From contig NZ_CP045178.1 in the NCBI RefSeq assembly GCF_009296025.1, positions 3,286,001 through 3,350,000 of the forward strand: 64,000 bases of DNA, given 5' to 3'. Source of the DNA: Streptomyces tsukubensis. Its GTDB lineage: Bacteria > Actinomycetota > Actinomycetes > Streptomycetales > Streptomycetaceae. Positions 1-64,000 of this stretch are shown here, piece after piece. The notes under the pieces were generated by a model. The model searched no databases, was not told the origin of the DNA, and saw only the letters and a list, made by a program, of their open reading frames with translations. Every line of letters begins with the position of its first letter. Within the stretch, counting starts at the first letter, position 1. The position numbers and the translations under genes are program-made.

Positions 1-520
1 CCCAGCGGTCTCCGCAATGGCACCGCCCAGCGGTCTCCGCAATGGCACCGCCCAGCGGTCTCCGCTATGGCCCCACCAGCGGTCTCTGCGACGGCCCCGC
101 CCGGACGCCTCCAGCACGACCCCGCCCAGCGGTCTCCGCAATGGCACCGCCCAGCGGTCTCCGCAATGGCACCGCCCAGCGGTCTCCGCAATGGCACCGC
201 CCAGCGGTCTCCGCTATGGCCCCACCAGCGGTCTCTGCGACGGCCCCGCCCGGACGCCTCCAGCACGGCTCCGCCCGGCGGTCTCCGCACTGGCTCCGCC
301 CGGCGGTATCCACTGCGGCCCGCCAAGCCGCCTTCGCGACGGCCCGCCCAGCGGTCTCCGCCATGGCCCCACCAGCGGTCTTCACAATGGCCCCGCCCGG
401 ACGCCTCCACCACGGCCCCGCCCAGCGGTCTCCGCTACGGCACCACCGGCGGTCTCCACTGCGGCCCCGCCCGCCTCCACCACAGCCCGAACCACGCCCG
501 GCCCGCACCCTGGGCCCGAA
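1..520. repeat. Degenerate 24-25 bp tandem repeat tract
   Basis: About twenty imperfect copies of a unit beginning cagcggtctccgc and ending near caccgcc follow one another. The first units start at 3, 28, 53 and 77, so the period is 25, 25 and 24. Because the period is not a multiple of three and changes, reading frames shift from copy to copy and several frames stay open on both strands only through base composition. I read this as non-coding DNA downstream of the nucleotidyltransferase gene. The tract starts at or before the window edge. Confidence 0.7.
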
Positions 521-528
521 CCGAAAGG

Positions 529-645
529 AGCCGTACGAGCCGTACGAGCCGTACGAGCCGTACGAAGCGAACGAAGCGAACGAGCCGCCCACGTCGTACG
601 GGCCGTACGCGCCGCGCCGCCCACGTCGTACGGGCCGTACGCCCC
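529..645. repeat. Short 9-bp repeats (gccgtacga) and a 27-28 bp doublet
   Basis: Four copies of gccgtacga run from about 529 and decay into gaagcgaac copies. They are followed by two copies of a unit containing cccacgtcgtacgggcc. No gene is supported here; the next gene ends at 706 on the minus strand. Confidence 0.55.
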
Positions 646-705
646 CGCCCGCGCCCCGCACACCCCCATAGGTGCCCAAGCGCCCCCGGCCGCCCCCGGC
701 CGTCC

Positions 706-1797
706 TTACTGATCCGAAGAGAAGCGCACCGCTCCGTCCGGCAGGACGGCCCCGCACCAGACCCGTACGCCGTCGCGCAGTTCGTTGTCGGCGCCGACGT
801 CCGCGCCGTCGCCGATCACCGCGCCCGCGAGGACCGTGCGCGCGCCGATCCTGGCGCCCGCGCCGACCATCGAATCGGCGATGACCGCTCCCTGCTCCAC
901 GATGGCTCCGTCCAGGACGGTGCTGCCGCTGATCCTGGCGCCGGGGCCGATGACCGCTCCCGCGCCGATCACCGTGCCCTCGGTGAGCTTGGCGTCTTCA
1001 GCGACCTCCGCGGTCGGCATGACGAGCCGTTCACCCAGCGGCCAGGGACCGCGGGCGAGGGCGCGCGGCCGAGTACCAGGTCGGCCGAGCCGCGTACGAA
1101 GGCCTGGGGGTGTGCCGAGGTCCAGCCAGTAGGTGGAGTCGACCATGCCCTGGAGGTGGGCGCCCGCGTCGAGCAGTCCGGGGAAGGTCTCCCGCTCGCC
1201 CGAGACGGGACGGGAGTCGGGGATGGAGTCGATCACCGAGCGCCGGAAGACGTAGGCGCCCGCGTTGATCTGGTCGGTGACGATCTCCTCGGGCGTCTGC
1301 GGCTTCTCCAGGAAGGCCTGTACGCGTCCCGTCGCGTCCGTCGGCACGAGGCCGAAGGCGCGCGGATCATCGACGCGGCTCAGGTGCAGGGAGACATCGG
1401 CGTCGGTCGAGACGTGGGTATCGACGAGGGCGTTGATGTCGAGCCCCGTGAGGATGTCGCCGTTGAAGATGAGCACCGGATCGTCGGGGCCCGACTCCAG
1501 GTGCCCCGCGACGTTGCGGATGGCGCCGCCCGTACCCAGCGGCTCGCGCTCCGTCACGTACTCCAGCCGCAGTCCGAACGCCGAGCCGTCACCGAAGTAC
1601 GGCTCGAACACCTCTGCGAGATACGAGGTCGCCAGCACGATGTGTTCGACCCCGGCGGCCCGCGCGCGGGCGAGCTGATGCGCGAGGAACGGGACGCCGG
1701 CCGCCGGCACCATCGGTTTGGGTGTGTGCACCGTGAGCGGGCGAAGTCTCGTGCCCTTGCCGCCCACCAGGAGGATAGCTTCCGGTGCCTGAGTCAC
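706..1797 (-). CDS. Sugar-1-phosphate nucleotidyltransferase (mannose-1-phosphate guanylyltransferase-like)
   Basis: This enzyme makes a nucleotide sugar (probably GDP-mannose) from a sugar 1-phosphate and NTP for cell-wall glycan synthesis. The N-terminus has the nucleotide-binding signature GGKGTRLRPLT (about residues 12-22), then FNGDIL and FLEKPQTPEE. The C-terminal third is a left-handed beta-helix of hexapeptide repeats (VIGAGAVIGPGARI). I chose the GTG at 1797 (VTQAPEAILL), because upstream in-frame codons look non-coding. About 25 residues encoded between 1033 and 1110 do not fit the family. Reading the next frame there restores a plausible QAFVRGSADLVLGR, so two compensating indels are likely. 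Function at family level is secure; sugar specificity is not. Confidence 0.85.
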   Translation of the reverse strand: MTQAPEAILLVGGKGTRLRPLTVHTPKPMVPAAGVPFLAHQLARARAAGVEHIVLATSYLAEVFEPYFGDGSAFGLRLEYVTEREPLGTGGAIRNVAGHLESGPDDPVLIFNGDILTGLDINALVDTHVSTDADVSLHLSRVDDPRAFGLVPTDATGRVQAFLEKPQTPEEIVTDQINAGAYVFRRSVIDSIPDSRPVSGERETFPGLLDAGAHLQGMVDSTYWLDLGTPPGLRTRLGRPGTRPRALARGPWPLGERLVMPTAEVAEDAKLTEGTVIGAGAVIGPGARISGSTVLDGAIVEQGAVIADSMVGAGARIGARTVLAGAVIGDGADVGADNELRDGVRVWCGAVLPDGAVRFSSDQ

Positions 1798-2009
1798 TGT
1801 GACTTCTCTGCTTCCTGCTGGGGCCGACCGAACTGTCTTTCGGCCGGACAGTGTATGCAGACAGATCGGGCCGGACGTCAGGCGCTCCTCCCCCCGCCTC
1901 GGACATCGGAACCGGCCCGTGGTCCCGGTGTCCGCGCGCTGCGTCACCCGTCTCGTGGCCGTACCCCTATGGGAGGGTACGTACCCGTCGACAGGTACGC
2001 GTCACCCCG

Positions 2010-3404
2010 TCAGCGGTGCTGGCGTTTGGCCGCCGTGGAGCGGACCGTGCCGAGCTTCTTGTACAGCCGGGCACCGGGGCACTCGGTCGAGAAGCCGTCC
2101 CGATGGCCCGAGATGACGTTCATTCGAACCTTTTTGCCCTTGTGGTACCGGTTGCTGCCACCCGATACGAGGGTGACCTTTCTCTTGGGGTTCGCACCGG
2201 TCAGCCCGAGCTTCCAGGCGGTGAGCCGGGCGACGCCCTTCACCGCGGCGGCGGGAGGCTTGGCGCGAGAGTACGTGCCGATGACCGCGATTCCCGTGCT
2301 GTTGGTGTTGAAGCCGAGGGTGTGGGCACCCATGACGGGCTTCGTGACACCACCGGCACGACCCTCGTAGATCTTTCCGCACTTGTCGATGAGGAAGTTG
2401 TAGCCGATGTCGCGCCAGCCCATGCTCTTCACGTGGTACCGGTAGATACCTCGGATGACCGAGGGGGCCTGGGCGCACGTGTAGCTGTTGCCGGTGGCGG
2501 TGTGGTGGACGAAGGCGGCCTTCACGGTACGGGTGTAGCGGAACTTCTTCTCGCGCAGCCTCTCGTTGGCGCCCCAGCGCTTGCGGGTGACGATGGCCGG
2601 GCGCGGACCGGTGTGCGACCGGACCGGGGCGGCGCCCGCGCGGTCGCCGTCTGCGGAAAGCGTGCCGAGAGGGGCCGCGGGGCCGCCCGCGCCCTCCGGA
2701 CCTTCCGCACCTTCCGTACCCGATGCGGCTTCCATACCTTCCGCACCCTCCGCACCTGATGCACCCTCCATACCCGACGCACCCCCCGCGCCCGCTGCGG
2801 AGCCCTCGCCCGGATCGACGAGATCGAGGCGCAGGCCGGCGGGGAGGCCGGTCCCGGTCCGTTTGGCACCCGCCCGCCCGGCGGCCTCCCCCTCCCCGCC
2901 CGCCCGCTCAGGAGTCACCCGGGACTCGACCGCGTCGGAGGGCCCGACCCAGAGCGGGGCGGTGGAGCCGTGGGCCGCGCCCCTGGCTCCTTCGGGGGTG
3001 TCCCTGTCGGCCGCGTGTTCGGCGTTGTGGGTTTCGAGGTCCTGCCAGCCGGACCAGGCCCCGCCGCCGGTGGCGCGGGTGCGGACCTGCACCCGGCCGT
3101 GCAGCTCCTTCTCGGCGTCGTCCCAGACGACTCCGACGAGAGAGAAGGGTCTGACCTCGCGTCTTGCCGTGCCTTCTGCCGATGAGGCGCCCCCCGCCCG
3201 GTCGCCCGGCAGGGGCGCCATCCTCAGGGACCGGGTGGCGCCGGGGACTATGTCCGCGCTCTCCTCGGAGACGGACCGGTCGGTCGCGGCGCGGGCCGTT
3301 GTCCGGGCGCCGGAGGGGAAGGCGAGCGGGACCGCGAGGGCCGCCGCGCAAGTGACACCGATCGAGGAAGCAAGAAATCCACGCATGCTACTGATCGTGG
3401 TCAT
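2010..3404 (-). CDS. Secreted peptidoglycan-recognition protein / N-acetylmuramoyl-L-alanine amidase
   Basis: Predicted exported amidase that cleaves the bond between N-acetylmuramic acid and L-alanine. The 464 residues start with a signal peptide (hydrophobic GVTCAAALAVPLAF). Then come a variable domain, a Gly/Ala/Glu-rich low-complexity linker near residues 205-240 (repeated EGAEG), and a C-terminal PGRP/amidase_2 domain. That domain shows KRWGANE, the zinc-ligand motif HHTATGNSYTC, DIGYNFLIDKCGKIYEGR and the terminal HRDGFSTECPG. ATG 3404 was chosen because the signal peptide follows directly; an ATG six codons later is possible. It lies next to wall-glycopolymer genes, in the same orientation as the nucleotidyltransferase. 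Confidence 0.9.
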   Translation of the reverse strand: MTTISSMRGFLASSIGVTCAAALAVPLAFPSGARTTARAATDRSVSEESADIVPGATRSLRMAPLPGDRAGGASSAEGTARREVRPFSLVGVVWDDAEKELHGRVQVRTRATGGGAWSGWQDLETHNAEHAADRDTPEGARGAAHGSTAPLWVGPSDAVESRVTPERAGGEGEAAGRAGAKRTGTGLPAGLRLDLVDPGEGSAAGAGGASGMEGASGAEGAEGMEAASGTEGAEGPEGAGGPAAPLGTLSADGDRAGAAPVRSHTGPRPAIVTRKRWGANERLREKKFRYTRTVKAAFVHHTATGNSYTCAQAPSVIRGIYRYHVKSMGWRDIGYNFLIDKCGKIYEGRAGGVTKPVMGAHTLGFNTNSTGIAVIGTYSRAKPPAAAVKGVARLTAWKLGLTGANPKRKVTLVSGGSNRYHKGKKVRMNVISGHRDGFSTECPGARLYKKLGTVRSTAAKRQHR

Positions 3405-3524
3405 ATCATCACAAGTCTGTCCATTGGGGACTTGAGGAAGCTCCGCGAGTAACAGCCGTCCACCGGGCGCCCGTCCAGCCGCCGGGTGCCGGGGCCTTCG
3501 GTCTCCCCGCGTAGGCTGGCAAGC

Positions 3525-4277
3525 GTGACCGCTATCGACCGCACCCCCGCCGACCTGCTGCGATCCGCGCTCGCCTCGGATCCCGCCCGCCCCCTTGTGA
3601 CCTTCTACGACGATGCGACGGGCGAACGCGTCGAACTGTCCGTCGCCACCTTCGCCAATTGGGTGGCCAAGACGGCCAATCTGCTCCAGGGCGACCTGGC
3701 GGCGGAACCCGGCGACCGGGTCGCGATCCTGCTGCCCGCGCACTGGCAGACCGCCGCCTGGCTGCTCGCCTGCGCCTCGGTGGGCGTGGTGGCGGAGATC
3801 GGCGGCGATCCGGCGGGCGCCGACATCGTGGTGAGCGGACCCGACACACTGGAGGCCGCGCGCGGTTGCTCGGGCGAGCGGGTCGCGCTGGCGTTGCGCC
3901 CGCTCGGCGGCAGGTTCCCGCAGCCGCCGGAGGGGTTCATGGACTACGCGGTGGAGGTGCCGAGCCAGGGCGACAGGTTCGCGCCCTTCGCCCCGGTCGA
4001 CCCGGAGGCCCCCGCGCTGCGCGTGGCGGGCTCCGAGTTCACGGGGCTCCAGCTCGTGGAGCGTGCGGTGGGCGACTCGGAGGCTCTGGGGCTCACGGCC
4101 GGTTCGCGGCTGCTCTCCGGGCTCTCGTACGACTCGTGGGAGGGGCTGGCCTCGGGGCTGTACGCGCCGCTCGCCGCCGGCGGGTCCGTGGTTCTCTGCC
4201 GTCACCTCGACCGCCTCTCCGAGGAGGCGCTCGCCGAGCGGGTCAAGGGCGAGCGGGTCACCTCGACAGTGCGCTGA
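3525..4277 (+). CDS. TIGR03089 family protein
   Basis: A 250-residue actinobacterial conserved protein whose beginning resembles the N-terminal part of AMP-binding enzymes (PADLLRSALASDPARPLVTF, then ATGERVELS, GDRVAILLPAHWQTAAWLLAC). It lacks the full adenylation and C-terminal domains, so catalysis as an acyl-CoA synthetase is unlikely. The GTG start at 3525 follows aagc and gives the expected family start; upstream sequence is intergenic. It is divergent from the amidase gene and precedes the LCP cluster. The role of this family is not known to me. Confidence 0.8.
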   Translation: MTAIDRTPADLLRSALASDPARPLVTFYDDATGERVELSVATFANWVAKTANLLQGDLAAEPGDRVAILLPAHWQTAAWLLACASVGVVAEIGGDPAGADIVVSGPDTLEAARGCSGERVALALRPLGGRFPQPPEGFMDYAVEVPSQGDRFAPFAPVDPEAPALRVAGSEFTGLQLVERAVGDSEALGLTAGSRLLSGLSYDSWEGLASGLYAPLAAGGSVVLCRHLDRLSEEALAERVKGERVTSTVR

Positions 4278-4612
4278 GAAGCCCGCCGCGCAGAGTGCGG
4301 AAGGCCCGTGCCGCAGCGCGTCCGGGACCGCGCCGCAGGACAGCCGCGAGCCCGCGCCGCACTGGGCCGGAGCCCGCGCCGCAGTGCGCCGAAACTCCGC
4401 GCCACAGCGCGCCGAGCCCCGTGCCACTGCGCGCCGGAGGGAGGCCCGCCGGAGCGGCGGGCCGCCCCGCCCCTCACCCGCCCGGCCCAGTGACGGCCCG
4501 GTGGGCGGGACGTCCCGGGCCGCGCGGGCCATGGTCGTAAGGAGCAGGTTCACACGCCGGGGCCCTCAGCGGCTGTCGGGTGACTTCTACGCGACGAGGG
4601 GCGGGCGCCGAG
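4278..4612. other. Intergenic GC-rich tract with degenerate ~20-27 bp repeats
   Basis: Between the TIGR03089 gene and the first LCP gene lie six or so variants of a unit around gcccgcgccgcagtgcgccg (4300-4440), with a variable period. Frames are open on both strands by composition only. I see no gene here. The promoter of the downstream LCP gene should lie in the last 100 bases. Confidence 0.5.
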
Positions 4613-5884
4613 GTGACCGACAGTTCGGGCAGACCCGCCGATCCGGACCCGTCGCAGTCGGGCTCCGAGGAGGAGGCACCCGCGCCGTCGGAAGGCGGTG
4701 GGCCGCGCGGGCGCTGGGGCAGGTGGGCGGCGCTGGGCGGCGCTGTCCTCGTCCTCGCGGCCGGCGGGGTCGGCTGGCTGCTGTACAGCAGGCTCGACGG
4801 CAACATATCCACCGATTCGGACGCCGCCGCCGAGTTGGCGCGCTACGAACGTGAACGGCCGAAGAACCTCGCACAGGACGCGCAGAACATCCTGCTCATC
4901 GGCTCCGACACCCGCGCGGGCTCCAACAAGAAGTACGGCCGTGACGTGGGCACTCAGCGCTCGGACACCACGATCCTGCTCCATCTCGCCGCCGACCGGC
5001 GCTCCGCCACGGCCGTCTCCCTGCCGCGCGACCTGATGGTCGAGGTCCCCGAGTGCCGCAGGAAGGACGGGACCAGGACGCCCGCCAGACTCGCCCAGTT
5101 CAACTGGGCCTACGAGTTCGGCGGCACGGCCTGCACCATCCGCACGGTGGAGAAGCTCACCGACGTACGGGTCGACCACCACATGACCGTGGACTTCCAG
5201 GGTTTCAAGAAAATGGTGAACGCCGTCGGCGGTGTCCGGGTCTGTGTCAGGCAGCCGATCGACGACAACGACGCCCATGTACGGCTCGCCGCGGGCAGCC
5301 ACGAACTCGACGGCGAGCAGGCGCTCGGCTACGTACGGGCCCGCAAGAGCCTCGGCGACGGCAGCGACACCGAGAGGATCGAGCGCCAGCAGCAGTTCCT
5401 CGCCGCGCTCGTGGCGAAGGTGCAGAGCAACGACGTGCTGCTCAACCCCACGAAGCTCTACCCCGTCCTGGACGCGGCGACCTCCGCGCTCACCACGGAC
5501 CCGGGCCTCGATCATCTGCGCGACCTCTACGAACTGGCGCGCGGCCTGCGGTCCATGCCGAGCAGAGGCGTGCGGTTCATGACCGTGCCGCGCCAGTCGT
5601 ACGTGTACGACGCCAACCGCGACCAGTTGAAGCAGCCCGACGCCGACCGGCTTTTCGAGCAATTGCGCAACGATTCACCGGTCCGGTCGGTTCCGGATTC
5701 CTCCCGGTCGTCCACAGGAACAGTGGACTCCGAGAGTGAATCGACCGAGGAGCCGACCGAGGAGCCGACCGACGAGTCGACCGAGGAGTCGACCGACGAC
5801 GGGAAGCGGGGCGCCCCTTCGCGGGAGTCCCGTCAGGGGCCCATATTCCGCGCATCTACCGACCGCGCCACCGACTGCGGGTAA
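4613..5884 (+). CDS. LytR-CpsA-Psr (LCP) family wall-glycopolymer ligase 1
   Basis: Membrane-anchored LCP protein, of the family that transfers lipid-linked glycopolymers (teichoic-acid type) to peptidoglycan at the outer membrane face. A cytoplasmic Ser/Glu/Pro-rich N-terminus is followed by one membrane helix (about residues 38-58) and the LCP domain. The domain shows NILLIGSDTRAG, SLPRDLMVEVP, the VDHHMTVDF region, ELDGEQALGYVRAR and ERIERQQQFLAAL. The protein ends in a low-complexity acidic tail of STEEPTEEPTDEST type and has no LytR_C domain. GTG 4613 was chosen (VTDSSGRPAD); GTG 4580 in the same frame is the alternative. First of five LCP genes in 10 kb. Confidence 0.88.
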   Translation: MTDSSGRPADPDPSQSGSEEEAPAPSEGGGPRGRWGRWAALGGAVLVLAAGGVGWLLYSRLDGNISTDSDAAAELARYERERPKNLAQDAQNILLIGSDTRAGSNKKYGRDVGTQRSDTTILLHLAADRRSATAVSLPRDLMVEVPECRRKDGTRTPARLAQFNWAYEFGGTACTIRTVEKLTDVRVDHHMTVDFQGFKKMVNAVGGVRVCVRQPIDDNDAHVRLAAGSHELDGEQALGYVRARKSLGDGSDTERIERQQQFLAALVAKVQSNDVLLNPTKLYPVLDAATSALTTDPGLDHLRDLYELARGLRSMPSRGVRFMTVPRQSYVYDANRDQLKQPDADRLFEQLRNDSPVRSVPDSSRSSTGTVDSESESTEEPTEEPTDESTEESTDDGKRGAPSRESRQGPIFRASTDRATDCG

Positions 5885-5911
5885 AACGATTCTCAAAGGC
5901 GCACTCCCGAG

Positions 5912-5944
5912 CCCTACAAATGCGGCGATTGCCCAGTTGTAGGG
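5912..5944 (+). terminator. Possible hairpin after LCP gene 1
   Basis: The sequence ccctacaa is mirrored by ttgtaggg 17 bases later, in the 220-bp gap between two LCP genes. The 8-bp stem is weak and lacks a T-run. It may be a weak terminator or an operator for the next gene. Confidence 0.3.
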
Positions 5945-6106
5945 GAGTGGAATGTGTCACCGCCGTCGCTCGATGGCGAACAGGGCGGATAGTGTGAGCG
6001 ATCCGGCACGGCCCAAGGGCCTGTTTTGAGCTGGAAAGACTGACCGGGCGCCTTCTTTGAAGGGGCGGAAGGCGCCGCGTGGCCCCGACGGAGGACGCAA
6101 AAAACC

Positions 6107-7894
6107 GTGGACGCGCAAGGCCGTGGGCGGGCGGACGACATCGATCCCGCAGACCAATGGGTACTCAACCCGGACACCGGTGATTACGAACTGCGACTCG
6201 ATGCCTCCGCAGGGCAATCGCCGGTACCTCCGCCTCGAAGAGCCATGTCCCGGGACGCCCCGCCCGTGACGCGGGCCCCGCGCGACGCCACATCCATGGG
6301 TCAGGGCAGTTCCCCCGTACGGGGCGGCCGGGCGGCCAACCGCAAGTCGGCGGCGCCCGAACGGTCCGTGCCGACCCAGCGCGGGCACCGGGCCGCCGCC
6401 GATGAGAGCGGCTCGGGTGGACGTCGGCGTACCAAGAAGAAGAAAAAGAGCACCAAGAAGAAAGTGCTGCTGTGGACCGGCGGTTCACTGGCTTTCTTCC
6501 TGGTGGCGGGCTCCGCCACCGCGTACGTCGTCTACCAGCGCTTCAACGGCAACATCGGCACGACCGATGTGGGCAGCGCGGGCAGCCAGGGCGTCCGCAA
6601 GGGCGAGGCCTTCAACGTGCTGCTCATCGGTACGGACAAGCGCACGGGCTCGGGCAATGAGGGCTACGGGGACAAGGGCAGCGTCGGCCACGCGGACACC
6701 AACATCCTGTTGCACGTCTCCAAGGACCGCACCAACGCGACGGCGTTGAGCATCCCCCGCGACCTCATCACGGACGTACCCGACTGCCCGACCAAGATGC
6801 CCGACGGCACCACCACGACCGTCCCCGGCACGAGCGACGTCCGCTTCAACACCAGCCTCGGGCAGAGCGACCGGGACCCGGGCTGCACCATGCGGACCGT
6901 CAAGGAGCTGACGGGACTCAAGGTCGATCACTTCATGATGGCCGACTTCAACGCCATCAAGACGCTGACCACCGCCGTCGACGGCGTGGAGGTCTGTGTC
7001 GCCAAGGACGTCGACGACCCCGACTCGCACCTCAAGCTCTCCGCGGGCAAGCACAACCTCCAGGGTGAGCAGGCGCTGGCCTTCGTACGGACCCGGCACA
7101 GCTTCGGCAATCAGGGCGACCTCGACCGCATCAAGGTGCAGCAGCAGTTCCTCGCCTCGCTCATGCGGAAGATGAAGTCGGAGGACACGCTGACCAGTCC
7201 GGCGAAGATGTGGAAGCTGGCCAACGCGGCGACCAAGGCCCTGCACGTGGACTCGGGGATCGGTTCCATAAAGAAGCTCACCGACCTCGGCCTCGAACTC
7301 AAGGACGTCGACCCGAAGAACATCACCTTCACCACCCTTCCCGTCATCGACAACCCGGCGGAGAAGGTGAAGGCCACCGTCGTCCTCAACGAGGCACAGG
7401 CCAACCCGCTGTTCGCGATGATGCGCTCCGACACCTCACTGACCGAGGTGGCCGCCGAGAAGAAGGCGAAGGAGAAGAAGGCGGAGGCGAAGGAGAACGC
7501 CAAGCTCAAGGGTGCCAAGGCCGACCCCGCCGATGTGCGGGTCGATGTCTACAACGGCAGTAGCAAGGTCGGCGCCGCTCAGGAAACTCTCACATGGTTG
7601 CAGAACACTGAGGGCGTACTGAAGTCGAGTCAGCGCGGCAACGCGCCGGCGAGCGAGAAGACCAACCTGACCTACGGCCCGAACCAGGCCGACCAGGCCA
7701 GGGCTCTCGCCGACATGATGGGGCTGCCCGCTTCCGCGTTGCAGCCGGGCACGGAGGACGCGGGGGCGATGGTGCCGATGAAACTGACGCTCGGAGGCGA
7801 CTTCGAGGGGCCAGGGACACCCATCTCGGCTCCGACGAAGGTGCCGGACGGAGTGCAGAAGGTCGAAGCCGACAAGTCCGTCTGCGCCAAGTAG
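6107..7894 (+). CDS. LCP family protein 2 with LytR C-terminal domain
   Basis: LCP-type glycopolymer transferase of 595 residues. The cytoplasmic part begins with ADQWVLNPDTGDYEL, then a Lys-rich stretch (KKKKKSTKKK) just before the membrane helix (about 119-142). The LCP domain carries NVLLIGTDKRTG, SIPRDLITDVP, VDHFMMADF, GEQALAFVRTRH and DRIKVQQQFLASL. After it come a Lys/Glu/Ala-rich linker and a LytR_C-type domain starting VDVYNGSSKVG. GTG 6107 is preceded by ggagg at 6090-6094, a suitable ribosome-binding site. Same strand as LCP 1 and LCP 3, so possibly co-transcribed. Confidence 0.92.
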   Translation: MDAQGRGRADDIDPADQWVLNPDTGDYELRLDASAGQSPVPPPRRAMSRDAPPVTRAPRDATSMGQGSSPVRGGRAANRKSAAPERSVPTQRGHRAAADESGSGGRRRTKKKKKSTKKKVLLWTGGSLAFFLVAGSATAYVVYQRFNGNIGTTDVGSAGSQGVRKGEAFNVLLIGTDKRTGSGNEGYGDKGSVGHADTNILLHVSKDRTNATALSIPRDLITDVPDCPTKMPDGTTTTVPGTSDVRFNTSLGQSDRDPGCTMRTVKELTGLKVDHFMMADFNAIKTLTTAVDGVEVCVAKDVDDPDSHLKLSAGKHNLQGEQALAFVRTRHSFGNQGDLDRIKVQQQFLASLMRKMKSEDTLTSPAKMWKLANAATKALHVDSGIGSIKKLTDLGLELKDVDPKNITFTTLPVIDNPAEKVKATVVLNEAQANPLFAMMRSDTSLTEVAAEKKAKEKKAEAKENAKLKGAKADPADVRVDVYNGSSKVGAAQETLTWLQNTEGVLKSSQRGNAPASEKTNLTYGPNQADQARALADMMGLPASALQPGTEDAGAMVPMKLTLGGDFEGPGTPISAPTKVPDGVQKVEADKSVCAK

Positions 7895-7955
7895 GAACAC
7901 ACCGGGGGTCGTTGGGCACCCGGCATTACGCACCGAGCGAAGACCGTATCCGTGA

Positions 7956-7992
7956 CCCGCCCTCCCCGCCGCGCCGCGGCCGGGAGGGCGGG
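7956..7992 (+). terminator. GC-rich hairpin between LCP genes 2 and 3
   Basis: An 11-bp perfect stem (cccgccctccc with gggagggcggg) encloses a 15-base loop, 60 bases after the stop of LCP 2. There is no T-run. It could be a partial terminator or an mRNA processing and stability structure. Confidence 0.4.
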
Positions 7993-8027
7993 CGCGGCTC
8001 GGGAGCGGGGCGGGGAGGGAACAGGGA

Positions 8028-9698
8028 ATGGGCCAGAGCAAGGTGCGTAACGGGGAGGCAGCCCAGTCGCGTCGCGAACACCACGCCGACGAACTGGGCT
8101 GGGACGAAAGCCTTTACGAAGGCGGCGAGAAGCCGCCCGCGAACGGTGACGGCGGTTCCGGCGACTCGGGCGGCGGGCGTGGGGGGCGGGGCGGAGGCGG
8201 CCGGACCCCTCGGCGCAAACGCCGAATACTGGCCTGGGTCGCCGGGGGGACGGCCCTGCTGGTACTCGCCGCAGCGGCGGCCGGGTACGCCTACGTCGAA
8301 CATCTCAACAGGAACATCCAGAAGGACGAGTTGAACCTCGGCGAGCACCGCGCCGCCAGGCCGACACCGAACGCGGCGGGTCAGACCCCGCTGAACATCC
8401 TGCTCATCGGCTCGGACGCGCGGGACTCCAAGGAGAACCAGAAGCTGGGCGGCGCCAGGAGCACCTTCGGCTCACCGCCGCTCGCCGATGTGCAGATGCT
8501 GGTCCATCTCTCCGCCGACCGCAGCAACATGTCGGTGGTGAGCATGCCGCGCGACACGCTGGTGAAGATCCCCCAGTGCACCGACAGCGAGAACGACAAG
8601 GTCTATCCGGCGTCCACGGGGCTCCAGATGACCAACACGACGCTGGGGCGCGGCGGGGCGGGGTGCACGGTGGCCACCTGGGAGGAGCTGACCGGCATCC
8701 ACATCGACCATTTCATGATGGTCGACTTCGCGGGGGTCGTGTCGATGGCGGACGCGATCGGCGGCGTGCCGGTCTGCGTGGACGCCAACATCTACTCGCA
8801 CACCTCCGAGGGCAAGGGCTCGGGGCTGAAGCTGAAGAAGGGCACCCACGCCATCAAGGGCGAACAGGCCCTTCAGTGGCTGCGCACCCGCTACGGCTTC
8901 GAGGACGGCTCCGACATAGGGCGCACCAAGGCCCAGCACATGTACATGAACTCGATGGTCCGCGAGTTGCGCGAGAACGCCACGCTGACCAACCCGGGCA
9001 AGCTGCGCAGCCTGGCTGAGGAGGCCACCAAGGCGCTCACGGTCGATCCGGGGCTCGACTCGGTCAAGAAGCTCTTCGACCTCAGCAACCAACTGCGCAG
9101 GGTCGCGCCGAAGCGCATCACGATGACGACCATGCCGTGGCGGTGGGCGGTCTCCGACCACAACCGGGTGGAGCCGGAGCCGGAGGACGCGGAGCAGTTG
9201 TTCCGGCTGGTCAGGGAGGACATCGCGCTGGACGGCAAGGACAAGAAGAAGAAGGTCAAGCTGTCGGACGATCCGGCCGCGCCCGCCGAGGACACCGCCG
9301 TCTCGGTGCAGAACGCCACACGCACCGACACGCTCGCCCCCGCGCCGGGGCGCGGAGGCGAGGTCACCCAGACACTCATCGGCAAGGGCTACGACCGGGC
9401 CACGGCGGACACCACCACCGCGGTGGAGGGGCGGAAGAAGACCGTCGTCCGCTTCCCCGCCACGGATCTGGAGGGTGACGCGCAGGTTCTCGCCAAGTCC
9501 CTGAAGATTCCGCTGCGTTCGGTGAAGAAGTCCTCCGAGGTCACGGACATCACGGTGGTCATCGGCGCGGACTGGCGTACGGGCACGGTCTACCCGAAGA
9601 AGAAGTCGCTGGACGATCTGCTGCCGGATTCTGCGGACGCGCTCAACGGGTCGGACACCAGCGCCTGCATGAAGGTGAATACGAGCTTCACCTGGTAG
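8028..9698 (+). CDS. LCP family protein 3
   Basis: Third LCP-type transferase (556 residues). The N-terminal 60 residues are Gly/Arg-rich and cytoplasmic; the membrane helix is about 67-88 (ILAWVAGGTALLVLAAAAAGYAYV). The LCP domain includes LNILLIGSDARDS, SMPRDTLVKIP, IDHFMMVDF, GEQALQWLRTRYGF and the RTKAQHMYM region that replaces the usual QQQFL. A C-terminal LytR_C-like part begins TAVSVQNATRTD. The ATG has ggaggg 8-13 bases upstream. It ends just before a bidirectional terminator shared with the convergent glycosyltransferase gene. Confidence 0.9.
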   Translation: MGQSKVRNGEAAQSRREHHADELGWDESLYEGGEKPPANGDGGSGDSGGGRGGRGGGGRTPRRKRRILAWVAGGTALLVLAAAAAGYAYVEHLNRNIQKDELNLGEHRAARPTPNAAGQTPLNILLIGSDARDSKENQKLGGARSTFGSPPLADVQMLVHLSADRSNMSVVSMPRDTLVKIPQCTDSENDKVYPASTGLQMTNTTLGRGGAGCTVATWEELTGIHIDHFMMVDFAGVVSMADAIGGVPVCVDANIYSHTSEGKGSGLKLKKGTHAIKGEQALQWLRTRYGFEDGSDIGRTKAQHMYMNSMVRELRENATLTNPGKLRSLAEEATKALTVDPGLDSVKKLFDLSNQLRRVAPKRITMTTMPWRWAVSDHNRVEPEPEDAEQLFRLVREDIALDGKDKKKKVKLSDDPAAPAEDTAVSVQNATRTDTLAPAPGRGGEVTQTLIGKGYDRATADTTTAVEGRKKTVVRFPATDLEGDAQVLAKSLKIPLRSVKKSSEVTDITVVIGADWRTGTVYPKKKSLDDLLPDSADALNGSDTSACMKVNTSFTW

Positions 9699-9775
9699 GT
9701 GGTGGGGTCACACGGTAGGTGGTGGGGTCCCCCGGGTCCCCCGGCAGGTGGTGGGGTGGGCGCCGCGTGTTCGCC
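9699..9775. repeat. Short direct repeats taggtggtggggt
   Basis: Three close copies of (t/c)aggtggtggggt lie at about 9696, 9715 and 9745, immediately after the stop codon of LCP 3; the first overlaps the stop. They precede the terminator hairpin. No function is evident. Confidence 0.45.
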
Positions 9776-9804
9776 CCCACTCCCACCACCTCGCCCGCAG
9801 AGTT

Positions 9805-9856
9805 TTGAGGCCCTGGCTCCACCGCCGTCCCTACGGTGGTGGAGCCAGGGCCTCAA
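9805..9856. terminator. Bidirectional terminator, 19-bp perfect stem
   Basis: The segment ttgaggccctggctccacc (9805-9823) pairs perfectly with 9838-9856 around a 14-base loop. It is flanked by a short T-run on the left (9803-9806) and sits between convergent genes, so it should terminate both LCP 3 (+) and the glycosyltransferase (-). Confidence 0.85.
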
Positions 9857-9915
9857 GGCGTTCCTGGGTTCCCGGGCGCCCAGGTCTCCGGGCGTCCGGA
9901 CGTCCGGGCGAAAAG

Positions 9916-11022
9916 TCAGGCCCTCCTGACGCCCTCGCCGCTCGCGTCCACATCTCCCGTGCTCTCCGTGCTCTCCGCGCTGCCGGGCAGGACGGCGGGG
10001 CGGCGGCTCGCGATGACCTTCCTCGCGAGCGCGCGCGGGCTGGTCAGGAAGCCCCAGCCCCAGGACATGTGCATCGTCGCGAGGGCCACGGGGATCTGAA
10101 GCCTGGCCTTGGCCGGCAGTCCCCTGCCCGCGGGGAGCGACCCCGCGATGATCGCGAGGGCGTAGCCGCCGGGCACGATCAGCGCCCACGGCGTGACCGC
10201 GAGGCCGACGATGACACCCGCGACGATCAGGCACACCGCTGTCGGCGGCGCCAGGTAACGCAGGTTGATGGAGCCCTCGTGGTAGCGCGCGACCACGTGG
10301 CGCCAACGGCCGTACTCCTTGTACTGCTTGGCGAGGGCGCGCACGCTCGGCCGCGGCCGGTAGGAGACCTTCAGCTGCGGCGAGAACCAGATGAGGCCGC
10401 CGGCCTCGCGGATACGGAAGTTCAGCTCCCAGTCCTGGGCGCGGATGAACTCCTCGTTGTAGCCGCCCTGGCGCTCCAGCGCCTCCCGCCGGAACACTCC
10501 CAGATACACGGTCTCCGCGGGGGCAGCCTCGCCGCCGGTGTGGAAGGCCGCGTTGCCGACACCGATCTTGGAGGTCATGGCCGCGGCGACGGCGTGCTCC
10601 CAGTCGTTCTCGCCCTCGGCGTGCATGATGCCGCCGACGTTCTGCGCACCGGTCTCGGCGAGGAGCCGTACGGCGGTGGCGATGTAGTCGGCCGAGAGGA
10701 TGCCGTGGCCGTCCACGCGCACCACCACCGGGTGCGAGGAAGCCTTGATGGCGGCGTTGAGGGCGGCGGGCGTGCGCCCTGTCGGATTGGGCACGGTGTG
10801 CACCCGCGGGTCCTCGCGGACCAGCTCGGCGGCGATCTCGTCGGTACGGTCCGTGGAAGGACCGAGCGCGATCACGACTTCCATCTCGCCTGCGTACTCC
10901 TGGGCCAGGATGGCCAGGACGGCGCCGCGCAGATGCCGCTCCTCGTTGAGTACCGGCATGATCACGGAGACGGCAGGCGTCTGCTGGGCGGCAGCGGACT
11001 GCTCATCGGACTTGGCGTTCAT
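9916..11022 (-). CDS. Family 2 glycosyltransferase, membrane-bound
   Basis: Predicted GT2 enzyme that adds a sugar to a lipid- or polymer-linked acceptor on the cytoplasmic side. The N-terminus has VSVIMPVLNEERHL, followed by ALGPSTDRT and the acidic metal/nucleotide motif VRVDGHG (in the DxD position). Later come a PAETVYLGVFRR region and a RAQDWELNFRI motif typical of the ED/QxxRW area. Two or three hydrophobic segments near residues 255-300 probably anchor it. The Ala/Glu/Ser-rich tail is unremarkable. It lies inside the LCP cluster on the opposite strand, which suggests it builds or decorates the polymer that the LCP proteins attach. Confidence 0.85.
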   Translation of the reverse strand: MNAKSDEQSAAAQQTPAVSVIMPVLNEERHLRGAVLAILAQEYAGEMEVVIALGPSTDRTDEIAAELVREDPRVHTVPNPTGRTPAALNAAIKASSHPVVVRVDGHGILSADYIATAVRLLAETGAQNVGGIMHAEGENDWEHAVAAAMTSKIGVGNAAFHTGGEAAPAETVYLGVFRREALERQGGYNEEFIRAQDWELNFRIREAGGLIWFSPQLKVSYRPRPSVRALAKQYKEYGRWRHVVARYHEGSINLRYLAPPTAVCLIVAGVIVGLAVTPWALIVPGGYALAIIAGSLPAGRGLPAKARLQIPVALATMHMSWGWGFLTSPRALARKVIASRRPAVLPGSAESTESTGDVDASGEGVRRA

Positions 11023-11195
11023 CGGTGGTCACGTTACCGCGAATGGGGGACACCGGCGCGCGCGTACCGCCTGGCGCCCCGGTCTTCATTTCGTATCGAA
11101 GTACCGTGCTCGCAATCCCCGGCCCGTCCCCGGGCTGCGGCCGTCCCCGTTCGGGAGACCGGTCCCGGCCCACCCTCACGCGGAGGTGTCCACAC

Positions 11196-12686
11196 GTGCC
11201 CAAGCCGCCCCGGTCCCCCGCCCCGCCACCCGGCGAGGGCCCACGGCCGCGGAGCGGGAAACGGCGACCGGGGCCGGGGCGTCGGGACGGGCGCCGTGTG
11301 GCGCCGCGCTGGGTGACGCGTACGGCGCTCGGTCTCTCCATGGCGGTACTCGCAGCGGCGGGCATCGGCCACGCGGTCTACAGCGAGCTCGGCTCGGGGA
11401 TCGCCAGGATCGACCCCTTCAAGGACATGAAGAACCGGCCGGAGGCGGGCGACGGCATGAACGTCCTGCTCGTGGGGACGGACGGCAGGGACAAGATCAC
11501 GCCGGAGGAGAAGGAGGAGTACCGGCTCGGTGGCGCGCCCTGCCACTGCACCGACACGATCATGATCGTGCACATCTCGGCCGACAGGTCCCGCGCGGGC
11601 GTGGTGAGCCTGCCACGTGACAGCTACGCGGAGATGCCGCCGCACACCGACCAGAACTCGGGCGACAAGCACCAGGCCCATCCGGCGAAGATCAACGCGG
11701 CCTACGCGGAGGGCGGCCCGCAGCTCACCGTGCGCACGGTCGAGCACATGACGAAGGTCAAGATCGACCACTACCTGGAGGTCGACTTCACCAGCTTCAT
11801 GCGGACCGTGGACGTCCTCGGCGGGGTCGACGTCTGCACGACCAAGCCGCTGGCGGACTCGTACACGGGCCTTGACCTGCCCGCGGGCACCCACAGGCTC
11901 AACGGCGGCCAGGCGCTCCAGTACGTACGTTCCCGGCATGTCGACGGAGCGGCCGACCTCGGCAGGATGCAGCGCCAGCAGCGGTTCCTCGCGGCGCTCA
12001 TCGCGAGGACGACCAGCAGCGGGGTCCTGCTGAACCCGGTGAAGTTCCGGGATGTGGCGGGCGCGCTCTTCGGCTCGGTACGGGCGGACAAAGGTTTCGG
12101 CACGGGCGAGATGCTGAACCTCGCCAAGGCGATGCACGGCTTCCGCCCCTCGTCGTCCGAGTTCACCTCGGTGCCGGTCGGGGACGTCAGCTATCCGGTG
12201 AAGGGCATCGGCGCGACCGTGAAGTGGGACACGGTGAAGTCCAGGCAGCTCTTCGACGCCCTGCGCGAGGACAGACCGCTCACCGCGCACCACGCGAAGC
12301 CGCGGACAAAGAAGGTCGCTGTGGCCCCGGACCAGATCCGCGTCCAGGTCGAGACCGGTACGGGCAAGGCGGGGCTCGGCGAGCGCGTCGACGCCGAGCT
12401 GCGCGCCACGGGCTTCGACACGACGGGCAGCCCCGGCGGGACGGAGGCGGCCCCGGAGAAGCGGACGACCGTCCTCTACGACCCGGACTGGGACCGCTCG
12501 GCCAAGTCCCTGGCCGCCGCGTTCCCCGGCAGCGAACTGCGCGAGGAACCGGGTCTTGGACCGACGCTGCGGGTGGTGGTCGGCACGGACTTCAAGCAGG
12601 TCACGAAGGTGCGAGCGGAGGAACCCGAGGCCTCGGCCGGGGGCAAGTACGGAGCGGTGACGGGCGACGAGGTGACGTGCCGGTAA
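11196..12686 (+). CDS. LCP family protein 4
   Basis: LCP-type transferase of 496 residues. A Pro/Arg-rich cytoplasmic tail (1-40) precedes the membrane helix (about 42-62). The LCP domain shows MNVLLVGTDGRDK, SLPRDSYAEMPPH, KINAAYAEGGP, IDHYLEVDF, NGGQALQYVRSRH and RMQRQQRFLAAL. A LytR_C-like segment starts IRVQVETGTGKAG. The GTG at 11196 is preceded by ggagg at 11182-11186, which decides the start against in-frame codons further upstream. It is divergent from the glycosyltransferase gene and converges on the thioesterase gene. Confidence 0.9.
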   Translation: MPKPPRSPAPPPGEGPRPRSGKRRPGPGRRDGRRVAPRWVTRTALGLSMAVLAAAGIGHAVYSELGSGIARIDPFKDMKNRPEAGDGMNVLLVGTDGRDKITPEEKEEYRLGGAPCHCTDTIMIVHISADRSRAGVVSLPRDSYAEMPPHTDQNSGDKHQAHPAKINAAYAEGGPQLTVRTVEHMTKVKIDHYLEVDFTSFMRTVDVLGGVDVCTTKPLADSYTGLDLPAGTHRLNGGQALQYVRSRHVDGAADLGRMQRQQRFLAALIARTTSSGVLLNPVKFRDVAGALFGSVRADKGFGTGEMLNLAKAMHGFRPSSSEFTSVPVGDVSYPVKGIGATVKWDTVKSRQLFDALREDRPLTAHHAKPRTKKVAVAPDQIRVQVETGTGKAGLGERVDAELRATGFDTTGSPGGTEAAPEKRTTVLYDPDWDRSAKSLAAAFPGSELREEPGLGPTLRVVVGTDFKQVTKVRAEEPEASAGGKYGAVTGDEVTCR

Positions 12687-12800
12687 GGGGTGCGTGCCGC
12701 TTGGGTAGAGGGTGCGTGCTGGTGGAGGGTGCGTGCCGCAGCGGGCCACGCGGCGCGCCGGGGCCCAGCCGCCGGGCACGCGGACCGGCCGTGCCTCAGC

Positions 12801-12832
12801 GCCCTCAGTCCCGTATGCCCTCAGTCCCGTAT
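12801..12832. repeat. 16-bp tandem duplication across the thioesterase stop codon
   Basis: The unit cctcagtcccgtatgc occurs twice in a row. On the minus strand it encodes the last four residues (GIRD) and the TGA stop, so the stop region is present in duplicate and the second copy lies outside the gene. Confidence 0.6.
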
Positions 12833-13369
12833 GCCCTCCGCCGCGCGTGACTCGCGCAGCTCCTTGATCGCGCGGCGCCTCGCCAGCCGGTGCGTACGCC
12901 GGATCTGGGCCTCCTGGATGCGCCGCTCGTCCATGGCGCTCTCCGGCAGCACCGGCGGTACGGGGCGGGTCCTGCCCTCCGCGTCGACGGCGGCGAAGAC
13001 GAGGTAGGCGGAGCCGACCTGCTGGGCGGGGGTCGACTCGTTCCAGCGCTCGGCCATGACGCGGACGCCGATCTCCATGGAGGTGCGGCCCGTCCAGTTG
13101 CACTGGGCGTAGACGTGGACCAGATCGCCGATCCTGACCGGTTCGAGGAAGACCATCTCGTCCATGGAGGCGGTGACGGCGGGCCCGCCCGAGTGGCGTC
13201 CCGCGACGGCGCCGGCCGCGTCGTCGACCAGTTTCATGATCACGCCACCGTGCCCCGTGCCGTAGAGGTTGGTGTCGACGGCGGTCATGATGTGCGAGAG
13301 AGCGGTACGGGAGGCCGAGGTGGGCTTGCCCGGAATCTCCGATTCTGCGCTGCGGGCCTGGTCTGTCAT
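12821..13369 (-). CDS. Acyl-CoA thioesterase, hotdog fold (4HBT family)
   Basis: Predicted cytosolic thioesterase releasing CoA from acyl-CoA, 182 residues. It has the HotDog_ACOT-type pattern: TALSHIMTAVDTNLYGTGHGGVIMKLVDDAAG near the N-terminus, the aspartate in LVDDAAG being the usual catalytic position, then MDEMVFLEPVRIGDLVHVYA and MEIGVRVMAE. The tail is Arg-rich. The ATG at 13369 follows an aggtggaggg ribosome-binding site 3 bases upstream. It sits between two LCP genes on the opposite strand; the link to wall metabolism is only positional. Confidence 0.87.
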   Translation of the reverse strand: MTDQARSAESEIPGKPTSASRTALSHIMTAVDTNLYGTGHGGVIMKLVDDAAGAVAGRHSGGPAVTASMDEMVFLEPVRIGDLVHVYAQCNWTGRTSMEIGVRVMAERWNESTPAQQVGSAYLVFAAVDAEGRTRPVPPVLPESAMDERRIQEAQIRRTHRLARRRAIKELRESRAAEGIRD

Positions 13370-13486
13370 GCCCTCCACCTTATGCCGGTTCGAACACGGA
13401 CCTCTTTGCATCAGCTCTGCAACAGCCACGCCCCGATTCACCCACCGCCCTGTATGGCGTCCGGCACGGGACGGCACACTGTCGTC

Positions 13487-14815
13487 ATGAGCGATTGGCA
13501 TGGGGGCGCCTCCCGCCCGGACGGGCAAGGGAACGGAGCCGGGCGGCGCGGCGACGGCTACGGGCGCGGCAGCGGCAGTACACAGCCGGAAGGTGCGCGC
13601 GTGATGCCGCATGTCCAGCGCGGTAGAACGCCCCGGCCCCCGGCGGGCCCCGGCGGGCGGCAGGTGCCGCAGCAGCCTTCGTACGGCCAGGATCCCGGTT
13701 ACGACGACGGGTACGGCGGTCAGGGCGGCGGCTACGACAGCGGCTACAACACGGGCCAGGTCTACGGCTCGCCGGGTGGCGGCCACGGTGGCCCCGGCGG
13801 ACCGGGCGGACCTGCTGGACCGCGTCCCGCCCGCCCTGCCCCGAACTGGGGCCGCCGTATCAAGTTCGGCGTGCTGACCCTCGTCGTGGTGGTCCTCGTC
13901 GCGGGCGTCGGCACCTACTTCTGGGCCGGCTCCAAGCTCCGCAAGGAGGTCGACCTGTCGAAGGTCATCGACAGGCCGGAGACCGGCGAGGGCACGAACT
14001 ACCTGATCGTCGGCTCCGACAGCCGTGAGGGCATGTCGGACGAGGACAAGAAGCGGCTGCACACGGGTTCCGCCGAGGGCAAGCGCACCGACTCGATGAT
14101 GATCCTGCACGTCGGCGACAACGGGAACACCATGGTGTCGCTGCCTCGCGACTCGAACGTGACCATCCCGAAGTTCCGTGGTTCCGAGTCGGGCCAGATC
14201 AAGGGCCCCTACGGCGCGAACAAGCTGAACGCCGCCTACGCGATGGACGGCCCGCAGCTCCTCGTCCGCACCATCGAGTACAACACCGGGCTGCACATCG
14301 ATCACTACGCGGAGATCGGCTTCGACGGCTTCGCCAGCATCGTGGACGCGGTCGGCGGGGTCGAGATGGACATCCCGAAGGCGTTCAAGGATGTGAAGTC
14401 GGGCGCCGACTTCAAGTCGGGCAAGCAGACCCTCGACGGCGAGCAGGCCCTGGCCTTCGTCCGCACCAGGTACGCCTTCGCCGGCAGTGACCTGGACCGT
14501 ACGAAGAACCAGCAGAAGTTCCTCTCCGCGCTGGCGAGCCAGACGGCGACCCCGTCGACGGTGCTGAACCCGTTCAAGCTGTATCCGGTGATGGGCGCGG
14601 GCCTGGACACCGTGATCGTGGACAAGGACATGGGTCTGTTCGGCCTCGCCAAGATGTTCTGGGCGATGAAGGGCATCACGAGCGGCGACGGCACGTCGAT
14701 GAACATGCCGATCTCGGGCAGCACGGGCGGCAACCTGGTCTGGGACGAGGCGAAGAAGAAGCAGCTGGTGGATGAGTTGAAGAACGACGAGAAGGTGACG
14801 GTCACGGGGAACTGA
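13487..14815 (+). CDS. LCP family protein 5
   Basis: LCP-type transferase of 442 residues. The first 120 residues are a Gly/Tyr/Pro/Asp-rich disordered cytoplasmic region (GYDDGYGGQGGGYDSGYNTG), then comes a membrane helix (about 126-146). The LCP domain carries NYLIVGSDSREGM, SLPRDSNVTIP, KLNAAYAMDGP, IDHYAEIGF, GEQALAFVRTRYAF and RTKNQQKFLSAL. It ends shortly after the LCP domain, with no LytR_C domain, unlike paralogues 2-4. ATG 13487 was taken; an internal GTG/ATG pair near 13601-13604 is an alternative start. A strong terminator follows. Confidence 0.9.
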   Translation: MSDWHGGASRPDGQGNGAGRRGDGYGRGSGSTQPEGARVMPHVQRGRTPRPPAGPGGRQVPQQPSYGQDPGYDDGYGGQGGGYDSGYNTGQVYGSPGGGHGGPGGPGGPAGPRPARPAPNWGRRIKFGVLTLVVVVLVAGVGTYFWAGSKLRKEVDLSKVIDRPETGEGTNYLIVGSDSREGMSDEDKKRLHTGSAEGKRTDSMMILHVGDNGNTMVSLPRDSNVTIPKFRGSESGQIKGPYGANKLNAAYAMDGPQLLVRTIEYNTGLHIDHYAEIGFDGFASIVDAVGGVEMDIPKAFKDVKSGADFKSGKQTLDGEQALAFVRTRYAFAGSDLDRTKNQQKFLSALASQTATPSTVLNPFKLYPVMGAGLDTVIVDKDMGLFGLAKMFWAMKGITSGDGTSMNMPISGSTGGNLVWDEAKKKQLVDELKNDEKVTVTGN

Positions 14816-14854
14816 GCGGCGGCGTGACGCCGTGGCACCGCTTGGGCCAGGACC

Positions 14855-14900
14855 GGCGGAGGGCCGGGAGAGGACATCTGTCTTCTCCCGGCCCTCCGCC
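14855..14900. terminator. Bidirectional terminator after LCP gene 5
   Basis: A 17-bp perfect stem (ggcggagggccgggaga at 14855-14871 with 14884-14900) encloses a 12-base loop between two convergent genes. Confidence 0.85.
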
Positions 14901-14923
14901 GTACCGCGTCCCTACGGGTGCGC

Positions 14924-15259
14924 TCAGCCGACCGGGGCGCCCAGCGGCAGCCCGCCGATCATCGCGGGGTTGTTGGTGGCGCGCGCCGCCATGAGCTGAC
15001 CGAGCACCTTGCCGCCCACCTCTTCGACGGCCCCGGTGACGACCTTGACGCGGGGGTCCTCCAACGGGCTCGTGTGGATCTCCCCGTGCCTGACCTGGGT
15101 GATGAGGTCACCCGCCGGCAGCTGCTTGGTGATCCCGTCGACCACCCGATCGGGAATCGACCCGCCCTCGGCGAACGCGGGCGCCCCGGCCCCCGCGACA
15201 AGGGCGGCGCCGGTCATCACGACTGCGGCCCTGGCGAACTTCAGGTGGTTCTGCTTCAC
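14924..15259 (-). CDS. Small secreted protein of unknown function
   Basis: A 111-residue protein with a clear signal peptide: VKQNHLKFARAAVVMTG, then ALVAGAGAPAFA, with likely cleavage before EGG. The mature part of about 80 residues contains SIPDRVVDGITKQLPAGDLITQVRHGEI and ends in GGLPLGAPVG, with no cysteine and no recognised domain. The GTG at 15259 was chosen because the signal peptide begins there. It shares the terminator at 14855-14900 with the LCP gene. I do not recognise the family. Confidence 0.7.
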   Translation of the reverse strand: MKQNHLKFARAAVVMTGAALVAGAGAPAFAEGGSIPDRVVDGITKQLPAGDLITQVRHGEIHTSPLEDPRVKVVTGAVEEVGGKVLGQLMAARATNNPAMIGGLPLGAPVG

Positions 15260-15478
15260 GTGCGGTCCCTTGCGTGGTGGGGGGAGGTGGGGGCGGGAGG
15301 GCGCGATGGGGGGGCGCGAAGCCCGGGGGCGCACCCTCCTATGCCGTACGTCCTGCCGTTCTGACGTCCTACGCCCTGGACAACGCGGACCGTCGCCACA
15401 AGGTCACGGAGGCATCCCGGTGACGCTCCGGTGAAGGGGGCGGCGGCGGACCTGTCGGCTGTCTCAGCGGTCACCCGC

Positions 15479-16774
15479 TCAGGCTGCCGTGTGGATTCCT
15501 TCGGCCTCGCGGCGGCGACGGCGTTCCTTGCAGTCGCGGCAGCGCGCTTTGGGGTCGTCCGATCGGAACGCGCGGTCGCAGTCGTCGCAGGTGATCAGTG
15601 GCAGCCGTGGGAGTGGGGCGTACCCCGTCGTCGTGCGGAGGGGTGCTGCGGGGAGTGGGGGTGGGCGGAGGGCGGTCAGACGGTGTTCGAGGAAGCGTGC
15701 CGGGTGGGGAATGGGGGTGGCTGCGATGGGCAGGCCCGTGGTGAGTTTGCGGGTGATCTGCTCCGGGGTCGCCGCGCGGGTCAGCCAGGTTTCGACGACG
15801 GGCGCGAGTCGGTGCACGTCCTCCTCCGACAGCAGCAGCCGGTCGTCCGCGATCCGTAGACGGGCGAGCAGGTCGGCGGCCGGACCTTCGAGCGCCGGGC
15901 TTTCGGGCGCCGGGCCTTTGGGCGCCGGGCCTTCGGGCACAGGGGCGGGCTCGGTGGCGATGCGCTTCGTACGTACGGAAGACGGGGGCGGGGTCGGGGG
16001 CAGCGATGGCACCGGCGCTGACGCTGGTACCGGTGCTGACACTGACACCGGCACCGGCACCGGCTCCGGCGCGGTACGGAACTCGGGCAGATCCCCGACA
16101 CAGGTGCGCGCGGGGCCAGGAGCGGAAGCGGAAGCAGGAACGGGAGCGGGAGCGGGAGCGGGAGCGGAAGCAGGGACTGAGGGTGGCACAGCAACAGCTT
16201 TCGGCATCAGTGGAGTTGCTGGGTAGACGCCCTGGGACGGACCAGCCACCGGGAACGGAACACGGACTGCCGACTTCGACTTCGACTCCGACTCCGACTC
16301 CGACTTCGGCTCCGACGCCGACTTCGACTCCGCCCCGTCGCCTCGCGGCGACGCTCGTACGACCGCTTCCGGGTGGTCGAGGAAGAACGTGCGCGTGGCG
16401 ACGCGTCCGCCCCCGAGCGGCACCCTGCGGCGGACCAGGTATCCGGCCGTCTCCAATTCCCTTATGGCCCTGCCGATCGTCACCTCACCCTCCAGGAAGC
16501 GCACGGTCAGCGCCTTGATGGTGACCGAGGCGCCGTCCGGCAGGGACTGGATGTATACGCCGATGCCGATCGCCGTGGCCGAGAGGCGCGGGTGTTGGGC
16601 CAGGTGATTGCCGACGACGGTGAAGCGCTCGGTGTGACGGTGGCGTACGTGGACGACTCCGGCGCGAGGCGCGCCCTGCGGAAGCTCTGGAGCCGGGCGC
16701 CGGGGAGCGGCGGGCGGCGAGTGCTCCAGCAAGGGGTGCGCGGGCACGTCAGCACTAGACTTCGGTTCAGCCAT
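15479..16774 (-). CDS. Winged-helix DNA-binding protein with C-terminal zinc ribbon
   Basis: A 431-residue protein of a type widespread in Streptomyces accessory DNA. Residues about 48-135 form a winged-helix domain (LAQHPRLSATAIGIGVYIQSLPDGASVTIKALT, then TIGRAIRELETAGYLVRRRVPL). A long low-complexity Pro/Ala/Ser/Glu region follows (SESESESKSKS and PAPAPAPVPAS runs, roughly 145-295). A conserved C-terminal part has LLARLRIADDRLLLSEEDV and a CDDCDRAF...CRDCKERRRRRE zinc-ribbon motif. It probably regulates transcription, or replication of a resident element; the target is unknown. ATG 16774 has an aaggaagc-like ribosome-binding site. Confidence 0.75.
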   Translation of the reverse strand: MAEPKSSADVPAHPLLEHSPPAAPRRPAPELPQGAPRAGVVHVRHRHTERFTVVGNHLAQHPRLSATAIGIGVYIQSLPDGASVTIKALTVRFLEGEVTIGRAIRELETAGYLVRRRVPLGGGRVATRTFFLDHPEAVVRASPRGDGAESKSASEPKSESESESKSKSAVRVPFPVAGPSQGVYPATPLMPKAVAVPPSVPASAPAPAPAPVPASASAPGPARTCVGDLPEFRTAPEPVPVPVSVSAPVPASAPVPSLPPTPPPSSVRTKRIATEPAPVPEGPAPKGPAPESPALEGPAADLLARLRIADDRLLLSEEDVHRLAPVVETWLTRAATPEQITRKLTTGLPIAATPIPHPARFLEHRLTALRPPPLPAAPLRTTTGYAPLPRLPLITCDDCDRAFRSDDPKARCRDCKERRRRREAEGIHTAA

Positions 16775-17098
16775 GGGGAAGGTGCTTCTTCCTGCGTGGT
16801 CAGGCCCCCGTCAGGATTGGAGTCCTGTCGGGGGCCGTTCTCTGTCTGTGGTTGTTCGCGGCGACCGTACCCCACCAAACCGCCCGACTTACGCCCCCAT
16901 CACCCGAACGAGTGGCCCCCAACTCACCAGTGGCCAGGTGGGGTTTGGTCTGGTGGGTAGTTACCCCAAGTGCCTTGGAAAAGCAGCGCGCACCACCGGG
17001 TCGTGGCGCCCCGCGTCCCGGTTCCGAGCTGGGCGGATGGGGAGCGGTCGGGCGGGGGCCGAGGGTCAGACGCACGGCAGAAGCGGACCCACACATGA
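16775..17098. other. Intergenic region between winged-helix and RHH genes
   Basis: These 324 bases hold the leader of the winged-helix gene, including the hairpin at 16803-16836, and a short palindrome ggtagttacc near 16957. No coding sequence is convincing. In particular, no PIN-domain toxin is visible next to the RHH gene. Confidence 0.5.
16803..16836 (-). promoter_or_regulatory. Hairpin in the 5' leader of the winged-helix gene
   Basis: The sequence ggcccccgtcagga is followed 6 bases later by tcctgtcgggggcc, giving a 14-bp stem with one mismatch about 30 bases upstream of the ATG at 16774. Placed in a leader rather than after a gene, it may attenuate or regulate that gene. Confidence 0.4.
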
Positions 17099-17353
17099 TC
17101 ACCAGAGGGCGGGCCCTCCACCGAATAACTCGCGACGAGCATCTTCGATCTCCTGCTCCGTCAGCGCACCGTGATCAGCCTCGTGCGAGGCCACTATCTC
17201 GGCGAGGCCGTCCATGGCGAGCTGGTGGCGGACCGCCTCCGTGATGTAGCTGGAAATGCCGCACCGCCCGACTCGCGAGCGGAGCTGGCTGATGAGGCCG
17301 GCGGGCATGGATACGGAGATGTTCTCAGTGCCTCCGGCACCGGCGGGCTTCAT
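17099..17353 (-). CDS. Ribbon-helix-helix (CopG/antitoxin-like) protein, orphan
   Basis: An 84-residue protein. It begins MKPAGAGGTENISVSMPAGLISQLRSRVGRCGISSYITEAV, where ENISVSMP is the beta-strand and the two helices follow in the manner of CopG/MetJ/VapB antitoxins. The rest is acidic (EADHGALTEQEIEDARREL). Such proteins dimerise, bind operators and usually neutralise a PIN-type toxin encoded just downstream. Here no toxin gene follows, so it is either an orphan regulator or its partner lies elsewhere. ATG 17353 was chosen because upstream codons do not fit the fold. Confidence 0.7.
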   Translation of the reverse strand: MKPAGAGGTENISVSMPAGLISQLRSRVGRCGISSYITEAVRHQLAMDGLAEIVASHEADHGALTEQEIEDARRELFGGGPALW

Positions 17354-17427
17354 GACCGCCAGTGTGCGACAGAAATTCGTCTGAGCACGGTGGTGTGGGC
17401 GACCCGCAGCCGGCCCGGAGGGGACTG

Positions 17428-17469
17428 CCACCACCCCTACCGCCCTCGCGAGGGTGGTAGGGGTGGTGG
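17428..17469. repeat. 42-bp near-perfect palindrome
   Basis: Two 21-base arms meet without a loop at 17448/17449 (core ccctcgcgaggg, outer arms ccaccacccctac and gtaggggtggtgg). The only mismatch is g17442 against t17455. It lies in the gap between the divergent RHH gene and the small-protein gene. It could be an operator, a recombination site or a remnant inverted repeat. The lack of a loop makes a simple terminator less likely. Confidence 0.75.
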
Positions 17470-17619
17470 ATGCGCGAGGGGGAGCAGCTATGAGGTGGTG
17501 CGGCGGCTCGCCGCACGCCGGTTCATGACGCGACGCTCCCGCTTTCTCTTGACGGTCACGGGCAAACAGCCCAACGCTCATGCAAGTTGGCGAAAGACAC
17601 TCGACACCCGGAGATAGTC

Positions 17620-17865
17620 ATGGCACTACGGTTCATCGGGATTGATCCAGATACCGGCCAGCAGGGTTCCCCCACGATTTTGCCGGATGAGGAGAAGAAG
17701 GAATTCGTGTTCCAAGGCCGGCTGCCGGACGAGCAACGCACTGCAACATGCATGGAATTTGAGATTTCTGGTCAGGCGCCGGGCATCCCTCCGCGCGAGG
17801 CCATTGTCCGAGTGCCGACCCGTATGGTGCGGATTCTCAGGCAGGCTTGCGATGTCGCAGAATGA
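17620..17865 (+). CDS. Small conserved protein, first cassette copy
   Basis: An 81-residue protein beginning MALRFIGIDPDTGQQGSPTIL, with the mid-segment EFVFQGRLPDEQ and the end REAIVRVPTRMVRILRQACDVAE. It is clearly related to the small protein at 18776 (MGYTFIGKDPES; DRRLLVQGRRAGD; LEPRMIPLLKEAIRVAE). Both precede a DUF6879 gene and overlap its start. A ccggag ribosome-binding site precedes ATG 17620. Its function is unknown; constant pairing with DUF6879 suggests a partner protein. Confidence 0.75.
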   Translation: MALRFIGIDPDTGQQGSPTILPDEEKKEFVFQGRLPDEQRTATCMEFEISGQAPGIPPREAIVRVPTRMVRILRQACDVAE

Positions 17866-18381
17866 GCAGGGCTTTGACGGCCTGCTGGTTTCGGCCAAGT
17901 ATTCGGCCGTCCACCTGGAAATGCGCGACTCGCACGGAGTCGGCGACGAAGCCGAGGACTTCGAGAACTGGAAGCTCACGGGAGAACGAGACGTGGACCC
18001 AACGTCTGAGTACCGGACACCGTGGGTCGCCCTGATGCGGAACACGGTAGCCAGAGGAGTCGTCGTCCGTCGGGCCCGCGTCGTCTCAGAACCCGTCACG
18101 GACTACATCCAGTACGAGCACGCGGGCACCGTGGTCAACATCGCGGCCGGCGAGCAAGTCCGTTGGCTCCCCAGGCGCCAAGCCTCGGACATCGCTCTGC
18201 CAGCAACGACTGCTGGATCTTCGACGGGGAGAAGGTCCTCTTCAACCACTTCTCGGGTGAGGGCGACTGGTCCGAACCGGGGTGGGAGGTTCGTACGGAA
18301 CCGGCTGTCGCCCGGCTGGCGTCGGCCGCGTTCGAGGAGGTCTGGGATCGCGGCACGACGCACTCCAAGTACGCGGTCTGA
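17852..18381 (+). pseudogene. DUF6879 family gene, frameshifted (first cassette copy)
   Basis: From ATG 17852 (MSQNEQGFDGLLVSAKYSAVHLEMRD) the frame matches the intact DUF6879 protein at 18987 through ARGVVVRRARVVSEPV and GEQVRWLPRRQASDIALP. After about 18203 the match moves to the next frame (NDCWIFDGEKVLFNHF...EEVWDRGTTHSKYAV, stop at 18379-18381). The intact copy has ccagggaac where this one has ccagcaac, so one base is missing. Either a pseudogene or a sequencing error. Its start overlaps the upstream small gene by 14 bases, like the second copy. Confidence 0.75.
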
Positions 18382-18408
18382 CACCGGAAAACACCGAAGA
18401 TCCACCCC

Positions 18409-18699
18409 GTGCCCTTCTCTCCCTCCTTCAGCTCCAGCGCGAAGACCGCCTGCGAAGCCCTCGCCGCTCGCCTCGGGCAGCTTCGCATCCGGAGGGGACA
18501 GGCACAGCGCCCGTACCGGGTCCGCGTCACAGGTCACCGGCCTGACCCGCGCACCGTCTGGGGCGGGTTCCGCTCCATCACGATCCGCTGGAGGCGAGGC
18601 ATCCCCCAGCATTTCTCCCTTGCTGCCGAGTACGAGTCCCCTGGTCACTCCATTGCTGCGGCCTTCCGCCTGCACGGAAGCCGAGGACGGTGCTCTTGA
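18409..18699 (+). pseudogene. Possible decayed XRE/Scr1-type regulator remnant (first cassette copy)
   Basis: The open frame starts with SSSAKTACEALAARLGQLRIRRG, which resembles the first helix of Scr1/WhiJ-type XRE proteins. After it only fragments (WGGFRSITIRWRRGIPQ) recall a helix-turn-helix. At 96 residues it lacks the DUF5753 part. It occupies the position that an intact XRE gene holds in the second cassette, so I read it as a degraded copy. An unrelated small protein or non-coding DNA remains possible. Confidence 0.3.
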
Positions 18700-18775
18700 C
18701 TCCAGCCGTCTCAAGGATGAGGGTCAGGTAACAGGATGCAACGCAGTGCAACACTCGTAGATGAGAGGGCGCACC

Positions 18776-19006
18776 ATGGGTTACACCTTCATCGGTAAAG
18801 ATCCTGAGTCTGACGTGAACGGGTGCCCGGCGGTTTGGGTGGGCGACGACCGACGGCTACTCGTGCAGGGGCGGCGCGCCGGAGACGACGTTCAGGCTCG
18901 GACGGTGGCTGACTCACCGCGAGCCGAGGATGAGACCCTGATCGTTCTGGAACCGAGGATGATCCCGCTCCTCAAGGAGGCTATCCGTGTCGCAGAGTCT
19001 GGCTGA
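18776..19006 (+). CDS. Small conserved protein, second cassette copy
   Basis: A 76-residue protein (MGYTFIGKDPESDVNGCPAVWVGDDRRLLVQG...) homologous to the one at 17620. ATG 18776 is preceded by gagaggg; an in-frame ATG at 18761 is the alternative. Its last 20 bases overlap the DUF6879 gene, and the Shine-Dalgarno sequence for that gene (aaggagg at 18973-18979) lies within its coding sequence, so translation of the pair may be coupled. Function unknown. Confidence 0.75.
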   Translation: MGYTFIGKDPESDVNGCPAVWVGDDRRLLVQGRRAGDDVQARTVADSPRAEDETLIVLEPRMIPLLKEAIRVAESG

Positions 19007-19514
19007 GTTCGCCGATCTGCTCAGGCAGTGTGAACACTCAGCAGTGCACCTTGAGACCCGCGACGCATACGCCGTCCCTGGGGAACACCCTGCCTTCGAC
19101 GCTTGGCTGGCGGGGGAACGGCAGGATTGGAACGACCGTTCGTCGTGGTGGCGTGATGACTGGCACGGGCTCATCCAACGCACGACCGCCCGAGGTGTGG
19201 CGGTGCGTCGCGCGCGGGTGGTCGGTGAGCCTGTCTCGGACTACATCAGGTGGGAGCACTACGTCACGTATGGCAATGCCGCTTGTGGGGAGGAAGTCCG
19301 CTGGCTCCCCCGTCGACAGGCATCCGAACTGCTGTTGCCAGGGAACGACTTCTGGCTTTTCGATGGCAAGCTGGCACAGTTCAACGTCTTTGACGGTGAC
19401 GGCCGTTGGACACACACGGACTTCACAGAGGACGCGGGCGTGGCGGCGCGATGCGCTGACATGTTCGAGGCGGTTTGGGAGCAAGCCGTCCCGCACGACA
19501 AGTACAACGTCTAA
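18987..19514 (+). CDS. DUF6879 family protein
   Basis: An intact 175-residue member of the actinobacterial DUF6879 family: CEHSAVHLETRDAYAVPGE, RTTARGVAVRRARVVGEPVSDYIRWEHY, GEEVRWLPRRQASELLLPGNDFWLFDGKLAQFNVFDG. The family commonly neighbours Scr1/WhiJ-type XRE regulators and may act as their partner, as DUF397 proteins do; that role is inference. The GTG start has a strong aaggagg site 7 bases upstream. No signal peptide or membrane segment is seen. Confidence 0.82.
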   Translation: MSQSLAEFADLLRQCEHSAVHLETRDAYAVPGEHPAFDAWLAGERQDWNDRSSWWRDDWHGLIQRTTARGVAVRRARVVGEPVSDYIRWEHYVTYGNAACGEEVRWLPRRQASELLLPGNDFWLFDGKLAQFNVFDGDGRWTHTDFTEDAGVAARCADMFEAVWEQAVPHDKYNV

Positions 19515-19532
19515 CAGAACAGCGGCCAGTCC

Positions 19533-20372
19533 ATGACCTCACCTCTGTCTACGGCCGAAGAGGCCCATAAGGCAGTCGCCGACCGGCTTACTCGCATAAT
19601 GGAAGACGCCGATCTGTCGGGGGCCCGGCTGGCCGCCCTGTGCGGCTGGGACCGTTCCAAGGCACACCGGATCATCCACCGGAAGACGATCCCGAAGTCC
19701 GTCGACATTCGCGCATGGTGCGCGGCTTGCGGAAGGCCCGAAGAGGCTGAAGCACTGATAGAGACCACGCGCACGGCCAAGATTCTTTACGTCCAGTGGT
19801 CCCAATACCTGAAGGGTGGACTCAGCAAGGCCCAACGCAGCACCATCTACCAGGAGACACGTTCCTTCCGGGTGTACAGCTGCGGGGTCCTTCCTGGAAT
19901 GCTTCAAACGGAAGCGTACGCACGGGGTATTCTCCGTACGATCCGTCGCTTCAGGAGTCTTCCCGACGACGTTGAGGATGCTGTACGGGCGCGTCTGGAA
20001 CGCTCTGACGCCACTCTCCAAGGCAACCAAGTGTCCGTTCTTGTCGAGGAGTCGGCCCTGTATATGCCGATGACCGAACACCCGGAGCACGCGAAGCAAC
20101 TGGAACACTTCCTGTCCGTCATTGGGCGTCCCAACCTGTCTTTCGGGATCATTCCCCACATGTCACTCCGCCCGGTATGGCCCCTGGAGTCCTTCTACGC
20201 ATTCGATGATCGCGAAATTCAGGTAGAAACCCTGACGGCGATGGTCCGAGTGACGAACCGGGCAGAGGTCGACGTGTATCTGAACGCGTTCGCTCAGATG
20301 TCGCGCGCCGCTGTGTACGGCTCGAAGGCCAAAGCCCTGATCAGGAAGGCCCTCGACACCACCGAGGAGTGA
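19533..20372 (+). CDS. Scr1/WhiJ-type XRE regulator (helix-turn-helix plus DUF5753)
   Basis: A 279-residue regulator. The N-terminal helix-turn-helix (about 16-70) reads ADRLTRIMEDADLSGARLAALCGWDRSKAHRIIH. The DUF5753 domain follows: VQWSQYLKGGLSKAQRSTIYQETRSFRVYSCGVLPGMLQTEAYARGIL, then LVEESALYMPM and PNLSFGIIPH. Relatives of this family act in Streptomyces development and are described as toxin-antitoxin-like regulators. It follows the intact DUF6879 gene by 18 bases, so the two are probably co-transcribed. Confidence 0.9.
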   Translation: MTSPLSTAEEAHKAVADRLTRIMEDADLSGARLAALCGWDRSKAHRIIHRKTIPKSVDIRAWCAACGRPEEAEALIETTRTAKILYVQWSQYLKGGLSKAQRSTIYQETRSFRVYSCGVLPGMLQTEAYARGILRTIRRFRSLPDDVEDAVRARLERSDATLQGNQVSVLVEESALYMPMTEHPEHAKQLEHFLSVIGRPNLSFGIIPHMSLRPVWPLESFYAFDDREIQVETLTAMVRVTNRAEVDVYLNAFAQMSRAAVYGSKAKALIRKALDTTEE

Positions 20373-20462
20373 AGGCGTACAACATCGTGCAACGTCGGCC
20401 CTGCCCGGCAGCCCGACTTCTTACCGTGTTTGACACAGCCAAGTCACGGGAGAAGGCGAGCC

Positions 20463-20699
20463 ATGACGAGCCAGGAAAGTGTGAGGGGCGCGGCAGGCGT
20501 GGGCAATCCGAGAACGACGAGTGGTCCGGTACATCTGGCTCTGCCCCTTCCGCTCCCGAAGCCCGCACCGGATTGCGATGTGTGCGGGGCGCTCGTGTCG
20601 CAGCGTCAGGCGGCGCGGGACAGGGGTGATTTTTCGGCCGCGACCGATGCTGACGTAGAGATCAGGAATCACCCCCACAGGACGCGGGGGCGGAGGTGA
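20463..20699 (+). CDS. Small Cys-containing protein preceding DUF7848 gene
   Basis: A 78-residue hydrophilic protein with one CDVC motif in PAPDCDVCGALVSQRQAARDRGDFSAATDADVEIRNHPH. Similar short proteins with CxxC and a terminal IxxHPH are often found directly before DUF7848 genes in Streptomyces. ATG 20463 is preceded by gggagaaggcgag. Its stop overlaps the next start (gtga), indicating a translationally coupled pair. Function unknown. Confidence 0.65.
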   Translation: MTSQESVRGAAGVGNPRTTSGPVHLALPLPLPKPAPDCDVCGALVSQRQAARDRGDFSAATDADVEIRNHPHRTRGRR

Positions 20700-20917
20700 C
20701 GCGGTCCGTCCTGCGGTACGTGCCGCACCGCATCGTGCAACATCCGGACACCGACGTGACCTTCGAGGCGGAGTGCCTTCACTGCCAGTGGAAGGCACAA
20801 CCCTCGCCGGAGGGCGAGGCGGTCGACGTGGAGTGCATGAGCCATACGGCGCGAAGCAACCATCGCGGGTTCCGACGCGTCTGCGTCTCATTCGCGATGG
20901 TGGTGCGAGCCGAGTAG
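20696..20917 (+). CDS. DUF7848 family protein
   Basis: A 73-residue protein (MTRSVLRYVPHRIVQHPDTDVTFEAECLHCQWKAQPSPEGEAVDVECMSHT...). It has cysteines in CLHC and VECMSHT that could form a small zinc site. It ends GFRRVCVSFAMVVRAE. It overlaps the previous gene by 4 bases. The family is common in Streptomyces regulatory islands with XRE regulators; its molecular role is unknown. Confidence 0.75.
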   Translation: MTRSVLRYVPHRIVQHPDTDVTFEAECLHCQWKAQPSPEGEAVDVECMSHTARSNHRGFRRVCVSFAMVVRAE

Positions 20918-21009
20918 AGACACCACCCCGGCAGCGAAAACCTTGGACAGTCGAGCTACCGGGGTGGGCTGTGAAGTGCCACAACAGGCCACAACAGGGA
21001 GGAACGAAC

Positions 21010-21498
21010 ATGCCCGATGTACGCGCATTACTCACCCCTGCCGCGTTCGGCGGTGTCGTCACAACAGTCATCGACAACAACCCCGACATGGACAAGGCTA
21101 CGGCGGAGCGGATCGTCACGGAAGCACTCAAGTTCGTGGACGCTGCCGCGCAGTTCCCCAGCGTCAAGATCACGCCGTCCAGCGTCGTGGACGAGGGATG
21201 GCATGCCCTGGTCCTGCACACGAACCTGTACGAGAAGCTGTGCGAGCGTCTGGGCCGGTTCGTGCACCATTGGCCGGAGCGGCCCGACCCCGGGCGGCAC
21301 GATGAACACGCGCTCGCGCGGACCGTGGCTGTCATCGAGCAGGCCGGGCATGCCGTGGACAGCGCACTGTGGACGGGTCCGGCCAACGTCCTGGTATCAG
21401 TGGCGGCCAACTGCTCCCACACGCCCAAGCCCGGCGGCTGCGGCCCGATCAATCCGGGCAAGTGCGCTTCGCACTGTTCCGGCGGTGACGGTAGCTAG
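21010..21498 (+). CDS. Glycine-rich-domain-like conserved protein
   Basis: A 162-residue protein with the segment PSSVVDEGWHALVLHTNLYEKLCERLGRFVHHWPERPD. This conserved WH..LLHT..Y pattern occurs in bacterial proteins related to the glycine-rich-domain (DUF1399-like) family. The C-terminus is Cys-rich (NCSHTPKPGGCGPINPGKCASHCSGGDGS), suggestive of metal binding or a disulfide-rich tail. ATG 21010 has an agggagga ribosome-binding site. Function unknown. Confidence 0.65.
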   Translation: MPDVRALLTPAAFGGVVTTVIDNNPDMDKATAERIVTEALKFVDAAAQFPSVKITPSSVVDEGWHALVLHTNLYEKLCERLGRFVHHWPERPDPGRHDEHALARTVAVIEQAGHAVDSALWTGPANVLVSVAANCSHTPKPGGCGPINPGKCASHCSGGDGS

Positions 21499-21528
21499 GC
21501 TGGCCGCAAGCAGAGGGAAGGCGGAAGT

Positions 21529-21771
21529 GTGAACGCTGAGCAGGCCCGGCAAGTCGATGTGGTGCTGCGGCAGTTGGGCATCCCCGGCGTGGTCGCACCG
21601 GAGGACACGGAGAATCCGGCAGGGCCCTGGCGTGTGTACGACACGGCCGACCCTGCCACGCGCCGGGACGTGACGGCTAACGCGCTGGCATCGGTGGCCG
21701 CCGAGTTCGCGAAGGAGAAACCGAGGTCAGGGCCCATGCGGGGGTTCGTCATCCCGTCCAAGACCGAGTGA
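21529..21771 (+). CDS. Small hypothetical protein
   Basis: An 80-residue soluble protein starting with GTG (VNAEQARQVDVVLRQLGIPGVVAPEDTENPAGPWRVYD) and ending GFVIPSKTE. Spacing, codon use and the terminator just downstream support a real gene; agaggg lies 13-18 bases upstream of the start. It is the last gene of the accessory island. Function unknown. Confidence 0.6.
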   Translation: MNAEQARQVDVVLRQLGIPGVVAPEDTENPAGPWRVYDTADPATRRDVTANALASVAAEFAKEKPRSGPMRGFVIPSKTE

Positions 21772-21798
21772 TCCCCCAGTAAGTGCTGCCCATGAATG

Positions 21799-21832
21799 AA
21801 CGCCCCTGCTCATCCTCGGCAGGGGCGTTTTT
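21799..21832 (+). terminator. Canonical rho-independent terminator
   Basis: The 11-bp perfect stem aacgcccctgc / gcaggggcgtt is followed directly by a T-run (21828-21832). It ends the transcript of the small accessory genes. Confidence 0.92.
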
Positions 21833-21991
21833 CTTGGTTCCTTCGAGCGGTTCAGAGTTTTCCAGCACGACGACCAGGATCAGCCCGAAACGCCCCCGCC
21901 CCGGCCCGCCCGGAAGCCGATCACAGCGTCCGAGCCGAGCCGGGCCGCTGCCGGGCCGACAGAGATATACCTCTGAACTGCGAAACCGCCG

Positions 21992-23140
21992 CTACGGCAG
22001 GTTCCGCGCCATCACGATCCGCTGCACCTGATTCGTGCCCTCGTAGATCTGCGTGATCTTCGCGTCCCGCATCATCCGCTCCACCGGGTAGTCCCGTGTG
22101 TAGCCGTAGCCGCCGAGGAGTTGGACCGCGTCCGTGGTGATTTCCATGGCCGCGTCCGAGGCGTAGCACTTGGCCGCGGCGCCGAAGAACGTCAGGTCGT
22201 TGTCGACCCGTTCCGACTTGGCTGCGGCCGCGTAGGTGAGCTGGCGGGCCGCCTCCAGCTTCATGGCCATGTCGGCCAGCATGAACTGGACGCCCTGGAA
22301 GTCGGCGATCGGCTTGCCGAACTGCTTGCGCTCCTTGACGTAGCCCTTGGCGTAGTCCAGTGCGCCCTGGGCGATGCCGAGGGCCTGGGCCGCGATGGTG
22401 ATGCGCGTGTGGTCCAGCGTCTTCATCGCCGTGGCGAAGCCCGTGCCCTCCGCGCCGATCATGCGGTCGGCGGGGATGCGGACGTTGTCGAGGTAGACCT
22501 CGCGGGTCGGCGAGCCCTTGATGCCCAGCTTGCGTTCCGGGGCGCCGAAGGAGACGCCCTCGTCGGACTTCTCCACGACGAAGGCGCTGATGCCCTTGGA
22601 GCGCTTCTCGGGGTCGGTGACCGCCATGACCGTGTAGTACTCGGAGACGCCCGCGTTGGTGATCCAGCGCTTCACGCCGTTGAGCACCCAGAAGTCGCCG
22701 TCGCGGACGGCCTTCGTCTTCATCCCGGCCGCGTCGGAGCCCGCGTCCGGCTCCGAGAGCGCGTAGCTGAACATCGCGTCGCCCTTGGCGAGCGGGCCCA
22801 GGTACTTCTTCTTCAGCTCCTCCGAACCGGAGAGGATGACCGGGAGCGAGCCGAGCTTGTTGACCGCCGGGATCAGCGAGGAGGACGCGCAGACGCGGGC
22901 CACCTCCTCGATCACGATGACCGTCGCGAGCGCGTCCGCCCCCGCCCCGCCGTACTCCTCCGGTACGTGGACGGCCTGGAGGTCGGCCGCGACCAGGGCG
23001 TCCAGGGCCTCCTGCGGGAAGCGGCCCGCCTCGTCCACGTCGGCGGCGTGCGGCCCGATCTTCGCCTCGGCGAGCGAACGGATGGTGTCCCGCAGCATGT
23101 CGTGCTCTTCGGCCGGGCGGTACAGGTCGAAATCAGGCAC
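21992..23140 (-). CDS. Acyl-CoA dehydrogenase
   Basis: FAD-dependent dehydrogenase introducing a trans-2 double bond into acyl-CoA in beta-oxidation or branched-chain amino acid catabolism. The length of 382 residues is usual. It shows the FAD/substrate motifs FSYALSEPDAGSD and FWVLNGVKRWITNAG, the segment RKQFGKPIADFQ, AMEITTDAVQLLGGYGYTRDYPVERMMRDAKITQIYEGTNQVQR, and the catalytic glutamate in IYEGTN. The GTG start at 23140 gives VPDFDLYRP. It is divergent from ugd across an AT-rich spacer with inverted motifs. Confidence 0.93.
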   Translation of the reverse strand: MPDFDLYRPAEEHDMLRDTIRSLAEAKIGPHAADVDEAGRFPQEALDALVAADLQAVHVPEEYGGAGADALATVIVIEEVARVCASSSLIPAVNKLGSLPVILSGSEELKKKYLGPLAKGDAMFSYALSEPDAGSDAAGMKTKAVRDGDFWVLNGVKRWITNAGVSEYYTVMAVTDPEKRSKGISAFVVEKSDEGVSFGAPERKLGIKGSPTREVYLDNVRIPADRMIGAEGTGFATAMKTLDHTRITIAAQALGIAQGALDYAKGYVKERKQFGKPIADFQGVQFMLADMAMKLEAARQLTYAAAAKSERVDNDLTFFGAAAKCYASDAAMEITTDAVQLLGGYGYTRDYPVERMMRDAKITQIYEGTNQVQRIVMARNLP

Positions 23141-23183
23141 AGTACTTGTCTCCCTCTGGCGCCACGGTCTCTTCCCGCGAGAC

Positions 23184-23214
23184 GCTAACTACCGTTAAGT
23201 AACCTAGATTCTAG
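23184..23214. promoter_or_regulatory. AT-rich island with inverted motifs upstream of the acyl-CoA dehydrogenase gene
   Basis: In otherwise GC-rich DNA, gttaagtaac (GTTA and TAAC around AG) is followed by ctagattctag, also nearly symmetric. It lies 45-75 bases upstream of the acyl-CoA dehydrogenase start, where a TetR- or GntR-type operator would be expected. Which protein binds is not known. Confidence 0.4.
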
Positions 23215-23355
23215 AGGGCGCCCCGCCGCACCGAAATGGTCCCGCGCGCATCGACGAGTGACCTTCCCGACAGCCGTACGACCGCCCGGTGAGGGCCGTT
23301 CAGCCGCCCCGGTTATGCTCGGGCAGCGCACTGCCGCCCACCCCAGGAGCACTTC

Positions 23356-24696
23356 ATGGCCCTCAGGATCACCGTGATCGGCACCGGCTACCTCGGCGCC
23401 ACCCACGCAGCCTCTCTTGCTGAACTGGGATTCGAGGTGCTGGGGCTCGATGTCGTGCCCGAGAAGATCGAGATGCTGGGGCGTGGCAAGGTCCCCATGT
23501 ACGAACCGGGGCTTGAAGAGGTTCTGCGCCGGCATGTCGCCGGGATCGAGGGTTCCAGCGGGCGCCTGCGGTTCACGACCTCCTGGGAGGAGGCCGGTGA
23601 ATTCGGTGACGTCCACTTTGTCTGCGTGAATACTCCCCAGAAGCGTGGTGAGTACGCCTGCGACATGAGTTACGTCGACTCGGCGATCGACTCGCTCGCC
23701 CCGCACCTGCGGCGCCCCGCCCTTGTCGTGGGCAAGTCCACCGTGCCGGTCGGCTCCGCCGAGCGTCTCGCTGCGCGGCTGCGCGAGCTCGCGCCTGTCG
23801 GCGAGGGCGCGGAACTGGCCTGGAACCCGGAGTTCCTGCGCGAGGGCTTCGCCGTCAAGGACACCCTCCACCCGGACCGCATCGTCGTCGGCGTGGCGAG
23901 CGAGCGCTCGGAGAAACTGCTGCGCGAGGTGTACGCGGGTCCGCTCGGCGAGGGCACCCCCTTCGTCGTCACCGACTTCCCCACCGCCGAGCTGGTCAAG
24001 ACCGCCGCCAACTCCTTCCTCGCCACCAAGATCTCCTTCATCAACGCGATGGCCGAGGTCTGCGAGGCGGCCGGCGGTGACGTCGCGAAGCTGGCCGAGG
24101 CCATCGGCTACGACGAGCGGATCGGCCACAAGTTCCTGCGGGCCGGTATCGGCTTCGGCGGCGGCTGTCTGCCGAAGGACATCCGCGCGTTCATGGCCCG
24201 CGCGGGCGAGCTGGGCGCCGACCAGGCGCTGACCTTCCTTCGCGAGATCGACTCCATCAACATGCGCCGCAGGGGCGAGATGGTCGACATGGCGCGCGAG
24301 ACCGTGGGGGGAAGCTTCCTCGGGGTACGGGTCGCGGTGCTCGGTGCCGCGTTCAAGCCCGACTCCGACGACGTACGCGACTCCCCCGCGCTCAACGTCG
24401 CGGGCCAGATCCACCTCCAGGGCGGCCAGGTCACGGTCTACGACCCCAAGGGCATGGAGAACGCCCGCCGCCTCTTCCCGACGCTCGGCTACGCCGACTC
24501 CGCGGTCGACGCCGTGCGGGGCGCGGACGTGGTCCTGCATCTGACGGAGTGGGCCGAGTTCAGGGAGCTTGACCCGGTCGCGCTCGGCGAGGTGGCGGGC
24601 CGCCGCGTCCTCCTGGACGGCCGTAACGCGCTGGACCCCGAGCGGTGGCGCGAGGCGGGCTGGACCTACCGGGCGATGGGGCGTCCCCGGGCCTGA
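23356..24696 (+). CDS. ugd: UDP-glucose 6-dehydrogenase
   Basis: Oxidises UDP-glucose (or a related UDP-sugar) to the uronic acid with 2 NAD+, giving precursors for extracellular or wall polymers. Residues 5-16 form the Rossmann motif VIGTGYLGATHA. The catalytic cysteine is C271 in GFGGGCLPKD; NPEFLREG and AFKPDSDDVRDSPA are further family signatures. The length of 446 residues is normal. ATG 23356 follows an agga site. It may supply uronate for the polymer handled by the LCP and glycosyltransferase proteins to the left. Confidence 0.93.
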   Translation: MALRITVIGTGYLGATHAASLAELGFEVLGLDVVPEKIEMLGRGKVPMYEPGLEEVLRRHVAGIEGSSGRLRFTTSWEEAGEFGDVHFVCVNTPQKRGEYACDMSYVDSAIDSLAPHLRRPALVVGKSTVPVGSAERLAARLRELAPVGEGAELAWNPEFLREGFAVKDTLHPDRIVVGVASERSEKLLREVYAGPLGEGTPFVVTDFPTAELVKTAANSFLATKISFINAMAEVCEAAGGDVAKLAEAIGYDERIGHKFLRAGIGFGGGCLPKDIRAFMARAGELGADQALTFLREIDSINMRRRGEMVDMARETVGGSFLGVRVAVLGAAFKPDSDDVRDSPALNVAGQIHLQGGQVTVYDPKGMENARRLFPTLGYADSAVDAVRGADVVLHLTEWAEFRELDPVALGEVAGRRVLLDGRNALDPERWREAGWTYRAMGRPRA

Positions 24697-24786
24697 GGGG
24701 TCCTTGCCGCCTGCCGTGGCCTGTACGCCGTGATCCGTTTAGCCTCGCACCGAACGGTGTTCGAGGAAAACAACGGAGGAGAAGTC

Positions 24787-25143
24787 ATGGCCATCGCCAA
24801 AATGGGCGCCATCGTCCTCGATTGCGAGGACCCGCGCGCACTGGCCGAGTTCTACGCGGCTCTGCTCGGCGGCACCCCGGAGACGGGAGGCCCGGACTGG
24901 ATCAACCTCAAGGACGCGCCGGGCGCGCCGCTCGCCTTCCAGGCGGCACCCGGGTTCGTCCCGCCCCAGTGGCCTTCGGCCGAGCATTCGCAGCAGTTCC
25001 ACCTCGATGTGCGGGTGGACGATCTGGCCGAGGCGGAACAGGAGGTCCTCGCGCTGGGCGCCAAGGTGCTCGACAAGAACGCCAAGACGTTCTGGGTCTA
25101 CGCGGACCCGGCGGGGCATCCGTTCTGTCTCTGTCTCGACTGA
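24787..25143 (+). CDS. VOC family (glyoxalase-like) protein
   Basis: A 118-residue single VOC domain (beta-alpha-beta-beta-beta repeat): GAIVLDCEDPRALAEFYAALLG, then HLDVRVDDLAEAEQEVLALGAK and the C-terminal VYADPAGHPFCLC. The H/E metal ligands of glyoxalases are only partly recognisable, so substrate and enzymatic role (dioxygenase, resistance, epimerase-like) are open. ATG 24787 has ggaggag 6 bases upstream. Confidence 0.85.
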   Translation: MAIAKMGAIVLDCEDPRALAEFYAALLGGTPETGGPDWINLKDAPGAPLAFQAAPGFVPPQWPSAEHSQQFHLDVRVDDLAEAEQEVLALGAKVLDKNAKTFWVYADPAGHPFCLCLD

Positions 25144-25255
25144 GGTCCCCTTGTAGCCAGGCCGAGTCCCCTCGTAGCCCGGTTGAGGTTCCGTGGCCCG
25201 GCCGAGGTTCCCGCGTATCCCGGCTGAGGTTCCGTGGCCCGGCCGAGGGACCCGT
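25144..25255. repeat. Degenerate ~19-22 bp tandem repeats
   Basis: About six variants of gaggttccgtggcccggcc follow the VOC stop codon; two (near 25185 and 25227) are identical over 19 bases. Non-coding. Confidence 0.55.
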
Positions 25256-25278
25256 ACTCCGGAGGTTCCGGGCGCGTA

Positions 25279-25315
25279 CCGGTGGGGGCGGGGCTTTCGT
25301 GCCCCGCCCCACCGG
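25279..25315. terminator. Bidirectional terminator between VOC and dipeptidase genes
   Basis: ccggtgggggcgggg pairs with ccccgccccaccgg across a loop of about 8 bases (ctttcgtg), with one bulged G. It lies between convergent genes. Confidence 0.75.
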
Positions 25316-25361
25316 AGCCGCGTGCTTCTGAACGCGGGCCCGTCCGTCACGAGGGGGTCTC

Positions 25362-26585
25362 TCAGGACGCCGCCGCGTCCAGTTCCTCGATGGTGGCGTT
25401 GGAAGGTCCCCTGCGGCCCTGGAGGTCCCTCGCCGCGTCCTCCGCGTCGCGCAGCGCGCGTACCGCGTTCTTCCAGGTGAGTTTGGACAGGTCTGCGGTG
25501 GACCAGCCACGGCCGAGCAACTCCGCCACCAGGTTGGGGTAGCCCGAGACGTCGTCCAGTCCCGCCGGGGTGAAGGCCGTGCCGTCGTAGTCGCCGCCGA
25601 CTCCGACATGGTCGACGCCCGCGACCTCGCGCATGTGGTCGAGGTGGTCGGCGACGGTCGCCACCGTCGGGACGGGGCGCGGGTTGTCCCGTTCGAAGGC
25701 GCGGTGCACCTCCATCGCCGCGGGCGTCGTGTCGAGGTGGCCGAAGCCGGCCGCGCGCAGATTGGCGTCGGCCCGCAGGGTCCACTCGCCCGCCTCAGGC
25801 AGGATGAACTTCGGTACGAAGGTCGCCATCGCCACGCCGCCGTTGCCCGGCAGCAGGGCGAGTACGTCGTCGGGGATGTTGCGCGGGTGGTCGCAGACCG
25901 CGCGCGAGGACGAGTGCGAGAAGATCACCGGCGCCTCGGTCACCCGCAGCGCGTCCCGCATGGTGGTGGCCGCCACGTGCGAGAGGTCCACGAGCATGCC
26001 GGTGCGGTTCATCTCCCGTACGACCTCGACGCCGAAGGTGGACAGGCCTCCGACGCCCGGCTCGTCGGTGGCCGAGTCCGCCCAGGGGGTGTTGTCGTTG
26101 TGGGTGAGCGTCAGGTAGCGGACGCCCAGCGCGTACAGCCCCCGCAGCGTGCCGAGCGAGCAGGCGATGGAGTGGCCGCCCTCGGCCCCCTTGAGGGAGG
26201 CGATACGGCCCTCGCCGCGCGCCCGCTCCATGTCGTCGGCGGTGAGCGCCTCGGCGAGATCCGCCGGGTAGCGGGCCAGGAGCTGGTCGACGGCGTCGAT
26301 CTGCTCCAGGGTGGCGCTGACGGCCGCGTCGCCCGCGAGGGAACTCTCCACGTACACCGACCAGAACTGCGCGCCGACCCCGCCCGCCCGCAGTCTCGCC
26401 AGGTCGGTGTGGAGGTACGAGGACTGGTCCTGGGCGATGTCCCGCTGTCCGAGGTCGTAGCGGACCTGTTCGCGCAGCGCCCACGGAAGGTCGTTGTGAC
26501 CGTCGACGACGGGGTGCCCCGCCAGCAGTTCGCGGGCGGCCGACAGCCGCTCTTCCGGGGTGCCGCTCATGTCGGTCGTGCTCAC
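25362..26585 (-). CDS. Membrane-type dipeptidase (peptidase family M19)
   Basis: Zinc dipeptidase hydrolysing a broad range of dipeptides (renal dipeptidase family), 407 residues. Metal-binding and active-site motifs are visible: [23 protein letters not shown] (bridging Glu), [39 protein letters not shown] and the late GVGGDYDG. No signal peptide is seen, so it is probably cytosolic. The GTG at 26585 was taken; an ATG five codons in (MSGTPEERL) is possible. It lies 91 bases downstream of purE on the same strand. Confidence 0.92.
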
Positions 26586-26676
26586 GTGCGTACTCGTTTC
26601 TGAGAGGTGCTCCGGAGGGACGGGCGGGGCGCCCGCGGGTCCCGGCCCCGCTCCGGCGGACCGGGGCGCTGGACGC

Positions 26677-27234
26677 TCAACCGCCGAAGCCGAAGGAGTC
26701 GGCGCCCTGCGCCTTCGCCCGCAGCCGCTTGCCCTTCTCCGTCGCCTGGGCGTTCAGCTCCTGCTGGAAGTCGCGCATCCGGGCGGCGAGCTCCGGATCG
26801 TGGGCGGCCAGGATGCGGACCGCGAGCAGTCCGGCGTTGCGGGCGCCGCCCACCGACACCGTAGCCACGGGAACGCCGGCCGGCATCTGGACGATCGAGA
26901 GCAGCGAGTCCATGCCGTCGAGGTACTTCAGCGGTACGGGGACACCGATGACCGGCAGCGGTGTGACCGAGGCCAGCATGCCGGGCAGGTGGGCCGCGCC
27001 ACCGGCGCCCGCGATGACCGTTCTGAGGCCTCGGTCGGCCGCGTCCTCGCCGTAGGTGATCATCTCGCGCGGCATGCGGTGGGCGGAGACGACGTCGACC
27101 TCGTAGGGGATCTCGAACTCGTCGAGCGCCTTGGCCGCCGCCTCCATGACCGGCCAGTCCGAGTCCGAGCCCATCACGATGCCGACGAGGGGGGCGGCGG
27201 GAACAGAGGTGCTCCGCACAGAGGTGGATGTCAT
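26677..27234 (-). CDS. purE: N5-carboxyaminoimidazole ribonucleotide mutase
   Basis: Purine biosynthesis enzyme rearranging N5-CAIR to CAIR. The motifs [40 protein letters not shown] and [30 protein letters not shown] are diagnostic. The 185 residues include a short N-terminal extension ([15 protein letters not shown]) and a Lys/Arg-rich tail. It overlaps purK by 4 bases (stop/start), so the two are translationally coupled. Confidence 0.96.
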
Positions 27235-28391
27235 TCGGTGATCGTTCCTCGCAGGTAGCCGGCCGCGTGCCGCGCGCGCTCAAGCACGTCGTCCAGGTCG
27301 TCGCCGTAGGTGTTGACGTGGCCGACCTTACGGCCGGGCTTCACGTCCTTGCCGTACATGTGGATCTTGAGCTGCGGGTCTCTCGCCATGCAGTGCAGAT
27401 ACGCCTGGTACATGTCCGGGTAGTCGCCGCCGAGGACGTTGGCCATGACCGTCCAGGTGGCGCGCGGCCTGGGGTCGCCGAGCGGCAGGTCGAGCACGGC
27501 GCGCACGTGGTTGGCGAACTGGGAGGTGATCGCGCCGTCCTGGGTCCAGTGACCGGAGTTGTGCGGACGCATGGCCAGCTCATTGACGAGGATCCTGCCG
27601 TCCCGCGTCTCGAACAGCTCGACCGCGAGGTGGCCCACGACGCCGAGTTCGCTCGCGATGCGCAGCGCCAGTTCCTGCGCCTCTCCCGCCACCTGGGACG
27701 GGAGGCCGGGCGCGGGGGCGATCACGGTGTCGCACACGCCGTCGACCTGCTGCGACTCGACGACGGGGTAGGCCACGGCCTGTCCGTGCGGTGAGCGGAC
27801 GATGTTGGCGGCCAGCTCGCGCGCGAAGTCGACCTTCTCCTCCGCGAGTACGGGGACGCCCGCGCGGAAGGGGTCCTCCGCCTCAGCCGCCGAGCGGACG
27901 AACCACACGCCCTTGCCGTCGTATCCGCCGCGCACGGTCTTGAGGATGACGGGGAAACCGTCGCCCTCCGCCCCCTCGGCCAGGCCTTCCGCGGCGAAGG
28001 CGGCCACGTCGGCGGGGTCGGAGACGATGCGGTGGCGCGGGCAGGGCGCGCCGATCTCGGTGAGCCTCGCCCGCATCACCCCCTTGTCCTGGGCGTGCAC
28101 GAGGGCATCGGGGCCCGGCCGCACCGGGACTCCCGCGGCCTCCAGGGCCCGCAGGTGCTCGGTGGGGACCTGTTCGTGGTCGAAGGTGATCACGTCGCAG
28201 CCGCGTGCGAAGTCACGCAGCGTGTCCAGGTCGCGATAGTCGCCGACGACGACTTCGCTCACGACCTGGGCGGCCGAGTCCTGGGGAGTGTCACTGAGGA
28301 GCTTGAACCTGATGCCGAGCGGGATGCCTGCCTCGTGCGTCATACGCGCGAGCTGACCTCCGCCGACCATGCCGACTACCGGAAACGTCAC
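27231..28391 (-). CDS. purK: N5-carboxyaminoimidazole ribonucleotide synthase
   Basis: ATP-grasp enzyme that carboxylates AIR with bicarbonate to give N5-CAIR, the substrate of PurE. It starts [26 protein letters not shown], has the ATP-grasp segments [18 protein letters not shown] and [14 protein letters not shown], and ends with [42 protein letters not shown] 28391 is preceded by ctggag, which decides the start within a longer open frame. Length is 386 residues. Confidence 0.95.
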
Positions 28392-28551
28392 GTACTCCAG
28401 GGTATCGGGCGCGCGCGGCGGCTCCGTCCCTGACGGTCCTCGCACCTGTAGGGCGGAGGGCGAAGGTGTGGCTAGGGCATACGCAGCGAGACCGCGGGAA
28501 CACGGTGACGCCATCTTCGGGCACCACGTGACACAGACCATCACAGAAACT

Positions 28552-28567
28552 TGATCACATGATCACA
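28552..28567. promoter_or_regulatory. Tandem tgatcaca repeat in the purK-gtrA spacer
   Basis: Two adjacent copies of tgatcaca, each containing the palindrome TGATCA, stand in an AT-richer part of the divergent spacer. They could be an operator for either gene. Confidence 0.35.
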
Positions 28568-28750
28568 AAATCGCCCTATCTTGACCGTGTCCGGAGGCGG
28601 CGGAAAGTGTGACTGGTTAGCATGACCGGGTCGACGTACTCCATTCGCGTCCGCGGACGCGGTCCAGGGGTGCGTCCTTGCGAGCAAGAGCGCCCTTCCG
28701 ACCTGGGCACACACCCAGACGTAACCAACAGACGGGGGCTGAGCGGCCAC

Positions 28751-29329
28751 ATGAGCGAGACCAGTGCGCTGCGCGCGCGGCTGCGGCACCTCGTCCGTGA
28801 GGTCGCCAAGTTCGGGGCGGTGGGCGGTGTCGGTGTCCTCGTCAACCTGCTCACCTTCAACCTGGTCAGGCACACGACAGAGGTTCCCGTGGTGCGGGCG
28901 AGCATCGCCGCCACGATCGTCTCGATCGTCTTCAACTACGTGGGCTTCAGGTACTTCACCTACCGCGACCGTGACAAGAGCGGCAGGACCAAGGAGCTGC
29001 TGCTCTTCGCCGCGTTCAGCGCCATCGGCCTGGTGATCGAGAACGGTGTGCTGTACACGGCGACCTACGGCTTCGGCTGGGACAGCCCCGTACTGAGCAA
29101 CATCTTCAAGTTCGCGGGGATCGGTATCGCCACCCTGTTCCGCTTCTGGTCGTACCGGACGTGGGTGTTCCGCGCGCTCCCCGCGCATGAGGCCGTGGCC
29201 GGCGCCGAGTCGATCCTTGAGGAGAAGCTCGAAGACCGGCTCGGGGAGAAGCTTGATGCGGAGCTTGAGGCGGAAATCGGAGATGAGCGACCGCCCCGGC
29301 ACGGACCGCGGCACGCCCGCGCCCAGTGA
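28751..29329 (+). CDS. GtrA family membrane protein
   Basis: A 192-residue GtrA-like protein, of the family thought to help flip or transfer polyprenyl-linked sugars. The N-terminal VREVAKFGAVGGVGVLVNLLTFNLV starts a four-helix membrane domain, with NYVGFRYFTYRDR and FKFAGIGIATLFRFWSYRTWVF characteristic. An acidic coiled tail follows (ESILEEKLEDRLGEKLDAELEAEIGDE). ATG 28751 follows a gagcggccac leader with no strong ribosome-binding site. It is divergent from purK and convergent with the histidine kinase gene. Confidence 0.88.
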   Translation: MSETSALRARLRHLVREVAKFGAVGGVGVLVNLLTFNLVRHTTEVPVVRASIAATIVSIVFNYVGFRYFTYRDRDKSGRTKELLLFAAFSAIGLVIENGVLYTATYGFGWDSPVLSNIFKFAGIGIATLFRFWSYRTWVFRALPAHEAVAGAESILEEKLEDRLGEKLDAELEAEIGDERPPRHGPRHARAQ

Positions 29330-29426
29330 CCTCCGGGGCCCCGGACGACGGAGGCCTGCACGGGGCGCGCCCCGCTCACCGGCGTGCGCCCCGCGCTCGC
29401 CCGACGTCTCGGACTGACCCCGGCCC

Positions 29427-30710
29427 TCACCTCGGTGTGGTCCCCGCCGCCCCGGGATCGTCGTCGGCCGGCTTACGGGGATGGGTGCGGGAGAGGAAGA
29501 GCGCGAAGACCGGCGGCTTCGACTGGAGCAGTTCGAGCCGTCCTCCGTCCGCCTCCGCGAGGTCCCTGGCCACCGCGAGGCCGATGCCGGTGGAGTTGCG
29601 GCCGCTGATCGTCCGCTCGAAGATCCGCGCGCCGAGATCGTGCGGAACCCCGTTCCCCTCGTCGGTGACCTCGATGACGGACTGGTTGCCTGTGACCCGG
29701 GTCCGCAGTGCGACGGTGCCGCCGCCGTGCATCAGGGAGTTCTCGATCAGCGCGGCCAGCACCTGGGCGACCGCCCCCGGTGTGCCGACCGCCCGGAGCT
29801 GCTGCTTTCCCGAGCGGACGATGGCGCGGCCCGCGCTGCGGTAGGCCGGGCGCCACTCCTCCACCTGCTGTTTGACGACCTCGTCCAGGTCGAAGGAGAC
29901 GGCGGAGCCCGTCCGGGGGTCACGGGAGTTGGTCAGCAGCCGCTCGACCACGTCGGTGAGCCGTTCCACCTGGGTGAGCGCGATGGTCGCCTCGTCCTTG
30001 ACGGTGTCCAGGTCGTCGGTGAGGGCGATCTCCTCCAGCCGCATCGACAGCGCGGTCAGCGGGGTGCGCAGCTGGTGCGAGGCGTCCGCGGCCAGCCGGC
30101 GTTCCGCGGTGAGCATCCTGGCGATCCGCTCGGCGGAGCTGTCGAGGACGTCGGCGACGCGGTCGAGCTCGTGCACCCCGTACCGCTTGTGCCGCGGCCT
30201 CGGGTCACCGGAGCCCAGCCGCTCCGCGGTCTCCGCGAGGTCGATCAGGGGGGCCGTGAGCCGGTTTCCCTGGCGTACGGCGAGTACGACGGCGGCGATG
30301 ATCGCGAGCAGCGCCACGGCGCCGATGATCAGCAGGGTGCGCCCGACCTCGTCGGTGACGGTGGTGCGCGGCTCCTCGACGGTGACGGTCTCGCCCGCCT
30401 CACCGTGCTCGGTCGCCCGGATCACCTCGCCCTTGGGGCGCGTGCCCACGTCGATGGGTGCGCGGCCGTGCAGACGGATCTGTGCGAAACGTGTCGGGTC
30501 GACCTGGTCGCGCAGGATGTCGGCGGTGATGCGTTCGTCCCCGATGAGCCTGCTGTCCACGATGGAGACGAGCCGCACGGCTTCCGAGTCCACCCGCTCC
30601 TGCGCGCTGTTGGTGATGGTGCGGGTCTCCACGATGACGAGGGAGACGCCGAAGACGGCGATCACGACGAGCACCACGGCGAGGGTGGAATTGATCAGTC
30701 GGCGTCGCAT
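29427..30710 (-). CDS. Sensor histidine kinase
   Basis: Membrane sensor of a two-component system, 427 residues. Transmembrane helices at about 7-27 and 125-147 enclose an extracytoplasmic domain of about 95 residues. A HAMP region (about 146-198) leads to the H-box ASHQLRTPLTAL with phospho-acceptor H212. The ATPase part has the N-box LIENSLMHGG, the DEGNGVP G1 box and the GIGLAVARDLAEADGG G2 box. It is encoded 205 bases downstream of its likely partner regulator on the same strand. The stimulus is unknown. Confidence 0.93.
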   Translation of the reverse strand: MRRRLINSTLAVVLVVIAVFGVSLVIVETRTITNSAQERVDSEAVRLVSIVDSRLIGDERITADILRDQVDPTRFAQIRLHGRAPIDVGTRPKGEVIRATEHGEAGETVTVEEPRTTVTDEVGRTLLIIGAVALLAIIAAVVLAVRQGNRLTAPLIDLAETAERLGSGDPRPRHKRYGVHELDRVADVLDSSAERIARMLTAERRLAADASHQLRTPLTALSMRLEEIALTDDLDTVKDEATIALTQVERLTDVVERLLTNSRDPRTGSAVSFDLDEVVKQQVEEWRPAYRSAGRAIVRSGKQQLRAVGTPGAVAQVLAALIENSLMHGGGTVALRTRVTGNQSVIEVTDEGNGVPHDLGARIFERTISGRNSTGIGLAVARDLAEADGGRLELLQSKPPVFALFLSRTHPRKPADDDPGAAGTTPR

Positions 30711-30915
30711 GGACTCAAGTTTCCCGGCTCAGTGGCCGTCAGCTCTGCGGCACGGGGTGTCCGGCGTGGGGCGGTGGTCTCCGTACCCCCGCGACGTGCG
30801 GACCCATGGACGGCTCGTGGCCTCCGCGCCCGCCGCCCACAGGCGCGGGCACCGCTCACAGGAACGGGCGCGGGCACGGGCACGCGTATGGGCGCGGCCG
30901 CGTCGGGGCGGGGGC

Positions 30916-31593
30916 TCAGCTCTTCTCGAAGCGGAAGCCGACGCCCCGGACCGTGGCGATGTAGCGGGGGTTGGCCGCGTCGTCGCCCAGCTTCTTCCGC
31001 AGCCAGGAGATGTGCATGTCGAGCGTCTTCGTCGACGACCACCATGTGGTGTCCCAGACCTCGCGCATCAGCTGGTCCCTGGTGACGACCCGGCCCGCGT
31101 CGCGGACCAGGACCCTCAGCAGGTCGAACTCCTTCGCGGTGAGCTGGAGCTCCTCGTCGCCCATCCAGGCACGGTGCGACTCGACGTCGATACGGACGCC
31201 GTGTGTGGCGGGCGGCTGCGCGGGTTCGCTGGCACCGCGCCGCAGCAGGGCCCTGACCCTGGCGAGCAGTTCGGCGAGGCGGAACGGCTTGGTGACGTAG
31301 TCGTCGGCGCCCGCGTCGAGGCCGACCACGGTGTCCACCTCGTCGGCGCGGGCCGTGAGAATCAGGATCGGCACGGCGAGGCCCTCGGCGCGCAGCCGAC
31401 GGGCGACCTCCAGGCCGTCCATGCCGGGCAGTCCCAGGTCAAGTACGACCAGGTCGATACCGCCCTGGACTCCGGCGTCGAGGGCGGTGGGGCCGTCCTC
31501 GCGCACCTCCACCTCATAGCCCTCCCTGCGCAGGGCACGGGCCAGTGGTTCCGAGATGGAGGCATCGTCCTCGGCGAGCAGTACACGGGTCAT
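30916..31593 (-). CDS. OmpR/PhoB-type response regulator
   Basis: A 225-residue regulator. The receiver domain has the acidic pair in LLAEDD, phospho-acceptor D52 (LVVLDLGLPGMDG) and K102 (DYVTKPF). The winged-helix output domain (about 125-222) shows LTAKEFDLLRVLVRDAGRVVTRDQLMREVW and the recognition segment TLDMHISWLRKKLGDD...IATVRGVGFRFE. ATG 31593 gives the standard start MTRVLLAEDD. It forms a pair with the downstream histidine kinase. Confidence 0.95.
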   Translation of the reverse strand: MTRVLLAEDDASISEPLARALRREGYEVEVREDGPTALDAGVQGGIDLVVLDLGLPGMDGLEVARRLRAEGLAVPILILTARADEVDTVVGLDAGADDYVTKPFRLAELLARVRALLRRGASEPAQPPATHGVRIDVESHRAWMGDEELQLTAKEFDLLRVLVRDAGRVVTRDQLMREVWDTTWWSSTKTLDMHISWLRKKLGDDAANPRYIATVRGVGFRFEKS

Positions 31594-32745
31594 GGACCGA
31601 TGGTAGTCCGCGTGACGGGCCGCTAGGGGGCCGACTGTGCAGGTCGGTGGGGAGCGAGGAGGCTTCTGTGTGCCCGCTGTGCGCGATGGACCGAGCGGGC
31701 GGCGACGGCGGACGGGACACGGGAGGGCGCCGGGGCACATGGTGGCGCTCGGACGAGCCGCGGACCGGGGCGCTTTCGCGGTGCCGCGCGCCGCAAGTCC
31801 GCGCCGCGCTCCCGCCGACACGGGCCGCTGCTCGTACGGGCACCAGTCGGCTGCCGCCCGCCGCGACTCACCGCCGCCCGGTGTCGCCCACCGCCGCCGC
31901 CGCCCGGCGGCGCCCGATACCGCCCACCGTCGCCGCCGCTGCCCGGTGGCGCCCGATACCGCCCGCCGTCGCCACCGGCCCGCCGACGCCGCCCGGCGGC
32001 GCCCAATACCGCCCACCGTCGCCCGGTGTCGCCCACCGATGCCCGGTGGCCCCGCAGCCTCCCGCCATCACCCGCCATCGCCACCGGCCCGCCGACGCCG
32101 CCCACCGCCGCCGCCCGGCGGCGCCCAATACCGCCCACCGTCGCCCGGTGTCGCCCACCGATGCCCGGTGGCCCCGCAGCCTCCCGCCGCCACCCGCTGT
32201 CGCCACCGGCCCGCTGCCACCCGCCGTCGCCATCACCACCCAATGCCGATACCCGCCACCCCGGCGAATGCCACTTCGCCGCCATCCCGGCGGATGCCAC
32301 TTCGCCACCCCGGCGGATTCCGCTTCGCTGCCGCTGTTCACTTCATCACCAGTATTCGACTGGCTTAAGTACGACCGGTTTCGGTTCCGTTTATCATCTG
32401 TGGCCTATGTCTCAACTCCTTTCATATCCCCCCACCTCGTGCCCTATGGTGGCTCAACGCCTGTAGCTCGCATCTCAGGACCTTCGGCATGCCCATTTGC
32501 CGGAGGTTTCTTCTGTCTCCGGTCAGGCTCTGTCTGCCGGAGAACCAACGACCTGTGGCCGGGCCCCGTCCGCGAAGAAGCGGAAGGGGCGTGGATCCTG
32601 GCGCTCCGTCTCCCGCTCCCCCACAGGGGCGGGTCCCCCTCAGGCGTGGGGGCGGGCGGGCGGCGCCGGTGCCGGCACCCCCCACCGGGCAACACGCTCG
32701 CGGCGACAACCGCCGTCGTGTGCCCTGAACCACGAGGAACAACCC
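31594..32745. other. 1.15-kb gene-free region upstream of the POT transporter
   Basis: No convincing gene lies between the response regulator and the transporter. The long open frames on both strands follow from repetitive GC-rich DNA. It contains the repeat block at 31880-32345, then an AT-richer stretch (32340-32440, for example ttaagt and tttatcat) where the transporter promoter is likely, then an ordinary GC-rich leader. Confidence 0.55.
31880..32345. repeat. cgcccaccg-type repeats with an exact 78-bp direct repeat
   Basis: Variants of cgcccgataccgcccaccgtcgc recur through the block. The segment 31989-32066 is repeated without a mismatch at 32111-32188 (period 122 bases). It is followed by three copies of a 23-27 base unit around ggcggatgccacttcgcc (32260-32335). 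Confidence 0.8.
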
Positions 32746-34242
32746 ATGGCGTCCAGCCTGACGAAGGACTCGCCCGGTACCCCCGGAGACGAAAAGACCT
32801 TCTTCGGCCACCCCCGCGGACTGGCCACGCTCTTCATGACCGAGATGTGGGAGCGCTTCAGCTTCTACGGCATGAGGGCCCTGCTCCCCCTGTACCTCGT
32901 CTCCGACAGCGGCCTGCACATGAACGCGGCCACCGCTACGTCGATCTACTCGATCTACCTGGCGATGGTCTATCTGCTGGCCATGCCCGGCGGCTGGTTC
33001 GGCGACCGGGTCTGGGGACCCCGTAAAACCGTCGGCATCTCGGCGTGCGTGATCATGATCGGTCACCTGACGCTGGCACTGCCAGGCCAGGCCACCTTCT
33101 TCGTGGGGCTCGCCCTCGTGGCGTTCGGCTCAGGCCTGCTGAAGTCGAACATCTCCACCATGGTCGGCCACCTCTACAAGGGCCCGAAGGACCCGCGCAG
33201 GGACGGCGGCTTCACCGTCTTCTACATGGGCATCAACCTCGGCAGCTTCGCCGCGCCCCTGATCATCGGCACCGTCGGCGAGAAATGGGACTGGCACGCC
33301 GGCTTCGCCCTCGCCGCTGTCGGCATGGCGCTCGGCCTCGTGCAGTTCCTGGTCTTCACCCGCCATCTGAGCCCGCGCAGCAGCATCACCCCCAAGCCGC
33401 TGACGAAGGCGGAGCGCAACTCCACGATCACCAAGGGCATGGTCTGGCTGATCATCGCCGCCGTCTTCTACGGCATCGTCGTGGTCACCGGTTCGTACAC
33501 GCTGAACTGGGCGCTCATCCCGATCACCCTGGCCGGTCTCGTCATCCCGATCGCGGTGCTCGTACGCATCAAGCGGGACAAGGAGCTGACCGACTCGGAG
33601 CAGTCGAAGATGTCGGGTTACATCTGGTTCTTCGTCGCCGCGGCCATCTTCTGGATGATCTACGACCAGGGCGGCTCGACGATGTCGCTCTTCGGCGAGA
33701 AGTCGACCACGAACAACCTGCTCGGCTTCGACTTCCCGACCTCCTGGTACCAGTCGGTCAACCCGATCCTCATCATGGCGCTGGCCCCGGTCGTCGCCAC
33801 GATCTGGCTGGCGCTGAACCGGCGGGGCAAGGAGCCGAGCACCGTCGTGAAGTTCGGCTCGGGCCTCTTCCTCGTCGGTGTCTCGTTCTTCGTCTTCATG
33901 ATTCCGCTGACGATGGCGGGCGACGGCACGAAGGTCAGCCCGATGTGGCTGGTCGCGATCTACTTCGTCCAGACCGTCGGTGAGCTGTGCCTCTCCCCTG
34001 TCGGCCTCTCCGTCACCACCAAGATGGCGCCGGAGAAGTACAGCTCGCAGATGATGGGTGTCTGGTTCCTCGCGGTCACCGCGGGCGACAGTGTCACCAG
34101 TCTCCTGTCGCTGCCACCGTTCAACGTGGATCTCAACAAGTCGGGGATCGTCGGCGCGGAAGCCGCCGTGGCGGTGATCGCGGGCATCGCGGTCTGGATG
34201 TACCGCAGGAGCGTCAAGGCCCTCATGGGCGAGGTGCGCTGA
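32746..34242 (+). CDS. POT/PTR family proton-dependent peptide transporter
   Basis: Inner-membrane symporter importing di- and tripeptides with protons, 498 residues with 12-14 membrane helices. The first helix region has MWERFSFYGMRALLPLYL, containing the ExxER-like proton-coupling motif. The PTR2 signature region FTVFYMGINLGSFAAP and a conserved C-terminal FVQTVGELCLSPVGLSVTTKMAPE are clear. ATG 32746 is preceded by gagga. The gene stands alone, closed by a strong terminator. Confidence 0.94.
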   Translation: MASSLTKDSPGTPGDEKTFFGHPRGLATLFMTEMWERFSFYGMRALLPLYLVSDSGLHMNAATATSIYSIYLAMVYLLAMPGGWFGDRVWGPRKTVGISACVIMIGHLTLALPGQATFFVGLALVAFGSGLLKSNISTMVGHLYKGPKDPRRDGGFTVFYMGINLGSFAAPLIIGTVGEKWDWHAGFALAAVGMALGLVQFLVFTRHLSPRSSITPKPLTKAERNSTITKGMVWLIIAAVFYGIVVVTGSYTLNWALIPITLAGLVIPIAVLVRIKRDKELTDSEQSKMSGYIWFFVAAAIFWMIYDQGGSTMSLFGEKSTTNNLLGFDFPTSWYQSVNPILIMALAPVVATIWLALNRRGKEPSTVVKFGSGLFLVGVSFFVFMIPLTMAGDGTKVSPMWLVAIYFVQTVGELCLSPVGLSVTTKMAPEKYSSQMMGVWFLAVTAGDSVTSLLSLPPFNVDLNKSGIVGAEAAVAVIAGIAVWMYRRSVKALMGEVR

Positions 34243-34310
34243 CCCGGCGTCACGGCGCACGACGCGTCACCTCGCGCCGTGCCCCCCGCGCCACCGCACG
34301 CGCACCTGAA

Positions 34311-34353
34311 CGCGCGGGGCCCCGCCACACACGATGTGGCGGGGCCCCGCGCG
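34311..34353. terminator. Bidirectional terminator, 19-bp perfect stem
   Basis: cgcgcggggccccgccaca (34311-34329) pairs with 34335-34353 around a 5-base loop, between the convergent transporter and anti-sigma factor genes. Confidence 0.88.
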
Positions 34354-34432
34354 TACGGGATGTGGTGTACCGCGCACCGCGCACCGCGTACGGCGCACAG
34401 CGCGGTCCGTCGTACGGAAGTGGTGTGCGGCG

Positions 34433-34963
34433 TCAGGCGGGTGCGGCGACGTCCGCCCAGACCGTCTTGCCGGGGGCGTCCTGCGGGCGGACGACCCCCC
34501 AGTCGAGACAGAGGCGCTGCACGATGAACATGCCGTGCCCGCCCGGCCGCCCCGCGCGGTGCGGGGTGCGGGGCGAGGGCTGGCCGCTGCCCCGGTCGGA
34601 GACCTCGATGCGCAGGACCTTGCCGTCGGTCGCGATACGCAGCTCGTCGGGGCCTTCGGCGTGCAGGCACGCGTTGGTGACCAGTTCGGAGACGACGAGG
34701 AGCACATCCTCGGCCGCTGCCCTCCGGTCGGCCCCCGCCGCGGGCATCCAGCCCCACGCGTGCAGGGCGTCCCTGGCGAAGTCGCGGGCGAGCGGTACGA
34801 CACCGCTGGCACCGTCGAGGCTCAGCCTGCGGGCCTGCCGCCCTTCGGCGGCCGCACCGGCACCGTCAACGCCGGTGTCGCCTACCCCACCGGCATCGCC
34901 GTCAACGCCGGCGTCGCCCGGTTCTGGGCGTTCGCCCGGCAGATGCGGCCGGGTGGTGCTCAT
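34433..34963 (-). CDS. Anti-sigma factor, RsbW-type serine kinase
   Basis: A 176-residue GHKL-fold kinase that should bind the sigma factor encoded at 35834 and phosphorylate the STAS antagonist at 35214. The N-box is AAEDVLLVVSELVTNACLHA and the G1/G2 boxes are RIEVSDRGSGQPSP and GGHGMFIVQRLCLDWGV. The first 40 residues are a Gly/Asp/Ala low-complexity extension. By position next to hut genes it corresponds, from memory, to PrsI of S. coelicolor. Confidence 0.87.
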   Translation of the reverse strand: MSTTRPHLPGERPEPGDAGVDGDAGGVGDTGVDGAGAAAEGRQARRLSLDGASGVVPLARDFARDALHAWGWMPAAGADRRAAAEDVLLVVSELVTNACLHAEGPDELRIATDGKVLRIEVSDRGSGQPSPRTPHRAGRPGGHGMFIVQRLCLDWGVVRPQDAPGKTVWADVAAPA

Positions 34964-35213
34964 CAGCGCTTCACCTCACCGATTCACCAGTTCAGAATTT
35001 CTACGGTTCGAGTCACAGGAAGGACAGGAGGCGTCACAGAGAGACGACTGTGACGATCGACCGATCCAGGGTGTCTTCTGCCCGGTCGATCGGTGAGAAC
35101 ACCCACTTGTTCGGGACAGGGTCCACGAAGATCTCCGGCCTGCCACACGCGCCCGGCTGGCCGTGCGGACGTCCGAGGCCGGGGCGGTGCGTAAGGGGAG
35201 GGAAAGAGCCAGG

Positions 35214-35585
35214 TCAATCAGTGGCGAGGGCCTGGTCGAGGGTGTCGTGCACGGTGAAGACGGCATCCGCCCCCGTGATCTCGAACACCCGCGCCACCAC
35301 CGGCTGCATTCCGGCAAGATGGACCCCACCCCCTGCGGCCTCGGCCTTGAGTCGCGCGCCGAGCAGCACATTGAGTCCGGTCGAGTCGCAGAAGTCCAGG
35401 CGTGCACAGTCGATCACCAGACGTGCCAGGCCGTCGGCGAGGCACTGTTCCAGCGGCTCCCGCAGTAGCTCAGCCGTGTGGTGATCCAGCTCACCGACCG
35501 GTGTCACGACAGCGCTGGGCCCCTCGCTCCGTACCTCGACCTGAAGCCGGCCCATGTTCGCACTGCCGACCGTCCCGCGGTCCAT
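35214..35585 (-). CDS. STAS-domain anti-sigma factor antagonist
   Basis: A 123-residue single STAS domain (RsbV/SpoIIAA type). Motifs are VVTPVGELDHHTAELLREPLEQCL and LVIDCARLDFCDSTGLNVLLGARLKAEAAGG; S68 in CDSTGLN is the usual phosphorylation site. Unphosphorylated, it should free the sigma factor from its anti-sigma partner. A 250-base gap separates it from the anti-sigma gene on the same strand. It probably corresponds to ArsI of S. coelicolor. ATG 35585 was used; M11 is an alternative start. Confidence 0.9.
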   Translation of the reverse strand: MDRGTVGSANMGRLQVEVRSEGPSAVVTPVGELDHHTAELLREPLEQCLADGLARLVIDCARLDFCDSTGLNVLLGARLKAEAAGGGVHLAGMQPVVARVFEITGADAVFTVHDTLDQALATD

Positions 35586-35833
35586 GCCGTCTCTCTCCCG
35601 ACCGTCGTAGCTCCTGCTTCGCGCACCCGAACACTACGCCTTCCGTGGCCGGACCGGTACCCGAACATCCACCAGAAAAGGGTCATAACACCAGGTAAGG
35701 CACTTGCGACCGGACACCGGATACCGGTAGGGGTAGAAGGACAACAATCGACACGGCCGGCTTTGGAGGCGCCGCACTCCGCAGTGCACGTATTGGCATC
35801 GGCAGCCATATGCCGAGAACGATGGAGGACACC

Positions 35834-36754
35834 ATGTCACCCCAGCTCGACGAATCGCACCAGTTCTGGGCGACGTCGACTCTCCCACCGCAGCGAACAG
35901 GGAGCGATCTCCCCGAGGCAGTCCAGTCCACCGCCGACCTGTCGACGGAGCCGGAAGGGCTGCCGGAGATCCCGCCGTTCGACAAGGTGGGGCCGCTGGA
36001 TGCGAGGGCTCTCTCCAAGACCCTCTTCGAACGTCTCGAAACCCTCGAAGAGGGCACTCACGAGCACGCTTACGTACGGAACACCCTGGTCGAGCTCAAC
36101 CTCGCCCTGGTGAAGTTCGCCGCGTCACGGTTCCGCTCACGCAGCGAGCCGATGGAGGACATCATCCAGGTCGGCACGATCGGTCTGATCAAGGCCATCG
36201 ACCGCTTCGAGCTGACCCGGGGCGTCGAGTTCCCGACGTTCGCGATGCCGACCATCGTCGGCGAGATCAAGCGTTTCTTCCGCGACACCTCGTGGTCCGT
36301 GCGCGTCCCCCGCCGCCTCCAGGAGCTGCGGCTCGACCTCGCGAAGGCGGGCGACGAGCTGGCGCAGCAGCTGGACCGTTCGCCGACCCCTGGTGAGCTG
36401 GCCGAGAAGCTCGGGATCAGCCGCGACGAGGTCGTCGAGGGCATGGCCGCGAGCAACGCCTACACCGCGAGCTCGCTGGACGCGCAGCCTGAGGAGGACG
36501 ACTCCGAGGGCGCACTCGCGGACCGGATCGGCTACGAGGACCACAGCCTTGAGGGCATCGAGTACATCGAGTCCCTCAAGCCGATGATCGCGGAGCTGCC
36601 CGCGCGTGACCGGCAGATCCTCTCGCTGCGTTTCGTGGCCAACATGACCCAGTCGGAGATCGGCGAGGAGCTGGGCATCTCGCAGATGCACGTCTCCCGG
36701 CTGCTCTCGCGCACCCTCGTGCGGCTCCGCAAGGGGCTGACGCTGGAGGAGTGA
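35834..36754 (+). CDS. sigI: SigB/SigF-type alternative sigma factor
   Basis: RNA polymerase sigma factor of the group controlled by partner switching, 306 residues. Region 2 includes LVELNLALVKFAASRFRSRSEPMEDIIQVGTIGLIKAIDRFELTRGVEFPTFAMPTIVGEIKRFFRDTSW. Region 3 follows (VPRRLQELRLDLAKAGDELAQQLDRSPTPGELAEKLG), and region 4 has LPARDRQILSLRFVANMTQSEIGEELGISQMHVSRLLSR. ATG 35834 was chosen because ggagga lies 6 bases upstream; in-frame ATGs at 35810 and 35822 lack this. The symbol rests on synteny with hut genes recalled from S. coelicolor, where sigI is implicated in osmotic stress. Confidence 0.88.
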   Translation: MSPQLDESHQFWATSTLPPQRTGSDLPEAVQSTADLSTEPEGLPEIPPFDKVGPLDARALSKTLFERLETLEEGTHEHAYVRNTLVELNLALVKFAASRFRSRSEPMEDIIQVGTIGLIKAIDRFELTRGVEFPTFAMPTIVGEIKRFFRDTSWSVRVPRRLQELRLDLAKAGDELAQQLDRSPTPGELAEKLGISRDEVVEGMAASNAYTASSLDAQPEEDDSEGALADRIGYEDHSLEGIEYIESLKPMIAELPARDRQILSLRFVANMTQSEIGEELGISQMHVSRLLSRTLVRLRKGLTLEE

Positions 36755-36856
36755 CCTCCCCGGCGGGCCCCGCGGCCGTCGAGGACCGCACGGCGGCGCC
36801 CGTGGGAGGCGAAGGACACCAACGGCAGGAAAGTGCACTGCTCAGCCGTACACGAC

Positions 36857-36891
36857 GGAAGGGTCCGTCCCGTTTTGGGACGGACCCTTCC
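36857..36891. terminator. Bidirectional terminator between the sigma factor and hutI genes
   Basis: The 15-bp perfect stem ggaagggtccgtccc / gggacggacccttcc has a gtttt loop. It lies between convergent genes. Confidence 0.9.
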
Positions 36892-36992
36892 GCGTGTCCG
36901 CGTGCCCCGTGCGGGACCCGCTATCCCTTCGATACGCCCATACGACTACTCGAATCAGTTTCGAGCGCCACGGGGAAGCCGAGGAGCCAGTC

Positions 36993-38165
36993 TCAGCCGG
37001 CCACGCGCTCCCCCGCCCGCCACACCCCGATGACCAGGGGGACGCCTGGCCGGTAGGCGAGGTGGACGTGGCTCGGGGCGTCCAGGACCGCGAGGTCCGC
37101 GCGGGCCCCCGGGCTGAGCCTGCCCACGTCCGTGCGGCGCAGGGCGCGGGCGCCGCCCGCTGTCGCCGACCACACGGCCTCGTCGGGGGTCATGCCCATG
37201 TCCCGTACGGCGAGTGCGACGCAGAACGGCATCGACGACGTGAACGAGGAGCCCGGGTTGCAGTCGGTGGAGAGCGCCACCGTGGCCCCCGCGTCCAGCA
37301 GCCTGCGCGCGTCGGGCCACTGGGCGCGGGTGGAGAACTCGGCGCCCGGCAGCAGGGTCGCCACCGTCCCGCCCTGCGCGAGGGCGTCCACGTCGGCGTC
37401 GGTGAGGTGGGTGCAGTGGTCGGCGCTGGCCGCGTCCAGCTCCACACCGAGCTGGACCCCTGGACCGTACGAGAGCTGGTTGGCGTGGATGCGCGGGACC
37501 AGCCCCTTCGCCCGGCCCGCCGTCAGGATCGCGCGGGCCTGGTCGCCGTCGAAGGCGCCCTTCTCGCAGAAGACGTCGATCCACTTGGCGTACGGGGCGC
37601 AGGCGTCCAGCATCTCGCCGGTGACCAGTTCCACGTAGGCGGCGGGGTCCTCGGCGAGTTCGGGCGCGACGATGTGCGCGCCGAGGTAGGTGACCTCGTC
37701 GGTGTGGCCGGACGCGATGCGCAGGGCCCTGGACTCGTCGTGCGTGGTCAGGCCGTAGCCGGACTTGGTCTCCATCGTGGTGGTGCCCTGGCGCAGGGCC
37801 TCCGCGAGGTAACGGGCGACGGTGGCGCTCAGCTCCTCGTCGGTGGCGGCGCGGGTCGCGGCGACGGTGGTGCGGATACCGCCCGCGCTGTAGGCGCGGC
37901 CCGACATCCTGGCGTTGAACTCCTGGGTCCTGTCGCCGCCGAAGACCAGGTGCGCGTGCGAGTCCACGAATCCGGGGACGACGGCCCGGCCGCCCACGTC
38001 CGAGACCGTGTCCGTCCCGGGCGCCCGGCCCGCCGGCCCCGCCCAGGCGATGTGGTCGTCCTCGATGACGAGGGCCGCGTCGGTGATCAGGCCGAGTGGT
38101 CCCTCGCCGATTTCCGGGTCGTTGGTGACGAGACTCCCGATACCGGTGAGCAGGGTGGTCGTCAT
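36993..38165 (-). CDS. hutI: Imidazolonepropionase
   Basis: Third step of histidine degradation: hydrolyses 4-imidazolone-5-propionate to N-formimidoyl-L-glutamate. Amidohydrolase-superfamily metal motif [18 protein letters not shown]; further signatures [39 protein letters not shown] and [17 protein letters not shown]. At 390 residues it is full length. It is the last gene of the minus-strand hut group, 133 bases after hutF. Confidence 0.95.
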
Positions 38166-38298
38166 GTGCGTGGGCCTCCTGTCGTCGGCGTGTTCCTGTG
38201 CTGGGTGGTGGGGACGCTGGGCGGACCCGTGCGCGCGGCCCGCCCCGCGCGTACGGGGGTCATCTCCACGGCGGGCGCGCGGGTCACGCGTACCCCGG

Positions 38299-39645
38299 TC
38301 ATGCGCGCAGTGCCCCGATGGCCGCCGCCAGTTCGGCCGCCGGGTGGTCCACCAGCGCGTGCTTCCCGTCGCGTACGACGTGGCGGCCGCCGACCACCGT
38401 GTGGCGCACGTCGGAGGCGGTGGCGGCGAAGACCGCGGTCTCCGCGCCGAGCCTGGCGGGCTGGCCCGTGGTGCGTACCGAGTCGAGGTCGATGGTGGTG
38501 AGGTCGGCGAGCGCGCCGCGTTCGATGGTGCCCGCGTCGTCCCAGCCGAGCGCCGCCCGGCCGCTCTCGGTGGCGGCGCGCAGCAGCGCCGCCGCCGTCC
38601 AGTGGCCTCGGGTGCGGGTGCGCAGGCGCTCGTTCAGCTCCATGGCGCGCGCCTCCTCGAACGGGTCGATGACGGCGTGGCTGTCACTGCCGAGCGACAG
38701 GGGGCTGCCCGCCGCCTGGAGTCGGGCGGCGGGCCCGATCCCGTCGGCCAGGTCGCGTTCGGTGGTGGGGCACATGCAGGTGCCCGTACCCGAGGTGCCG
38801 AGCAGCGCGATGTCCTCGTCCGTGAGGTGCGTGTTGTGGACGCCGGTGGTGCGCGGTCCCAGTACGCCGTGGTCGGAGAGGAGCTGCGTCGGGGTGCGGC
38901 CGTGGGCGGCGAGGCAGCCCTCGTTCTCGGCCGTCTGCTCGGAGAGGTGGACATGGAGCGGAGCCCCGCGCTCCGCGGCCCACCCGGCGACCGTGGAGAG
39001 CTGGTCGGCGGGGACCGCGCGCACGGAGTGCACGGCCGCGCCGATCCGTGCGTGGCTCGTGTCCTTGAGGAGTGCGGCCCGCCGCCCCCAGGTGTCCGCG
39101 TCGCCGTCGGAGAAGCGGAGTTGGTGGCGGTCGGGGGCCGCCCCGAACCCGGAGGACAGATACGCGGTGTCGAGCAGGGTGATGCGGATACCGGCGTCGG
39201 AGGCCGCCGCGATGAGCGCCTCCCCCATGGCGTTCGGGTCGTCGTAGGGAGTGCCGTCCTGCGCGTGGTGGACGTAGTGGAACTCGCCGACGCAGGTGAT
39301 GCCCGCGAGCGCCATCTCGGCGTACACGGCGCGGGCCAGCGCGTGGTACGTGTCGGGGGTGAGCCGCGCGGCCACCTGGTACATGGACTCGCGCCACGTC
39401 CAGAAGGTGCCGCTGCCCACCTGGACGCGGGAGCGCAGGGCGCGGTGGAAGGCGTGCGAGTGGGTGTTGGCGAGGCCGGGCAGGGTCAGGCCGCGCAGCA
39501 CGGTGGCGCCGGGCGGAGGTGTCTCCGTGCCGGTCTCCGCCGCTGTGCGGACCTCGGTGATCCTGCCGTCCTCGGTCTCGACCGTCACGCCGGGCTCCAC
39601 GTGGGTGGAGAGCCAGGCGTGCTCCAGCCAGTAGGTCATTTGCAC
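38299..39645 (-). CDS. hutF: Formimidoylglutamate deiminase
   Basis: Converts N-formimidoyl-L-glutamate to N-formyl-L-glutamate and ammonia. Metal-dependent amidohydrolase: [51 protein letters not shown], and a late segment [21 protein letters not shown]. The 448 residues are normal for HutF. It overlaps the M20 gene by 10 bases, indicating an operon. HutF implies the five-step pathway that ends with an N-formylglutamate deformylase. Confidence 0.9.
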
Positions 39646-40874
39646 GCCAAGCCCTCCAGTACGTCGGCCAGTGCGGTGACCCCGGCCAGGCAGTCGTCCT
39701 CGGCCGCGTGTTCCTCGGGCGAGTGCGAGACGCCGGTGGGGTTCCGTACGAACAGCATGGCGGTCGGAACGGAGGCGGACAGAATGCCCGCGTCGTGTCC
39801 GGCGCCCGTGCCGAGGACGGGGATCCGCCGCCCGGTCCCCTCGCCGTGTCCCGCGACACCGAGCAGCCTGGCCATCTCGTCGCGCAGGGCGTGCCCGAAC
39901 TCGACGACGGGGGTGAACGACTCCCGTACGACCGTCAGGTCGACGCCGTCGCTCCGCGCCGCCTCCTCGGCTGCCTGTTCGATGGCGGTGACCACCGTGT
40001 CCAGGGTCTCCTGGTCGGGCGCGCGGGAGTCGAGCCAGCCCCGTACGAGTGAGGGGATGGCGTTGACGCCGTTCGGCTCGACGGAGATCTTGCCGAAGGT
40101 GGCGACGGCCCCGGCGAGGCGTGCTCGTTCGCGGGCGGCGAGGACGGTTCGCGCGTAGGGCAGCATCGGATCGCGGCGGTCCTCCAGCCGGGTGGTGCCC
40201 GCGTGGTTGGCCTCGCCGTGGAAGTCGAAGCGCCAGCGGCCGTGCGGCCAGATGGCGCTGGCGATGCCGACCCGGTCGCCACTCAGGTCGAGGGCCCTGC
40301 CCTGTTCGACGTGCAGTTCCACGAAGGCGCCGATCCTGCCGAGCCTGTCGGGGTCGGCGCCGATGTTCTCCGGGTCGTGCCCGGCCCGCTCCATGGCCTG
40401 CGGCAGGCTGACGCCGTCCGCGTCCTTCAGCTCGTACGCCTGCTCGCGGGTGAGCTGTCCCGCGGCGAGGCGGGAGCCCACGCAGGCGAGGCCGAAGCGG
40501 GCCCCCTCCTCGTCCACGAAGTTGGTGATGGCCAGGGGCCGGCCGAACTCCACTCCCCGGTGGCGGAGTTCGTCGAGCGCGGCGAAGGAGGAGATCACTC
40601 CGAGCGGCCCGTCAAAGGCGCCGCCGTCGGGGACGGAGTCCAGGTGGGAGCCGGTGACGACGGCGTCGCCCGCTGTCGGGTCACCGAGCCAGGCCCACTG
40701 GTTGCCGTTGCGGTCGGTCTCGTGGGTGAGCCCCCGCGCGGTGGCCTGTGCCTCGAACCAGTCTCGGCAGTCTGCGTCGGCGCCGGTCCAGGCGCTGCGC
40801 CGGTAGCCGCCCGAGCCCGCGTCGCGGCCGATCGGCAGCAGCTCGGCCCACATGGACTCGAAACCGGCGCTCAA
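39636..40874 (-). CDS. M20-family amidohydrolase (allantoate amidohydrolase-like) in the hut operon
   Basis: A 412-residue zinc amidohydrolase of the AllC/carbamoylase group. Motifs are [65 protein letters not shown] and [11 protein letters not shown]. Homology alone suggests allantoate or N-carbamoyl-amino-acid hydrolysis. But it lies between hutF and hutU with 4- and 10-base overlaps, and no classical HutG is present, so I infer it hydrolyses N-formylglutamate to glutamate and formate. The family call is firm; the substrate is inference. Confidence 0.85.
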
Positions 40875-42535
40875 CGGTCCTCGCCCTCACGCATCGGGAT
40901 CCTGACGCCCTGCTCGTCCGCGGTGGTCGCGGCGATGTCGTATCCGGCGTCGACGTGCCTGATGACGCCCATGCCCGGGTCGTTGGTGAGCACCCGGCGG
41001 ATCTTCTCGCCCGCGAGCTTCGTGCCGTCGGCGACGGAGACCTGGCCCGCGTGGATGGAGCGGCCCATGCCGACGCCGCCGCCGTGGTGGATGGAGACCC
41101 AGGAGGCGCCGGAGGCCACGTTGACCATGGCGTTGAGCAGCGGCCAGTCGGCGATGGCGTCGGAGCCGTCGAGCATGGCCTCGGTCTCCCGGTAGGGGGA
41201 GGCCACGGAGCCGGTGTCGAGGTGGTCGCGGCCGATGACCAGGGGCGCGGCCAGTTCGCCCGAGGCCACCATGTCGTTGAAGCGCTCGCCCGCCTTGTCG
41301 CGCTCGCCCTGTCCGAGCCAGCAGATACGGGCGGGCAGGCCCTGGAAGTGGACGCGCTCGCCTGCCAGTTTGATCCAGCGGCGCAGCGACTCGTTCTGCG
41401 GGAAGAGGTCGAGGATCGCCTTGTCCGTCTTGTGGATGTCGGACGCCTCGCCGGAGAGCGCCGCCCACCGGAACGGGCCCTTGCCCTCGCAGAACAGCGG
41501 CCTGATGTAGGCGGGGACGAAGCCGGGGAAGGCGAAGGCGCGGTCGTAGCCGACGAGCTGGGCCTCGCCCCGGATGCTGTTGCCGTAGTCGAAGACCTCG
41601 GCGCCCGCGTCCATGAAGCCGACCATCGCTTCGACGTGCTTGGCCATCGATTCGCGGGAGCGCGTGGTGAAGTCGGCGGGCTTCTCGGCCGCGTACGTCG
41701 CCATGTCGGCGAAGTCGATGCCGATGGGGAGGTAGGAGAGCGGGTCGTGGGCGCTGGTCTGGTCGGTGACGATGTCGATGGGCGCGCCCTCGGCCAGCAT
41801 CCGCGGCAGCAGCTCCGCCGCGTTGCCGAGCAGGCCGATGGAGAGCGGACGGCGGGCGTCGCGGGCCTCGGTGGCGAGCTGGAGCGCGTGCTGGAGCGAG
41901 TCGGCCTTGACGTCGAGGTAGGCGTGTTCGATGCGGCGGTCGATGGCGCGCGGGTCGCAGTCGATACAGATCGCGACGCCGTCGTTCATCGTCACGGCCA
42001 GCGGCTGGGCGCCGCCCATGCCGCCGAGCCCCGCGGTGAGGGTGATCGTCCCCGCCAGCGTGCCGTTGAACCGCTTGGCGGCGACGGCGGCGAACGTCTC
42101 GTAGGTGCCCTGGAGGATGCCCTGGGTGCCGATGTAGATCCAGGACCCGGCGGTCATCTGGCCGTACATGGTCAGGCCGAGCTGTTCGAGGCGGCGGAAC
42201 TCCTCCCAGTTGGCCCAGTCGCCCACCAGGTTGGAGTTGGCGAGGAGTACGCGCGGGGCCCACTCGTGGGTCTGCATGACACCGACGGGCCGCCCGGACT
42301 GGACGAGCATCGTCTCGTCCTGCTTGAGCGTGCGCAGCGTACGGACCATGGCGTCGAAGGAGCGCCAGTCGCGGGCCGCCTTGCCGGTGCCGCCGTAGAC
42401 GACGAGCTTGTCGGGGTGCTCGGCGACCTCGGGGTCGAGGTTGTTCTGGAGCATCCGCAGCGCGGCTTCCTGCTGCCACCCCAGGGCGCTCAGTTCGCTG
42501 CCCCGCGGGGCTCGTACGGGGCGGGGTCCTGACAT
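40871..42535 (-). CDS. hutU: Urocanate hydratase
   Basis: Adds water to urocanate to give imidazolonepropionate, the second step of histidine degradation, using tightly bound NAD+. At 554 residues it is full length. Signatures are [58 protein letters not shown] (NAD binding), [10 protein letters not shown] and the catalytic-cysteine region [18 protein letters not shown] 42535 is preceded by gggaggcagcc. First gene of the operon; hutH is not in the window. Confidence 0.96.
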
Positions 42536-42572
42536 GGGCTGCCTCCTGGGGGAGTGAGAGAAGCGGGTCGTT

Positions 42573-42650
42573 CACATCTGGTCGGCACATCTGGTCGGAC
42601 GCGTCCGATCGGGCACGTCCGATCGCACACATCCGATTATTCACATCCTG
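42573..42650. promoter_or_regulatory. Iteron-like operator array between hutU and the PLP decarboxylase gene
   Basis: Two adjacent identical 13-mers (cacatctggtcgg at 42573 and 42586) are followed by three 14-bp units (gtccgatcgggcac at 42603, gtccgatcgcacac at 42617, atccgattattcac at 42631). A perfect palindrome tcggacgcgtccga sits at 42595-42608. A shared core close to CAC(A/G)TC(C/T)G(A/G)TC at about one helical turn and a third suggests cooperative binding of a regulator between divergent promoters. Confidence 0.6.
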
Positions 42651-42678
42651 CGCTTCTGAATAGATCTAGTCAATAGCC

Positions 42679-44211
42679 ATGTGCGCCAGCGACCGCGCGC
42701 GCCCGGATGCTTTGCTGTCGCGCATGGCTGAGGAACGCGGAAACGGAACGCCCACGGGTGCGGTGCCCGCGGGCGGTGGCGCGGGTACGGGCGCGGGAGC
42801 GGGAGCGGCGCCCGCGAGCACGGGTGCGGGCACGGGTGCGGGGGCGGCCCCCGCGGGCACGGAACCGGCGAGCGTCGCCGGGGCGCGCGCCGCAGCGAGA
42901 CGCGATCTGGCCGTCCGCGCCGCCGTCGCACAGGGCGTGGTCGGGCAGGACACCCCCGTCGTCGGGCTGCTGGACGTCACCGGCATCCGGCGCTCCGCCG
43001 CCGCGCTGCGCTCCGCGTTCGCCTCGGTCGTCCCCTCGGGCACGCCGGTCCTGCACACCTTCGCGGTGAAGGCGACCCCTCTCGTACCGGTGCTGCGGCT
43101 GCTGTACGAGGACGGCATCGGCGCCGAGGTGGCGAGCCCCGGAGAGCTGGCGCTGGCCAGAGCGGCCGGCGTGCGCCCGGCGCAGACGGTCCTCGACTCG
43201 CCCGCCAAGACCTCCGCCGAGCTGCGCGAAGCGCTCGCCGTCGGTATCGCGGTCAACATCGACAACCCGCAGGAACTCGACAGGATCGACGCCCTTGTCG
43301 GCTCCGCGCCCACCACCTCGCCCATCGGGGTACGCGTCAATCCGCAGGTCGGCGCGGGCACCATCGGCGCACTGTCGACAGCCGCGGCCACCTCCAAGTT
43401 CGGGGTGGCGCTGCGCGACCCGGGCGCCCGCGAGTGGCTGGTGCGGGCCTTCCTCGCCCGCCCCTGGCTGACCAGGCTCCACGTCCACTCGGGCTCCCAG
43501 GGAATGTCACTTCCGCAGCTCGCCGAGGGGGTCGGGGCCGTCCACGAACTGGCCGAGGCGATCAACGCGGAGGCGGGCCGGCCACAGATCGACACGGTCG
43601 ACATCGGTGGCGGGCTGCCCGTCGACTTCCACTCCGACGAGGAACTGCCCACCCACGCCGAGTACGCCAGGCTGCTGAAGGAGACGGTCCCCGCGCTCTT
43701 CGACGGGCGCTACGGGCTCGTCACCGAGTTCGGCAGGTCCCTGCTGGCGAAACACGGCACGGTGCTCGCCAGGGTCGAGTACGCGAAGTCCTCCGGCGCC
43801 AGGTCCATCGCGGTGACCCACGCGGGCGTCCAGGTGGCGGCCCGTACGGTCTACGCGCCCGAGGCGTGGCCGCTGCGCATCAGCGCCTACGACGCTTCAG
43901 GCCGCCCAAGGACGGGGCCCGAGGTGGAACAGGACATCGCGGGACCCGCCTGCTTCGCGGGCGACCTGCTCGCCGCCCGGCGGTCACTCCCCCTGCTCGA
44001 ACAGGGCGACTGGGTGGCGGCGCTCGACACGGGCGCCTACTTCTTCGCCCACCACTACACGTACAACAGCCTCGCGAGGCCCGGCGTCCACGGATTCGTG
44101 GCGGGCACGGAGGGGGTACGGTTCGCGACGGTACGGGCCCCGCAGCGGCTGGAGGACATCGTCGCGGAGTCGGGGGGCGCTCATACGCGGGCGCTGACGG
44201 ACGAGCTGTGA
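42679..44211 (+). CDS. PLP-dependent decarboxylase, diaminopimelate/ornithine family
   Basis: Fold type III PLP enzyme related to LysA and ornithine decarboxylases. Residues about 120-500 carry HTFAVKATPL with the PLP lysine, GIGAEVASPGELALARAAG, VLDSPAKTSAEL, HVHSGSQGM, TVDIGGGLPVDF, VTEFGRSLLAKHG and a C-terminal GPACFAGDLL with the catalytic-cysteine region. A 60-residue Gly/Ala/Pro/Thr N-terminus is low complexity. ATG 42679 or ATG 42724 may be the start. It differs from housekeeping LysA in several places, so the substrate is open. Divergent from hutU. Confidence 0.8.
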   Translation: MCASDRARPDALLSRMAEERGNGTPTGAVPAGGGAGTGAGAGAAPASTGAGTGAGAAPAGTEPASVAGARAAARRDLAVRAAVAQGVVGQDTPVVGLLDVTGIRRSAAALRSAFASVVPSGTPVLHTFAVKATPLVPVLRLLYEDGIGAEVASPGELALARAAGVRPAQTVLDSPAKTSAELREALAVGIAVNIDNPQELDRIDALVGSAPTTSPIGVRVNPQVGAGTIGALSTAAATSKFGVALRDPGAREWLVRAFLARPWLTRLHVHSGSQGMSLPQLAEGVGAVHELAEAINAEAGRPQIDTVDIGGGLPVDFHSDEELPTHAEYARLLKETVPALFDGRYGLVTEFGRSLLAKHGTVLARVEYAKSSGARSIAVTHAGVQVAARTVYAPEAWPLRISAYDASGRPRTGPEVEQDIAGPACFAGDLLAARRSLPLLEQGDWVAALDTGAYFFAHHYTYNSLARPGVHGFVAGTEGVRFATVRAPQRLEDIVAESGGAHTRALTDEL

Positions 44212-44472
44212 CCCTGCCCGCCACGCTCGCCGGAGGGCGTACCCGCCGGCACTGACGGGTGCCATGGGCCGACCTGCGCCCTCGACGCGCCTACCGCGCG
44301 TACCGCGTACCGCGTACCGCCACCCCACGCTCCCCCGGCGCCACGGAGCCGTGGATATTAACCAGTGCGCGCATGTCCCGCTGGAAAATGACAGAACTCC
44401 CTTTGCCGGTCACGGCGTTGCGTAACTTCGGCCCAACAGCCGTACGCCACGCCGGGAAAGGGGGGGTTCCGT

Positions 44473-45024
44473 GTGTCCGGAATCGATGAGTGTCTGCTCG
44501 ATGTCATGAGGCTGCCCGGTGCCCGTGGCGCCGGCATCGTCGACTGGACCAGTGGGCTCGCTCTCGGTGCCATCGGCGACTCGCCGAACGGGGACCATGA
44601 GGCCACCGCTGCCGAGGTCGCCGAGTTGGCCAGGATGGCCGCGGAGCATCGGGCCTTCGCCCCCGTTGACGACGGCGGCCACGGGCCAGGCGGTGCCACG
44701 GGCACGGGCACGGAGTACCGCGCGGACGGCGGGACGCAGAGCGAGCCGTACCCGCGATCACCTGCGCAGCCGTATCCGCGACCACACCCGAGCCCAAACC
44801 CGGATCCGAGCCCGAGCCCGCACTCGTATCCGTACGAGGGCGTGAAGGCCCTCCCCGTCGATGACGTCATCGTCACCAACCGGGACAGCTACCACATCGT
44901 GCGGTTCGTCCGTACGACCTTCGACAGCAGCGTCTTCATCCACCTCTGGCTCGGCCGCGACGACGGCAACCTCGCGCTCGCCCGCATCCGGCTCGGCGAG
45001 ATGGCGGAACGGCTGGTGCTGTGA
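44473..45024 (+). CDS. Roadblock/LC7-like protein with Pro-rich insertion
   Basis: A 183-residue protein whose two ends match the roadblock protein at 46309: GAGIVDWTSGLALGAIGD near the start, and VDDVIVTNRDSYHIVRFVR...FIHLWLGRDDGNLALARIRLGEM at the end. Between them (about residues 65-122) is a low-complexity Gly/Thr then Pro/Ser/Tyr segment (PYPRSPAQPYPRPHP). Roadblock proteins usually form dimers that act on small GTPases. The GTG at 44473 follows a gggaaagggggg leader. Its stop overlaps the next start (tgatg). Confidence 0.75.
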   Translation: MSGIDECLLDVMRLPGARGAGIVDWTSGLALGAIGDSPNGDHEATAAEVAELARMAAEHRAFAPVDDGGHGPGGATGTGTEYRADGGTQSEPYPRSPAQPYPRPHPSPNPDPSPSPHSYPYEGVKALPVDDVIVTNRDSYHIVRFVRTTFDSSVFIHLWLGRDDGNLALARIRLGEMAERLVL

Positions 45025-45776
45025 TGACGGCCGCCGTCTCCCCCATGCTGCGCCGGCTCGCGCGGGAGCGGGCCACCGGCGCCCTGATGCGCGACCGCGG
45101 CACCCTCTACCTCGCGGGCGGGCAGGTCGTGCACGCGGAGGCACCGGCCGCGCCCACCATCGACGTACTGCTCACCACGGGCGGCGCCCTGCGGCCCGAG
45201 AGCTGGTGGGAGGCGGTCACCGAGGCGGGCACGGGGCACCGGGTCGGCGCCTACCTGGTCGACAGCGGCCAAGTGACCTGCGGGGCGCTCGAACTGTGTC
45301 ACCTCGGGGCCCTGTACGACGCGGCCTTCTTCGCCCTCGCGCCCAGCAGCGGCCCCGCGCGCTTCCGTTACGGCGTCGTGCACTGGCTCGGCCCCGTGCG
45401 CCCGGTCGCCGCCGACGCGGTGGAGCGCGAGACGGTGCGCCGCCGCGAACTGCTCGACACGATCTGGCCCGACGCGGAGACGGACCACGCCCCCCTCGTA
45501 CGGCTCCCGGAGGACGCCCCTGTCACCGCGCGCCAACGGCACCTACTGGAGTACGTCGACGGGGTGAGGACCGCCCCCGACATCGCCCGCGCGCTGGGAA
45601 GACCCGCCTTCCACACCCTTGTCGACCTGCGCAGACTGGCCGCAGCCGGGGTCGTTTCGACGCTGCGCGAGGACCCGTCCGCGCCCGCCGCCCCCTCCTG
45701 GCTGCCCGAGGTCTCCGCCGACCCGGACATCGCGCTGCTGCGCCGCCTCAGGGACGCGTTGGAGGCCACCCTGTGA
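45024..45776 (+). CDS. Conserved protein of the roadblock operon (DUF4388-like N-terminus, possible winged helix)
   Basis: A 250-residue soluble protein. The N-terminal half (MLRRLARERATGALMRDRGTLYLAGGQVVHAEAP) resembles the DUF4388 fold, in which a family of regulators senses or binds partners. The C-terminal half (ARQRHLLEYVDGVRTAPDIARALGRPAFHTLVDLRRLAAAGVVST) has the pattern of a winged helix. It overlaps the upstream stop by one base and ends next to the following start region, so it is part of one operon. Function unknown. Confidence 0.7.
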   Translation: MTAAVSPMLRRLARERATGALMRDRGTLYLAGGQVVHAEAPAAPTIDVLLTTGGALRPESWWEAVTEAGTGHRVGAYLVDSGQVTCGALELCHLGALYDAAFFALAPSSGPARFRYGVVHWLGPVRPVAADAVERETVRRRELLDTIWPDAETDHAPLVRLPEDAPVTARQRHLLEYVDGVRTAPDIARALGRPAFHTLVDLRRLAAAGVVSTLREDPSAPAAPSWLPEVSADPDIALLRRLRDALEATL

Positions 45777-45817
45777 TGCGCACGCTCAGGCAGCAACGCG
45801 CCGAGAGGAGACAGCTC

Positions 45818-46333
45818 ATGTCGGCGGAGGCGGACGTCCTCAACGAACTGCGCAGGCTGCGCGCCCGGGTGCCCCAGCTCGACGGGGCCCTCGCGGCCAG
45901 TACGGACGGTCTCGTACTGGCCCAGGACACGGCCGCCGTCGAGGCGGAAGCGCTCGCCGCGCTGACCGCCGCCGCGCTCGGCGTCGCACTGCGGATGGCG
46001 GAGGCCACCGGCCGGGGCGCCTTCCGCGAACTGCTCGTCCGCGGCGACCACGGCTATGTCGCCACCTACGCGGCGGGCTCCTCGGCCGTACTCACCCTGC
46101 TGGCCGGGGAGCGCGTCAGCGTCGGCCGACTCCATCTGGAGGGGCGCCGCTCAGGAGCGCGTATCGGCGAGATCGTCGACCGCGCCCTGCGGCGCGCCGA
46201 ACCCGGGGAACCGCAGAGAGAACCACGCGCGCAGAGGCCCTCGCGCGCAGAGGCACCGAGAAACGGCCCGGCCGACCCGGCCGGCCACGGAAAGGATGTA
46301 GCGCACTCATGGCCAACACCGAAGCGTCCCTGA
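45818..46333 (+). CDS. Roadblock/LC7-like protein
   Basis: About 171 residues: ADVLNELRRLRARVPQLDGALAASTDGLVLAQDTAAVEAEALAALTAAALG, then GDHGYVATYAAGSSAVLTLLAGERVSVGRLHLEGRR, which is the roadblock pattern of strand, DGLVLA turn and long helix. The tail is Arg/Pro-rich. ATG 45818 has gagaggag 8 bases upstream; an in-frame ATG at 45776, overlapping the previous stop, would add 14 residues. It overlaps the next roadblock gene by 25 bases. Confidence 0.78.
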   Translation: MSAEADVLNELRRLRARVPQLDGALAASTDGLVLAQDTAAVEAEALAALTAAALGVALRMAEATGRGAFRELLVRGDHGYVATYAAGSSAVLTLLAGERVSVGRLHLEGRRSGARIGEIVDRALRRAEPGEPQREPRAQRPSRAEAPRNGPADPAGHGKDVAHSWPTPKRP

Positions 46334-46683
46334 AGGACGCGATGAGCTCGATCGGGGGCGCCCTCGGGGTCGCCCTCGTCGACTACACGAGCGGTATGGC
46401 GCTGGGCACCCTCGGCGGCAGCAAGGACTTCAACCTGGAGGTGGCGGCGGCGGGCAACACCGATGTGGTCCGCGCCAAGCTGCGCACCATGGAGCATCTC
46501 GGGCTCCAGGACCAGATCGAGGACATCCTGATCACCCTGGGCGACCAGTACCACCTGATCCGGCTGCTCAAGGCGAAAGGCGGCAACGGGCTCTTCCTCT
46601 ACCTGGTGCTGGACGGCGAGCGCGCCAACCTCGCCATGGCCAGGCACCAGCTCAAGAAGATCGAGGCCGACCTGGAGGTCTGA
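46309..46683 (+). CDS. Roadblock/LC7-like protein
   Basis: A 124-residue compact roadblock domain (SLKDAMSSIGGALGVALVDYTSGMALGTLGG...DQYHLIRLLKAKGGNGLFLYLVLDGERANLAMARHQLKKIEADLEV). A ggaaagga site lies about 12-19 bases upstream of ATG 46309. Third roadblock-like gene of a four-gene operon lacking the kinase, DUF742 and GTPase genes found in Streptomyces conservons. It may form hetero-oligomers with its two neighbours. Confidence 0.85.
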   Translation: MANTEASLKDAMSSIGGALGVALVDYTSGMALGTLGGSKDFNLEVAAAGNTDVVRAKLRTMEHLGLQDQIEDILITLGDQYHLIRLLKAKGGNGLFLYLVLDGERANLAMARHQLKKIEADLEV

Positions 46684-46855
46684 GATCCGGGGTTCCTACC
46701 GGGCCTCCCGGGCATAAGGGCCCTCCCGCTGGCCACGCCCCGTCATCGGCGGCACCGGCTCCCCCGCCCGTACGGGCCCGGCCCCGCCACCCGCTCGTAC
46801 TCCCGCGCCCGCCGGACTCCCGCACGGACACCCGCTCGTACGGGACCTGCCTGCG

Positions 46856-47425
46856 TCAACGGCGCCGTGCTCCACCGGGCGCGGCGTCGCCGGCCGCCAC
46901 GCCGGTGGTACGCCAGCCCTTGACGAGGGGGCCGGCCGGTCGGCCCGCGCCCTTGGCGAGCCAGTCGACGCGGACCCACAGGAGCCTGTCGGCGGCGCGT
47001 TCACGGCGCCCGATCCCGGCCGCCCGCAACCGCAGTCCCGCGCCGCATCCCGCGAGCAGCAGTCCACCGGCGGCGGGGGCGGCGAGGGAGGAGGCGAGCG
47101 CCACGACGAAGGCGAGCACCAGCCACCAGCGGTGGCCGCGCCGCCACGCCCGTACCGAGACGGCGCGGTCCTGGAGCACGTCACCGCGGGCGGCTCTGAC
47201 GGCCTCATCGGCGAGCCGCGCGCCGCGCCCGCCGCGCGAGAACCCGACGGCCGCGGCGGCGATCAGGAAGAGCGCGGCCCCGGCGAGGAGGCCGATCCTG
47301 CGGCCGGTGAGCCCAGGCACCAGCACGCCGATGCCCGCCGCGAGCACCCCGAGCCACCACAGGGGCGCGGCCCCTGCCCTGACCAGCACCGCGACCCGGG
47401 CCAGCCCTTGTCCTCCGCGCCTCAC
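46856..47425 (-). CDS. Small integral membrane protein
   Basis: A 189-residue protein with about four hydrophobic segments: PLWWLGVLAAGIGVLVPGL, IGLLAGAALFLIAAAAVGF, WWLVLAFVVALASSLAAPAAGGLLLAGC and a weaker one. Between and after them it is Arg/Ala-rich. The GTG at 47425 has gaggag about 7 bases upstream. I recognise no domain; conserved Streptomyces membrane proteins of this sort are common. Codon use supports a real gene. Confidence 0.6.
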   Translation of the reverse strand: MRRGGQGLARVAVLVRAGAAPLWWLGVLAAGIGVLVPGLTGRRIGLLAGAALFLIAAAAVGFSRGGRGARLADEAVRAARGDVLQDRAVSVRAWRRGHRWWLVLAFVVALASSLAAPAAGGLLLAGCGAGLRLRAAGIGRRERAADRLLWVRVDWLAKGAGRPAGPLVKGWRTTGVAAGDAAPGGARRR

Positions 47426-47544
47426 GTCCGCACTCCTCGTCCCGCCGCCCGCTGTTCGGACCGTTCCGGCGGGAAAGTAACGGCAGCGGCTGAGGAGTTG
47501 CTGAGAAGCGGCCCGGACGGTCTGAGGAACATCTGAGAAAAGGG

Positions 47545-47625
47545 GCGCCAGCGCCAAGGCCACAAGGGCGCGGGCGCGAGGCGCGAGGGCACAAGGGCAC
47601 AAGGGCACAAGGGTCACGGTGCCAA
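47545..47625. repeat. 9-bp agggcacaa-type repeats
   Basis: A run of gcgcgaggcg then agggcacaa copies (three or four perfect) lies in the gap between the membrane protein and the RpiR regulator gene. Non-coding. Confidence 0.5.
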
Positions 47626-47694
47626 GCAGGGAGCCAGGCCGGGAGCCGCCCGCACTCCACCCCTCCGCCCCTGCACTCCTCTGCCCCTCCGCCC

Positions 47695-48531
47695 CTACTC
47701 CACGAACAGCCCGCGCTCCGCCGCCTCCACGTCGAACGCGTCGAGCCGCTCCTGCGCCGCGGGCAGGCTGTCGCACATCGCCTCAAGCAGCACTCGGCCG
47801 AGCAGCATCGGGCCGCAGGCCGTGTCGAAGGCGAGGCCGGTGCCGACCGCCGCCGGGATCAACAGGTCGGAGTGGGCGGCGACGGGCGCGAACGCCGAGT
47901 CCGCGACGGTGACCACCGTCAGTCCTCGGCTGCGGGCGAGCGCGAGGGCGTCGACCACCTCGCGCGGGTGCCTGGGCAGCGCGAAGCAGAGCAGGGTGGT
48001 GGCTCCGGCGCGCACGGCCGAGTCGATCCGGTCGGTGAGCATCGTGCCGCCCTCGTCGAGCAGCCTGACATCGGGGTGGACCTTGGCGGCGAAGTAGGAG
48101 AAGCCGTACGCCTGCGAGGCGGCGGCGCGCAGCCCCAGGACGAGCAGCGGCTTGGAGGCGGCGAGCAGCCGGCCCGCCTCCTCGACGGGGGCCGGGTCGG
48201 CGAGGAGTTCGGCGAGTCTGCGCAGGTTCTCCAACTCGCCCTCGACGGCCTGCTGGTACTCGTTGCGGGCGGTGGTGCCGACCGGGGTCTCGGGGGGCGC
48301 GACCTCGCGCAGGTGCCTGCGCAGCGCCGGGTAGCCGTCGAAGCCGAGGGCGACGGCGAAGCGGGTGACCGACGGCTGGCTGACGCCCGCGAGTTCGGCC
48401 AGTTCGACGCTGGAGAGGAACGGCACGTCCCCGGCCTTGCGCACCATGCAGTGCGCGATGCGCCGCTGGGTCGGCGTCAGCCGGTGCCCTTCGAACAGTG
48501 CCTGGAGCCGGCCGGCCGCACTGTCGCTCAT
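47695..48531 (-). CDS. MurR/RpiR family transcriptional regulator (HTH-SIS)
   Basis: A 278-residue regulator. The HTH_6 domain (1-77) reads LTPTQRRIAHCMVRKAGDVPFLSSVELAELAGVSQPSVTRFAVALGFDGYPALRRHL. The SIS sugar-phosphate-type domain (about 120-250) has LLVLGLRAAASQAYGFSYFAAK, LLCFALPRHPREVVDALALARSRGLTVVTVADS and DLLIPAAVGT. Here the effector may be a nitrogenous compound rather than a sugar, given the NCS1 permease next door. Divergent from the permease; the shared 39-bp motif upstream suggests autoregulation. Confidence 0.92.
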   Translation of the reverse strand: MSDSAAGRLQALFEGHRLTPTQRRIAHCMVRKAGDVPFLSSVELAELAGVSQPSVTRFAVALGFDGYPALRRHLREVAPPETPVGTTARNEYQQAVEGELENLRRLAELLADPAPVEEAGRLLAASKPLLVLGLRAAASQAYGFSYFAAKVHPDVRLLDEGGTMLTDRIDSAVRAGATTLLCFALPRHPREVVDALALARSRGLTVVTVADSAFAPVAAHSDLLIPAAVGTGLAFDTACGPMLLGRVLLEAMCDSLPAAQERLDAFDVEAAERGLFVE

Positions 48532-48590
48532 GCCGTGTTCCCCCTACCGCGTGCCCTGACCACTTGCCTCGTGTCCTGTCCACCGGGCCG

Positions 48591-48629
48591 AATATTCAGC
48601 CACCCATGACACTGCATGAGTGTATGCAG
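48591..48629. promoter_or_regulatory. Composite motif site 1 (upstream of the rpiR-type gene)
   Basis: AATATTCAG at 48591-48599, then CTGCAT-N6-ATGCAG at 48612-48629, a perfect 6-bp inverted repeat. The left part starts 21 bases before the inverted repeat, exactly as in sites 2 and 3. It lies 60-98 bases upstream of the regulator start codon. Confidence 0.7.
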
Positions 48630-48723
48630 CAGCGCCCCGGAGACGCCAGCGTCCGGCCGCTCCGACCTGACCACCCGACCGACCCCACTGAACCACCCGT
48701 AACAGGGGATTTACCTGAAACCG

Positions 48724-48768
48724 TTGACAAATATTCAGTCAACGAGAACTCTGCATGCATGTATGCAA
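48724..48768 (+). promoter_or_regulatory. TTGACA box and composite motif site 2 (upstream of the NCS1 gene)
   Basis: A consensus -35 hexamer TTGACA (48724-48729) runs into AATATTCAG (48730-48738), followed by CTGCAT-N6-ATGCAA (48751-48768). Binding at the inverted repeat would cover the -10 region and block transcription. Confidence 0.72.
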
Positions 48769-48882
48769 CTCGCTGTTCATGATCGTGAGCACGCCCCGAG
48801 GGTGTGTTCGCGGAGGCGACGAACGGGTTCAAGGGTTCAAAGACTCCAAGGGGTCAAAGGTTCAAGGTACGGAGAGAGACAT

Positions 48883-50304
48883 ATGGCCGAGCTGGTAGAG
48901 CGGCGCTCCATCGACGTCGTACCCGACGAGGAGCGGCACGGCACCGCCTTCTCCCAGTTCACCCTCTGGCTCGGGGCCAACCTCCAGATCACGACCCTGG
49001 TCACGGGTGGTCTCGCGGTGGTCTTCGGCGGGGACGTGGTGTGGTCGGTCCTGGGACTGCTCGCCGGGAACCTGGCCGGTGGCGCCGTCATGGCACTGCA
49101 CTCGGCCCAGGGCCCGAAGCTCGGCATGCCGCAGATGATCTCGTCGCGGGCGCAGTTCGGCGTCAAGGGCGCCGTCGTACCACTGGCCCTGGTCATCGTC
49201 ATGTACATCGGCTTCTTCGCCAGTGGCACGGTGCTCGCGGGGCAGGCGGTCGGTGAACTGACCCACCTCGGCGATGTCACCGGCATCATCATCTTCGCCC
49301 TCGTCACCGCCGTGGTCGCGGCCATCGGCTACCGGGTGATCCACACTCTCGGCCGGGTCGCGAGCGTCATCTGCGTACTGGCCTTCCTCTATCTGGGCGT
49401 CCGGCTGCTCGGCAAGATCGACCTCGGTACGGTCGTCTCCGAGAACCACTCCTTCCACCTGCCGATGTTCCTGCTGGCGATGGCGCTCTCCGCCTCCTGG
49501 CAGCTCGCCTTCGGCCCGTACGTCGCGGACTACTCGCGCTATCTGCCGCGCTCGACGAGCGGCCGGGCCACCTTCTGGTGGACGCTCGGCGGCACCACGC
49601 TGGGCTCGCAGTGGTCGATGACGTTCGGCGTACTGATCGCCGCGACGGCGGGTGACGCCTTCGTGGACAACCAGGTCGGCTACGTGGTGGGGCTCGGCGG
49701 GACCGGCCTGATCGCCTCGTTCCTCTACTTCGTGATCGCCCTCGGCAAGCTCACCATCAATGTGCTCGACACCTACGGCGGCTTCATGTCGATCGTGACC
49801 AGCGTCAGCGGCTTCCGCGGCCAGAAAGAGGTCACACAGCGCGGCCGGAGCCTGTACATCGCGGGAATCATGATCGCGGGCACGGTGGTCGCCCTCATCG
49901 GCAGGAACTCCTTCCTCGACTCGTTCAAGGACTTCCTGCTCTTCCTGCTGACCTTCTTCACCCCGTGGTCGGCGATCAACCTGGTCGACTACTACCTGAT
50001 CTCACGCGAACGCTACGACGTGCCCGCGCTGTTCGACGCGACGGGACGCTACGGCGGCTGGCGCTGGCAGGCGCTCACCGTCTACGGGATCGGTCTGGTC
50101 GCCCAGTTCCCGTTCCTCTCCACCGGCTTCTACACCGGCCCGCTGGTGGACCCGCTGGGCGGCGCGGACATCTCCTGGATCGTGGGACTGATCGTGCCCG
50201 CCGTCCTGTACTGGCTGATCTCGGGCCGCGGGCGCGACACGGGCACCTTCGACGGAGCGGCCCTGCCGGAGCAGGGAGCGGCGGAGGCGTCGCTCAGCCG
50301 CTGA
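48883..50304 (+). CDS. NCS1-family purine/cytosine-type permease
   Basis: Secondary transporter of 473 residues with about 12 membrane helices. It starts MAELVERRSIDVVPDEERHGTAFSQFTLWLGANLQITTLVTGGLAVVFG, typical of the cytosine/purine/uracil/thiamine/allantoin family. It continues with SSRAQFGVKGAVVPLALVIVMYIGF and FFTPWSAINLVDYYLISRERYDV. ATG 48883 is preceded by ggagag. The substrate cannot be told from sequence; a nucleobase, hydantoin or related compound is likely. Its promoter carries composite motif site 2. Confidence 0.92.
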   Translation: MAELVERRSIDVVPDEERHGTAFSQFTLWLGANLQITTLVTGGLAVVFGGDVVWSVLGLLAGNLAGGAVMALHSAQGPKLGMPQMISSRAQFGVKGAVVPLALVIVMYIGFFASGTVLAGQAVGELTHLGDVTGIIIFALVTAVVAAIGYRVIHTLGRVASVICVLAFLYLGVRLLGKIDLGTVVSENHSFHLPMFLLAMALSASWQLAFGPYVADYSRYLPRSTSGRATFWWTLGGTTLGSQWSMTFGVLIAATAGDAFVDNQVGYVVGLGGTGLIASFLYFVIALGKLTINVLDTYGGFMSIVTSVSGFRGQKEVTQRGRSLYIAGIMIAGTVVALIGRNSFLDSFKDFLLFLLTFFTPWSAINLVDYYLISRERYDVPALFDATGRYGGWRWQALTVYGIGLVAQFPFLSTGFYTGPLVDPLGGADISWIVGLIVPAVLYWLISGRGRDTGTFDGAALPEQGAAEASLSR

Positions 50305-50321
50305 CCACACCGCGCACCCTT

Positions 50322-50366
50322 CGGCCACCGGCCCCGACGGCAGCACGCCGTCGGGGCCGGTGGCCG
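50322..50366 (+). terminator. Strong terminator after the NCS1 gene
   Basis: A perfect 19-bp stem (cggccaccggccccgacgg with its complement at 50348-50366) has a 7-base loop and is followed by ttt. It separates the permease from the ABC operon, so site 3 must serve a separate promoter. Confidence 0.92.
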
Positions 50367-50551
50367 TTTCGTACGCGGCGAGGCAACCGCGCCGGGCATG
50401 GCCGAACATCGCCCCTCCGCGCCGCCCTCCGTACCGCAGCCCTCGGCGCGATCACCCCGTCCACCGTCCACATCCACCTCGGAAATACCGCCTTTCCGGA
50501 CGGTATGTCCCCGCCGCTATCAATCCGTAACGCGCTGTTGACCCGGAGCCA

Positions 50552-50597
50552 TTGACAACGTATTCAGCCACGCAGAACCCTGCATGACGATATGCAG
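50552..50597 (+). promoter_or_regulatory. TTGACA box and composite motif site 3 (upstream of the ABC operon)
   Basis: TTGACA (50552-50557), then CGTATTCAG (50559-50567) and CTGCAT-N6-ATGCAG (50580-50597), with the same 21-base register as sites 1 and 2. The last base is 18 bases before the chosen ATG of the ATPase gene. Confidence 0.72.
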
Positions 50598-50615
50598 CCG
50601 GGCGAGGGACGAGCG

Positions 50616-51734
50616 ATGATCACATTTGACGCAGTGCACAAACGGTTCCCGAACGGTACGACCGCTGTCGACGACCTGAGCCTCGACATGCCCGAGGGCG
50701 GTGTGACGGTCCTCGTCGGCTCCTCCGGATGCGGCAAGACCACCACGCTCAGAATGATCAACCGCATGCTCGACCCCACCTCAGGGACCATCAGGGTGGG
50801 CGGCAAGGATGTACTCGAACAGGACGCGGCGCTGCTCAGGCGCTCCATCGGCTATGTGATCCAGCAGTCGGGGCTCTTCCCGCACCGCACGGTCCTCGAC
50901 AATGTGGCGACCGTGCCACTGCTGCTCGGCTGGGGCCGCAGAAAGGCGCGGGCGCGCGCGTCCGAACTACTGGAGACGGTGGGCCTGACCGCCGAGTCGG
51001 GCAAGCGCTACCCGCATCAGCTCTCCGGCGGCCAGCAGCAACGGGTGGGCGTGGCCAGGGCGTTGGCGGCCGACCCGCCCGTGCTCCTGATGGACGAGCC
51101 GTTCGGCGCGGTCGACCCGGTCGTCCGCACCCAGCTCCAGGACGAACTGATGCGGCTACAGAGCGAGTTGAACAAGACCATCGTCTTCGTCACGCACGAC
51201 ATCGACGAGGCCGTCCGGCTAGGCGACCGCATAGCGGTCTTCCGCACCGGCGGCCGGCTCGTGCAGTGCGCCGAACCCGGGGAGCTGCTCGCCCGCCCCG
51301 CCGACGCCTTCGTGGCGGACTTCCTCGGCGCGGAACGCGGCCTGAAACTCCTGTCGTTGAGCACGCTCAAGGACGTGGAGTACGAGGAGGCGGCCACCGT
51401 GCACGCGGACGAGCCCGCGCCCTCCCGTACCTCGGGCGGACCGCGCTGGCTCCTGGTCCTCTCGCCCGCGCGTACGCCGCTGGGCTGGCTCGACACCGAC
51501 GAGCACGACGGGGGCGGGACAGCGGCGGCCGCCCCGCTCCTCCCCGTACGCCCGCTGCGGGGCACCGACTCGCTGCTCTCCGCCCTCAACGAGTCCGTGG
51601 CCTCCCCGAGCGGCCTCGTCGCCCGCGTCGACGACTCGGGCGCCCTGATGGGCGTCATCTCGCGCGAGGAGATCCACACCCACGCGGGCCGCACGCACAC
51701 GGCCGCCGCACGCCCCTCGGGCAGTGCCGTATGA
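50616..51734 (+). CDS. OpuC/ProV-type ABC transporter ATP-binding protein
   Basis: ATPase subunit of an osmoprotectant-type importer, 372 residues. Walker A is GSSGCGKT (35-42), the signature LSGGQQQR (136-143) and Walker B VLLMDEP (156-162), with FVTHDIDEAVRLGDRI as the switch region. After about 240 residues comes a tail with a degenerate CBS-like half (DSLLSALNESVASPSGLVARVDDSGALMGVISREEI). ATG 50616 has gaggg upstream; ATG 50592 lies inside the operator and is less likely. It overlaps the next gene by 4 bases (ATGA). Confidence 0.93.
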   Translation: MITFDAVHKRFPNGTTAVDDLSLDMPEGGVTVLVGSSGCGKTTTLRMINRMLDPTSGTIRVGGKDVLEQDAALLRRSIGYVIQQSGLFPHRTVLDNVATVPLLLGWGRRKARARASELLETVGLTAESGKRYPHQLSGGQQQRVGVARALAADPPVLLMDEPFGAVDPVVRTQLQDELMRLQSELNKTIVFVTHDIDEAVRLGDRIAVFRTGGRLVQCAEPGELLARPADAFVADFLGAERGLKLLSLSTLKDVEYEEAATVHADEPAPSRTSGGPRWLLVLSPARTPLGWLDTDEHDGGGTAAAAPLLPVRPLRGTDSLLSALNESVASPSGLVARVDDSGALMGVISREEIHTHAGRTHTAAARPSGSAV

Positions 51735-52375
51735 GCGTCGAATGGTCGTGGATAGCGGATCACGCGGGCGATCTGACCACCCTCGCCCTCTCCCACCTGC
51801 AAGCGGCGCTCTCCGCCGTCTTCTTCGGCCTGCTGATCGCCCTGCCGCTCGCCGTCGTCGCCCACCGGATCCGTCCGCTGCGCGGCTTCCTCCTCGGGCT
51901 CTCCAACATCCTCTTCACCATCCCGTCCATCGCCGTCTTCGTGCTGCTGCTGCCGGTCTCGGGACTGACCCGTACGACCACGGTCATCGGCCTGACGATC
52001 TACACCCTGACGGTCCTGCTCAGGAACACCGTCGAAGGGCTCGACGCGGTGCCCGCGCGGGCACGGGAGGCGTCCAAGGCCATGGGAACCCGGCCACTGC
52101 GCACCCTGCTGACCGTCGAACTCCCCCTCGCCCTCCCGGTCATCATGGCGGGTGTGCGGATCGCGACGATCATGTCGATCTCGCTGGTCTCGGTCGCCAC
52201 GTACATCGGCGACGGCGGTCTCGGGCAGCTCTTCACCGACGGCTTCCAGCGCGACTTCCCGACGCCCGTGGTGGCCGGGGTGGTGCTGACGCTGCTGCTC
52301 GCGCTGGTGGCGGACGCGCTCCTCGTCGCCGTGCAGTACGCGCTCACCCCCTGGACCAGGAAGCGAGGTGCCTGA
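51731..52375 (+). CDS. ABC transporter permease (OpuCB-type)
   Basis: A 214-residue membrane subunit with five to six helices. The MetI-like signature is EASKAMGTRPLRTLLTVELPLALPVIMAGVRIATIMSISLVSVATYIGDGGLGQL, where the EAA loop contacts the ATPase. It pairs with the second permease at 52380 as the two halves of the translocation pore. Confidence 0.92.
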   Translation: MSVEWSWIADHAGDLTTLALSHLQAALSAVFFGLLIALPLAVVAHRIRPLRGFLLGLSNILFTIPSIAVFVLLLPVSGLTRTTTVIGLTIYTLTVLLRNTVEGLDAVPARAREASKAMGTRPLRTLLTVELPLALPVIMAGVRIATIMSISLVSVATYIGDGGLGQLFTDGFQRDFPTPVVAGVVLTLLLALVADALLVAVQYALTPWTRKRGA

Positions 52376-52379
52376 CGCC

Positions 52380-53048
52380 ATGTGGACACTCTTCTCCGAC
52401 CTCGGCTCCTGGCTCGTCAGCGGCGAGCAGTGGAGCGGCACCGACGGCATCGGCCACCGGCTGCTCGAACACCTCCAGTACTCGCTGCTCGCCACCCTCA
52501 TCGCCGCCGTCATCGCCCTCCCCGTGGGGCTGCTGATCGGGCATACGGGCAAGGGGGCGTTCCTCGCCATCAACCTGGCGAGCTTCGGCCGGGCGCTGCC
52601 CACCGTGGGTCTCGTCGTCCTCGTCTTCCTGGCCGCGGGCCTGTCGATGACCCCGGTCTACGTGGCGCTGGTCGCCCTCGCCGTACCTGCCATCGTCACC
52701 AACACCTACGCGGGGATGACCGCGGTCGACCCCGAGGTGCGCGACGCGGCCCGCGGGCAGGGGATGCGCGGCCACCAGGTCCTGTTCCGCGTCGAGTTGC
52801 CGCTCGCGATGCCCCTGGTCATGACAGGGCTGCGGCTCGCCCTGATCCAGGTGGTCTCCACGGCGACCATCGCGGCCTACGTCAGCTTCGGCGGGCTCGG
52901 CCGCTACGTGTTCGACGGTCTCGCCCAGCGCGACCTGGTGCAGGTGCTGGGCGGCGCGGTACTGGTCGCCGTCGTCGCCATCGTTCTGGACCTCGCCCTC
53001 TCGGGCCTTCAGCGTGCGCTCTTCAGGCACCGCCCCGCGACCCGCTGA
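52380..53048 (+). CDS. ABC transporter permease (OpuCD-type)
   Basis: A 222-residue membrane subunit: HLQYSLLATLIAAVIALPVGLLIGHTGKG, FGRALPTVGLVVLVFL, and the EAA-type loop VRDAARGQGMRGHQVLFRVELPLAMPLVMTGLRLALIQVVSTATIAAYVSFGGLG. ATG 52380 (MWTLFSDLG) was chosen. A GTG at 52368, overlapping the previous stop with aggaag upstream, would add four residues. Confidence 0.92.
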   Translation: MWTLFSDLGSWLVSGEQWSGTDGIGHRLLEHLQYSLLATLIAAVIALPVGLLIGHTGKGAFLAINLASFGRALPTVGLVVLVFLAAGLSMTPVYVALVALAVPAIVTNTYAGMTAVDPEVRDAARGQGMRGHQVLFRVELPLAMPLVMTGLRLALIQVVSTATIAAYVSFGGLGRYVFDGLAQRDLVQVLGGAVLVAVVAIVLDLALSGLQRALFRHRPATR

Positions 53049-53097
53049 ACCGGCCACCCGGCCCTCAACCCGACAACCAGTGCTGGAGCCCCCTCTC

Positions 53098-54033
53098 ATG
53101 ACCATGAACCGAAGGAAGCTGCTCGGCGGGCTGCTGGCCGGCGCGTCCGTGCCCGTGCTCGCCGCGTGCGGCGGCGGCATCACCTCACTCGACGGGGAGG
53201 GCGGTGGCGGAGCGGGCGGCGGTTCGAGCAAGGGCGGCCTGACGATCGGCACCGCCAACTTCACGGAGAACCAGGTACTCGGCTACCTCTACGCGGCCGT
53301 ACTCGGGCACGCGGGCATCAAGACCAAGGTCCGCCCCAACCTGGGCTCGCGCGAGATCCTGATCCCCGCCCTCAAGGGCGGTGACCTGGACCTGCTCCCC
53401 GAGTACCAGGGCGCCCTGCTGCACTACCTGGACGCGAAGTCACGCGTCTCCGAGGAGGGCGAGATGCAGAACGCCCTCACCCTCGCCCTCCCCGACGGCC
53501 TCCAGATACTCCCCTACGGGCTCGCCGAGGACTCCGACGCCTTCGTCGTCACCAGGGCCACCGCACGGAAGTACGGCCTGAAGACCCTCGCCGACCTGAC
53601 GAAACAGAACGGGAAGCTGGTCATGGGGGCCGCGGCCGAGGTCAAGAAGCGCGAGGTGGGCGTGGTGGGCCTGAAGGAGGTGTACGGGGTCGAGTTCAAG
53701 GAGTTCAAGTCGCTCGACTCGTCGGGGCCGCTGGTCAAGGGGGCACTGCGCAAGGGCGATGTGGACGTGGCCAACCTCTTCACCACCGACACGGACATCG
53801 CCTCCGAGGACTGGGTCGTCCTCCAGGACCCCAAGAACCTGATCCCCGGCCAGCGGGTCGTCCCGCTGATCGCCGACCGCTCGTCGGACCCGAAGGTACG
53901 CAAGGCGCTGGCCCGTCTCGGCAACGCACTGTCCACGGAGGACCTGACGGAGCTGAACCGCCTGGTCGACAAGGAGAAGAAGGACCCCGACGACGTGGCG
54001 CGGGACTGGGCCAGGAAGCACGGGCTGGCGTAG
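53098..54033 (+). CDS. Lipoprotein substrate-binding protein (OpuAC/glycine-betaine type)
   Basis: Extracellular binding lipoprotein of 311 residues. The signal MNRRKLLGGLLAGASVPVLAAC has the lipobox LAAC (C24), followed by a Gly/Ser linker. The OpuAC domain begins LTIGTANFTENQVLGYLYAAVLGHAGI and contains LGSREILIPALKGGDLDLLPEYQGALLHY. Family members bind choline, betaine, carnitine or related quaternary amines; aromatic-box residues cannot be judged reliably here. Last gene of the four-gene operon. Confidence 0.92.
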   Translation: MTMNRRKLLGGLLAGASVPVLAACGGGITSLDGEGGGGAGGGSSKGGLTIGTANFTENQVLGYLYAAVLGHAGIKTKVRPNLGSREILIPALKGGDLDLLPEYQGALLHYLDAKSRVSEEGEMQNALTLALPDGLQILPYGLAEDSDAFVVTRATARKYGLKTLADLTKQNGKLVMGAAAEVKKREVGVVGLKEVYGVEFKEFKSLDSSGPLVKGALRKGDVDVANLFTTDTDIASEDWVVLQDPKNLIPGQRVVPLIADRSSDPKVRKALARLGNALSTEDLTELNRLVDKEKKDPDDVARDWARKHGLA

Positions 54034-54049
54034 CGGGGGCGGGGCCGCC

Positions 54050-54215
54050 CCGTACGGGCCCGTATCTGTGCGGGGCGTTCCCGTGCGGGGGCGTACCTGT
54101 GGGGGGGCGTTCCCGTGCGGGGGCGTACCTGTGGGGGGCGTTCCCGTGCGGGCCCGTATCTGTGCGGGGGCGTATCCGTACGAGGCGTATCCGTACGGGG
54201 GCGTCCGTCACCCGC
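54050..54215. repeat. ~17-bp tandem repeats (gggcgttcccgtgcggg / ggcgtacctgtgggg)
   Basis: Two alternating units of about 17 bases repeat from just after the binding-protein gene, turning into gcgtatccgtacgg copies near 54180. Non-coding. Confidence 0.65.
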
Positions 54216-54265
54216 CGTTCGTCTGTTCGCCTCTTCGTCCGCTCGCCTCTTCGTCCGCTGCTCGC

Positions 54266-54446
54266 CTAGGGCGTGTTTCGAAAGTAGCGTCGTCCGCCCG
54301 GAGGGCGGGGCCCGCGGCGTCTGGTGCGGTGCATCGCAAGGCGGAGGGTCGTCCGCGTACTGGGTGTACGTGGGCGATCCCGACAACGCGGCGAGGTGCC
54401 GTGCCAGGCGTCGCGGGCCGGACGGGACTTTCGAAACACGCCCTAG
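54266..54446. mobile_element. 181-bp MITE-like element with perfect terminal inverted repeats
   Basis: The ends are ctagggcgtgtttcgaaagt (54266-54285) and its exact complement (54427-54446), including a CTAG at each side. IS630-type elements insert at CTAG and duplicate TA, which fits a non-autonomous IS630-like MITE. The 140-base interior is GC-rich, contains no transposase, and can partly fold on itself. From memory, similar ends occur in many Streptomyces genomes. Confidence 0.82.
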
Positions 54447-54937
54447 TCCTCTATTCCGTCCGAGCGGGCGCCGTTCGTCCAGGCGTAGGCCTCGTGGCCC
54501 TTGACCGCGACGCGGAACTGGAACTCCTCGGTGCAGTCCACCTTCGCGCTGTCGGCCTTCACGTCATCGGCCCACCAGTCCGCGTCGAGCGACGGCCTCT
54601 CGTTGAAGGCGCCGCCGACGCAGTCCTTCGCGTCCAGCTTCAGAGGGTCATCGCCGAGGGTGAACCGGAGCAACTTCCCGCCGCCGTCGGTCTGAATCTT
54701 CTCCTCGATGTTCGTGACGTCCTCGGGTACCCAGCCGGGAAGTACGAACTGCCCCTCGCCGTCGCCGCTCTTGGGGGCATCGTGCGTGGAGGCGAAGGTT
54801 TTGCTGCGCTCGTGAAAGACGTGGTCGCTGACGGTGTCGGCCAACGCGCCGTCATGTTTCCTCAGCGTCGGCAGCGCGACGGCGACACAGACCGCCACGG
54901 CGCAGACGACGGCTGCCACCAGAAGCTTCTTGTTCAT
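54443..54937 (-). CDS. Small secreted or membrane-anchored protein of unknown function
   Basis: A 164-residue protein with an N-terminal hydrophobic segment (NKKLLVAAVVCAVAVCVAVALPTL), a signal peptide or anchor. The extracytoplasmic part has two cysteines (KDCVGGAFNERPSLDADWW and KVDCTEEFQFRVAV) that may form a disulfide. The TAG stop is the TA plus one base at the right edge of the MITE; the left flank would also have supplied TAG, so the protein end was probably preserved by the insertion. Family not recognised. Confidence 0.72.
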   Translation of the reverse strand: MNKKLLVAAVVCAVAVCVAVALPTLRKHDGALADTVSDHVFHERSKTFASTHDAPKSGDGEGQFVLPGWVPEDVTNIEEKIQTDGGGKLLRFTLGDDPLKLDAKDCVGGAFNERPSLDADWWADDVKADSAKVDCTEEFQFRVAVKGHEAYAWTNGARSDGIED

Positions 54938-55111
54938 GGTTCTCCACAGCGTGGGGGAAAGGGCTGCGAGTGTCAGACGTCAATCGGCGATCTCCGGTTG
55001 CTCCGGCGGAGATCGCGGCCCTTCGTCGCTCGGGCGAGACCCCCGGCCGGTATGGGTGGGGCCGGGGACAAGTGGGGTGCTAGCCCTACTGCCTCGGGCT
55101 CGGGCTTTGCG

Positions 55112-55124
55112 TACCTTGTGCGGT
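55112..55124 (+). promoter_or_regulatory. Leaderless-type promoter for the gene at 55125
   Basis: A TACCTT -10-like hexamer ends 7 bases before ATG 55125, and no Shine-Dalgarno sequence is present. This is the arrangement of leaderless actinobacterial genes. Confidence 0.45.
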
Positions 55125-55556
55125 ATGGAAGCCCGTGACCCGGAGCTCAGGAAAGAGCTGAACGCTACCCTCGACGCCCGCCGCGAACTGGGCGAAGACT
55201 ACGATTCCGCGCTCGTCGACTCCTTCCTGGAGAAGGTCGAGCAGCGACTTGACGGCACCGTGGACCGCAGGATGCGCAGGCATCTCGCTGAGCAGCAGAT
55301 GGTGGTGGCGCGGGGGTCACGCTCCCCGCAGACCACCGACGGCTGGGGCGAGCGGTACGGCTTCGGCATGGTGTCCCTGATCCTCGCCATCCCGCTCTCC
55401 GCCATCGGCGCGGTCAACGCGGACCTGTCCGGGCTGCTCGTCACCTGGGCGGGCATCCTGGGCGTCAACATCGCCCACGCCGCCCACGGCGCCCCCTGGG
55501 CCCGCCGCGCCCGTCGCCCGAAGGAGAGCGGCCAGGACTCCCCCTGGGAGGAGTGA
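55125..55556 (+). CDS. Conserved small membrane protein
   Basis: A 143-residue protein: a charged N-terminal half (MEARDPELRKELNATLDARRELGEDYDSALVDSFLEKVEQRLDGTVDRRM) likely forming helices, then two hydrophobic segments (GFGMVSLILAIPLSAIGAV and GLLVTWAGILGVNIAHAAHG) and a basic tail. This organisation is common in Streptomyces proteins of unknown role. The missing ribosome-binding site and nearby -10-like box suggest a leaderless transcript. Confidence 0.75.
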   Translation: MEARDPELRKELNATLDARRELGEDYDSALVDSFLEKVEQRLDGTVDRRMRRHLAEQQMVVARGSRSPQTTDGWGERYGFGMVSLILAIPLSAIGAVNADLSGLLVTWAGILGVNIAHAAHGAPWARRARRPKESGQDSPWEE

Positions 55557-56149
55557 CCCGGCGGGCCCGGCCGCACCCCCCGCAGCCGGGCCCGTCGGCG
55601 ACCCGCGTGGACGCGCGGGACCAGGACGGGGAACACGGGGCGCACGGACGGCAGTCAGGCCCCGGTGGCGGCGCCCTTCGCGGGGGCGCGGCCACCGGGG
55701 CCTGCTGGAAGAACCGTTGCGCGGGGGCCGCCGCACCCCCGGTTGCCCAGGGGGCGGGACGACGGCGGTCCCCCGCGTAGGGACGCGGGCCGGGTCAGGG
55801 CCGGGTCGCGCGTCCACGTGGCGTCCTTGGAGGTCCGGGAGCCGCTCCGGATGTTCCATGGCGCCGTACGGTCGTCGGGTCCCTCGGGGAGCCGCTCCTC
55901 CGGTTCCCGACATCCACCAATGTGCCTGCCCCGTGTTAACCGGGTGCTGCGCGCACGTGTCGCGCTCGTACCACTTCGGGGAAGACGGGGAACGTACGGC
56001 GGGATTTCCCCGCGAATCGGGCCGCCCGCCGTGACGGCCCGCCGCGAAACCCGGACGGCCGGGCCGCGGGCGCGGACCTCTTAGCGATCCTCGCGATGCA
56101 CGGCACCAGCCGCCGCGGCCTGATCGGACTCCCCTGTCGCAGGGACCCC
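55557..56149. other. Gene-free interval before the cystathionine beta-synthase gene
   Basis: 593 bases with no convincing coding sequence. It contains the terminator-like hairpin at 55657-55703 and several GC-rich stretches; frames are open on both strands by composition only. Confidence 0.5.
55657..55703. terminator. Hairpin, likely terminator
   Basis: aggccccggtggc pairs perfectly with gccaccggggcct (13 bp), with a second inner stem gcgccc/gggcgc. It lies 100 bases after the membrane-protein gene. Confidence 0.65.
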
Positions 56150-57544
56150 TTACGCCTCGCGCCCCGCTTCCCTGGCGAGGAACGCCAGCAGGTCCTGCCT
56201 GCTCACGACACCCTTCGGCTTGCCCTCGACCAGGACGACCGCCGCGTCGGCGCTGCCGAGTACGGCCATGAGGTCCGCCACCGGTTCGCCCGAGCCGACC
56301 TGCGGCAGCGGCGGCGACATGTGCTTCTCCAGCGGGTCGCCGAGTGAGGCGCGCTGGGCGAAGAGCGCGTCGAGGAGTTCGCGTTCGACGACCGAGCCGA
56401 TGACCTCGGCGGCCATGACGTCGGGGTGGCCCGCGCCGGGCTTCACGATGGGCATCTGGGAGACGCCGTACTCGCGCAGCACCTCGATGGCCTCGCCGAC
56501 GGTCTCCTCGGGGTGCATGTGCACCAGTTCGGGCAGCCCGCCCTCCTTGCGCTCCAGCACGTCGGCGACGCGGGGCTCGTCGCCGTCCTGCTCAAGGAAG
56601 CCGTAGTCGTTCATCCACTCGTCGTTGAAGATCTTGCTGAGGTAGCCGCGTCCGCTGTCGGGGAGGAGCACGACGACCACGTCGTCGGGGCCGAGCCCGG
56701 CCGCGACCTCCAGGGCGCCCACGACGGCCATCCCGCAGGAGCCGCCGACGAGCAGCCCTTCCTCCTTGGCCAGGCGCCGCGTCATCCGGAAGGAGTCCTT
56801 GTCGGAGACGGCGACGATCTCGTCGGTGACGCTCGCGTCGTAGGCGGTGGGCCAGAAGTCCTCACCGACCCCCTCGACGAGGTACGGGCGACCGGACCCG
56901 CCCGAGTAGACCGAGCCTTCGGGGTCGGCCCCGACGATCTTCACCCGTCCGCCCGATACTTCCTTCAGGTAGCGGCCGGTACCGGAAATGGTCCCTCCGG
57001 TGCCGACCCCGGCCACGAAATGGGTGATTTTGTGGTCGGTCTGTTCCCAGAGTTCAGGGCCGGTCGAGTGATAGTGCGAGAGAGGGTTGTTCGGGTTCGA
57101 GTACTGGTCCGGCTTCCAGGCGTTCGGCGTGTCGCGTACGAGCCGGTCCGACACGTTGTAGTACGAGTCGGGGTGGTCGGGGTCTACGGCCGTGGGGCAG
57201 ACGACGACCTCGGCGCCGTAGGCCCTCAGCACGTTGATCTTGTCGGTGGACACCTTGTCCGGGCAGACGAAAACGCACTTGTAGCCCTTCTGCTGGGCCA
57301 CGATCGCCAGGCCGACCCCGGTGTTTCCGCTGGTCGGCTCGACGATGGTGCCACCGGGGAGCAGTTCGCCGCTCTCCTCGGCCGCCTCGATCATGCGCAG
57401 GGCGATCCGGTCCTTCACGGAGCCGCCTGGATTGAAGTATTCGACCTTGGCGAGGACGGTCGCCTGGATACCCGCTGTCACATGGTGGAGCTTCACCAGC
57501 GGGGTGTTGCCGACGAGGCTGATCATCGAGTCGTGGAATTGCAC
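56150..57544 (-). CDS. Cystathionine beta-synthase
   Basis: PLP enzyme condensing homocysteine with serine in transsulfuration, 464 residues. The catalytic domain has VGNTPLVKL, the PLP lysine K44 in PGGSVKDR, EPTSGNTGVGLA and the phosphate-binding loop GVGTGGTISGTGRYLKE. A C-terminal pair of CBS domains (about 340-464; LVHMHPEETVGEAIEVLREYGVSQMPIV and MAVLGSADAAVVLVEGKPKGVVSRQDLLAFL) distinguishes it from plain cysteine synthase. GTG 57544 has ccggag upstream. Divergent from the SGNH esterase gene. Confidence 0.94.
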   Translation of the reverse strand: MQFHDSMISLVGNTPLVKLHHVTAGIQATVLAKVEYFNPGGSVKDRIALRMIEAAEESGELLPGGTIVEPTSGNTGVGLAIVAQQKGYKCVFVCPDKVSTDKINVLRAYGAEVVVCPTAVDPDHPDSYYNVSDRLVRDTPNAWKPDQYSNPNNPLSHYHSTGPELWEQTDHKITHFVAGVGTGGTISGTGRYLKEVSGGRVKIVGADPEGSVYSGGSGRPYLVEGVGEDFWPTAYDASVTDEIVAVSDKDSFRMTRRLAKEEGLLVGGSCGMAVVGALEVAAGLGPDDVVVVLLPDSGRGYLSKIFNDEWMNDYGFLEQDGDEPRVADVLERKEGGLPELVHMHPEETVGEAIEVLREYGVSQMPIVKPGAGHPDVMAAEVIGSVVERELLDALFAQRASLGDPLEKHMSPPLPQVGSGEPVADLMAVLGSADAAVVLVEGKPKGVVSRQDLLAFLAREAGREA

Positions 57545-57688
57545 CGTTGTCTCCGGGCTGCTGCGCTGCGATGGCTTGGGTGCCGTCAGCCTAAGTGACC
57601 CGCGGATGTTCATCCCCAGCCACGATTGACGTACCACCTTCACGGGGCAAGGTCTGGTTGTACGGCTACGAGGAGGTGGCTGCATCGC

Positions 57689-58816
57689 ATGTCGAGGGCG
57701 AGGGTGGCACGTCGGATCGCGGCAGGAGCGGCGTACGGCGGTGGTGGGATCGGGCTGCTCGGAGCGGCCGGGGTCGGATTGGTACTCGCGGAGGTGCAAC
57801 TCGCCAAACGCACCGTCGGCACGGGCGAGATGGTGGTGCCGCCCTTCGCGGACGGGCGGTACGGCAGGTCGCTCGCCGGCCGGGACGAACCACTGAGGTT
57901 CGCGATGCTCGGCGACTCACTCGCCGCGGGCCAGGGCGTGTACCGGGCCAGGCTGACCCCGGCGGCGCTGCTCGCCTCGGGTCTCGCGGCGGTCGCGGAG
58001 CGCCCGGTGGATCTGCGCAATGTGGCGATGCCGGGCGCGCAGTCAGACGATCTGGACCGCCAGGTGACCCTGCTGCTCTCGGATCAGGAACAGCCGCCAC
58101 CGGATGTCTGCGTCGTGATGATCGGCGCCAACGACGTCACGCACCGGCTGCCCCTCACCGAGTCGGTGCGGATGCTCTCCACGGCGGTGCGGCGGCTGCG
58201 GACGGTCGGCGCGGAGGTGGTCGTCGGCACCTGCCCCGACCTCGGCACCGTCGAACCCGTCTACCAGCCGCTCCGCTTCCTGGCTCGGCGCATCTCACGC
58301 CAGCTCGCCGCGGCGCAGACGATCGGGGTGATCGAACAGGGCGGGCGGACGGTGTCCCTGGGTGACCTGCTCGGCCCCGAGTTCGAGGCGAACCCCCGCG
58401 AGATGTTCGGCCCCGACAACTACCACCCGTCGGCGGAGGGCTACGCGACGGCGGCGATGGCGGTACTGCCCACGGTCTGCGCCTCCCTGGGCCTGTGGCC
58501 GGAGGAGGAGCGTCCCGACCTCACCCGCCACGAGGGGTTCCTGCCGGTGGCCAGGGCGGCGGCGGAGGCCGCGGCCGAGGGCGGTACGGAGGTCACGGCG
58601 GCGGCCCCGCACGCGGGCCCGCGCGGCCCCTGGGTCATCCTCAAGCGACGCAGGCGCCGCCGCATCCACACGGCGGAACACGCGCCGGACGGGCACCAAG
58701 GGTCGGGGCCGGACGGCCGGCCGGGGCCGGACGGGCCCCCCGCGTCGCACGGGGAGGACGACGGACACGCACCCGACGAGTCGGGGCGCCCGGCGTGGCG
58801 GGCACGGCACGGGTAG
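57689..58816 (+). CDS. SGNH-hydrolase family esterase, membrane-anchored or secreted
   Basis: A 375-residue protein. An N-terminal basic and hydrophobic stretch (RARVARRIAAGAAYGGGGIGLLGAAGVGLVLAEVQ) probably anchors or exports it. The GDSL/SGNH domain has block I FAMLGDSLAAGQG, block III MIGANDVTHRL and block V PDNYHPSAEGY, giving the Ser/Gly/Asn/His set. After it comes a basic segment (KRRRRRRIH) and a disordered Gly/Asp/Pro tail. Substrates are probably acyl esters. ATG 57689 was chosen; an aggagg lies 12 bases upstream. Confidence 0.87.
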   Translation: MSRARVARRIAAGAAYGGGGIGLLGAAGVGLVLAEVQLAKRTVGTGEMVVPPFADGRYGRSLAGRDEPLRFAMLGDSLAAGQGVYRARLTPAALLASGLAAVAERPVDLRNVAMPGAQSDDLDRQVTLLLSDQEQPPPDVCVVMIGANDVTHRLPLTESVRMLSTAVRRLRTVGAEVVVGTCPDLGTVEPVYQPLRFLARRISRQLAAAQTIGVIEQGGRTVSLGDLLGPEFEANPREMFGPDNYHPSAEGYATAAMAVLPTVCASLGLWPEEERPDLTRHEGFLPVARAAAEAAAEGGTEVTAAAPHAGPRGPWVILKRRRRRRIHTAEHAPDGHQGSGPDGRPGPDGPPASHGEDDGHAPDESGRPAWRARHG

Positions 58817-59215
58817 GGGGGCGGGACCGGTGGCGGGCGCGCGTGGCACGGGCGGCGAGCGCGGCACGGGTAGCGGGCGCGCACGGCACGGGTAGCGGGC
58901 GCGCCACCGGTGGCGGGCACGGCACCGACCGGTAGCGGGCGCGGCACGGGTAGCGGGCGCGCGTGGCACGGGCGGCGAGCGCGGCACGGGTAGCGGGCGC
59001 GCGCGGAACGGATAGCGGGCGCGCCACGGACGGCGGGCGCGGCACCGACCGGTAGCGGGCGCGGCACGGGTAGCGGGCGCGGCACGGCACGGGCGGCTAG
59101 CACGGCACGGGTAGCGGGCGCGCACAGAACGGATAGCGGGCGCGCCACGGACGGCGGGCGCGGCACCGACCAGTAGCGGGCCCGCCACGGGTGGCGCGTG
59201 CGGCACGGACGGCGG
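58801..59215. repeat. 20-bp repeats in a 120-bp higher-order array
   Basis: Units close to gcacgggtagcgggcgcg (about 20 bases) fill the region. Blocks of six units recur with a 120-base period: for example, ggcaccgaccggtagcggg is found at 58921 and 59041, and with one change at 59162. The array begins within the last codons of the esterase gene. Non-coding. Confidence 0.75.
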
Positions 59216-59480
59216 AGCGGCCCCTGGCTTCAGGGCGGCCCCAGGCTTCGGAGCGCGCCCCCGGCAACGGCGCCCGCTTCCCGGCCACGGGGGGGGCGGC
59301 GCCCTCGGTGACGGTGGGCGGCTCCGCCGCCCGGTACGACCACCGGCCCCCATGGGGTGAGCGAGCGCTTAGAAATGCGTTCCGTGTCACAGGGCGCATC
59401 CCGTGACCCGACCACTACGGGCGGGTAACTTCCCAAGGAGTCCCCAAGGAGTCCCGCCCGTTTCACCAACTGGAGCCGTG

Positions 59481-60701
59481 ATGCCCGAAGCCGTGATCGT
59501 CTCAGCCGCCCGCTCACCGATCGGCCGCGCCTTCAAGGGGTCCCTCAAGGAGCTGCGCCCGGACGACCTGACCGCCACGATCATCAAGACCGCACTGGAC
59601 AAGGTCCCTGGCCTGGACCCGCGCGACATCGACGACCTGATGCTGGGCTGCGGCCTGCCCGGCGGCGAGCAGGGCCACAATCTGGGCCGCGTCGTCGCCG
59701 TACAGATGGGAATGGACCATCTCCCCGGCTGTACGGTCACCCGCTACTGTTCCTCGTCGCTCCAGACCTCCCGTATGGCGATGCATGCCATCAAGGCAGG
59801 CGAGGGTGACGTGTTCATCTCGGCGGGCGTCGAGATGGTGTCCCGTTCGGTGAAGGGCACCTCCGACGGTCTGCCCGACACCCACAACCCGCTCTTCGCC
59901 GACGCCGAGGCCCGCACCGAGGCCGTGGCGCACAGCGAGGGCTCGACCTGGCACGACCCGCGCGAGGACGGCCTGATCCCCGACGCCTACATCGCGATGG
60001 GCCAGACCGCGGAGAACCTGGCGCGGGCCAAGGGCGTCACGCGCCAGGACATGGACGAGTTCGGCGTACGTTCGCAGAACCTCGCCGAGGACGCGCTCAA
60101 GAACGGCTTCTGGGAGCGGGAGATCACCCCGGTCACGCTGCCCGACGGCACGGTCGTGTCCAAGGACGACGGGCCGCGCGCGGGCGTCACCGTGGAGGGT
60201 GTCGCGGGGCTGAAGCCGGTGTTCCGCCCCGACGGACTGGTCACGGCGGGCAACTGCTGCCCGCTGAACGACGGTGCGGCGGCGCTCGTCATCATGTCGG
60301 ACACGAAGGCGCGCGAGCTGGGCCTGACACCGCTGGCCAGGATCGTATCGACGGGCGTCACCGGGCTCTCGCCCGAGATCATGGGCCTCGGGCCGGTGGA
60401 GGCGAGCAGGCAGGCGCTGTCCCGCGCGGGGCTGACCGTGGACGACATCGACCTGGTCGAGATCAACGAGGCGTTCGCCGCGCAGGTCGTCCCCTCCTAC
60501 CGCGAACTGGGCATCGACATCGACCGCCTGAACGTCAACGGCGGCGCCATCGCCGTCGGCCACCCCTTCGGTATGACGGGCGCCCGCATCACGGGGACCC
60601 TGATCAACAGCCTCCAGTTCCACGACAAGCAGTTCGGCCTGGAGACGATGTGCGTCGGCGGAGGCCAGGGCATGGCCATGGTGATCGAGCGCTTGAGCTG
60701 A
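59481..60701 (+). CDS. Acetyl-CoA acyltransferase (thiolase)
   Basis: Thiolase of 406 residues, either degradative (fatty-acid beta-oxidation) or acetoacetyl-CoA forming. Nucleophile C90 is in [11 protein letters not shown], then comes [11 protein letters not shown]361 in [12 protein letters not shown] and C391 in [11 protein letters not shown], the full catalytic set. ATG 59481 was chosen with tggag upstream and the family start [21 protein letters not shown]. The position after a repeat array, with no partner dehydrogenase gene, gives no further clue to the substrate. Confidence 0.94.
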
Positions 60702-60753
60702 GCCGAGCCGAGGCGCCAAGGCGCGACGTGCCGCGCGGAACGGACCGGGCCGG

Positions 60754-60872
60754 GACGGACCGGAATCCAGGACGGACCGGAATCCAGGACGGACCGGAAT
60801 CCAGGACGGACCGGAATCCAGGACGGACCGGAATCCAGGACGGACCGGAATCCAGGACGGACCGGAATCCAG
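60754..60872. repeat. Seven perfect 17-bp tandem repeats
   Basis: gacggaccggaatccag is repeated seven times without a mismatch (starts at 60754, 60771, 60788, 60805, 60822, 60839 and 60856), with a broken eighth copy. Perfect identity suggests recent expansion. Confidence 0.95.
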
Positions 60873-61212
60873 GACGGAAGTCGGGGCGCGAGTCAGGTCG
60901 GAACGAGGCCGGAATTCGGGGCGGAGGACAGGCGCAAACACCTGCCCCTCCAAGCCGGTTCCGGCCTCGCGCCGTCAACCGCCCGAGTAGCCACAGCTCC
61001 ACACGGACCGAGTCCGGGGGCCCAGCCGGAGACGAACACGAACCGCCTCCCGCCGGACACACTCCGCACACACCCGAACGCACGACGGAGCCAAGGGATC
61101 ACTCACCGCTGCGAACTGGACACACAGGGGCGGGAGTTCCAAGTCGTGACGTAATCTCGACCGGCATGTGACCCACTTCATAGGGGTGGTCCGTTTTCGC
61201 AGGTCAGCGAGG

Positions 61213-61241
61213 TTGAATGCTCAAACATCGGGACTTAATAC
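61213..61241 (+). promoter_or_regulatory. Near-consensus housekeeping promoter
   Basis: TTGAAT (-35) and TAATAC (-10) are separated by exactly 17 bases in an AT-richer stretch, 96 bases upstream of the GTG at 61338. Confidence 0.65.
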
Positions 61242-61337
61242 CCGTCCAATTCATGACGTAATGCACTGACAGCGTGCCACGCGCCGGTCCAAGCTGATGT
61301 AGGAAGTCGGGGGTCGACCGAATTCAGGAGTACGACA

Positions 61338-62201
61338 GTGAGCACATTGCCTCTCGCCCTGCTGCTCACGACCGCTGCCGCCACGGTCGTGAGTGCCGCC
61401 GCCGCCGTCAGTGCCGCCTATGGAATCAGGAAGCAGATCACGTCCTTGCGCGCCGAACTCGCCGCGCAAGCCCTCGCCGACCGCACGGGGCACACTGACC
61501 GGATCTCGGTGCCCGCGGCTCGCACCTCCGAGACCGACACCGAAGCGATAAGGACCGCCGTCGCCGAGGCTCTCGCCGACGAACGGGAACGCGAACTGGC
61601 CGAGGCCCGCGCCTTCTGGGCGGCCCAGGAGTCCAGGGACATCACGGACGCGCCTTCGCTGCTCTCCGGCCTCTCGGGCTTCGGCGACGACCTTTTCACG
61701 CCGCACCAGTCCGAGCTGGTGGGCATGGAGTACGCGGAGGGCGCGGAGTTCGCGGACGGCCTGGACGAGCCCGAGTTCGCGGAGGCACCGGAGGGGCCGG
61801 GCACCGCCGAGTTCCCCGAGGACTCCCCCGAGCTGGCCGCGGCCCGCCGCAGGCACCCCTCGCACCCCGACTTCGTCCCGTCGCAGCCCTCTCCCGTCAG
61901 CGGCGGCCACGACACGACCGTCCTGCGGCTTGAGCGGCTCGCCTCGGCCCGTACGGCGCTCACGGATGTGCGCCCCGGCCCGCTCGGCACCCTGGACGTG
62001 TACGTCTTCGAGGACGGTACGACGCTCTGCATGACCCCGGGACACAGGGAGACGGCGGAACTGCTGGCCGACGCGCTGCGCGACGGCGAATCGCCTTACC
62101 TGCTCGGCGGCTCCGGCGTCTCGGGCGCCTTCGCCCTCACCTTCTCCTTCGGCGAGCGGACCATCTACCTGCTGGCGGACCGGGTCATCGCCTCCGTCTG
62201 A
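61338..62201 (+). CDS. Conserved hypothetical membrane-anchored protein
   Basis: A 287-residue protein. One N-terminal hydrophobic helix (LPLALLLTTAAATVVSAAAAVSAAYG) is followed by a coiled stretch (RKQITSLRAELAAQALADR; ADERERELAEARAFWAAQE). An acidic low-complexity region (about 130-175; EGAEFADGLDEPEFAEAPEGP) leads to a globular C-terminus (DVYVFEDGTTLCMTPGHRETAELLADALRDGESPYLLGGSGVSGAFALTFSFGERTIYLLADR). I recognise no catalytic motif. The GTG start at 61338 follows ggag, 9 bases upstream. Confidence 0.75.
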   Translation: MSTLPLALLLTTAAATVVSAAAAVSAAYGIRKQITSLRAELAAQALADRTGHTDRISVPAARTSETDTEAIRTAVAEALADERERELAEARAFWAAQESRDITDAPSLLSGLSGFGDDLFTPHQSELVGMEYAEGAEFADGLDEPEFAEAPEGPGTAEFPEDSPELAAARRRHPSHPDFVPSQPSPVSGGHDTTVLRLERLASARTALTDVRPGPLGTLDVYVFEDGTTLCMTPGHRETAELLADALRDGESPYLLGGSGVSGAFALTFSFGERTIYLLADRVIASV

Positions 62202-62225
62202 GGGGCGGCCGGGCTGCGGGGCGCC

Positions 62226-62570
62226 TCACACGGCGGCCCGCCGTTGCGCCTCCTCCACCATCGCGACCGCCCGGTCGACCTGCCCGGTCTCTTCGAGTAC
62301 GACGGCCAGGTCGTGCGCGGCGACGGTGATCTGATCGGCCACGGCGAACATTCCCGCCTCGGGCATCACCCGGGGCTCGGCCTCCTCGACCGCCGCTCCG
62401 CGCGCCCCCGCGAGGCGCTCCGCTTCGAGCCGCTGAGCCCACGCCGAGAGTCCACGCGCCAGTTCGAGCGCCTCCGCCGCCGCGCTCCGCTGGAGCCGGC
62501 TCTGCGGTGCGGCCCGCAACCGGTCGGCGAAAGAGTCCACGGCAGTCGTCAAACGCGTCGTATCAAGCAC
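62226..62570 (-). CDS. Small helical conserved protein
   Basis: A 114-residue, Ala/Glu/Arg-rich, fully helical-looking protein (VLDTTRLTTAVDSFADRLRAAPQSRLQRSAAAEALELARGLSAWAQRLEAERLAG...) with heptad-like leucines. The end MFAVADQITVAAHDLAVVLEETGQVDRAVAMVEEAQRRAAV is the best-ordered part. The GTG at 62570 is the likely start. It ends close to the convergent neighbour. Function unknown. Confidence 0.65.
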   Translation of the reverse strand: MLDTTRLTTAVDSFADRLRAAPQSRLQRSAAAEALELARGLSAWAQRLEAERLAGARGAAVEEAEPRVMPEAGMFAVADQITVAAHDLAVVLEETGQVDRAVAMVEEAQRRAAV

Positions 62571-62672
62571 CCCGCTGACCCTACGCGCCGGTCCCCGACT
62601 GTTGCCAACACCCGCTCGCTCAGGCACGGTGACGTGAAGGCCAGGCCACATCGAACGCGTCCGGAGGCGCCG

Positions 62673-62903
62673 ATGTCCCAAGTCTTCTCCGAGGAGACCC
62701 ACCGTAATCTGCTCGCCCGCATCCCCCACTGCACCGGCCGCGAAGTCTCCGACTGGCTGCGCGCCGTCGACGACGGCCCCTCCCTCCTGCGTTTCGAGGA
62801 GAAGGTGAGCTGGCTCCGTTCCGAGCACGACCTCGCGTACGGACACGCGAAAGCGATCGTCCACGAATACGACCTGAGGCGGGCCGCACGGAAACTCGTG
62901 TGA
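62673..62903 (+). CDS. DUF4287 family protein
   Basis: A 76-residue protein: MSQVFSEETHRNLLARIPHCTGREVSDWLRAVDDGPSLLRFEEKVSWLRSEHDLAYGHAKAIVHEYDLRRAARKL. It matches the short DUF4287 helical domain (with the conserved W.LK/R..H.L..GHA..IV.E pattern). ATG 62673 has cggagg 7 bases upstream. Cellular role unknown. Confidence 0.85.
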   Translation: MSQVFSEETHRNLLARIPHCTGREVSDWLRAVDDGPSLLRFEEKVSWLRSEHDLAYGHAKAIVHEYDLRRAARKLV

Positions 62904-62953
62904 GCCGGACCGAGGCCCCACCGCCATCAAATCGCGGACCGACAGATACACAG

Positions 62954-62999
62954 ATATGGCGAAGGGCCCGCGGATCACTCCGCGGGCCCTTCGCCATAT
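62954..62999. terminator. Bidirectional terminator, 21-bp perfect stem
   Basis: atatggcgaagggcccgcgg and one more base (62954-62974) pair without mismatch to 62979-62999 around a 4-base loop, between the convergent DUF4287 and Bax-inhibitor genes. Confidence 0.93.
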
Positions 63000-63053
63000 G
63001 GCCCTTCAGCTACCGTCGGCTACCGCGCGACGGGTGAGCCATATCCACGTCCG

Positions 63054-63959
63054 TCAGTCATTGCCCTGAAGGATCGCGATCAGCCGCAGGAACTCCATGT
63101 AGATCCAGACCAGCGTGACCGTCAGGCCGAACGCGGCCATCCACGCTTCCTCACGCGGAGCGCCGTACCTGACACCGTCCTCGACCTGCTTGAAGTCGAG
63201 GGCCAGGAAGCACGCGCCGAGCAGCACGCCGATGACACCGAAGGCGATACCGAGGCCGCCGCTGCGGAAGCCGAGCCCGTCGCCGCCACCGAAGACGGAG
63301 AAGAGCAGGTTGACGGCCATGAGGAGAAGGAACCCCATGGCGGCGGCCATCACGAAGCCGTAGAACCGGCGGTTGACCCGGATCCAGCCCGCCCGGTAAG
63401 CGACGAGGACACCGACGAAGACGGCGATGGTGCCGATCACCGCCTGCATGGCGGCGCCGCTGGCGACGTGCGTGTCGACGACGTTGCTCAGGACGCCGAG
63501 GAAGACACCTTCGAGCGCCGCGTACGTCAGGATCAGCGCGGGCGAGGCCTTGCGCTTGAACGACTGGACGAGGCCGAGCACCATCGCGACGAGGCCGAAG
63601 CCGATGGCGATGCCGTACGACTTCGGCAGGTTGGCCGCGTCGACCGGCAGCAGCGCCCAGGCGAGCGCGGCCGTGACGACGAGGACACCAAGGGTGGTGG
63701 CCGTGCGCATGACGACGTCGTCCATCGTCATACGTCCTGCGGCGGGCGCCTGCGGGGGCGCGCCCTGGAGGTCCTGCTGCGCATAGGGGTTGTTCGCGTA
63801 CGGGTTGGCGTACGTGTCGCCGGCCGGAGCCTGCGCGTACGGGTTGCCCTGCACGGTCCCGACTGCGGGGCCCCCGGCCTGCGGCGCCGCGTTGAACCCC
63901 GCGTAGCCGTTGTCGCGGCTGAACCCCCGTCGCGAGAAGACCGGGTTGCTGCTCCTCAT
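63054..63959 (-). CDS. Bax inhibitor-1 / YccA family membrane protein
   Basis: A 301-residue protein with a disordered N-terminal third rich in Asn/Pro/Tyr/Ala (NPYANNPYAQQDLQGAPP), then seven membrane helices (for example TLGVLVVTAALAWALLP, YGFVMAAAMGFLLLMAVNLLF, IAFGVIGVLLGACFLALDF and the terminal TLVWIYMEFLRLIAIL). The acidic pair needed for ion release in BI-1 proteins may be in LDFKQVEDG. ATG 63959 has ggaggag upstream. Homologues conduct or leak Ca2+ or protons; the role in Streptomyces is unknown. Confidence 0.92.
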   Translation of the reverse strand: MRSSNPVFSRRGFSRDNGYAGFNAAPQAGGPAVGTVQGNPYAQAPAGDTYANPYANNPYAQQDLQGAPPQAPAAGRMTMDDVVMRTATTLGVLVVTAALAWALLPVDAANLPKSYGIAIGFGLVAMVLGLVQSFKRKASPALILTYAALEGVFLGVLSNVVDTHVASGAAMQAVIGTIAVFVGVLVAYRAGWIRVNRRFYGFVMAAAMGFLLLMAVNLLFSVFGGGDGLGFRSGGLGIAFGVIGVLLGACFLALDFKQVEDGVRYGAPREEAWMAAFGLTVTLVWIYMEFLRLIAILQGND

Positions 63960-64000
63960 TTCACTCCTCCATGGCCACCCTGTGTGGCCTTGCGCCCAGA

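Follow-up and report, generated by a model that had tools for sequence, protein, structure and literature searches.

A predicted operator of histidine-use genes in Streptomyces and its probable RpiR-family regulator

Known RpiR-family regulators (HexR, MurR, RpiR) serve sugar or sugar-phosphate genes, are described as acting as tetramers and typically respond to a sugar-phosphate effector. We know of no regulator of Streptomyces histidine use identified in classical work, and among the literature matches listed none was found. Among lyases of the histidine type, ergothionase works without the MIO cofactor. In Pseudomonas, HutC is a GntR-family repressor of the hut genes (PMC12977541, PMC12772324). 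A part of PMC6207324 names SCO3070, SCO3073 and SCO4932, which lead from histidine to formimidoylglutamate, as predicted common targets for raising secondary metabolites of S. coelicolor; their regulator is thus of practical interest.

The window analysed here is a stretch of 64,000 nucleotides from Streptomyces tsukubensis (NZ_CP045178.1, positions 3,286,001 to 3,350,000), in which one sequence element recurs beside a gene for an RpiR-type protein (Table 1). This element is probably the operator of one Streptomyces histidine-use regulon, bound by the neighbouring RpiR-family protein. If true, Streptomyces histidine use would have a named regulator, the RpiR family would reach beyond sugar metabolism into the breakdown of amino acids, and a precise operator would be available for tracing the regulon across many genomes. 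An importer, a permease and a lyase-like protein family would also gain a probable pathway.

Table 1 Features of the window; positions count from its first base
Feature	Position	Strand	Remark
hutI, imidazolonepropionase	36993..38165	-	above cut-off
hutF, formimidoylglutamate deiminase	38299..39645	-	above cut-off
M20 amidohydrolase adjoining hutU	39636..40874	-	above NF006770 allantoate amidohydrolase cut-off
hutU, urocanate hydratase	40871..42535	-	
Fourth site, hutU promoter: TATTCAC-N11-CTGAATA	42638..42673	.	same arrangement in 30/30 hutU loci
rpiR, RpiR-type regulator	47695..48531	-	HTH_6 43.1 bits (cut-off 28.3)
Site 1: TATTCAG-N12-CTGCATGAGTGTATGCAG	48593..48629	+	upstream of rpiR, oriented away from rpiR
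GTAAC-N6-TTTAC, GlnR-box-like	48699..48714	+	upstream of NCS1 promoter
TTGACA, likely NCS1 -35	48724..48729	+	assigned from position
Site 2: TATTCAG-N12-CTGCATGCATGTATGCAA	48732..48768	+	NCS1 permease promoter
NCS1-type permease (PF02133)	48883..50304	+	
GTAAC-N6-TTGAC, GlnR-box-like	50527..50542	+	upstream of ABC promoter
TTGACA, likely ABC -35	50552..50557	+	TTGAC <=12 bases upstream in 28/28 ABC sites of relatives
Site 3: TATTCAG-N12-CTGCATGACGATATGCAG	50561..50597	+	ABC operon promoter
ABC operon	50616..54033	+	
ABC importer ATPase, ProV/OpuC-like	50616..51734	+	
ABC importer permease 1	51731..52375	+	
ABC importer permease 2	52380..53048	+	
Substrate-binding protein (PF04069 OpuAC)	53098..54033	+	

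The element in the window

A sequence-only reading of the window had described a 39-bp unit, beginning two bases 5' of TATTCAG (48591, 48730, 50559), that occurs three times upstream of the regulator, the permease and the ABC operon. All three copies are present on the + strand and the gene coordinates bear out their placement, with site 1 about 60 bp from rpiR. The constant spacing of 21 bases holds as a start-to-start distance, 12 bases separating TATTCAG from CTGCAT at each site, and the arm said to be imperfect at site 2 indeed reads ATGCAA instead of ATGCAG. A fusion to TTGACA had been claimed for two sites; the box abuts the unit at site 2 but stands one base off at site 3, and site 1 has no TTGACA at the unit. 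The composite is better described as three related half-sites (TATTCAG, CTGCAT, ATGCAG), the gap on the left measuring 11 or 12 bases; two of the three are present at hutU. A half-site reads (T/C)ATTCA(G/C) or, as a close variant, ATGCA(G/C), and the predicted basic operator is the inverted pair ATTCAG-N11/12-CTG(C/A)AT. A third half-site follows 6 bases further on at rpiR, ABC, NCS1 and hutH; three half-sites would suit a protein acting as a tetramer.

The TTGACA boxes are best read as the -35 boxes of the target promoters; TTGAC occurs <=12 bases upstream in only 2/49 non-ABC sites. The boxes further upstream resemble the GlnR consensus GTnAC-n6-GTnAC, as given in an excerpt of PMC3087709; the test pattern for GlnR targets was GTnAC-n6-GTnAC or gTnAc-n6-GaAAc upstream. 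A GTnAC-N6-TTnAC variant, a pattern chosen after viewing the promoters concerned, is found in 21/28 ABC promoters of relatives, against 16/5600 shuffles and 1/49 non-ABC sites.

Specificity and conservation of the sites

With up to three mismatches, the full element TATTCAG-N12-CTGCAT-N6-ATGCAG occurs in the 8.63 Mb genome only at the three sites of the window, so it is not a motif of many unrelated loci; the reversed pattern has no match there. At <=2 mismatches it was detected in 73/150 genomes (own included), all from the window's genus (73/91 genus genomes), and the reversed pattern gave 3 matches in the same 150 genomes. The relaxed half-site pattern ATTCASN{10,12}STGMAT marks six places genome-wide, five of which are the promoters of hutU, rpiR, NCS1, ABC and hutH. 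The sixth (G000:C2:7541680, L241) lies inside a small ORF and was taken as chance, as the reversed pattern alone gives 3 matches in the genome.

The element is likewise conserved upstream of orthologues, at the rpiR, ABC operon and NCS1 loci of relatives. Two overlapping locus sets (88 and 80 rpiR loci) were used; with their sequence reversed, the 904 kb and 1394 kb they span contain 0 matches. Loci L152-L159 and L161 were chosen for having the motif, and orthologue searches were made regardless of it. In 85/88 loci of the first set and 77/80 of the second, a site marks the 5' end of rpiR or, where it forms a unit with the lyase-like gene HAL2, of that unit, and loci with rpiR alone carry the equivalent of site 1 in 55 of 57 cases. 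No site was found at rpiR in L109, L150, L151, L309, L343 and L311. Nine sites of the first set and one of the second (L331) fell outside the position rule: four of the nine sit before HAL2 (L078, L087, L103, L095:6136), two resemble hutU sites at the end of a stretch (L098, L134), L095:152 precedes the NCS1 gene of G036 by coordinates, and those of L092 and L118, identical in their letters, fit no target. Under the wider position rule L331 is not among the site-less loci. With the gap fixed at 12 bases, scanning missed the hutH site of the own genome and detected few sites in motif-poor rpiR loci; once 11 bases were allowed, the hutH site and the majority of the rpiR sites missed before were recovered. 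At two further lyase genes of the genome (L163, L164) no site was found, the 11-base gap included.

Each of the 28 other orthologous ABC operons has a site, located 19-30 bp ahead of where the ATPase match begins, and five of these operons lie at a large distance from rpiR or on a different contig. These orthologue counts leave aside site-less ATPases with 33-38% identity (L142, L147, L285, L325, L351), which were judged unrelated. NCS1 genes not directly behind a binding-protein gene have a site in 4/4 (first set) and 11/11 cases (second set), some of these sites being common to rpiR; the count took genes read from near their start and dropped matches beginning after residue 100 (L072, L279 twice, L292, L303). 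The 14 NCS1 genes directly downstream of a binding-protein gene carry no site of their own.

The proposal that one protein, most simply RpiR, controls itself and a small set of uptake genes agrees with the conserved sites at rpiR, permease and ABC, but the regulon had been drawn too small: as hutU and hutH also carry sites, it would be a histidine-utilisation regulon and not merely an uptake regulon. The predicted hutU promoter, on the - strand, is TTGACT (-35)-N17-CAGGAT (-10); its spacer contains TATTCAG, and TGAATA follows the -10 box. The hutU pattern recurs in every locus of one count (Table 1) and in 65/68 of another, and is absent at L291, L326, L338 and L130. For hutH, which lies elsewhere in the genome, a site was found in 42/42 loci by the relaxed and 34/42 by the strict pattern (reversed control 0), and a predicted promoter TGAC-N17..19-T(A/T)nnnT with ATTCA in its spacer in 40/42. 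Inverted half-sites ATTCA(G/C)-N11/12-(C)TG(A/C)AT thus flank the predicted -10 box of both genes. As the right half-sites of hutH, whose transcript is predicted to be leaderless, overlap the start codon, part of the hutH conservation may be coding.

The probable regulator and alternative readings

HTH_6 is the sole Pfam family above cut-off in the RpiR protein of the window, and no GntR model appears up to E 10. Its SIS domain is weak (17.3 bits, Pfam cut-off 25), whereas the relative in G091, a genome outside the genus, reaches 29.4 bits. The DNA-reading stretch GVSQPSVTRFA is identical in 33/36 RpiR sequences, the remaining 3 being unmatched by the search pattern. Judged from sequence, RpiR probably represses hutH, hutU and its own gene, together with the genes of the NCS1 permease and OpuC-like importer. 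The operator would span the promoter core, with one half-site in the -35/-10 spacer and the other between the -10 box and the transcription start, a placement that predicts repression. RpiR would block the promoter and be released by a metabolite of the pathway, urocanate or a histidine derivative being the likeliest; hutH, hutU and its neighbours, rpiR, the permease and the importer would then be expressed jointly. Given the GlnR-like boxes upstream of ABC and NCS1, these promoters may in addition be activated under nitrogen starvation.

A different DNA-binding protein might read the half-sites of hutH and hutU, perhaps all of them, with rpiR as merely one more target; we consider this unlikely. 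It would explain why hutH/hutU have the pair ATTCA...TGAAT and the rpiR, ABC and NCS1 sites ATTCA...TGCAT...ATGCA, and why hutH sites are kept where no close RpiR was found. G008 and G050 yield no RpiR at E 1e-20 and retain the hutH site; G008 also keeps the hutU site, and hutU of G050 keeps ATTCAG but not TGAAT. G030 has just a distant RpiR (best E 2.8e-57), no hutU match and a hutH site. Against this, the genomes without a close RpiR are either draft assemblies or have no hutU. G008 and G050 comprise 740 and 1770 contigs, and the contig carrying hutU stops 1.6 and 3.1 kb, respectively, upstream of the gene; such contigs need not reach rpiR, which leaves the absence of RpiR unproven. Moreover, the site accompanies rpiR itself across both locus sets, and RpiR-family genes adjoin hut genes in sister genera.

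The latter point was examined in 15 genomes from other genera of the order, 13 of which have, by coordinates, an RpiR relative near hut genes on the same contig, 12 within ~4 kb of hutH and one (G091) within 5 kb of hutU; in G104 and G105 (980 and 770 contigs) relative and hut genes are on different contigs. The adjacency agreed in the 8 of these 13 loci inspected in sequence, where RpiR is 45-50% identical. Seven hutU-hutH gaps among them hold 3 half-sites each, a number reached by 7 to 54 of 2000 shuffles. G091 has rpiR, HAL2, ABC genes and hutU in one stretch, and half-sites are not significantly enriched in its HAL2-ABC gap (137/2000 shuffles). The latter result weighs against the RpiR reading, as do the absence of the strict pattern from all outgroup loci examined and a tree in which the Streptomyces RpiR proteins form a clade apart from the hut-adjacent RpiRs of other genera, which group with a second Streptomyces RpiR. 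This second protein was rejected as alternative regulator, since none of 10 loci places a hut, HAL2 or ABC gene beside it.

Very improbable is a division in which TATTCAG is a promoter -10 box and the palindrome alone the operator. TTGACC does stand 17 bp upstream of TATTCA at site 3, but a -10 box should hold T at -12, and C replaces the first T in 26% of matrix sites while ATTCA is nearly invariant; the likely hutU and hutH promoters place ATTCA in the spacer, and at site 1, the one site inspected by eye, no good -35 box lies upstream. Finally, CTGCAT-N6-ATGCAG could fold in the ABC leader near the start codon, but an RNA hairpin or mRNA leader element can be practically discounted, judged by position only, since at rpiR the site faces away from the gene in all rpiR rows tabulated and the hutU/hutH half-site in the predicted -35/-10 spacer would not be transcribed.

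Comparison with known systems

The importer had been called OpuC-type, which holds at the level of family; two of the four aromatic cage residues for quaternary amines are, however, missing. The best solved relative of its binding protein is EgtUC (3.4e-28). Residue numbers of EgtU were mapped from alignments, with the residues taken from the EgtUC-ET crystal structure as far as presented in a portion of PMC9732360. Equivalents of Glu375 and Arg379 are kept, whereas Lys242-Ile243-Gly244 is replaced by Ala-Asn-Phe and the cage F293, Y341, Y419, Y443 by Tyr, Asp, Phe, Gln; these positions are identical in 27 other full orthologues and in G091. An EgtU-like ergothioneine importer was therefore rejected, as Lys242, Ile243, Gly244 and the full aromatic cage are not present.

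HAL2 is an ammonia-lyase-like enzyme in the regulon of relatives, its gene being missing at this place in the window's genome. Proteins of this family are, among the matches listed, mostly annotated just as 'aromatic amino acid lyase' or 'histidine ammonia-lyase'. HAL2 matches the ergothionase of Treponema denticola (6s7j) over its length (1.4e-43) and scores better to the probable histidine ammonia-lyase 7tqr (4.3e-53). It has GSVGTGD where canonical hutH has GSLGCSGD or GSLGASGD, and thus, like ergothionase (SIGEGD), has no Ala-Ser-Gly triad; QDPxxFRC is also common to the two. HAL2 and the ABC operon as a set for ergothioneine uptake and breakdown was dropped, the binding-protein residues not supporting it.

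A more far-reaching reading is offered tentatively, and we lean against it as a whole: the RpiR-type protein, with its altered sugar-phosphate domain, would be a genus-wide repressor of histidine catabolism sensing urocanate or another imidazole, and the regulon would hold a route in which the OpuC-like importer, without a full quaternary-amine cage, imports a histidine derivative that the cofactor-less HAL2 converts to urocanate or a close relative for HutU.

In its predicted role as one repressor for the histidine breakdown genes, RpiR would be analogous to HutC of Pseudomonas, although the two belong to unrelated families. With HexR, MurR and RpiR it shares HTH_6 above cut-off and a site at its own promoter, and differs from them in an SIS domain below the Pfam cut-off and in predicted targets that are histidine-use genes rather than sugar or sugar-phosphate genes.

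Putative operator copies in the window and across Streptomyces

The triple occurrence of TATTCAG-N12-CTGCAT-N6-ATGCAG claimed in the sequence-only reading is real, with all three copies on the forward strand. At up to three mismatches the 8.63 Mb genome has the full pattern nowhere else, and a reversed control pattern has no match in it. It recurs in relatives as well: at up to two mismatches the motif matched 73 of 150 genomes (own included), all of them Streptomyces (73/91 compared), against 3 matches of the reversed pattern in the same 150. RpiR relatives occur in 104 of the 150 (E 1e-20).

Features of the operator and hut regions (window positions)
Feature	Position	Strand	Sequence or content
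hutU, hutF, hutI and amidohydrolase	36993-42535		
hutU promoter half-site pair	42638-42673		TATTCAC-N11-CTGAATA
rpiR	47695-48531	-	
Site 1	48593-48629	+	TATTCAG-N12-CTGCAT-N6-ATGCAG
GlnR-box-like direct repeat	48699-48714		GTAAC-N6-TTTAC; fixed distance from site 2
Site 2 (NCS1)	48732-48768	+	TATTCAG-N12-CTGCAT-N6-ATGCAG, A as final base
NCS1 permease gene	48883-50304	+	
GlnR-box-like direct repeat	50527-50542		GTAAC-N6-TTGAC; fixed distance from site 3
Site 3 (ABC)	50561-50597	+	TATTCAG-N12-CTGCAT-N6-ATGCAG
ABC importer operon	50616-54033	+	ATPase, two permeases, PF04069 binding protein

Neighbourhoods were collected for 88 rpiR genes and additional motif sites. The sites fall into three classes, located before rpiR, the ABC ATPase or the NCS1 gene. 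Those at rpiR point away from it, while ABC-class sites lie 19–30 bp ahead of the ATPase match start (18 bp in three diverged operons), with TTGAC just upstream in 28/28 cases vs 2/49 other sites. The binding protein has 28 other orthologues of at least 69% identity (27 full length, one cut off in genome G085), and all 28 operons carry the site; in five of them (G052, G056, G065, G066, G020) rpiR is distant or on a different contig. Most rpiR loci first judged site-less hold a version with an 11-base gap. A site was found at rpiR, or at a unit of rpiR with HAL2 (an ammonia-lyase-like protein of relatives), in 85/88 loci of a first set and 77/80 of a second, and was absent at six (3/88 and 3/80); as the weight matrix was built from the first set and the second shares assemblies with it, the latter is no independent test. 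The reversed sequence of both sets gave 0 matches.

Three loci (L150:4082-8822 in genome G032, L156, L157) carry a diverged second ABC operon (57–62% in the ATPase) with its own site copy. In G032 it adjoins a further rpiR sharing 72% identity with that of the window, possibly a duplicated regulon. At L080, L098, L102, L118 and other loci an inverted repeat recurs within about 60 bp past the site, approximately gggggctagcccc followed by a(c/g)tg, perhaps as promoter of the following gene. Directly past the window's ABC operon, a 181-bp stretch between perfect 20-bp inverted repeats (CTAGGGCGTGTTTCGAAAGT; 54266-54446, by eye) looks like a small mobile element.

Half-sites at the hutU and hutH promoters

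In a flexible-gap scan of the window, the three sites and their overlapping frames came first, followed by the promoter of hutU (urocanate hydratase). The hutU strand reads TTGACT-N17-CAGGAT, with TATTCAG within the spacer and TGAATA past the -10. TTGACT, TATTCA and TGAAT are kept in order and spacing at 30/30 hutU loci (the 30 best matches, own included); the pattern is missing in 3/68 genes of the second set and in one of two hutU genes within first-set rpiR loci. At hutH (histidine ammonia-lyase), 2.2 Mb off in the same genome, ATTCAC-N11-CTGAAT-ATGGAT-ATGCAC overlaps the start codon. Among 42 hutH upstream regions, of 91 in Streptomyces, the relaxed pattern is present in 42 and the strict one in 34, with no match in reversed sequence; two regions, own and G051, had been noticed beforehand, the latter via the motif itself. 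A TGAC-N17..19-T(A/T)nnnT promoter surrounds the pattern in 40/42. Its predicted -10 ends about 7 bp ahead of the start codon (e.g. L162:1438-1473), and hutH looks leaderless from this predicted promoter.

Six places matched the bare inverted pair in a whole-genome search: five at hutU, rpiR, NCS1, ABC and hutH, and a sixth within an open reading frame. With 3 matches for the reversed pair, some chance matches must be reckoned with, but five falling on as many related promoters exceed that expectation. Excerpts of PMC6207324 and PMC2000904 assign the S. coelicolor route from histidine to formimidoylglutamate to SCO3070, SCO3073 (HutU) and SCO4932.

Sister genera, GlnR-like boxes and a proposed repression by RpiR

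In other genera of the order, an RpiR relative shares a contig with hutH or hutU in 13/15 genomes, lying within about 4 kb of hutH in 12 and about 5 kb from hutU in G091; the remaining two are drafts with RpiR relative and hut genes on different contigs. Eight of the 13, picked by gene coordinates, were inspected. In G094, G098, G099 and G101 rpiR follows hutH by 0.1–0.3 kb on the same strand, and G091 has rpiR, a divergent HAL2, the ABC genes, hutU and the amidohydrolase gene, in that sequence. The strict operator pattern was not found at the inspected loci. Three half-sites occur in each of seven hutU-hutH gaps (three near-identical, hence fewer than seven independent cases), a count reached by 7 to 54 of 2000 single-base shuffles; the two in the HAL2-ABC gap of G091 were reached by 137 of 2000. 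In a midpoint-rooted tree of 36 RpiRs the Streptomyces regulator forms its own clade, and sister-genus RpiRs are nearer to a second Streptomyces RpiR, which has no hut, HAL2 or ABC neighbours in 10 loci, than to the window type. GVSQPSVTRFA is identical in 33/36 sequences; the pattern did not match the remaining 3.

GTnAC-N6-TTnAC, a pattern picked after the promoters had been viewed, lies 17–18 (or 29) bases ahead of TATTCAG in 21/28 ABC promoters of relatives, against 16/5600 shuffles and 1/49 non-ABC sites. The GlnR box is given in an excerpt of PMC3087709 as GTnAC-n6-GTnAC or gTnAc-n6-GaAAc. Judged from sequence, nitrogen control is a likely second input to the ABC and NCS1 promoters.

At hutU and hutH the two half-sites stand on either side of the -10. 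The ABC and NCS1 promoters would share this geometry, with TTGACA as their -35 and a weak -10 (AACCCT, AACTCT). As this is where repressors sit, we propose that RpiR, the putative binder, represses the target promoters and that urocanate or a related compound would release it; binding, the sign of the control and the inducer are what we infer. The SIS domain of the window's RpiR scores below the Pfam cut-off, weakly in keeping with a changed ligand. Counting against RpiR, the hutH site persists in two drafts where RpiR was not detected (one of them also retains the hutU site, and one half-site is gone from hutU in the other) and in a third genome with a distant RpiR only. The six site-less rpiR loci and the four hutU genes lacking the pattern weigh against the reading too. 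Among the matches listed in the open-access literature on RpiR with histidine, urocanate or hut, and on hut genes of Streptomyces, none described this regulon.

HAL2 and the importers compared with known systems

In many relatives HAL2 separates rpiR from the site, and is co-directional with rpiR and divergent from the ABC operon. The site is upstream of HAL2 in 23/24 (first set) and 35/35 (second set) genes read from near their start. Since it persists before HAL2-rpiR where no adjoining ABC operon was detected (L078, L080, L103, L108), the operator in the HAL2-rpiR/ABC gap appears to serve both directions. The window's genome has no HAL2 at its rpiR locus; a 49% relative elsewhere is without the site.

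The closest PDB relative of the binding protein is EgtUC, of the ergothioneine importer. The residues that give EgtU its specificity are missing, as are two of the four aromatics of the cage; the equivalents of Glu375 and Arg379 are retained. A substrate with an imidazole group is plausible, and there is no support for ergothioneine itself. All PDB relatives of the NCS1 protein are weak, including the hydantoin permease Mhp1 (5.6e-9).

HAL2 belongs to the ammonia-lyase superfamily. A similarity search at E 1e-60 gave 3199 proteins, and among the 120 matches listed the usual database names are 'aromatic amino acid lyase' and 'histidine ammonia-lyase'. The orthologues (e.g. L104:6390-7832) are without the Ala-Ser-Gly triad: HAL2 reads GSVGTGD, whereas two lyases of the histidine ammonia-lyase type in the window's genome read GSLGASGD and GSLGCSGD. 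The ergothionase of Treponema denticola likewise lacks the triad (SIGEGD), and has QDPxxFRC in common with HAL2.
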